A DNA stretch of 24,391 nt. Source: a virus. Below, piece after piece: positions 1 through 24,391 of the stretch. The DNA lies in IMG/VR virus record IMGVR_UViG_3300047554_000805, positions 1 to 24,391 of that record; one strand, given 5' to 3'. The translations under genes were made by a program, and so were the position numbers. Under the pieces are notes generated by a model. It had not been told where the DNA came from, searched no databases, and saw only the letters and a list, made by a program, of their open reading frames with translations. Numbering within the stretch: the first letter of the stretch is position 1; every line of letters begins with the position of its first letter.

Positions 1-1038
1 TCCTGAAACATTAGATTCTCTTATGTTTACTTTGCCAATTGATTTACGTGTTTGTAACTTAGGTTCGGCTTTTACCTCTGGTTTAACTTCAACTTTAGGT
101 TCAGCTTTTACCTCTGGTTTAACTTCTGGTTTAATTTCAACTTTAGGTTCAACTTTTACTTCTGGTTTAACTTCTGGTTTAACTTCAACTTTAGGTTCAA
201 CTTTTATCTCTGGTTTAACTTCTGATTTGGGTTCCTCTTTAAATGCCCAATGACCTTTGCGAGCGCCTTCCTGTATGGTATTAACTACAGCGGCTTGTAT
301 TGCTAGATTTGTAGCCTTGTTGATACTTTCGTTAAGACTTACGCCAGTTTCTGCCTCTATTGATTTTTCGCCTTCAGATACAAATTTTAAAACACCAAAC
401 TTGTCCATATAACTTAAGACAGTTTTAGTTACTGTTGTTGTAGTTAACACTTCTCCAGTGGACACTGATACCGCTCTAAGAGTTACTGTAACGGTGTCGC
501 TTTGGTATTGTGTCTGAGCACCAATGCCTAAAAGTCTAACGCCACTGCCACCAGTTTGAGTGTTTGAATCATATCCAACAATTCCGCCTTCTATGATAAC
601 ACCAGCAAACATCATCGGAGGTAAGGGTTTAGCATCTTTGCCTTGATACATTTCACGCATCTGACGAATCATCTGGCGTTCTTTGATAAGATTTTCCAGG
701 CCGCCTCTCTCTAATACTATGAACCAGCGTTGATCGCCCACATCTTGTAGAGCTTTAATTAGATATGCATCTGCACCTTGTGTTACCGCTGAGCTTAAAC
801 TTGCGATATTTGGTACACTTTTACGCTGACCAGTTTGATCTCTAAAACTGTAGACTGCTACAGGTATTGGCCCGCCAGCTGGGGGTCTTAATTTATTTTC
901 ATCTTTTTTCAAATACAGGCTTTGCTCTACAACAGGAGCTTCAAATTGTTCGCCTGTGATTTTTTCTTTTATTGCAGATCCGGTAGCACAACCGGTTAGT
1001 GCTGTTATTACTGCTAAGGATAATAAAGTTCTTTTCAT
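1..1038 (-). CDS. csgG: CsgG-like curli secretion pore lipoprotein, extended, 3' end outside window
   Basis: CsgG forms the outer-membrane pore that secretes curli subunits. The protein starts with a lipoprotein signal peptide whose lipobox LTGC sets Cys17 as the lipidated residue. Residues about 30-268 read like CsgG, including the segment TVTKTVLSYMDKFGVLKF that matches the conserved transmembrane region, and this part is about as long as the whole E. coli protein. After it comes something E. coli CsgG lacks: residues 269-327 are Lys/Glu/Pro/Val repeats, then a stretch containing KVNIRES that resembles the start of a bacterial SH3 domain, cut by the window edge. The ATG is preceded by a strong AAGGAG site overlapping the csgF stop, ten bases away, so csgF and csgG form an operon. 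No curlin gene (csgA/B) is visible. The pore call is strong; the SH3 reading is tentative. Confidence 0.88.
   Translation of the reverse strand, partial: MKRTLLSLAVITALTGCATGSAIKEKITGEQFEAPVVEQSLYLKKDENKLRPPAGGPIPVAVYSFRDQTGQRKSVPNIASLSSAVTQGADAYLIKALQDVGDQRWFIVLERGGLENLIKERQMIRQMREMYQGKDAKPLPPMMFAGVIIEGGIVGYDSNTQTGGSGVRLLGIGAQTQYQSDTVTVTLRAVSVSTGEVLTTTTVTKTVLSYMDKFGVLKFVSEGEKSIEAETGVSLNESINKATNLAIQAAVVNTIQEGARKGHWAFKEEPKSEVKPEIKVEPKVEVKPEVKPEVKVEPKVEIKPEVKPEVKAEPKVEVKPEVKAEPKLQTRKSIGKVNIRESNVSG
58..234 (-). repeat. in-frame repeats encoding a Pro/Glu/Val/Lys linker in CsgG
   Basis: The sequence encodes two near-perfect 16-residue units, VEPKVEVKPEVKPEVK and a copy with one V-to-I change, flanked by shorter partial copies (residues 269-327 of the CsgG-like protein). 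The DNA repeats with a 48-base period. Such charged, proline-rich repeats usually form an extended linker. Copy number may vary between strains because the units are almost identical. Confidence 0.85.
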
Positions 1039-1048
1039 TTATCGCTCC

Positions 1049-1531
1049 TTAGAAAAAGAAAGTGTTAGCAGGAATTATCATAGTTGTGTTACCTTGTGGG
1101 CCAGTAACATTAATATGAATCATATCACCACGTGGACCTGCTTCAATCCACCATTTAATAGTGCTTCCGTCCTCACCGCCTACGTTGTTAATAATACCGC
1201 ATGGGCTAGATGAAGAACTAGTTGTACATCCGGCTCCTTCGCCAAAAAGACTGTCGGTCATCTGTTTAGCCAACTGTGAAAAAATACGACTTTCAACGTT
1301 GGCTAAAAAACGTGCTGTAGGAGTATTTGCCGCATCAGCTTTTGCTTTTGCTTCTAAGGCTTCTCTAGCGGCTTTGTTTTTTTCTTTTGCTTGATCTTCT
1401 AATTGTTTTAGTGTTAGTACGTGACTACTATATCCCTGGCCGTTAAAGGCAGGACTATTAAACTGATGTGTCATCTCTGCGGTTAACGCCAGAGAAGGCC
1501 AGCATAATGCTAAAATTAATATTTTTTTCAT
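1049..1531 (-). CDS. csgF: CsgF-like curli assembly factor
   Basis: CsgF is a small secreted protein that docks in the CsgG channel and forms a second constriction. Here a signal peptide (residues 1-18, ending ALTA) is followed by EMTHQFNSPAFNGQ, closely matching the CsgG-binding N-terminus of mature E. coli CsgF. The C-terminus (DMIHINVTGPQGNTTMII) matches the CsgF beta-rich end. The middle has an Ala/Lys/Glu-rich helix and a Ser run flanked by two Cys. I chose the ATG at 1531, with GGGAG nine bases upstream; a GTG directly before it is an alternative. It sits just upstream of csgG. Its start lies in a large inverted repeat containing a late-promoter motif. Confidence 0.87.
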   Translation of the reverse strand: MKKILILALCWPSLALTAEMTHQFNSPAFNGQGYSSHVLTLKQLEDQAKEKNKAAREALEAKAKADAANTPTARFLANVESRIFSQLAKQMTDSLFGEGAGCTTSSSSSPCGIINNVGGEDGSTIKWWIEAGPRGDMIHINVTGPQGNTTMIIPANTFFF

Positions 1532-1580
1532 CACAATTCGCTCCCGATGATCGGTATTACTATTTAAAGCGAATTTGTGA
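1531..1580 (-). promoter_or_regulatory. late-promoter motif inside a hairpin that covers the csgF start
   Basis: On the minus strand, TCACAAATTCGCT (1580-1568) pairs with AGCGAATTGTGA (1542-1531): 12 base pairs with one bulged A, the last base being the A of the csgF ATG. The loop holds TTTAAATA (1568-1561), one mismatch from the T4 late consensus TATAAATA. A transcript started there (about 1554) would lack the 5' arm and leave the start free, while read-through RNA from upstream would fold it away. This is the arrangement known for T4 lysozyme gene e. Promoter activity is inferred from the motif only. Confidence 0.5.
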
Positions 1581-1611
1581 TAGATTAAGTGGCGCTTTAA
1601 TTAAAGTTTAA

Positions 1612-3153
1612 TCAGCGAATTGCGAAACCCATTTTACCAACTGGTCTACGTGTAGCATAGAAGTTACTGCTAGCATCTAGTCTAATTGTACCAGTAAAGA
1701 CTGGGGGATAGATAACTTCAAATTTTGAAAAGTATGCACCTTGTGTGCCGTCGGCTGCGGCCTTTTGAGTTAAGGTGGTTTTAATCTGAAGCATGTTTGA
1801 TCGTTCTAGAACTGCCTTAAAGAACGCATCAGTTCTATATTCTTTATTAACCTTACTAGCGACTCCAGTTGCTACAGCGGCTAATAAATGCCAGCCAATG
1901 CGATAATCACTTCGTGTATTATCGTCAGTGCCTTTAAACGAAAGGATAGGTTTCAAATCACCAAGATCTTTTTCTGCGACATACTGAACATCGCTATCAA
2001 TGATTTCTAATATTCTAGCGGCTTGTTCGCTATCAATTACTCCAACTCTAACACCTAATTCTAAAGTACTAGCAATGGCTCCATTACGTCTCCATTGTTT
2101 ACTGTTGGACACATAACTCATATCTGGGTTTTTGATCACGTTGACTATTTCTAACATTTTGTCAAATCCTGGATTTTTCTTAGGATCAAATAATCCCTCG
2201 TAACGCTCTGGGTATTTAGAAATATCATCGACAACACCAGACACTGATGCCTTTGCACCACCACCCTTATCCTTAGAACTAACTCGGATTAGATTATTAT
2301 CGTCAACGATTAGATAGCTATCGTATAATTTTTCTGCTGGGTCATCCGGAAATTCAACTCCGCGAATTTCTTCAAAATTAACATTCATGCCAGCTTCAGC
2401 TTGGCTCCAGGCTCCGCTTAAGAATTTCTTTCTTGCTAATGCTATAGGTGCGGCAGTTTCTCCTAGATCGATTTCATAGCTTTTTGCATATTCGCCAGCA
2501 CCTGGTACTGGATTTGTGCTGCCATTAGCTACTTCTTGTAAAAGTGCAACTACTTGAGTTTTTATTGCATCTGATAAGTCACTTCGGCCTTGCAAGGTTG
2601 ACTCTGCTTGTGCGGGAATATCATCAACTGAGATCTCTACGTTTGTAGGCAAAATGCCAACTGGTTTTAAATTAGTTAAAGCACGTTGCTGTACACCGGA
2701 AATCTTATCCTCTTCTCCAACTTTACCGCTTAACTGTACAAATCCAGTTAAATCACTAAATTGTTTGGTTTGTAAGAAAATAGGATATGCGCCAGGTTTC
2801 TTAGAACCTTTTAGAGCTATCCATGCAGTGCGCTGATTAGTCTGTTCATCGACAAATAGCAATACTAAGGCCGCTCCCGCTTTTTCTGGAGTTGATAATC
2901 CGCCTACTGCGGGCAGTGTTAGAGCATTGGTTTGGGGTACATTGTTTGCTTGAAGATAATCTAAAATTTCAGGAACTAATTCCTGATAGTTATCTTTCTT
3001 ATCAGTATCTTGCGGGAAGACCTGTGCTCCGAAAATACTAATAACTTTTCCGTCTGCATTTTTAAAAGCCACACGTTTGCCACGTCCTGCTTCCTCAGCT
3101 CTACGGGCCATTCCGCCCTCTGATTCGATTAATATAAACTCTTTTGCTCGCAT
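1612..3153 (-). CDS. phage protein of unknown function, possible nuclease-like core
   Basis: I do not recognise this 513-residue protein. It begins MRAKEFI, a start I recall from many marine T4-like phage proteins. It has no signal peptide or membrane helix. Residues about 265-310 contain FEEIRG, then YLIVDDNNLIRVSSKDKGGGA; the Asp-rich strand followed by a Ser-x-Lys and a glycine-rich turn faintly resembles a PD-(D/E)XK nuclease core, but the active-site set is not clear. The rest is soluble, mixed alpha/beta. There is no Shine-Dalgarno site; a CTAAATA late motif ends seven bases before the ATG, so its mRNA probably has almost no leader. It lies alone between csgF and pcyX. Late expression would fit a virion or packaging-related role (inference). 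Confidence 0.75.
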   Translation of the reverse strand: MRAKEFILIESEGGMARRAEEAGRGKRVAFKNADGKVISIFGAQVFPQDTDKKDNYQELVPEILDYLQANNVPQTNALTLPAVGGLSTPEKAGAALVLLFVDEQTNQRTAWIALKGSKKPGAYPIFLQTKQFSDLTGFVQLSGKVGEEDKISGVQQRALTNLKPVGILPTNVEISVDDIPAQAESTLQGRSDLSDAIKTQVVALLQEVANGSTNPVPGAGEYAKSYEIDLGETAAPIALARKKFLSGAWSQAEAGMNVNFEEIRGVEFPDDPAEKLYDSYLIVDDNNLIRVSSKDKGGGAKASVSGVVDDISKYPERYEGLFDPKKNPGFDKMLEIVNVIKNPDMSYVSNSKQWRRNGAIASTLELGVRVGVIDSEQAARILEIIDSDVQYVAEKDLGDLKPILSFKGTDDNTRSDYRIGWHLLAAVATGVASKVNKEYRTDAFFKAVLERSNMLQIKTTLTQKAAADGTQGAYFSKFEVIYPPVFTGTIRLDASSNFYATRRPVGKMGFAIR

Positions 3154-3160
3154 AGTTTAA

Positions 3161-3167
3161 TATTTAG
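3161..3167 (-). promoter_or_regulatory. late promoter motif CTAAATA
   Basis: CTAAATA on the minus strand matches the late-promoter motif of T4-like marine phages. Its TAA is the stop codon of the upstream pcyX gene, and the next gene's ATG begins eight bases after the motif, near the expected transcription start. Confidence 0.55.
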
Positions 3168-3850
3168 CGAATCTCTGGGAACAGGCATTCCTGGATAAAA
3201 ACACGCACATCCTCTTCGTCTAGGCCTAAACTTGCCATGACCTTAGGAGTATGTGGATTCTGCTTTTGATTTTGAGCGTAAAAATTCTGCTCAAAAGTAG
3301 TGTCTACTACAGTATTATTAGTTTCGCCTACAGTTTCCGTATAATGGTTTACTAGGATATGCGCTAGGCTAGTAATCTGAGCTAGCTCGTCTTCGTTACT
3401 AACATTACCTGCGGCCACCATGTGAGGACTAAAAATCCGCTGGGCCCAATCTGGTAATGCACGGGGTTTATGCCACTCGTACCTGCTGACTTCTTCAGCA
3501 AAGTAGTCAATCATAGGATGCTGTTTGTCTGCGGTTGGGCTGTAGTCGATGAAACAGCCTGTGATTTTATTCTTACCAGCAATCACATCAAATCCAAAAA
3601 TTGGTGCTGAGTTTTGGATGTGAGGAAAAATACAACAATGCATCATCCAAAGCCCCTTAGATTCTCTAGCATCTACTACATCAACGTGGGCTCTACGATA
3701 CGCATCGCTAGTCCAAACTCGATTAACCCAGCCTGGCTGATTGAATCGCTCCATTCCGGGCTCAAATGTTTCTACACCAGTTTCGTTAAATCGGTTTTCT
3801 AATAGCTGTTGGATACTGATAAGTGTATCCCAGACTTTACTCTCCGGCAT
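3164..3850 (-). CDS. pcyX: ferredoxin-dependent bilin reductase, PcyX/PebS type
   Basis: This enzyme family reduces biliverdin IXalpha with electrons from ferredoxin; phage PcyX and PebS make phycoerythrobilin by a four-electron reduction. The core reads PIFGFDVIAGKNKITGCF, typical of the family, with the central catalytic Asp at 88 and His71 exactly 17 residues before it, the spacing of His88/Asp105 in PcyA. The C-terminal YAQNQKQNPHTPKVMASLGL also fits. At 228 residues it is a normal length. It overlaps the heme oxygenase gene by 14 bases, which makes the substrate supply obvious: heme to biliverdin to bilin. The same pair is known from uncultured oceanic phages lacking photosynthesis genes, which is why I prefer PcyX to PebS; subfamily placement needs a tree. 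Its TAA stop lies within the following late-promoter motif. Confidence 0.85.
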   Translation of the reverse strand: MPESKVWDTLISIQQLLENRFNETGVETFEPGMERFNQPGWVNRVWTSDAYRRAHVDVVDARESKGLWMMHCCIFPHIQNSAPIFGFDVIAGKNKITGCFIDYSPTADKQHPMIDYFAEEVSRYEWHKPRALPDWAQRIFSPHMVAAGNVSNEDELAQITSLAHILVNHYTETVGETNNTVVDTTFEQNFYAQNQKQNPHTPKVMASLGLDEEDVRVFIQECLFPEIR

Positions 3851-4382
3851 AAAGGTCCTTCATCATGTCAATCGCAAATTTAAATGCGACTCTAGCTTCA
3901 TCGCCTAGATCGTCAGTGAGCTCTTCTCTGATAGAAACTTTCATAGCATCTGCATTTTCAAAATCATAAAACTTGCCACTGCTGATGTGTGCTACCTGAC
4001 GTTTAATAATTTGACCTCCGTTGAGGTCTCCCATGTGACGACAATACATATGAGCTTTGATCAAATGTTTTCTACTAGGATCGTTGGCAATCTCGTGTAG
4101 GTATTTTTGATAAGCAAGTGTCGCTGGTGTTAGATAACAGTAGGTCCCGTCATCTAATTCCCAGAAGTCTGCCGCAATGGCTTTTAATCTTGGAAGGTCA
4201 GGCATCTTATCAAAGAATCCCTGACGTTTTCCATACCACTCAATTGGATCATATATCGCTAATAGATTATAAAGGTAATTCTTATAATCTTGTTTCTCAA
4301 TTTTACCGCTTAGTAGCAGTTTAGCGAATTTTGTTGTTTCTGCTTCGTGATGCAGATCTTTGGTAATTTCTCTTAGGCTCAT
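3837..4382 (-). CDS. ho: heme oxygenase (biliverdin-forming)
   Basis: Heme oxygenase cleaves heme to biliverdin, CO and ferrous iron, using reduced ferredoxin in bacteria. The N-terminus LREITKDLHHEAE gives the proximal heme-ligand His11, four residues after the Thr as in other heme oxygenases. The distal helix carries GDLNGGQ (118-124), the family signature GDxSGGQ with Asn for Ser. Residues 25-50 (SGKIEKQDYKNYLYNLLAIY) are also typical. At 181 residues it is slightly shorter than common bacterial enzymes but looks complete. Its ATG overlaps the clpS stop as ATGA, and its end overlaps pcyX, so the three genes are translationally coupled. It feeds biliverdin to PcyX. Confidence 0.92.
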   Translation of the reverse strand: MSLREITKDLHHEAETTKFAKLLLSGKIEKQDYKNYLYNLLAIYDPIEWYGKRQGFFDKMPDLPRLKAIAADFWELDDGTYCYLTPATLAYQKYLHEIANDPSRKHLIKAHMYCRHMGDLNGGQIIKRQVAHISSGKFYDFENADAMKVSIREELTDDLGDEARVAFKFAIDMMKDLYAGE

Positions 4383-4681
4383 TCTTCTTCCACTTTGATT
4401 TGCAGTGGGAATCCATTGTTCCTAGCTAATGCTGTAGCTTCGACAGCTTTAACTTCTGCAATCTCAAAGCTGTAAACACCCGCGATACCACTGCCTTCAG
4501 TATGTATCCTCATTGTGATGTCTTTGGCTGTTTCTTGGCTGTGTTTAAAAATTTCAGTCAAGATGCTGATTACGAAATCCATCGGAGTATGATCATCATT
4601 TAATAGAACAACTTTCCATCTCTTAGGCTCTTCAATTTTCTGTTTAATCTTTTCGTCAAGTTTAACGTCTAACTCTGCCAT
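4379..4681 (-). CDS. clpS: ClpS adaptor for N-degron proteolysis
   Basis: ClpS delivers proteins with destabilising N-terminal residues to ClpAP. The body KVVLLNDDHTPMDFVISIL is unmistakable. N-degron pocket residues are all present: Asn28, Asp29, the gatekeeper Met34 and His60, with the same 32-residue spacing as Asn34/His66 of E. coli. The N-terminal 20 residues, charged and flexible, are the part that enters the ClpA pore. Length (100 residues) is normal. It is first in the clpS-ho-pcyX operon, with GGAG eight bases before the ATG. A phage copy could redirect host proteolysis, for example towards host proteins unwanted during infection (inference). Confidence 0.92.
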   Translation of the reverse strand: MAELDVKLDEKIKQKIEEPKRWKVVLLNDDHTPMDFVISILTEIFKHSQETAKDITMRIHTEGSGIAGVYSFEIAEVKAVEATALARNNGFPLQIKVEEE

Positions 4682-4706
4682 TTTTCATTCTCCAAATTGT
4701 TTTATA

Positions 4707-4728
4707 AAGGGGAAGTTTCCTTCCCCTT
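4707..4728 (-). terminator. GAAA-tetraloop hairpin after hsp20
   Basis: On the minus strand AAGGGGAAG, GAAA loop, CTTCCCCTT forms a perfect nine-pair stem 6 bases after the hsp20 stop, followed by TTTATAAAA. The stable tetraloop and position suggest an intrinsic terminator separating hsp20 from clpS. The U-tract is interrupted, so some read-through into clpS-ho-pcyX is likely, and no separate strong promoter for clpS is evident. Confidence 0.7.
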
Positions 4729-4734
4729 ATTATA

Positions 4735-5175
4735 TTACTTAACTTCTACGATGTCAATTAATCGAGGCTTCTTGTCTTCCGGAATTTCTCTTTCGATAGA
4801 AATCGTTAAGATTCCGTCTTGAATTTCAGCACCCTTGACAATCATATGTTCAGCTAAGGTAAACTGACGAACAAAGTCACGACTACTTAGGCCTTTATGT
4901 AGATATTGGCGTGAAGTAGATTCGTTTGGTGTTGCACTTTCTCCCTTGATAGTTAGTTGATCTCGATCAACTTCAACAGTGATTTCATCCTTTTTAAAGC
5001 CAGCTACTGCGACTTCAATAGAATAATGATCATCGTCTGTTTTAACTACATTATATGGGGGATAGTTTGTGCTGAGTTGATTAGCGAATCTGCTGTCGAA
5101 TGTATCAAACAAGCGGTCGAAACCAACTAGTGCTCTGTTTAGAGCTTGTGTGTCAAATCGTGTTAATGCGTTCAT
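4735..5175 (-). CDS. hsp20: Hsp20 small heat-shock chaperone
   Basis: Small heat-shock proteins hold unfolding proteins in a refoldable state as large oligomers. The alpha-crystallin domain spans about residues 40-130: YNVVKTDDDHYSIEVAVAGF, DEITVEV, LTIKGE, FVRQFTLAEH and GILTISIERE. The C-terminal RLIDIVEV provides the I-x-I motif that bridges dimers. The N-terminal 35 residues are hydrophobic and aromatic-rich as usual. Length is 146 residues. Hsp20 genes are common in T4-like marine phages. The gene has its own TATAAATA late promoter and a folded leader whose last hairpin buries the AAGGAG ribosome site, suggesting heat-controlled translation. Confidence 0.93.
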   Translation of the reverse strand: MNALTRFDTQALNRALVGFDRLFDTFDSRFANQLSTNYPPYNVVKTDDDHYSIEVAVAGFKKDEITVEVDRDQLTIKGESATPNESTSRQYLHKGLSSRDFVRQFTLAEHMIVKGAEIQDGILTISIEREIPEDKKPRLIDIVEVK

Positions 5176-5179
5176 AGTT

Positions 5180-5251
5180 TTCTCCTTTATTAAGCAAGAA
5201 CGTTTTGGGCAACTCGCCCATTTTGTAAGACCCGTTTGGCATCCTACAAAA
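5180..5251 (-). promoter_or_regulatory. candidate ROSE-like RNA thermometer in the hsp20 leader
   Basis: The minus-strand leader folds into three back-to-back hairpins. Hairpin 1 (5251-5221) has an 11-pair stem, TTTTGTAGGAT with GTCTTACAAAA. Hairpin 2 (5220-5206) is TGGGC-GAGTT-GCCCA. Hairpin 3 (5200-5180) pairs TTCTTGCTT with AAGGAGAA around an AATA loop, leaving one G bulged; the SD core AAGGAG lies inside the helix, six bases before the ATG. The UUGCU with a bulged G opposite the SD is the signature of ROSE thermometers, which control small heat-shock genes. Folding was done by eye. Confidence 0.65.
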
Positions 5252-5252
5252 T

Positions 5253-5260
5253 TATTTATA
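5253..5260 (-). promoter_or_regulatory. T4-type late promoter TATAAATA for hsp20
   Basis: A perfect match to the T4 late consensus TATAAATA on the minus strand, with start expected near 5247, so most of hairpin 1 of the leader would be transcribed. It overlaps by four bases a 22-base perfect palindrome. Confidence 0.7.
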
Positions 5261-5278
5261 TTTGATTAATCAAATATA
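5257..5278. repeat. 22-base perfect palindrome between guaC and hsp20
   Basis: The core TTTGATTAATCAAA extends to 22 bases of perfect twofold symmetry. It begins two bases beyond the guaC stop and touches the hsp20 late promoter. It may be a protein-binding site or a weak A/T-rich terminator hairpin (nine pairs, TTAA loop) for the guaC transcript. Confidence 0.6.
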
Positions 5279-5280
5279 TG

Positions 5281-6366
5281 TTATTTTACGAAAATATCGT
5301 TAAATTGCCTATTTGTACGAATAAATGTTGTACACTTAGATAATTGCTTTAAACTTGGTGCTCCTACATAGGTACACGTACTTCTTAGGCCGCCTAATAT
5401 ATCTAATATAGTTGTGTTTACTGGGCCTTTGTAAGGTACCCTAACAGTCCTTCCTTCTGAACTTCGATAATTTGCTACACCGCCGTGATGTTTTTCCATA
5501 GCTGTGTCACTGCTCATTCCGTAAAATTCAACGAATTGCTTTGGTACTACAAGATTAGAATGTGTTTCTTCGGATGCAATGATCACTGAGGTTTCATGCA
5601 TCTCTATGATTACATTACCATTGCCTTCATCGTGTCCTGCTAGCATACCGCCTAGCATCACGAAGTCAGCACCCGCACCGAAAGCCTTACTAACATCGCC
5701 AGGACAAGTGCATCCACCATCAGCCACAATATGACCACCAAGGCCGTGAGCGGCGTCGGCACACTCAATGATAGCACTAAGCTGTGGGTACCCAACACCA
5801 GTTTGAATCCGAGTAGTACAAACACTACCAGGACCAATACCAACTTTAACAATATCTGCACCACGTAAAATTAACTCCTGTGTCATATCCGCGGTAACCA
5901 CATTACCGGCGATAATAGTTTTATCTGGCCATGCATCTCTCACATCCGCTACATAGTCGCCAAATCGTTCGCTGTATCCGTTGGCTACATCTATGCAAAT
6001 GAATTGTATTTCCGAATACGAATTAATGATCCTACTTAATCGTAGAAAATCTTTTTCTCCTGTGCCTGTACTTACTGCAAAATGATTACCGCCTATTTTT
6101 CCCACAGTATCAAATAAATCGTCTTCTTCATAGGATTTTACAAGACAAGTAAACATACGATGCTCGTACAGAGCTTCAGCCATAGTCGTAGTTCCTACTC
6201 CGTCCATGTTGGATGCCATTATGGGAACACCTGTCCATTCAAATCCACTGTGTTTGAATTTGTAGGTACGATTAAGATCTACTTCTCTACGACTCGAAAG
6301 TGTGCTACGCTTGGGACGGATTAAAACGTCCTTAAAATCTAATTTAATTTCGTCTTCGATTCTCAT
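5281..6366 (-). CDS. guaC: GMP reductase
   Basis: GMP reductase converts GMP to IMP and ammonia with NADPH, letting guanine nucleotides be turned into adenine nucleotides. The protein aligns with E. coli GuaC nearly end to end: [20 protein letters not shown] at the start, [14 protein letters not shown]-type loop with catalytic Cys183, [19 protein letters not shown] phosphate-binding region and [15 protein letters not shown] near the end. The loop being GSVCTTR and the presence of FYGMSS favour GMP reductase over IMP dehydrogenase; no CBS domains are present. It is 361 residues against 347 in E. coli, because of an insertion of about 18 residues around 251-280, before FYGMSS. Its ATG overlaps the exonuclease stop (ATGA), so both come from the early promoter at 6973-7001. 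Confidence 0.93.
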
Positions 6367-6944
6367 CTTTGATTTGCCAAAGGTCTAAAAAGGTCGCCGT
6401 CTAGGCTACTAGCAGTTCTAAGTTTTTTGAAAACATTTTGTACACCCACTGCTTGATTCCACGCATCTTCTAATGCATGATGTTTCAATACCGGTGGACG
6501 GTTTGGATTAATTCCTAGATCAAAAAGTGTACGGGTGTCGCGTACTGTCCAAAAACTCCATGGAACTGCTTTTTGAATTTTGTTAAAAATATGTTCGCAA
6601 ATCACAATGTCAAATGCCGCACCGTGTGACCATACACGCTTTGCTCCCCAGCAGAATTTGTAGAGCTGATTCATGGCATCTACGATATCAATTCTTCCGT
6701 CGGGGCTAAATGCTTCTTCCTGGGCTTCTTTGCTTTGATTTGCCCACCAGTTGATAGTGTCTTCGCTTGTGACTAAACCAATCCTATCACAACTGTCAAG
6801 GTCGACTCTAACATAAAATCGATCCATCTGCGATTCTTTAAGTTCGTCGCCAAACGGATCAAACTTTACCGCACCAATTGTTAATATCGAAGCATTGGGC
6901 GAAGTAGCCAATGTTTCTAAGTCAATCATTATGTCTGTGTTCAT
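6363..6944 (-). CDS. DEDDh 3'-5' exonuclease, DexA/Rv2179c-like
   Basis: The protein is a DnaQ-fold exonuclease removing nucleotides from 3' ends. Exo I is MIDLET with Asp8 and Glu10; Exo II is GAAFD with Asp112; Exo III is HHALEDA with His155 and Asp160, giving the full DEDDh set. The [12 protein letters not shown] segment is typical of the group that includes T4 DexA and the Rv2179c exoribonuclease family. The 193 residues hold only this domain, with no polymerase part. It is the first gene of an early operon with guaC. Whether DNA or RNA is the substrate cannot be told from sequence. AGAAAGAG precedes the ATG as ribosome site. Confidence 0.85.
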
Positions 6945-6972
6945 TAAACTCTTTCTGTATAATAGAGCTTAA

Positions 6973-7001
6973 ATTATAACAAATTAATAAATTTATGTCA
7001 A
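6973..7001 (-). promoter_or_regulatory. consensus sigma-70 (early) promoter
   Basis: TTGACA (7001-6996), 17-base spacer and TATAAT (6978-6973) match the sigma-70 consensus perfectly. Transcription should start near 6966, giving a leader of about 22 bases with an SD-like AGAAAGAG, and drive the exonuclease and guaC. The TGA of TTGACA is the stop codon of the bS21 gene. Confidence 0.9.
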
Positions 7002-7240
7002 TAGAGTTTTGGTGGTAATTGCTGTTTTTCGAGCTTCTTCTGATATCTAGCTTTGCCCGCGGCCTTTTTACGCTTTCTTTCAGTAGTGGGTTTTTCGTAA
7101 TACTCTTTCTTTTGGAGAGTCTTCAGGGTTCCAGCTTCCTCTACTTTATTTTTAAAGCGACGAATAGCTCGATTAATATCTTCACCCTCTTTTACAAAAA
7201 CAGTAGTTCCTTTTGGTTTATTGTTCGTCATGTTCTTCAT
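6998..7240 (-). CDS. rpsU: ribosomal protein bS21
   Basis: bS21 is a small basic protein of the 30S subunit, near the anti-Shine-Dalgarno end of 16S rRNA, where it aids initiation. The core INRAIRRFKNKVEEAGTL and EYYEKPTTERKRKKAAGKAR match bacterial bS21 closely. Phage copies are known in aquatic viruses and may enter host ribosomes to favour phage mRNA. Several in-frame ATGs exist (7246, 7240, 7231). I chose 7240 because GAAGAAG lies six bases upstream; 7231 would start at MTNNKPKG. The start lies within the 3' end of the preceding gene, whose run of Asp/Glu codons supplies the purine-rich ribosome site. The stop overlaps the next early promoter. Confidence 0.88.
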   Translation of the reverse strand: MKNMTNNKPKGTTVFVKEGEDINRAIRRFKNKVEEAGTLKTLQKKEYYEKPTTERKRKKAAGKARYQKKLEKQQLPPKLY

Positions 7241-7637
7241 CGTCATCTTCTTCGTCTTGTTTGGTTAAGACTTCTGTAATCCAGTCTAAATTATATATCC
7301 TGTTTCGGCTAATTAAACCCCAAGGTGTGATCTCATCATTGGTTAGATAATAAGAGTTTGGTTGTGCCAATAAAAAGCTCAAAAATAGCTTAGTTATTGG
7401 GTCACAGTTATCAATGTCGATGATGATGAAATCAGCTTGCTGACTTACACTCAACATCCATTCTATGTCTGCTTCGTCGGTGTCATAGATATAGACATTA
7501 ATGTCGTCTTCAGTTTGGCTTAATAGCTGTTGAAACTGAAATTTAACCTTAGTTGATGGTTTGACTAAAAGATATCCCGGATTTAAATTAAACAGTTTAT
7601 CCGGTGGTGTGATTAGATTAATTTTTCCTAGGCTCAT
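7218..7637 (-). CDS. hypothetical protein with acidic tail
   Basis: I do not recognise this 139-residue protein. It looks soluble and folded in an alternating alpha/beta pattern: strands INVYIYD and ADFIIIDID and helices between recall a small Rossmann-like or receiver-like fold, but no active-site motif is visible. The last 14 residues are almost all Asp/Glu (KQDEEDDDEEHDEQ). That tail is coded by the same bases that give the bS21 ribosome site and start, so it may be kept for translation coupling rather than protein function. A weak site (AAAGATG) precedes the ATG. It lies between the membrane/coiled-coil gene and bS21. Confidence 0.7.
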   Translation of the reverse strand: MSLGKINLITPPDKLFNLNPGYLLVKPSTKVKFQFQQLLSQTEDDINVYIYDTDEADIEWMLSVSQQADFIIIDIDNCDPITKLFLSFLLAQPNSYYLTNDEITPWGLISRNRIYNLDWITEVLTKQDEEDDDEEHDEQ

Positions 7638-7710
7638 TTTTCATCTTTATGATGTTGGATTTTGCTCCAAAGAGATTTAACACTTTGCTCGCTATTTTGT
7701 ATATAGCCTG

Positions 7711-9075
7711 TTACTCTTTGGTCTTCTTGATTTGTTGATCCTCTTCCTTGATCATGAACGTGGACTTTTTTTTTGGCGTTGTAAAATTATCTGCGCCTAC
7801 TTCAAAAGTTTTTGGATCCATTATGTCAGACAACAAAGTATTTTTGCCTGTGGATGGTGTTTCTTCAAGAAGCTTTTCTTCGATAGCTTCTACTTGTTCC
7901 CAAGGCAATTGATTAATTAATCCCTGAGAATACAGCCATTCTTGATGCTTAAGAGTATCATGTGGATTCTCAGACTTCCATTTCATCTTTGCGGCTTTAG
8001 TTGATGGATTGTCGTCTTCGACTAGCTCTTGAGCATCTGTGTCCAGAACGGTGTCAGGTCCACTAGACCCAAGGTCATCTCTTTGACTATCACTACCTGC
8101 ATTATCATGAATATCATCGGTAACGGCATCTTTTAATTCCTCTGTATTATTTACTTGAGGAATCTCGTTACTGTCGTCCTTGGGTGTAATTTCTTCATAG
8201 GTTGGAAACAGGTCATCCTTAAGTTCTTCCTCTGTGGGTTTTTCTCCTACATCTGCAACCCATGCATCTGGTTTGACGCTATCCTCTTCCTCTTGCGATT
8301 TTCGAAACCAAGAGAAACTGTATTGGCTGGCTAGTAATAGAATAACAGCCAACGGATCAAAAACGATCACAATCATAATAATGACCCAACGGACAGCGGC
8401 TTCTAAAAGATTTTGATCTGGATTATCGCCGTAAAGGAGAGCGGCAATATATTTGATTGGTCCTACTTCTGCTTCGACTTTACGGACTTCGGCGGCGATT
8501 GGGGCTCGTTCTTCGTTAAGTCTACTAATGTTGCTCTGTGCAGTAGTAATATCTTTTTGGAGTCTAGCTCGCTCGGCCTGTTGTTGGCGTCTAAGCTGTG
8601 CGGATCTTGTAGCACCTTGCTCTGTGGTACTTCTGGCCATAGTTTGATCCACAGCTTCATCCATTTGTTTAAGAGCACGTCTAGCCGCATCGATGTTCTC
8701 CCGTTCTGTTTTAATCTTTTCGTCGTAGATTGCAATTTTACTTTGAGCATCACCACTTACAAGAGTTTGATCCATATGGGCTTTGGACAAGTATCCAAAA
8801 ATACCCATACTGGTAATAAACATCAATAAGACGATAGCAGTGAGCAGATATCCTTTGATTGCTCTAGGAGCAATAAACCAATTTTGTTTTAACCAAACAG
8901 TTGCGACTAGCTTACTAATTTCTAGAACTGCACCCATTATTACGATAGGTACGACTGCGGCGGCAAAGATACTTACAAGACCTGCTACTGAATAGTAGAT
9001 CGCCACAGCACTTAATGACAGCCCGCAAAACAGAGTAAGCCAAGCAATAAATTTATCAGCCAATGTTATTTTCAT
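7711..9075 (-). CDS. membrane protein with long coiled coil and acidic tail
   Basis: Function unknown. Helix pattern by eye: membrane segments at about residues 10-30, 34-55 and 74-95, a coiled coil rich in Ala/Glu/Arg/Gln from about 108 to 205, and another membrane segment at about 227-250 (WVIIMIVIVFDPLAVILLLAS). The remaining 200 residues are hydrophilic and acidic with scattered Pro, probably disordered. The arrangement resembles DUF4407-type membrane proteins in outline only. There is no Shine-Dalgarno site; AATAAATA ends six bases before the ATG, suggesting a late, nearly leaderless transcript. A four-helix membrane protein with a large soluble domain could remodel the inner membrane or be part of the virion (inference). 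Confidence 0.75.
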   Translation of the reverse strand: MKITLADKFIAWLTLFCGLSLSAVAIYYSVAGLVSIFAAAVVPIVIMGAVLEISKLVATVWLKQNWFIAPRAIKGYLLTAIVLLMFITSMGIFGYLSKAHMDQTLVSGDAQSKIAIYDEKIKTERENIDAARRALKQMDEAVDQTMARSTTEQGATRSAQLRRQQQAERARLQKDITTAQSNISRLNEERAPIAAEVRKVEAEVGPIKYIAALLYGDNPDQNLLEAAVRWVIIMIVIVFDPLAVILLLASQYSFSWFRKSQEEEDSVKPDAWVADVGEKPTEEELKDDLFPTYEEITPKDDSNEIPQVNNTEELKDAVTDDIHDNAGSDSQRDDLGSSGPDTVLDTDAQELVEDDNPSTKAAKMKWKSENPHDTLKHQEWLYSQGLINQLPWEQVEAIEEKLLEETPSTGKNTLLSDIMDPKTFEVGADNFTTPKKKSTFMIKEEDQQIKKTKE

Positions 9076-9081
9076 AAGTTG

Positions 9082-9089
9082 TATTTATT
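9082..9089 (-). promoter_or_regulatory. late promoter-like AATAAATA
   Basis: One mismatch from TATAAATA, containing the TAA stop of the preceding gene, and followed after six bases by an ATG without ribosome site. This is the same spacing seen at other starts in the window. Confidence 0.4.
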
Positions 9090-9486
9090 CGATAAAATCC
9101 CAGGTTTTTGTAGAGTTATTATAACAGGCTTTGTCGTTATAGGAAAACATTTTTTTATCAGAAATGACATAACTGTAGACTGCTCTACAGGTATTTCCAC
9201 TAGCCATCCATGTTAATTTTATTTGAGCTTTGCCGTGGCTATGAGTCCTATCATTGAACCATTCAGCGGCCTCGCCAGTTTCGAGGCTATTGAGAGCAAA
9301 ATATACAGCCTTGCTGTGATATCTCGAATCGTCCTCAGACAAACGATTTGAATAGTGTTTTGATAAGTTGTATACAAATCCAGCCATACCTTCATAGTGG
9401 TGCCAGTTTTTGTAGGCTGACTGTTGCCAGTCCTGGGCATAACTATTGGTGCATAGTAGGATGAGGCATAACTTCCCAAGTGCCAT
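9085..9486 (-). CDS. secreted surface-antigen-like protein (RT0821/17 kDa family-like)
   Basis: The chosen start (MALGKLCLILLCTNSYAQDW) gives a signal peptide cleaved after about residue 18; AAGAAG precedes the ATG. The second half, ALNSLETGEAAEWFNDRTHSHGKAQIKL followed by GNTCRAVYSYVI and KACYNNSTKTWDFIE, follows the pattern of the C-terminal domain of RT0821/17-kDa surface antigens (ALxxxxxGxxxxW, CRxY, ACxxxxGxW), with two Cys that could pair in the periplasm. No glycine-zipper membrane part is present. It overlaps the previous lipoprotein gene, so it belongs to a small envelope-protein operon. Family assignment is by pattern and moderate. Length 133 residues. Confidence 0.65.
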   Translation of the reverse strand: MALGKLCLILLCTNSYAQDWQQSAYKNWHHYEGMAGFVYNLSKHYSNRLSEDDSRYHSKAVYFALNSLETGEAAEWFNDRTHSHGKAQIKLTWMASGNTCRAVYSYVISDKKMFSYNDKACYNNSTKTWDFIE

Positions 9487-9769
9487 CAAACTTCTTACAA
9501 GCCACTGAGTATTCAATAACTTCTCGTCCACGTAGATTCATCCTTGTTTTATTTTCAAAACAATCTTTGGCTAGACCTGCTTTTTTAACCACTACTTGCT
9601 CAAGAGGGTCGTCGTTGCATTTTACCACAGTTCGACTTGAGATCACCTCGTTGTCTTTTTTCACGATCTCTTGAGCGGTGTAGCAGTACTGCCTAGCCGT
9701 TACCTTTGGCGAAGATGACGCACACCCTGATAGGATCGCCACTGCGGCTATCAGTGTAATGACTTTCAT
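9443..9769 (-). CDS. small lipoprotein, surface-antigen-like
   Basis: A lipoprotein signal (MKVITLIAAVAILSGC, lipobox LSGC) makes Cys16 the lipid anchor. The 108-residue protein has five further Cys and a C-terminus VIEYSVACKKFDGTWEVM that again follows the ACxxxDGxW pattern of the 17-kDa surface-antigen domain, so it may be a distant relative of the next gene's product. The ATG overlaps the stop of the upstream lipoprotein (TGATG), which fixes the start; a GTG just before it is less likely. Likely location is the periplasmic face of the outer membrane. Function unknown. Confidence 0.65.
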   Translation of the reverse strand: MKVITLIAAVAILSGCASSSPKVTARQYCYTAQEIVKKDNEVISSRTVVKCNDDPLEQVVVKKAGLAKDCFENKTRMNLRGREVIEYSVACKKFDGTWEVMPHPTMHQ

Positions 9770-10245
9770 CACTGAGCCTTTTGTTGTTTAGCTTCTGAGA
9801 TGAGCTGATCAAAGACTGCCTTAGGCATTTTGAGCTTAACAAAAGTATAGTGACGACCTTGCATAGTAAAGTGCCCAACTTCGCGATTTAGATGTTCGCG
9901 AATGGTTGTATCTTTTACCACATAGGAAATCTTTGTATATGTAGATTTCTTGTCGTTATTGAATTCAATTTTAGTTTCTGAATTAACTTCACTGTTGATA
10001 CGCTTTGCGAAGTTATTCATAGCGATAGCATACATCTGCTCTTCGGCGGCTTGGGCATGAATGCTTTCTCCAGCGCCACAAGCGTATGCGTAGTCCTTGG
10101 CCCACCAGAACCATCCTTCAGTTCCTGCCTGAGCACAGTCTTTGTACCATGTCGGTTGTGCATAAGACTTGCGTTCATCAATCTTTTCCATCGATGAACA
10201 TGCGGCCAATGTTGCAATTACGGGGATTAAGATAAGTTTTTTCAT
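9769..10245 (-). CDS. lipoprotein, LPP20-like
   Basis: The signal MKKLILIPVIATLAAC gives lipidated Cys16. The mature part has an Ala-rich helix (ESIHAQAAEEQMYAIAMNNFAKRI) followed by strand-like segments ending HYTFVKLKMPKAVFDQLI. This order, and the closing phrase of the type YxFVKLxMPK, recalls LPP20-family lipoproteins, which share a fold with domains found in outer-membrane assembly and secretion proteins. The start is fixed by ATGA overlap with the stop of the 42-residue membrane peptide upstream. It is part of the 10370-9085 envelope operon. The LPP20 link is tentative. Confidence 0.65.
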   Translation of the reverse strand: MKKLILIPVIATLAACSSMEKIDERKSYAQPTWYKDCAQAGTEGWFWWAKDYAYACGAGESIHAQAAEEQMYAIAMNNFAKRINSEVNSETKIEFNNDKKSTYTKISYVVKDTTIREHLNREVGHFTMQGRHYTFVKLKMPKAVFDQLISEAKQQKAQ

Positions 10246-10370
10246 TTTGCCATTTCCTGTGAGTGTGTTTTAACTTGATCAACTCCACGATCGAGCATCT
10301 TGGCTACGCCAGAAAACCCTACCGTAGATACTACTACGCCTAAAATAAAGCCTATCAACATTTTAATCAT
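10242..10370 (-). CDS. 42-residue membrane peptide
   Basis: A short gene with a clear ribosome site (GAGG, six bases before ATG) and ATGA overlap with the following lipoprotein gene. The product has one hydrophobic helix (LIGFILGVVVSTVGFSGVA) with small residues spaced for helix packing, and a charged C-terminus (DRGVDQVKTHSQEMAK). It leads the envelope-protein operon. Such peptides may regulate or accompany lysis or secretion proteins; nothing specific can be claimed. Confidence 0.65.
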   Translation of the reverse strand: MIKMLIGFILGVVVSTVGFSGVAKMLDRGVDQVKTHSQEMAK

Positions 10371-10391
10371 GTGTGCCTCTGTGTGTTGGTT

Positions 10392-10430
10392 AATAAAAAG
10401 CCTCTACAGTCTATAGTTTACTGTAGAGGC
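10392..10430 (-). terminator. intrinsic terminator after the putative holin
   Basis: GCCTCTACAGT and ACTGTAGAGGC form a perfect 11-pair stem with a nine-base loop, followed on the minus strand by TTTTTATT. It ends transcription from the endolysin/membrane-protein pair. Confidence 0.9.
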
Positions 10431-10436
10431 TGTCAA
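10408..10436 (-). promoter_or_regulatory. possible sigma-70 promoter embedded in the terminator
   Basis: A perfect TTGACA (10436-10431) sits at the foot of the terminator stem, with TAGACT (10413-10408) 17 bases on, or TATAGA at 15 bases. It could restart transcription for the 10370-9085 operon, which otherwise lacks a visible promoter. The -10 match is only four of six. Confidence 0.35.
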
Positions 10437-10453
10437 AAGTCAATATCTTTTGG

Positions 10454-10756
10454 TTACTTAAAAAATATCAAAGCCATCATCACCGCTTGGATAACAAAAC
10501 CAAACCCAATGGTAACAATGTTAAGCATATCTTTTTGGATGGCGGCTTTGACAAACATTAGAGCAAGACCTGCCCAAACTAACAGTACCAGATCTACACT
10601 TGGAAGTCTATCTGTTAAACCTGCCATCACTGCTAGTAGACTAGGAACTGTAGCCGCATGTAGCACGATTGCCGCTAGCCAACCAAATGTTTCTGCAGAA
10701 ATTACAGATACTTTGTTTTGGATAAAGTCTTTGAATTGATTAACATTAGTGATCAT
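10454..10756 (-). CDS. three-helix membrane protein, candidate holin
   Basis: The 100-residue product has three hydrophobic segments, about residues 23-45, 54-72 and 77-99, with few charges between and a polar N-terminus. There is no signal peptide cleavage pattern. It overlaps the endolysin gene as ATGA and is followed by a terminator, so it is made only with the endolysin. Small multi-helix membrane proteins paired with a cell-wall hydrolase are often holins, which permeabilise the inner membrane at lysis. That role is inferred from size and position; no family is recognised. Confidence 0.6.
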   Translation of the reverse strand: MITNVNQFKDFIQNKVSVISAETFGWLAAIVLHAATVPSLLAVMAGLTDRLPSVDLVLLVWAGLALMFVKAAIQKDMLNIVTIGFGFVIQAVMMALIFFK

Positions 10757-11307
10757 AGTCTTCTTTCTTTCTCTTTGTAAAAAACGTGTTGTCCAATTTT
10801 ACCAATCTTTTCGTGTGGCCATCTTGGATTGACATAGGTAGCGTGATAATATAGAGCATCTTTGAGAACAGATAATCTAAATTCTTCTAAAAGAACTTTT
10901 TTAGCTACTTCATAACTTTCGCTATAGGCTTCCTTGCCAATTGGTCTATTTCTATGAACAGAGTCGCAGGCCCATGAGAACTGGCATACAACCTTTTCCA
11001 TAATTACATTTTTTTGATAGACTACACCGCAGACACCTTTGCCAAAACGGCCATCAGTAACTCTATTCATTGTTACCTGTGCCACAGCCACTTTACCTTC
11101 AAATGGCTCGTAGCCTGCTTCTCTGTAGATGTTGAGTGCTAGGCAATCTAACTGCTGTTCTCTAGTTTTAATGCTTACGACATCTGAACTAAAGAATCCG
11201 TTGCGTTCTTTAAGGTTAGCAAATTTGGCGCTGGTAACATTTTGTACTAACGCAAGGACTACTATAAATCCTACTAGGTAAGAAAATAATCTAAAAGATC
11301 TTTCCAT
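10753..11307 (-). CDS. SleB-type cell-wall hydrolase (endolysin)
   Basis: The catalytic domain (about residues 50-180) belongs to the SleB/Hydrolase_2 family, which cleaves peptidoglycan glycan strands: DCLALNIYREAGYEPFEGKVAVAQVTMNRV contains the catalytic Glu63 in YREA, followed by GVCGVVYQ and CQFSWACD, and ends ALYYHATYVNPRW. An N-terminal hydrophobic helix (residues 7-26) without a clear cleavage site suggests export as a signal-anchor, perhaps signal-arrest-release, endolysin. I chose the ATG at 11307 because AGGAG lies five bases upstream; a start at 11343 would add 12 residues with no site. It is coupled to the candidate holin and preceded by a structured RNA, so it is probably the lysis enzyme. 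Confidence 0.85.
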   Translation of the reverse strand: MERSFRLFSYLVGFIVVLALVQNVTSAKFANLKERNGFFSSDVVSIKTREQQLDCLALNIYREAGYEPFEGKVAVAQVTMNRVTDGRFGKGVCGVVYQKNVIMEKVVCQFSWACDSVHRNRPIGKEAYSESYEVAKKVLLEEFRLSVLKDALYYHATYVNPRWPHEKIGKIGQHVFYKEKERRL

Positions 11308-11327
11308 AATTTCTCCTTTCATTTGGT

Positions 11328-11343
11328 GTGCAAATTTCTGCAC
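11328..11343 (-). other. small hairpin upstream of the endolysin ribosome site
   Basis: GTGCA and TGCAC flank a six-base loop between the structured RNA and the AGGAG of the endolysin gene. It may separate the upstream RNA fold from the ribosome site or act as a processing signal. Confidence 0.4.
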
Positions 11344-11354
11344 ATTACATTAAG

Positions 11355-11550
11355 GGAGTAAACTTCACGAGGCTCTGAAAGAACCCTACTTTCGTGTAGT
11401 TGTCTCCATCGGACGCATGATCTCATAACTCATGTGCCTTTGGCGACCCTTGGCATCCCGAAAATACGGGTTTCTCATTGGCCAAGACCCGCCGGATCTT
11501 TTCAGCTTTTGGCATACTTCAATCCAACTATCTTAGTTTCTTTGCGAAAC
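11355..11550 (-). ncRNA. unidentified structured RNA or leader upstream of the lysis genes
   Basis: This gene-free stretch folds strongly as minus-strand RNA. A: GGCGGGTCTTGGC (11493-11481) with GCCAAGGGTCGCC (11454-11442), 12 of 13 pairs, enclosing a CCCG/CGGG hairpin (11470-11457). B: GGCACATGA (11438-11430) with TCATGCGTCC (11420-11411), one mismatch and one bulge. C: a 16-by-16 arm (11407-11392 with 11370-11355), 13 pairs, closing hairpin GGTTCT/AGAGCC (11385-11371). D: GTTTC/GAAAC (11550-11536) at the predicted 5' end. G-U pairs in A, B and C occur only in this orientation. I see no tRNA, tmRNA tag or known riboswitch signature. It could be a free RNA or a leader controlling lysis. Confidence 0.6.
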
Positions 11551-11555
11551 GTACT

Positions 11556-11584
11556 ATTATATAGTCTCTTTATCATATTGTAGC
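11556..11584 (-). promoter_or_regulatory. sigma-70-like promoter for the structured RNA
   Basis: A perfect TATAAT (11561-11556) has only a weak -35 (GCTACA, 17 bases upstream). The start would fall near 11549, at the first hairpin of the RNA, which supports it. Confidence 0.5.
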
Positions 11585-11598
11585 ATAGAAAAGACTAA

Positions 11599-11994
11599 TT
11601 ATCGGCGCATTTTGGCAATATCTTGTGCTTCTTCGTCCGAAAAAATTGGCACTGCGTTGCTCTTGTGCATTGTACCAATACCTTTGATCTTATCCCCTGT
11701 GTAGACCTTTTCGGGCGCTTTCAAACAAGGCGCCATGTTGGTTGGATCTAGGCTGGGAATTTTTGGACCTGTGTCTCGAACATACGGCTTGTTAACCACT
11801 GGAGCCATTGTGGGAGATTCTAGGCCGCGCTTTCTCTTTCGCTGTTCGTTTTCGATACCCCATTTCTTCTGTAGGGCCTTCCAAGATTCGTCCAATTCTC
11901 TAGCCTTTCTTGCTTGTTCAGCGTTACGAAATTTTTGTTTGCCTTTTTTCTTGCCTGTGGTTGAGAGCCACGGGCCTTCTAAATGCATACTCAT
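11599..11994 (-). CDS. conserved phage protein of unknown function
   Basis: A 131-residue, strongly basic protein without membrane segments. The N-terminus contains GKKKGKQKFRNAEQARKARELDESWKALQKKWG, a charged helix; the C-terminus ends HKSNAVPIFSDEEAQDIAKMRR, a tail I recall from several alphaproteobacterial phages. The middle is Pro-rich and probably disordered. The basic, helix-plus-loop make-up would suit nucleic-acid binding, but no domain supports it. The ATG at 11994 has GGAG seven bases upstream. It seems to have its own sigma-70-like promoter at 12026-12054. Confidence 0.7.
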   Translation of the reverse strand: MSMHLEGPWLSTTGKKKGKQKFRNAEQARKARELDESWKALQKKWGIENEQRKRKRGLESPTMAPVVNKPYVRDTGPKIPSLDPTNMAPCLKAPEKVYTGDKIKGIGTMHKSNAVPIFSDEEAQDIAKMRR

Positions 11995-12025
11995 TCATAG
12001 TCTCCAAAATAACTAAACAATTAAT

Positions 12026-12054
12026 ATTGTACTAGAAATTTTGGAAAAAGTCTA
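12026..12054 (-). promoter_or_regulatory. candidate sigma-70 promoter
   Basis: TAGACT (12054-12049), 17-base spacer, TACAAT (12031-12026); four and five of six matches. The TAG of the -35 is the stop codon of the upstream gene, a recurring arrangement in this window. It would drive the 131-residue protein gene. Confidence 0.5.
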
Positions 12055-12381
12055 GAATTTTGATACAACAAAATTGAGCATTTCTTCGAAATCTAAATTT
12101 TGGTATTCTTTACCTAATTGGTACTCTTGATCTATGGTTTCTTCCCAACCTTGTATGCCAACTAGCTCAAAAATTTCTTTTTTGGTTACCGACTCTTCTC
12201 TCATGTTACTAACCCAAAGAACTGTCATGAAGCTTAGGATGAAAACGTGTTCGTCGTCCCAGATGCCGTTGTTCTCACACCATTCGACTGTACGTTTCAA
12301 ATAGTAATCGATGTCTTCCAATCGATTTTCTAATTGTATTATCCATTCTTTTGTATGTTCTCGAGTCCACCGTTTGATCAT
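12052..12381 (-). CDS. hypothetical protein downstream of iscA
   Basis: Not recognised. The 109-residue product is rich in Trp, Glu and aromatic residues and looks all-helical (TREHTKEWIIQLENRLEDIDYYLKRT and later helices), soluble and acidic. There are no metal-binding Cys clusters, only a single Cys. It overlaps iscA as ATGA and closes the membrane peptide-iscU-iscA operon, so a role next to iron-sulfur assembly, or simple co-expression, is possible. Confidence 0.65.
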   Translation of the reverse strand: MIKRWTREHTKEWIIQLENRLEDIDYYLKRTVEWCENNGIWDDEHVFILSFMTVLWVSNMREESVTKKEIFELVGIQGWEETIDQEYQLGKEYQNLDFEEMLNFVVSKF

Positions 12382-12704
12382 ACTCTAAAACTTTCTCCGC
12401 ACCCACATCGATCCTTTTCATTTGGATTCATAAACTCAAAGCCTTCGTTAAGGCCTTTCTTTTGCCAATCCATGATAAGACCGTTGACATAAGGGATAGA
12501 TCTTCCATCTACCCAAACTTTCACGCTGTGACTTTCATAGACAAATTGATCTCTAGTGATGGGAGCGATATCAACGAATTCTAATACATAGGCCAATCCA
12601 CTGCATCCTGTAGTTTTGACCCCTATCCGTATGCCTATACCCCGTCCACGCTTTTCTAATTGTTCTTTGACTTTTTCAGCGGCTATTTCAGTTAGAGTTA
12701 TCAT
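12378..12704 (-). CDS. iscA: A-type iron-sulfur carrier IscA/ErpA
   Basis: A-type carriers accept iron-sulfur clusters (or iron) and pass them to target enzymes. The three ligand cysteines are present: Cys34 in TTGCSGLAYVLEF, and Cys100 and Cys102 in RCGCGESFRV, almost the same positions as in E. coli IscA (35, 99, 101). The N-terminus ITLTEIAAEKVKEQL is typical. Length 108 residues is normal. The start lies 17 bases inside iscU with AAGAAG as ribosome site. The D-R-C-G-C-G-E-S-F end fits both IscA and ErpA; no choice can be made by eye. Confidence 0.9.
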   Translation of the reverse strand: MITLTEIAAEKVKEQLEKRGRGIGIRIGVKTTGCSGLAYVLEFVDIAPITRDQFVYESHSVKVWVDGRSIPYVNGLIMDWQKKGLNEGFEFMNPNEKDRCGCGESFRV

Positions 12705-13074
12705 GCTTCTTTCGATAATCTTCTACTGCGGCTTTGATAGCATCCTCAGCTAGAATACTACAATGTATTTTAACTGGAGGTAGTGCAAGTTCCTCAGCTA
12801 TCTGTGTGTTCTTAATAGTTATAGCTTCGTCAAGACTTTTGCCCTTGACCCACTCTGTAACAAGGCTTGAACTTGCAATGGCTGATCCACAGCCATAAGT
12901 TTTAAAACGTGCATCAGTGATAATGCCGTCTTCGACCTTGATCTGTAGTTTCATAACATCACCGCAGGCAGGCGCTCCAACCATACCGGTACCAACTGAG
13001 GTATCTTCCTTAGAGAAAGAACCCACGTTGCGTGGGTTCTCGTAGTGGTCTATAACTTTATCAGAATACGCCAT
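12688..13074 (-). CDS. iscU: IscU iron-sulfur scaffold
   Basis: IscU is the scaffold on which [2Fe-2S] clusters are built with sulfur from IscS. All functional residues are there: Cys37 and Asp39 in GAPACGD, Cys62 in YGCGSA, Cys105 in HCSILAE, and LPPVK at 99-103, the chaperone (HscA) docking motif. The N-terminus YSDKVIDHYENPRNVGS is classic. At 128 residues it equals the bacterial protein. No cysteine desulfurase, HscA/B or ferredoxin gene lies in the window, so the phage protein would have to work with host IscS. It begins two bases after the stop of the 38-residue peptide and overlaps iscA. Confidence 0.94.
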   Translation of the reverse strand: MAYSDKVIDHYENPRNVGSFSKEDTSVGTGMVGAPACGDVMKLQIKVEDGIITDARFKTYGCGSAIASSSLVTEWVKGKSLDEAITIKNTQIAEELALPPVKIHCSILAEDAIKAAVEDYRKKHDNSN

Positions 13075-13076
13075 AA

Positions 13077-13193
13077 TTATTTTTTAGCGATCATTGCTTG
13101 AATTTTTTCTTGAACGATCTTAGCCCAAAATGGCTGAGGAAAATTCCAACCAACAAAGGCACCAACTGCTACCCAAAATAATGTATCTAACAT
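13077..13193 (-). CDS. 38-residue membrane peptide upstream of iscU
   Basis: A short gene with a strong AGGAG site (five bases before the ATG). The product has a Trp-rich hydrophobic N-terminal half (LFWVAVGAFVGWNFPQPFW) and a basic C-terminal half (AKIVQEKIQAMIAKK), so it may insert in or lie on the inner membrane. It is the first gene after the late promoter at 13220-13226 and is coupled to iscU. Function unknown. Confidence 0.65.
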   Translation of the reverse strand: MLDTLFWVAVGAFVGWNFPQPFWAKIVQEKIQAMIAKK

Positions 13194-13219
13194 AATACTC
13201 TCCTTTTAGAGTGTATTAA

Positions 13220-13226
13220 TATTTAG
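13220..13226 (-). promoter_or_regulatory. late promoter motif CTAAATA for the iscU operon
   Basis: CTAAATATTAATACAC on the minus strand lies just after the Hc1 gene. The predicted start near 13213 leaves a leader of about 20 bases with a good SD, the most conventional of the late promoters here. It predicts late expression of the iron-sulfur genes. Confidence 0.6.
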
Positions 13227-13230
13227 TGCA

Positions 13231-13425
13231 TTATTTTGCTTCTTTTCGTGCGTTTTTAACTGCGGTAACGTCGTTGCGAATTTCTTTGCAGAGCTTGGAT
13301 AATTCTTGTAGGTGTTTACGTACACGAGTGCCTGCCGCACCTACTTCTTTATCGTAAAACTTTTCAAAGTCGCCTTCCATACCTTCTACGATTGCTGTAA
13401 ATTCTTGAAATCTATTTTGAGCCAT
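13231..13425 (-). CDS. Hc1-like histone H1-type DNA-binding protein
   Basis: The 64-residue protein (MAQNRFQEFTAIVEGMEGDF, then KFYDKEVGAAGTRVRKHLQELSKLCKEIRNDV) resembles Hc1-type histone-like proteins of chlamydiae and Bacteroidetes, which compact DNA; the motif F-Y-x-K-x-x-x-A-A-G-T-R-V-R-K is the best-conserved part of that family. It lacks the long lysine/alanine-rich C-terminal tail, so only the helical core remains. The ATG shares a base with the carbamoyltransferase stop (TAATG) and has AAGGAG upstream; an upstream start at 13470 has no such site. It could coat phage or host DNA, or act as a small packaging protein (inference). Confidence 0.78.
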   Translation of the reverse strand: MAQNRFQEFTAIVEGMEGDFEKFYDKEVGAAGTRVRKHLQELSKLCKEIRNDVTAVKNARKEAK

Positions 13426-15089
13426 TATGTCTCTCCTTTTGTTAAAATTTTTCCAATCTCTGGAAACCATACATAATCTAACGTTGAATACTTTAGTGTA
13501 GTAATCGCATCATCTGGCGTTTCTACTAAAGGCTTTCCCGAAAGATTAAAACTAGTATTAAGCAATACAGGAACACCTGTCTTTGCTTTAAATTCTTTCA
13601 ATACATTGTATATAACACCGTCCGCAGGTGAGACCGTCTGAATCCGGCAAGTTTCGTCAACATGCGTTACACCGGATATTTTTGATTTTACATGATCTTT
13701 TACTTTGAAGCTCATGGTCATAAACGGACAATGTTTGATATGCGCCATTTCAAAGTATTCTTGGGCATCTTCTTCTAGGACCATGGCTGCAAATGGACGG
13801 TACCACTCTCTATGCTTAATTTGGTTAACAATCTGTTTGGCGTTAGGATTACGTGGATCAAATAGAATACTTCGATTGCCCAGAGCCCTCGGGCCAGATT
13901 CAGCTAAGCCTTGATAGACTGCTACGCTTTTTTGATCGATGAGTAGATCCACCACAGCGTCCACTGAAGTTTCTTGGCCGTTGATAAAATCTAAAGGATA
14001 TCTAACGCCATTAACGAATGTGTGTTCGATCGGCTTTATGGTCATGTCTTCTGTTCTAGATCGATACAGATACATGGCAGCTCCGATACTGTTTCCAGAG
14101 TCATCTGCCAGAGGTTCGAAATAAAATTCCACATCGGGCAAGCTCATGGCTAAGAATTCATTAGCAACTATGTTAAGAGCATATCCTCCAGTGAGGCAGA
14201 CTTTCTTTATGCCAGTTTTTTCCACGTGTTCTTTAACTAGAGCAAGAACAGCCTTCTGTGTTTCTTGTTGTACTAGATAAGCATAGTCTGCATAGGCTTG
14301 ATGATTTTCTTCAGTAACTTCGGTGACTGCGAACGGATCTAATTCCCTAGAGATAGCCATTGGCATCTTGCCTCCAAACTCCTTGAAGGCATGGCTAAAA
14401 TGATAGTCAATGGGATGATATCCATCAATGAACAACGGGATATTGAACCTAGGTTTACCGTAACTGGCTAGACCCATCGTCTTACCGTTTTCTAAATGTC
14501 CTTGACCAATTAGGCTAGTAGCTGTCTCATACACCTTGACAATGCTAAAGGCACTACGAACATTTACTATACAGTCTTTATCTTTGGCTAGGGCTTCGGC
14601 GGCCGCGTCGATTGACGGGCTGGTATCTTCTCCCAGGTGCTTAACCCAATAATTCTTTAACAGTGGTTTAAAGTTACAAGGATATGACGCTTCGAATACG
14701 CTTTCAGATTCTCTTGCTAGACCGTTGGCTATATAAGATCCGTTTCGGTCAACGACCAGCACCAGAGCTCGATCAAATCCGCTGTTGTAAAATGCTAGAC
14801 TGGCGTGTTGTAGATGATGGAACTCGCTGATATCATGTGTAGGACACGGCAGTTTTGCATCAAGTAATAATTTTATAAATTCGTTCTCGGGACCCGAGCT
14901 CCCAGGACTAGCGATAACAACTTCGTTGATATCAGGATGTTCGGCTATGGCTAGTTCAATAGATTTGATAGGATTCTTTTTTCTCTTAACACCGGTGATA
15001 CGTTCTTCTTTGCAGTAAAACTCTAGACCTTTCTCAGAGTATACTGCAACAGAACTGTCATGCCAGGGGCTTATGCCTAGTACTTTCAT
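13425..15089 (-). CDS. NodU/CmcH-type O-carbamoyltransferase
   Basis: These enzymes transfer a carbamoyl group from carbamoyl phosphate, through a carbamoyl-AMP intermediate, to a hydroxyl of a sugar, antibiotic or nodulation factor. The N-terminal kinase-like domain starts MKVLGISPWHDSSVAV and holds HHLQHA (91-96), GKTMGLASYG (202-211) and LTGGYALNIVAN (299-310); the C-terminal YrdC-like domain carries SGPRALGNRSI (398-408). Length 554 residues is normal. The ATG at 15089 overlaps the previous stop (ATGA), so the longer upstream reading is rejected. Similar genes occur in T4-like marine phages. The acceptor could be a surface glycan or a modified phage base; the divergent glycosyltransferase gene next door suggests a sugar (inference). 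Confidence 0.9.
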   Translation of the reverse strand: MKVLGISPWHDSSVAVYSEKGLEFYCKEERITGVKRKKNPIKSIELAIAEHPDINEVVIASPGSSGPENEFIKLLLDAKLPCPTHDISEFHHLQHASLAFYNSGFDRALVLVVDRNGSYIANGLARESESVFEASYPCNFKPLLKNYWVKHLGEDTSPSIDAAAEALAKDKDCIVNVRSAFSIVKVYETATSLIGQGHLENGKTMGLASYGKPRFNIPLFIDGYHPIDYHFSHAFKEFGGKMPMAISRELDPFAVTEVTEENHQAYADYAYLVQQETQKAVLALVKEHVEKTGIKKVCLTGGYALNIVANEFLAMSLPDVEFYFEPLADDSGNSIGAAMYLYRSRTEDMTIKPIEHTFVNGVRYPLDFINGQETSVDAVVDLLIDQKSVAVYQGLAESGPRALGNRSILFDPRNPNAKQIVNQIKHREWYRPFAAMVLEEDAQEYFEMAHIKHCPFMTMSFKVKDHVKSKISGVTHVDETCRIQTVSPADGVIYNVLKEFKAKTGVPVLLNTSFNLSGKPLVETPDDAITTLKYSTLDYVWFPEIGKILTKGET

Positions 15090-15580
15090 AAAGGACCGAA
15101 CTCCTGATCTAACCATAGTTTGCAGGCTTCCCAGGTACGATACTCGTGAGCTCTCCCGCCGGCGGCTCGCCACTCTGTGCAATTACTATGGCGGTCGTCG
15201 ATTAAGATATCACCCTCTTGGCAGTGGCGCCATTTATCGTGACTATATGGTCCAAATCGAACAGGTATATTAGGAAATCGTTCAGTGGCCCACAAGACCT
15301 TGTCATAACTAGCTAATGGTACTGAATAGTCATGGGGTAACGCTGTAAGAAATTCTAAGTCATCAATCTTACCTTGAGCTAATAATGTCTGACAGTAAGC
15401 AACCAGTTCTTGAGCCCCCGGTTTCATAGGCAAGTCTCTGTAGAATCGTGATTTAGCTTTGACTTTGCTCCAGTCGCTTTCGGGTATGCGTTCACCGTAG
15501 TCCCAATTTCGATTAACAATGGCGCGGGCGGCTGGCATCCAATCGGCCACGACATCATCCATGTCTAGATATATTTTCAT
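15086..15580 (-). CDS. HAD-family 5'(3')-deoxyribonucleotidase-like protein
   Basis: The protein is a HAD phosphatase of the 5'(3')-deoxyribonucleotidase (NT5C) type. Motif I is YLDMDDVVADW, with nucleophile Asp6 and acid/base Asp8; motif II is FLTALP with Thr79; a conserved Lys lies at 94 or 116; motif IV is DILIDDRHSNC with Asp128/Asp129. Length 164 residues is typical of phage members. It would dephosphorylate deoxynucleoside monophosphates and so trim dNTP pools. The gene leads the nucleotidase-carbamoyltransferase-Hc1 operon under a consensus early promoter. No ribosome site exists: TATAAT ends six bases before the ATG, so the mRNA should be leaderless. Confidence 0.82.
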   Translation of the reverse strand: MKIYLDMDDVVADWMPAARAIVNRNWDYGERIPESDWSKVKAKSRFYRDLPMKPGAQELVAYCQTLLAQGKIDDLEFLTALPHDYSVPLASYDKVLWATERFPNIPVRFGPYSHDKWRHCQEGDILIDDRHSNCTEWRAAGGRAHEYRTWEACKLWLDQEFGPL

Positions 15581-15615
15581 AAGTTAATTATAGCAGTATA
15601 TTAAATTTATGTCAA
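15574..15615. promoter_or_regulatory. interlocked divergent sigma-70 promoters
   Basis: Minus strand: TTGACA (15615-15610), 17 bases, TATAAT (15592-15587), a perfect consensus. Plus strand: TTTTCA (15574-15579), 17 bases, TATATT (15597-15602). Each -35 overlaps the other gene's start codon, and each -10 ends six bases before its own ATG. Both transcripts should therefore begin at the ATG, and polymerase can occupy only one promoter at a time. The plus-strand one is weaker and less certain. Confidence 0.7.
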
Positions 15616-16310
15616 ATAAATATCTAATGAAAAATTTCTTACTCAAAAGTTTATTTAAATTTCAAGATAAACCGTTTTGGCATATAGACTATGACGTATA
15701 CGATGTCTATTCTAAAATGCAAAATTTGAGTATCAAATCGTTTGAGAAAAATCTATCCGGTGATTGGGAACTGATTTATGTAACAGAAACAGTTCAATCA
15801 ACCGGCGAAGGATTTTCTCGTCTTATGAAAAAGACACAAGAGATCTGGTATGACAATTATCCCTGTAACATCTTGTTTTCTGATCCTGACACTCTGTGCA
15901 TTAAACCTTTAAACATTTTTGGAAGATTTTCAGAATTTAGAATGTTCTCGACGCTAAGTGAGCCCATAGAACCGCATTACTATTGGAACTGCGGTGTTAG
16001 ATATTTCCCAACGAGTTTAACTAGTGTTTTTTGGAATAATATTGATAGGTACATTAGTAACTGGGATTATGATACCTACGACTACGAACAAACGTGTTAC
16101 AAGGATCTAATGTGGTCCCAGGCAGGTCTGAGATTAAATCGTCCTCAACATAACATAGTTGAACAATACATTGATTCGTATCTAATCAAAGATCTTGATG
16201 ATTTTTTTAATTCTGGTTGTTCTATAATCCATTGCCACGCTAGTAGAGAACCTAGAAAGACATTAGAAATATTAGATCTAATTTGGCGTGAAAGTCTAGT
16301 CAGAAGTTAA
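15609..16310 (+). CDS. glycosyltransferase-like protein
   Basis: The only plus-strand gene. NILFSDPDTLCIKPL supplies a DxD-type motif (DPD, about residues 92-94) at the end of a strand, and YYWNCGVRYFP resembles the acceptor-side segment seen in GT-A glycosyltransferases that bind nucleotide sugars. The rest of the 233 residues is rich in Tyr, Trp and Asp, with a late HCHAS that may be a metal-binding His as in several GT-A families. No membrane helix. It looks more A/T-rich than its neighbours and has no ribosome site; its likely promoter starts RNA at the ATG. Orientation and composition suggest a late-acquired gene (moron). It could modify a surface or virion glycan together with the carbamoyltransferase. 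Confidence 0.65.
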   Translation: MSNKYLMKNFLLKSLFKFQDKPFWHIDYDVYDVYSKMQNLSIKSFEKNLSGDWELIYVTETVQSTGEGFSRLMKKTQEIWYDNYPCNILFSDPDTLCIKPLNIFGRFSEFRMFSTLSEPIEPHYYWNCGVRYFPTSLTSVFWNNIDRYISNWDYDTYDYEQTCYKDLMWSQAGLRLNRPQHNIVEQYIDSYLIKDLDDFFNSGCSIIHCHASREPRKTLEILDLIWRESLVRS

Positions 16311-16603
16311 CCAGCAAATACAGTTGGTGAGCCAGATGTAATCGATCCGCTATCTACTGGATCTCCAATCCTTGCGATTGGTTTATTGTTCACAAACACC
16401 GTTCCGGATCCAGCAACAATAGACACAGCATGTTGGGCTGAACAGCCACGGCCGCCATATCTATGAGTTACTGTTGGATCACCTTGACGTTCGATTCCAA
16501 TGTTATTGGCAAAAACATCACCAGATGGGCTAGTTAAGGTTGTAGTTCCATCACATCCGTGTCCGGTAGCAATAGTATCTCCTAATCTAGCAACTGCTGG
16601 CAT
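16307..16603 (-). CDS. PAAR-domain tail-tip protein
   Basis: PAAR proteins cap the spike of contractile tails and type VI secretion machines, sharpening the tip. The 98 residues contain the repeated PAAR pattern: PAVARLGDTIATGHGCDG at the start, NNIGIERQGDPTVTHRYGG in the middle and NNKPIARIGDPVDSGSI at the end, with His and Cys positioned for metal binding. In T4 the counterpart is gp5.4. It overlaps the convergent plus-strand gene by four bases and has an AGGA ribosome site. It supports a contractile-tailed (myovirus) phage. Confidence 0.92.
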   Translation of the reverse strand: MPAVARLGDTIATGHGCDGTTTLTSPSGDVFANNIGIERQGDPTVTHRYGGRGCSAQHAVSIVAGSGTVFVNNKPIARIGDPVDSGSITSGSPTVFAG

Positions 16604-16606
16604 TTG

Positions 16607-16924
16607 TTATCCTGTTACGATACTACCAGCACTGACTGGCTGAATGCCTGTGGTCTGGTAAGTGTACTGATCTGCAATTTCCTTGACTGTAGGATTTTTG
16701 AACATGATCACATTCTTATTTATAGCGTAATCTTTATCCGGATCCACGGTCATCATTACCGGAGCCATAGCTGGTCCTTTTTGAGTCATGGCTAGCATAA
16801 CTGGTTTTGAAACCACGATTTCTGACATGTCTTCACTGACAAATTTTCCAATGACTTCTTCGCCGTTAGACAGCTTCATGCTGATGATGTCGCCTTGATC
16901 AAATTTTGATTTTTGTAATAACAT
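16607..16924 (-). CDS. LSm-like phage protein
   Basis: A 105-residue protein starting with GDIISMKLSNGEEVIGKFVSED followed by EIVVSKPVMLAM. This strand order (Gly-Asp-x-Val/Ile, strongly bent sheet, G-E-E-V-x-G-x) is that of the Sm/LSm fold, as in Hfq, and similar proteins recur in marine T4-like phages near tail genes. The C-terminal third (KNPTVKEIADQYTYQTTGIQ) is probably flexible. RNA binding cannot be asserted; in virions Sm-like folds can also be structural. It sits three bases from the PAAR gene and two from glutaredoxin. An AGGGA site precedes the ATG. Confidence 0.6.
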   Translation of the reverse strand: MLLQKSKFDQGDIISMKLSNGEEVIGKFVSEDMSEIVVSKPVMLAMTQKGPAMAPVMMTVDPDKDYAINKNVIMFKNPTVKEIADQYTYQTTGIQPVSAGSIVTG

Positions 16925-16926
16925 TA

Positions 16927-17151
16927 TTATCCCTGTAAGTGTTGTTTTAATTCTGTAAATCCACCGATGAGTTCCCCATCTATGAAAATCTGCGGAACTG
17001 TCCTAGCATTTGGCACAGCTTCGAGCAGTTCTTCTCGAGTATACCCGTCACCAATTTTTCTTTCTTCAAATTCAATGCCTTTTTGCGTTAGCAAGGCCTT
17101 AGCCTGATCGCAATAGGGGCAGTGATACTTTGACCATACAATAGCTTTCAT
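16927..17151 (-). CDS. grx: glutaredoxin
   Basis: Glutaredoxin reduces disulfides with glutathione and is a classic electron donor to ribonucleotide reductase. The active site is CPYC (residues 11-14), followed by the cis-proline segment TVPQIFIDGELIGGFTEL typical of the family. At 74 residues it is minimal, close to T4 NrdC and E. coli Grx3 in size. It lies directly downstream of nrdB and in the same direction, so its partner is probably the phage NrdA, whose C-terminus carries CEAC. GGAG precedes the ATG. Confidence 0.93.
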   Translation of the reverse strand: MKAIVWSKYHCPYCDQAKALLTQKGIEFEERKIGDGYTREELLEAVPNARTVPQIFIDGELIGGFTELKQHLQG

Positions 17152-17169
17152 TTAAATCTCCAATATTAA

Positions 17170-18270
17170 TTATAATGCAGGAAGTTCGTCGTAGTCAATC
17201 GCATCGGACATCACGCCAATTACGTAGTTAGTTGACTCGTTTTCCTGTAGAGCAGTTTGTTTCTTACTTGTATCGCTGTGCTTGTTGAACCAAGGGATTG
17301 GTGTTGACTTTGGAGCATGACCCCAATACTTAATTCCAATATCCTTCAAAGCACCGACTGCTGTGTAGTCAACAAATTCTTTTAGGATGTTTGCGTTAAG
17401 ACCAATTACAGGACCTTTCTTAAACAAATAATCTGCCCATGCTTTTTCTTCTGCAATAACATCACGATAGATCTGTAATACTTCTTCTTGGCATTCTTGT
17501 GCCGCACGAGCGAAACGAGGATCTTCTTTGACTACTTGATTGATCAAGTAAGCAGTCCAACCTTTATGTAGCAATTCGTCTTGTAGGATAAGACTGATAA
17601 TGTTGCCATTGCCGATAAAGATCTTGTTCTCTACCATTGCTAGACTTGTAGCAAAGCTAACCATAAATCGGAATGCTTCTAAGGCATAACTTGCGTGTAA
17701 GGCTAGATAGATTGCCTTGATATGCTTTTCTTCGTCAATTTTTTCACCAGATTCTATTAGACAATTAATCGTATGTAGCTTATCGTAATAAAGTCCAACA
17801 CTTGATGCCATGTCTACGATCTCTTTAGTATCGTGGATAGTGTTAAACACATCCTTAGGTACGTTATAGATGTTACGAATGATGTGGCTGTAACTACGAC
17901 TATGGATGTTAGTCTCAAAGAACGTCCAGTTGTAGACCAATGCTTCTAGTTCCGGTAGGCTTATGACCGGAGTAAAGATTTGACTTGGGCCGCGACCTTG
18001 CAGACTGTCAAGAGCAGTTTGCCTAAGCAGGTTGCTAGTGAAGATATGTTTAACTGCATCCGATGCATCCTTAAAGTCTTGTGCATCTTTTGTTAGACTA
18101 ATCTCTTCTGGCACCCAAAAGAAACCACGTGCTGTTTTTTCAAAGTCTGCAATTTTATTATATTTGACTTCTTCAAATCGTTGTATAGTAACTGGACCTG
18201 CTGGGTCTAGGAACATCTTACGATTAAGGTAATCTGTTTTAGTTTTTAAGTTGTATTGTTGTCTACTCAT
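17170..18270 (-). CDS. nrdB: class Ia ribonucleotide reductase small subunit
   Basis: NrdB makes the di-iron tyrosyl radical used by NrdA to reduce ribonucleotides. The radical site is intact: ETNIHSRSYSHIIRNIY matches E. coli around Tyr122, giving Tyr127 here, with ligands Glu119 and His123. WVPEEISLTKD (52-62) and LALHASYALEAFRF with DELLH supply the remaining helices and ligands. I start at 18270 because ATG overlaps the aldolase stop (ATGA) and the family normally begins about there; an upstream in-frame start would add 24 unrelated residues. Length 366 residues. The C-terminus (DAIDYDELPAL) is the acidic tail that binds NrdA. Confidence 0.94.
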   Translation of the reverse strand: MSRQQYNLKTKTDYLNRKMFLDPAGPVTIQRFEEVKYNKIADFEKTARGFFWVPEEISLTKDAQDFKDASDAVKHIFTSNLLRQTALDSLQGRGPSQIFTPVISLPELEALVYNWTFFETNIHSRSYSHIIRNIYNVPKDVFNTIHDTKEIVDMASSVGLYYDKLHTINCLIESGEKIDEEKHIKAIYLALHASYALEAFRFMVSFATSLAMVENKIFIGNGNIISLILQDELLHKGWTAYLINQVVKEDPRFARAAQECQEEVLQIYRDVIAEEKAWADYLFKKGPVIGLNANILKEFVDYTAVGALKDIGIKYWGHAPKSTPIPWFNKHSDTSKKQTALQENESTNYVIGVMSDAIDYDELPAL

Positions 18271-18926
18271 TTGTAATTTCCTGATGCAAGTACAATCTTG
18301 CAAATATGTTCTAGTCGTTCGATGTGCTCGTATGCTCGCCACGGACTAGTGTCTATGGCAACAACTCCGTGGCCTTTGATACCTACTATATCGTGGGAAA
18401 GGTTTCCAGCATTATCTAATTGTAGCTTCTCAAAGCAACGATCTGCAAGTTCCTGACTAATAGGCGGAACATCTCCTACATTAGGGGCGACCTTAGTATA
18501 ACGGCTTAGTTCTGGGAAACTATCTACTACCGTGCTCAAATCAATACCAGCATGCATGGCCGCAACACAATACGTAGGATGAACATGTACTACTACACGA
18601 ACATCATCTTTGTGTTGTCCCATTTCTTTTTGCAATCCAAAATGTAAGGGAATCTCGCCGCTGGGTCTCAATGCACTGCTTATGTCGCTGTAGGGCATTT
18701 CCTCCCAAGAATACTTATAATCGGCCGTTCCATTACCACTAGGTATCCATCGATTAATTTTAATTTTTTTAAATTGATCTGGTTGTAGTGTTTGTTTACG
18801 TACACCACTTGGTGTAATATAAAAATGATCACGGTCGTGGTGACGAATGCTCACGTTACCGTCACGGCTTGTGATCCAGTTACGCTTATAAGCGTCAACC
18901 ATTATGTCACATATTGTTTCTAACAT
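18267..18926 (-). CDS. class II aldolase/adducin-family protein
   Basis: This zinc enzyme family includes fuculose-phosphate aldolase, ribulose-phosphate epimerase and methylthioribulose-phosphate dehydratase. Signatures seen: SRDGNVSIR (20-28), TPSGVRK (38-44), PSGEIPLH with Glu91, zinc ligands His114 and His116 in VVHVHPTYC, and His186 in GIKGHGVVA. Length 219 residues is normal. Substrate cannot be predicted. It sits between nrdA and nrdB, coupled to nrdB by ATGA, which suggests a link to sugar-phosphate or nucleotide supply (inference). A salvage reaction of methylthioribose or deoxyribose-type sugars is a possibility, not more. Confidence 0.85.
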   Translation of the reverse strand: MLETICDIMVDAYKRNWITSRDGNVSIRHHDRDHFYITPSGVRKQTLQPDQFKKIKINRWIPSGNGTADYKYSWEEMPYSDISSALRPSGEIPLHFGLQKEMGQHKDDVRVVVHVHPTYCVAAMHAGIDLSTVVDSFPELSRYTKVAPNVGDVPPISQELADRCFEKLQLDNAGNLSHDIVGIKGHGVVAIDTSPWRAYEHIERLEHICKIVLASGNYK

Positions 18927-18932
18927 TTCATT

Positions 18933-19124
18933 TCACCAATGTCTAATTGTGTTTGCAATAATAAAAAAACATGTTACCACATGTATAACGACCCAGAACG
19001 TTTTTAAAAATAATGCTATTCTTGCTTCTTTTAAAGTTAGGATAGGTACATCTGGGCGGTCATCATCGGTATTACCCATTAGATGACCTGTAGCTCTAGC
19101 CCATATTTTTTCAAACGAATTCAT
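18933..19124 (-). CDS. 63-residue membrane peptide of the nrd cluster
   Basis: The small protein has a polar N-terminus (FEKIWARATGHLMGNTDDDRPDVP) and one C-terminal membrane helix (FLKTFWVVIHVVTCFFIIANTIRHW). I recall near-identical small proteins in other marine T4-like phages, often near nrd genes, all without known function. The ATG follows the nrdA stop directly (TAA-ATG), so translation is coupled. The strong conservation suggests a real role, perhaps tethering at the membrane. Confidence 0.75.
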   Translation of the reverse strand: MNSFEKIWARATGHLMGNTDDDRPDVPILTLKEARIALFLKTFWVVIHVVTCFFIIANTIRHW

Positions 19125-21467
19125 TTACAACTTACATGCCTCACAATCGTCATCAATTAGTTCTTCAATTAGTTCTCGTTCGTTGTGGAATCCATTGTAG
19201 TGGACTTCAGGTGTTCTGTCTTCGTGCTTGGCGCCAGCTTTATTAATTAAGCTATAGTAGAAAGTTTTGATACCCCAAAGTTGAGCCTGCATTAAGTTTT
19301 TAGCAATTAATGTAGTTGGCACTTTACGATCCGGGAAGTGTGCAGGATTGTAGAATGTATTAGTTGAAATGCTCTGATCCACATAGGCCGCTAGTACTGC
19401 CGCAGTCTTCAGATAGCCCTGACAGTCACGCTGTTCCCACATTAATTGATACTTGTTCTTTAATCTATGATAATCAGGAACTACTTGTGTAAAGGAGCCT
19501 GCCTTCGACTCTTTAGTAGAAATAAGGCTCATAGGCATTTCGATGCCATTAGTAGAGTTGATTACTACAGAACTAGATTCGACAGGAGCAATGGCCATAA
19601 GTGTAGCATTTCGTACACCATATTGTTTCATATTGGTGCGTAATGTTTCCCAATCAAGTTCGGGTGTAAAGTCTGCTAATTCGTTAACACCCCTGGCACG
19701 TAATTCCCAAGGAAACACTCCCTGACCGTAACGAGTCTTGTCACTGTGCAGACACGCACCACGCTCTTTGGCTAGTTCAACTGTAGCTTCAGTCAAATAG
19801 TAAGCCTGATGTTCCATCCATGATTTAACTTCTTGTAGGGCATCCTTTTCTCCGTATTTGTGGCCGCGCTTGGCGTGCCAGTAGGCTAGGTTAGTAACTC
19901 CAATACCTAACGGTTGGATCTCATCGTTACTTAACTTAGACTGTATTGAGAGAAAGTCTTGGTAGTCCAATATATTGCAAAGGCTACGCTGAAGTATACG
20001 GCAAGCGCGACGCATATCTTCGGGATTACGGAACGCTCCCCAGTTGATGCTGCCAAGAGTACATAAAGCGATGCGGCCAGCATCGTCATCGAGGCGCTTA
20101 AAAGGCCTAGTAGGTAAAAGAATTTCACAGCATAAGTTTGACTGATAAATTGTGTGGTACTCTGGATCAAATGGTCCTTGGTTCATTACATTGTCAATGA
20201 ACACTAGGTAGATGCGTCCTGTATCAGTCCTCTCCTTTAGTATACCACCTTTGAACACATCTTCTGCGTTCATTGTTTTCTTGCGTAGATCTTTACGTTT
20301 TTCATATTTTACATATAGTTCTTCGAATAAGGCAGTGTCCTTATAGAAGGCTTCATAAAGGTCAGGTACTTCATTAGGGTCAAAGAACGTAATGTCTTCC
20401 TTGTTCTTAAAGCGGCGCCAGAAGAATGCAGATAGAACGACACCATAATCCATGTGTCGTACCCTGGTCTCTTCTGTACCTTGGTTGTTCTTAAGAACGA
20501 TAAGGTCATCAAACTGATGATGCCAGATGGGATAAAAAACCGTAGCCGAAGCATTACGAATACCTCCTTGTGAACAACTACGTAGGTCGCCAAACCACTT
20601 CTTAAGGAAAGGAATCATACCAGTGTGCATGATTTCGCCGCCACGGATCGGGGAGCCCAATGGGCGAAGTCGACCGATTTCCAATCCAATCCCCGCTCTC
20701 TTACTGGCATACTTGGCCATCATTTCGCCACTAGCAAATATACTATCCAAATCATCATCGCTACGAATGAGTACACAACTACTAAACTGCTTAGTAGGAG
20801 TACCGAGTCCTGCAAGGACAGGTGTCGCAAGTGTGAATAAACCATCTGAGGCAGCATTGTAGTATTCCTTGATATAACGCATACGAGCCGTGTTAGGCTC
20901 TTCTTTATGGAACACAGTTGCCGCGGCAACCATGTAGCGAATCTGCGGTGTTTCATAAATCTCTTTAGTAGCACGATTGCGTACTAGATACTTTTCAATC
21001 AACTGCTCAATGGCCGCATAACTGTATTGCTCGTCTTTGTCGTGCTCAAGCATTTCATTCATGCGATTCCAATCTTCTTCAGTATACCACTCAAGAAGCT
21101 CTGGTGTATAAAGACCTACTGCTACATTCTTTTTAACGATTTCGTAGATGTTGGGGACTTCGTAGCTACCATATACATCTTTACGTAACATGCTCAAACG
21201 CTGTTTGCCTGCTACATATTGATAATTGGTGTGGCCAACATCTGGGTTGTTTTCAACATCGATGAGATCAACGATAGCTCTTAGGGTAATCTCATCAATT
21301 TCTTTTGTAGTGATACCGTCATAAAAGTGTGGCTGGCTCTTAATCTCGATCATTGATTGACTAACATCTGCTACTCCTTGACAGACCTTGGTGATCTGAG
21401 CTTGCCACTTTTCAATATGGAGCGGTTCTTTTTCTCCGCTTCTTTTAATTACGGTAATATTTGACAT
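19125..21467 (-). CDS. nrdA: class Ia ribonucleotide reductase large subunit
   Basis: NrdA reduces ribonucleoside diphosphates to deoxy forms. An ATP-cone (residues 1-90, ITVIKRSGEKEPLHIEKW) for allosteric control precedes the ten-stranded barrel; the finger-loop and radical region include NLCCEI and LCTLGSINWG, and PVESSSVVINSTNGIEMP lies near the end. The C-terminal DDCEACKL carries the Cys pair that is re-reduced by glutaredoxin. I start at the ATG at 21467 (MSNITVIKRSG), giving 780 residues; the longer reading to 21569 would overlap the neighbouring gene by 73 bases with an unrelated 34-residue extension. It begins the nrdA-63aa-aldolase-nrdB-grx run. A CTAAATA motif lies 27 bases upstream, unexpected for a DNA-precursor gene. 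Confidence 0.95.
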   Translation of the reverse strand: MSNITVIKRSGEKEPLHIEKWQAQITKVCQGVADVSQSMIEIKSQPHFYDGITTKEIDEITLRAIVDLIDVENNPDVGHTNYQYVAGKQRLSMLRKDVYGSYEVPNIYEIVKKNVAVGLYTPELLEWYTEEDWNRMNEMLEHDKDEQYSYAAIEQLIEKYLVRNRATKEIYETPQIRYMVAAATVFHKEEPNTARMRYIKEYYNAASDGLFTLATPVLAGLGTPTKQFSSCVLIRSDDDLDSIFASGEMMAKYASKRAGIGLEIGRLRPLGSPIRGGEIMHTGMIPFLKKWFGDLRSCSQGGIRNASATVFYPIWHHQFDDLIVLKNNQGTEETRVRHMDYGVVLSAFFWRRFKNKEDITFFDPNEVPDLYEAFYKDTALFEELYVKYEKRKDLRKKTMNAEDVFKGGILKERTDTGRIYLVFIDNVMNQGPFDPEYHTIYQSNLCCEILLPTRPFKRLDDDAGRIALCTLGSINWGAFRNPEDMRRACRILQRSLCNILDYQDFLSIQSKLSNDEIQPLGIGVTNLAYWHAKRGHKYGEKDALQEVKSWMEHQAYYLTEATVELAKERGACLHSDKTRYGQGVFPWELRARGVNELADFTPELDWETLRTNMKQYGVRNATLMAIAPVESSSVVINSTNGIEMPMSLISTKESKAGSFTQVVPDYHRLKNKYQLMWEQRDCQGYLKTAAVLAAYVDQSISTNTFYNPAHFPDRKVPTTLIAKNLMQAQLWGIKTFYYSLINKAGAKHEDRTPEVHYNGFHNERELIEELIDDDCEACKL

Positions 21468-21493
21468 CTGATTTTCTCTTTCTTCTGGAACAA

Positions 21494-21500
21494 TATTTAG
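21494..21500 (-). promoter_or_regulatory. late promoter-like CTAAATA upstream of nrdA
   Basis: CTAAATATTG on the minus strand, with its TAA being the stop of the upstream gene. RNA starting near 21488 would have a leader of about 20 bases with AGAAAGAG. Since nrd genes are usually early or middle, either this is a chance match or nrd is also expressed late. Confidence 0.45.
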
Positions 21501-21928
21501 TGAAGAGGTTTCATAGCATAGATCTTTTGCATCTTCAGCGTAGTTGGAAGTTGATCTATGGTAGTCCATTCTTCATTGGCGTAACCATATACTTTATCAT
21601 CAATAATCAACAAATAATAAACAGTTTTATTGATATTGTCAATGGCCACATTTATCTTTGGCTGAACATGTTTAAAACGCTCAGTTAATTGAATAGTATA
21701 ACAAATACCCAATATGATGTTGAATTCACAATATTCATTTTCATCTATGAGTTCCCATGGTGACGGCCATGTTGAGCTGTCGTATGGATCGGTGTAGATT
21801 TTGACTCTAGGCAGTCGTGAGAAATATTTACTGACCTCTTCAAACGGATTCGAGGATAACTCTATCCGTTGCCTGAGGTCATACCACGATGTTAGTCTTT
21901 TTTGAGAAGCTTTCTCGGCTGTCAGCAT
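21497..21928 (-). CDS. conserved phage protein of unknown function
   Basis: A 143-residue soluble protein with the striking stretch YTDPYDSSTWPSPWELIDEN followed by EYCEFNIILGICYTIQLT. I recall similar segments in proteins of cyanophages and other T4-like marine phages, always unassigned. It begins on the stop of the tail-spike gene (TAATG) with no ribosome site, so its translation depends on the spike. That coupling makes a virion or spike-assembly role likely (inference). Confidence 0.7.
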   Translation of the reverse strand: MLTAEKASQKRLTSWYDLRQRIELSSNPFEEVSKYFSRLPRVKIYTDPYDSSTWPSPWELIDENEYCEFNIILGICYTIQLTERFKHVQPKINVAIDNINKTVYYLLIIDDKVYGYANEEWTTIDQLPTTLKMQKIYAMKPLH

Positions 21929-23517
21929 TAACTGAGTGTGCTATGTGTATAGGTTAATGTTGCAGAGTCGCCAACGTTGTCGTTTGCATAGTAAATGATG
22001 ATGTTATCATCAACGAGACTAGATGAAAACATTAGGTTTTCTTCTTCACCGATGGTTCCTGTGTACTCAAAGTCGTCAACTAATTGAATAGTGCTGTTTG
22101 CATAGTCAACTGCTACAGTTAACTTTCCTGAACGCATTTGATCATAAGCTGTGCTTTTGAATACATAGTTGATAATGATTCCAGTATTTTTGTTTACTGG
22201 TATTCTAAACGCTTCAACTGGAGTTGGACTCTGTGTGATGTTTATTTGTTTAGTTTCAAAGTCTGATCTGAAAACAGATCCTTCAACTTCTGCAAGATAC
22301 GGATCAGTCCAATTATCTGAAGCTAGGTCGATGGCTCGATCGAAGTTGTCTTGATTACTAGTATTACCAGGTTGGGTAAAAGTAATCTGACTGTAGGTAT
22401 TGTTAGAATTTCCACCACCGTCATTGCCTACGTCAATAAATGTATTTCCTCTAGATCTATTTCCGTAGCCAGTATCGACTATGATACCCTGTCTATCGAT
22501 CGTTTCAAATAAACAATTCTTGATTATATTCTTTCTTGGACCATACACCTCACCGGTCGAGCTTCCGTTAGTTCCGATACCAAATGCTATGCCATACTGC
22601 GCATTTTGAAACTTGCAGTCATCGAACGTGTTATTAAAAATATCTGTCTTAGAATAAACGCCGTAGCAGAAACCATCCGCAGTGACATTTACAAATTTAT
22701 TTCTTTGGCAGGTGACTGAGTTGCTGAACGCATATAAACCCAATCCGATGCTTCCGCTTTCATTTCCGTCGGCGGATTCCCAAGTACCAGTAGCTCTAAT
22801 GTTTTCAAATTGTGAATCTCTAACTGAGTACAATCTTAAAATTTCTGCAACGTCGATTGTGGTCACAGAAAAGTTCTTCATTGAAATAAATTTAGGTTGG
22901 TAGTTGTATTCGATGCCGTCAACTGTATTTCTATCCAATGGTGAGGATGTATCATTGATAAATTCAAATACTGGGCCAGTTCCTGTAAATGCAAACACAG
23001 TCTTTTCAATACCACTGCCTAGGATAGTAGTATTACTTGGAATGTAGATTGTTTGATTTATTACATAGGTCCCTGGAGCAAATTCTAAAATAACTCTGCT
23101 GGATGTTTCAGAAACGTTTGCAGGGTTTAAAAATAAGTTATCAATCGCATTTTGTATCTTTTCAGCTTGATCGGTTTCGTCTGCTACAATGCCGTAGGCC
23201 GCCGCAGAAACTCGATCATCTAGTCTATCTTGCAGAGTTCGTCTAACTGGGTAATTAGCATCTGTTCCGGTCTGTATGTCAGCGTTGTTGGACTTATACT
23301 GATACTGTTCTGCTAGATCTAAAATATTATCATATTCTGTTAAGATCTTTGTGTTTCCAACCGCCGGAGCACCATCGCTCACAGAGCCGCTACCAATGTA
23401 TAGCTCTTGTGTATCAATAGCCCAAGCTAGTTCTCCACCAGCAAGCTGAGGCATGCCAGTGCCCTCGTTTTTCTTACCTCTACGGATTTGTATGCGTGAA
23501 ATCTGATAAACAGCCAT
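21928..23517 (-). CDS. tail spike/fibre with beta-helix, receptor-binding
   Basis: The N-terminus (ISRIQIRRGKKNEGTGMPQL, then AGGELAWAIDTQELYIGSG) is the small attachment domain found on many phage fibres and on the Bordetella-phage Mtd protein. Residues about 100-400 form a right-handed parallel beta-helix of the pectate-lyase/SGNH-spike kind: PGTYVINQTIYIPSNTTILGSG starts it, followed by many N-x-F/I turns (NKFVNVTADGF, NTFDDCKFQNAQYGI, NIIKNCLFETI). The C-terminal 120 residues are beta-rich and probably trimerise or bind the receptor. Length 529 residues. It has a CTAAATA late promoter and a GAGGG ribosome site. Whether it cleaves host glycan is open; no catalytic residues can be named. 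Confidence 0.85.
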   Translation of the reverse strand: MAVYQISRIQIRRGKKNEGTGMPQLAGGELAWAIDTQELYIGSGSVSDGAPAVGNTKILTEYDNILDLAEQYQYKSNNADIQTGTDANYPVRRTLQDRLDDRVSAAAYGIVADETDQAEKIQNAIDNLFLNPANVSETSSRVILEFAPGTYVINQTIYIPSNTTILGSGIEKTVFAFTGTGPVFEFINDTSSPLDRNTVDGIEYNYQPKFISMKNFSVTTIDVAEILRLYSVRDSQFENIRATGTWESADGNESGSIGLGLYAFSNSVTCQRNKFVNVTADGFCYGVYSKTDIFNNTFDDCKFQNAQYGIAFGIGTNGSSTGEVYGPRKNIIKNCLFETIDRQGIIVDTGYGNRSRGNTFIDVGNDGGGNSNNTYSQITFTQPGNTSNQDNFDRAIDLASDNWTDPYLAEVEGSVFRSDFETKQINITQSPTPVEAFRIPVNKNTGIIINYVFKSTAYDQMRSGKLTVAVDYANSTIQLVDDFEYTGTIGEEENLMFSSSLVDDNIIIYYANDNVGDSATLTYTHSTLS

Positions 23518-23539
23518 TGAAATATCCCTCTATATAGGA

Positions 23540-23546
23540 TATTTAG
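23540..23546 (-). promoter_or_regulatory. late promoter motif CTAAATA for the tail spike
   Basis: CTAAATATCC on the minus strand, its TAA being the stop of the exonuclease gene. The tail-spike ATG is 23 bases further with a GAGGG site between, a typical late structural-gene layout. Confidence 0.65.
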
Positions 23547-24232
23547 CTGTTTAGCTTGTAGTATTCTGATACCCTAGCACACCAACGTTCTGTCCAGTAG
23601 TCAAAATCCTTGGGTTCTAAGATAAACTCCTGATACTCGTAGTCTTTTGAACACATTAGGATAACACCCTTGCGGATGTTAGTTCCGTGGATTTCGTTGT
23701 GTGCAAGAGCGTAGGCTGTTAACTGTAAAAAGTAATCGTCAATATATTCACGCTTTTTAGGCTTGTTAGTCTGCTTAAAATCTAGGATAGCTTCATCGCC
23801 TTGATGTACGCCTACACAGTCAGTAGTTCCCGCATATAGTTCGGGGAAGTATAAAGGAACTTCTGAACCCCAAACTTCATCAACAAAATTCATGCCATGG
23901 GTGATTACTTTCTTGGCCATCACAAGGCTTTGTTGAGCATAGGGATTGGTTACGGATTCCGGAAGTTCTTCGCCTTTGATGTAACGCTCTAAGAACGTGT
24001 GCATCCTAGTTCCGCGACTAGCGGCTTCTGTGGTAATCTGTTGTGCCTTTTCTGCTCCAACTGCGGCCCGCCATCTAGCTAGGGCTTCTCTAGATTCTGC
24101 CGGTTTGGTTTTATCAAGGATAGTAGTAACAGATGGAACTTTGTGTCCATCTGGTGTTGCATAAAGTCTTTTGCCAGTTGATTCGTCTCTAGTTAAAGAT
24201 TTATATTCAAATTTAGGTTTTAATAAGGTCAT
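23543..24232 (-). CDS. PD-(D/E)XK exonuclease, Cas4/MGME1-like
   Basis: A single-domain nuclease of the RecB/Cas4/MGME1 type common in marine T4-like phages. Motifs in order: SRGTRMHTFLE with His78, GSEVPLYF with Glu124, AGTTDCVG with metal ligand Asp138, AILDFKQTNK with Asp151 and Lys153, and LQLTAYA with Gln170 and Tyr174. No Fe-S cysteine set is evident, which favours MGME1-like over Cas4. It probably processes DNA ends in replication or host DNA breakdown. Length 229 residues. Consensus early promoter immediately upstream; TATAAT ends six bases before the ATG and no ribosome site is present, so the transcript should be leaderless. Confidence 0.85.
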   Translation of the reverse strand: MTLLKPKFEYKSLTRDESTGKRLYATPDGHKVPSVTTILDKTKPAESREALARWRAAVGAEKAQQITTEAASRGTRMHTFLERYIKGEELPESVTNPYAQQSLVMAKKVITHGMNFVDEVWGSEVPLYFPELYAGTTDCVGVHQGDEAILDFKQTNKPKKREYIDDYFLQLTAYALAHNEIHGTNIRKGVILMCSKDYEYQEFILEPKDFDYWTERWCARVSEYYKLNS

Positions 24233-24238
24233 AGTAAC

Positions 24239-24267
24239 ATTATATATTACTTGACACTACCTGTCAA
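24239..24267 (-). promoter_or_regulatory. consensus sigma-70 (early) promoter for the exonuclease
   Basis: TTGACA (24267-24262), 17-base spacer, TATAAT (24244-24239), all perfect. TGA of the -35 is the stop of the upstream gene. The start coincides with the exonuclease ATG. Confidence 0.88.
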
Positions 24268-24391
24268 CCTGGTCTCTTGAGCACAGCATTAGCCGCGGCT
24301 AATGCACCTGAATTACCGGATGGTTTCTTATTTCGAATTTCTTCTTTGTCTTTAGCTTTGGTTTTGATCACTAGCCCGCGACCGTTGAAAC
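24264..24391 (-). CDS. 3' end of an unidentified gene
   Basis: Forty-one residues are visible before the TGA, reading FNGRGLVIKTKAKDKEEIRN, then a Lys/Pro/Ser linker and GNSGALAAANAVLKRPG. The end is basic and Ala-rich, probably a flexible tail. The 5' part lies outside the window, so nothing can be said of function. Codon use matches neighbours and the stop overlaps the early promoter. Confidence 0.55.
   Translation of the reverse strand, partial: FNGRGLVIKTKAKDKEEIRNKKPSGNSGALAAANAVLKRPG

Follow-up and report, generated by a model that had tools for sequence, protein, structure and literature searches.

A ROSE-like leader ahead of hsp20, dnaK, and groES genes in phages, a likely RNA thermometer

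The window analyzed here (24,391 nucleotides, i.e., the whole stretch taken from IMG/VR virus record IMGVR_UViG_3300047554_000805) carries a gene for an IbpA-like small heat-shock protein whose leader (5247-5173, minus strand) consists of three hairpins lying between a T4-late-type promoter octamer, TATAAATA, and hsp20 (Table 1). The predicted transcription start is 6 nt past TATAAATA, which would place hairpin 1 at the extreme 5' end of the RNA; the octamer has a chance expectation of 1.9 occurrences in the window. A perfect 20-base palindrome, ATATTTGATTAATCAAATAT (window 5258-5277), overlaps the upstream end of TATAAATA. By eye, L001, the closest relative, lacks it, so an operator specific to the phage or mere chance may account for it. 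Downstream of hsp20 on the minus strand lie genes for ClpS (4379-4681; PF02617, E 3.1e-30) and heme oxygenase (3837-4382; PF01126, E 3.8e-24), which could form one operon with it.

Table 1. Features of the hsp20 leader and gene in the window
Feature	Position	Strand	Detail
T4-late-type promoter octamer TATAAATA	5253..5260	(-)	transcription start predicted at ~5247
Hairpin 1	5225..5247	(-)	GUAGGAU-G-CC AAAC GG-GUCUUAC; G bulged between U and CC, cf. Rfam ROSE_3
Hairpin 2	5206..5220	(-)	UGGGC GAGUU GCCCA
Hairpin 3, presumed thermosensing hairpin	5180..5200	(-)	UUCUU-G-CUU AAUA AAGGAGAA
UUGCU ROSE motif	5193..5197	(-)	bulged G at 5195, opposite AAGGAG
AAGGAG, Shine-Dalgarno sequence (SD)	5182..5187	(-)	
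CGUUC, 5' arm of alternative outer helix	5198..5202	(-)	can pair with 5173-5169
GAACG, 3' arm of outer helix	5169..5173	(-)	start-codon G and the four bases after it
hsp20, IbpA-like small heat-shock protein	4735..5175	(-)	146 aa; Pfam PF00011, E 1.6e-22; phrog_432 (Hsp20), E 2.7e-41

Elsewhere in the window, two minus-strand genes resemble, by eye only, those for the curli pore proteins CsgG (1-1038) and CsgF (1049-1534), which have been reported for phage Melnitz (PMC9004378). A gene for a NifU N-terminal (IscU-like) protein (12688-13074, minus; PF01592, E 1.4e-53) adjoins one judged IscA-like by eye (12378-12704, minus), and the pair likely represents phage genes for iron-sulfur cluster assembly. 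Another phage locus (L160, 13632-13996, minus) carries an alphaproteobacterial-type tmRNA, probably permuted; a tmRNA has also been reported for Melnitz.

The original prediction of three hairpins between a perfect promoter and hsp20, with UUGCU and its bulged G opposite AAGGAG, held as described. Folding of 5251-5170 returns three successive hairpins with a minimum free energy of -22.6 kcal/mol and a z score of -3.35, and 1 of 200 shuffles was as good. This score is due to hairpin 1 together with a UUUU/AAAA foot, without which z becomes -0.36. Hairpin 3 by itself reaches -2.6 kcal/mol at 37 C (z -0.59), a value equaled by 48 of 200 shuffles, and the window holds four copies of the pattern TYGCT-N2-14-AGGAG, of which one lies ahead of a gene start. 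The single sequence therefore does not support hairpin 3. Single-sequence folding was accordingly rejected as proof, and the claim for hairpin 3 rests on homologues rather than on the window sequence alone.

Among phage hsp20 genes gathered from IMG/VR by Hsp20 protein alone, and thus blindly with respect to the leader (80 loci, 64 distinct leaders read), U(U/C)GCU followed by AGGA stands in 62 of the 64 leaders. The variable base (36 U, 26 C) matches the notation of the ROSE literature, and the two exceptions (L043 and L045) read CCGCU, with the G still kept. A leader-blind DnaK scan found the motif in 55/55 distinct phage leaders, with hairpin 1 evident and hairpin 2 in some. Since the DnaK proteins of this set are 78-100% identical, these leaders are related by descent; their hairpin 1 has diverged, with compensation. 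Leader-blind scanning for groES gave the motif at 9/20 phage loci. Homologues that break the UUGCU:AAGGAG pairing without compensation, named beforehand as an outcome that would refute the thermometer, were looked for in the hsp20 and dnaK sets, and that outcome was not met. The original prediction was confined to hsp20; with dnaK and groES added, the scope is larger than proposed.

All 12 phage-collection records read carry the element. It is found in the SAR11 phages HTVC008M, Mosig, and HTVC115P, the Methylophilales phage Melnitz, the cyanophages S-PM2, P-SSM4, Syn19, and S-H38 (phages of Synechococcus and Prochlorococcus), the rhizobial phages Phosso and Atu_ph07 (Rhizobiales), and phage C48C1. 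The element is conserved across phages of widely differing hosts, cultured ones among them, and the same type of leader precedes hsp20, dnaK, and some groES genes in hundreds of other phages. The twelfth record, Pseudomonas phage Y7 (ROSE_3, 69 bits), probably reflects host DNA in an unverified record and was excluded as phage evidence.

The motif also picks out chaperone genes when genes are ignored. A gene-blind IMG/VR scan for TTCTTGCTT plus 2-8 bases plus AAGGAGAA yielded 84 sites in the loci kept, 72 of them before chaperones (58 hsp20, 11 dnaK, and 3 groES), whereas a scrambled control motif with the same bases rearranged yielded 53 sites and none before a chaperone. In the C-variant scan (AACTCGCTT..AAGGAGA), 67/80 sites preceded hsp20, and three truncated hsp20 starts and a few neighbors were also recovered. 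When only those genes of the fetched phage loci that have an AGGAG SD were compared, the motif was present at 300/310 chaperones versus 7/345 others, and scrambled motifs gave no chaperone match. The former count includes motif-selected loci, so the leader-blind figures are the cleaner ones.

R1, a covariance model built from the phage element, found the leader in the window at E 2.8e-9 and nothing else there below E 0.01. On 20 whole phage records it gave 24 matches at E up to 1.3e-3, all of which were placed relative to genes: 23 precede chaperones (hsp20, dnaK, and one groES) and one precedes a small unidentified gene (L635). Matches read at E > 0.01 stood before unrelated genes or no gene.

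Small proteins without a known family lie behind the same element at L399, L424, L456, L434, L446, and L635 (G003, near 126.7 kb). At L399, L424, and L456 the small gene adjoins hsp20 directly on its upstream side and that hsp20 lacks a leader of its own; therefore, the element heads the operon. An identification of the six small proteins as phasin-like, made by eye, was dropped after Pfam scans of four gave no support. The element also precedes an AhpC/TSA peroxiredoxin gene (L385) and a rubredoxin gene just upstream of hsp20 (L459), cases that hint at a possibly broader stress gene set.

For 22 close relatives, RNAalifold recovered hairpin 1 with its bulged G, hairpin 2, and a CGUUC:GAACG helix enclosing both SD and start codon. 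The covariation score, which supports hairpin 1, was 0.260 versus 0.150 for shuffled alignments (0/500 shuffles as high). The outer helix is present in all 22 and shows one compensated change (L020, CAUUC:GAAUG); in 6 of the 22, hairpin 2 has AU in place of GC through changes in both arms. Hairpin 2 occurs in close relatives, in hsp20 and some dnaK leaders, and is missing from others. The stretch ATGAACGCATTAACA (window 5161-5175) is near-identical base for base in hsp20 genes with only 50-60% protein identity and is kept even in L009, L014, and L016, none of which has CGUUC; pairing with CGUUC thus accounts only partly for its conservation.

Hairpin 1 covaries strongly in 22 diverse two-hairpin leaders, with a score of 0.516 versus 0.163 for shuffled alignments (0/500 shuffles) and pairs that occur as up to six standard types. 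These leaders were picked for a detectable hairpin 1, which inflates the percentage of paired positions and affects covariation less. Cognate arms formed 5.65 of 6 pairs versus 3.44 for non-cognate arms. The hairpin-1 shape with its bulged G was recovered in 192/239 non-redundant leaders versus 8% of shuffled ones, and most of the remaining leaders show a hairpin-1 variant by eye. The sequence of this hairpin (Y-G-CC/GG-G) is conserved beyond what pairing requires. The first broad alignment (A2) had mis-gapped the right arm of hairpin 1 and was replaced by A3, in which the G of column 34 is invariant, although the rows had been found via the motif. Compensatory changes in hairpin 3, proposed earlier as a check, proved scarce; little covariation is seen there because the SD is fixed, and support for this hairpin consists of conservation and gene association. 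A late-type or sigma70-like -10 box lies close to hairpin 1 in 156 of the 192 leaders tested, the late-type box in 100 versus 8 in shuffles. The sequence, structure, conservation, and gene association of the leader are thereby shown.

These features are those by which ROSE elements are recognized. In the SD-proximal hairpin, U(U/C)GCU faces the SD at the leader-blind counts given above, and an unpaired G lies within the motif/SD helix. Of the two to four hairpins that define the class, the stable one at the 5' end is hairpin 1, followed by an optional hairpin 2 and by hairpin 3, and the downstream gene encodes a small heat-shock protein (Pfam PF00011), with an extension to dnaK and groES. An Rfam search at gathering thresholds gave no match in the window, nor did 13 phage loci give a ROSE match at threshold. 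Against the 43-bit threshold of RF02523 (ROSE_3), the window scored 16.0 bits, Melnitz 34.1 (E 7e-4), Atu_ph07 28.0, and C48C1 26.8. The sub-threshold alignment of the window places its hairpin 1 on ROSE_3 hairpin 1 (GAUGCC..GGGUC), unpaired G included; for Melnitz, ROSE_3 aligns this hairpin with its bulged G and also the hairpin that pairs UYGCU with the SD. Other below-threshold matches, to freshwater-2 (15.7 bits, threshold 49.9), STnc300, and MIR2617, were dropped. Because the score threshold is failed, the element is not filed as a ROSE_3 member; it is best regarded as a ROSE variant outside that family.

Among the closest known counterparts is the Pseudomonas ROSE_3 element of the ibpA leader (PMC3669281), which shares the two-hairpin plan, an xGAU-G-CC/GGGUCx hairpin 1 with the same bulged G, and a second hairpin that pairs U(U/C)GCU with the SD directly ahead of an IbpA-type gene. 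The two differ in that the phage element resides in phage genomes, also before dnaK and groES, scores below the Rfam threshold, and is served by late-type or sigma70-like promoters rather than sigma32. The phage hairpin 3 is weaker and A/U-rich, and the additional hairpin 2 is optional; window hairpin 3, at its predicted 37 C energy, is less stable than the Pseudomonas thermosensing hairpins, given as -4.1 to -7.6 kcal/mol (PMC3669281). In the enterobacterial ibpA/ibpB ROSE (L246, L254), likewise an SD-proximal hairpin, UUUCUUGCUU..AAGGAGAA ahead of ibpB matches the phage motif almost letter for letter, but R1 matches are marginal (E 0.03-0.3) and the genes are chromosomal ibpAB. Apart from chance sites, a motif-only scan of bacterial genomes recovered hsp20 leaders in just four cases, of which two are enterobacterial ibpB.

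Another bacterial likeness is the alphaproteobacterial family around G019 (MarineAlpha5_Bin9), in which a UAUGCC..GGGU hairpin 1 and CUUGCUUA..AAGGAG precede hsp20 and R1 reaches E values down to 1.4e-9. R1 matches 52/60 genomes of this family, usually once per genome, and the best 20 loci, which were read, all lie before hsp20; no dnaK match was found in the family at E 0.001. At the same E value with stricter filters, R1 matched 7/398 genomes drawn across the phylum. The element is thus a member of the ROSE class known from small heat-shock genes of proteobacteria. Its form is commoner in phages than in our bacterial sample, and phages add dnaK and groES; we make no claim as to whether phages or bacteria had it first.

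We interpret the leader as a phage version of a ROSE-type RNA thermometer, a reading that we consider likely (probability roughly 0.8). The sequence and structure of the original prediction are supported by homologues, while the temperature response remains unproven: heat-responsive translation is inferred, not shown. The inference is drawn because the Pseudomonas leader, with the same two-hairpin plan, has been shown to be thermoregulatory, its hairpin 2 melting while hairpin 1 stays folded (PMC3669281). It is by this analogy that we infer repression through SD pairing, derepression on heating, and what hairpin 1 does. At normal host temperature, hairpin 3 would hide the SD, aided in the window by the CGUUC:GAACG helix over the start codon. 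Warming, or ribosome competition acting on the weak helix, would open hairpin 3 and allow translation of the chaperone, with hairpin 1 remaining folded to guide hairpin 3 folding and shield the 5' end. In the many phages with a late-type promoter, phage development would set when the gene is transcribed, and temperature when it is translated.

Folding across temperatures, also suggested at the outset, neither strengthens nor weakens this reading. Nearest-neighbor calculations for the window predict a gentle opening, with the unpaired probability of the SD rising from 0.42 at 5 C to 0.57 at 42 C; a shuffled upstream sequence gave 0.57 at 20 C. No sharp thermal transition was obtained in the window, the phage set, or the Pseudomonas-type ROSE control, and thermal folding was not used as evidence either way, given that the control behaves no better. 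A bulged G with non-canonical contacts falls outside the nearest-neighbor folding model. The literature searched contained no experiment that varied temperature for a phage leader.

Among the alternatives, chaperone titration deserves most attention. Here the phage Hsp20 would bind the ROSE-like leader and repress translation until aggregates draw it off, so that the signal would be protein misfolding in infection rather than temperature alone, and the common leader would put dnaK and groES under the same control. IbpA of E. coli, Cedecea, and Vibrio represses its own translation via the 5' UTR, for which R93 is essential and, in E. coli, an aromatic residue at position 34 is also needed (PMC10474464). 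In the phage Hsp20s, the equivalent of R93 is Arg in 174/188 (R99 in the window), that of Y34 is aromatic (Y/F) in 188/188, with Y in the window, and the R97 position is R/K in 155/188; the conservation of the hairpin 1 sequence beyond pairing need would also fit a bound protein. On the other hand, the charge of K98 is not conserved (S/T predominates, and the window has Q). Lys replaces Arg at the R93 position in 14/188, a substitution that abolishes repression in E. coli (PMC10474464), and the kept residues may serve chaperone function instead. Moreover, whether IbpA reads features common to the phage leaders is not established, and in the absence of binding data we consider titration possible but less likely than not. 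It can coexist with the thermometer, and a bolder reading that we regard as no more than possible joins both in a phage chaperone regulon, i.e., one ROSE-like element read by temperature and by phage Hsp20. Besides hsp20, dnaK, and groES, its members might occasionally include small accessory or peroxiredoxin genes. If so, aggregates formed during virion production would draw Hsp20 off the leaders, and all of the phage's folding machinery would rise together, independently of host sigma32.

A constitutive leader, in which hairpin 1 guards the 5' end and UYGCU is a mere spacer without a switching role, appears unlikely. It would accommodate the position of hairpin 1 at the predicted 5' end, the ability of 5' stem-loops to stabilize mRNA (PMC3669281), and the predicted weakness of window hairpin 3. 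A general stabilizer, however, would neither track chaperones nor retain the bulged G, whereas the motif is nearly absent from other AGGAG-SD genes of the same phage loci (7/345) and 23/24 strong R1 matches in whole phage records precede chaperones. Chance complementarity between a pyrimidine-rich spacer and the SD could be entertained on the z score of -0.59 for window hairpin 3 alone, but is refuted by the comparative data and all but ruled out, with the motif in 62/64 hsp20 and 55/55 dnaK leader-blind leaders and the scrambled motif at 0/53.

Within the literature searched, ROSE has been tied to bacterial small heat-shock genes, and the novelty of our findings is a ROSE-type element in phages, with phage promoters and with dnaK and groES as targets. 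That literature, which mostly lacks subscription journals and preprints, yielded no report of a ROSE element in a phage, and papers on cyanophage small heat-shock proteins and on Melnitz, the latter discussing phage riboswitches, mention no thermometer. The lambda cIII RNA thermometer (Altuvia 1989, cited in PMC4166951) is likewise a temperature-sensing mRNA structure in a phage; however, its structure is unrelated, its translation falls at high temperature, and it controls a lysis-lysogeny gene rather than a chaperone.

To conclude, marine T4-like cyanophages have hsp20 among their core genes (PMC3037559). The reason for its retention by phages and the timing of Hsp20 synthesis have remained open, a role in capsid scaffolding having been suggested. 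The leader described here predicts that translation would require either a threshold temperature to be exceeded or folding stress, and that phage promoters would set the time of transcription. Many phages thus probably turn on their own folding helpers through an RNA switch, which, if true, would bear on how ocean warming affects infection.
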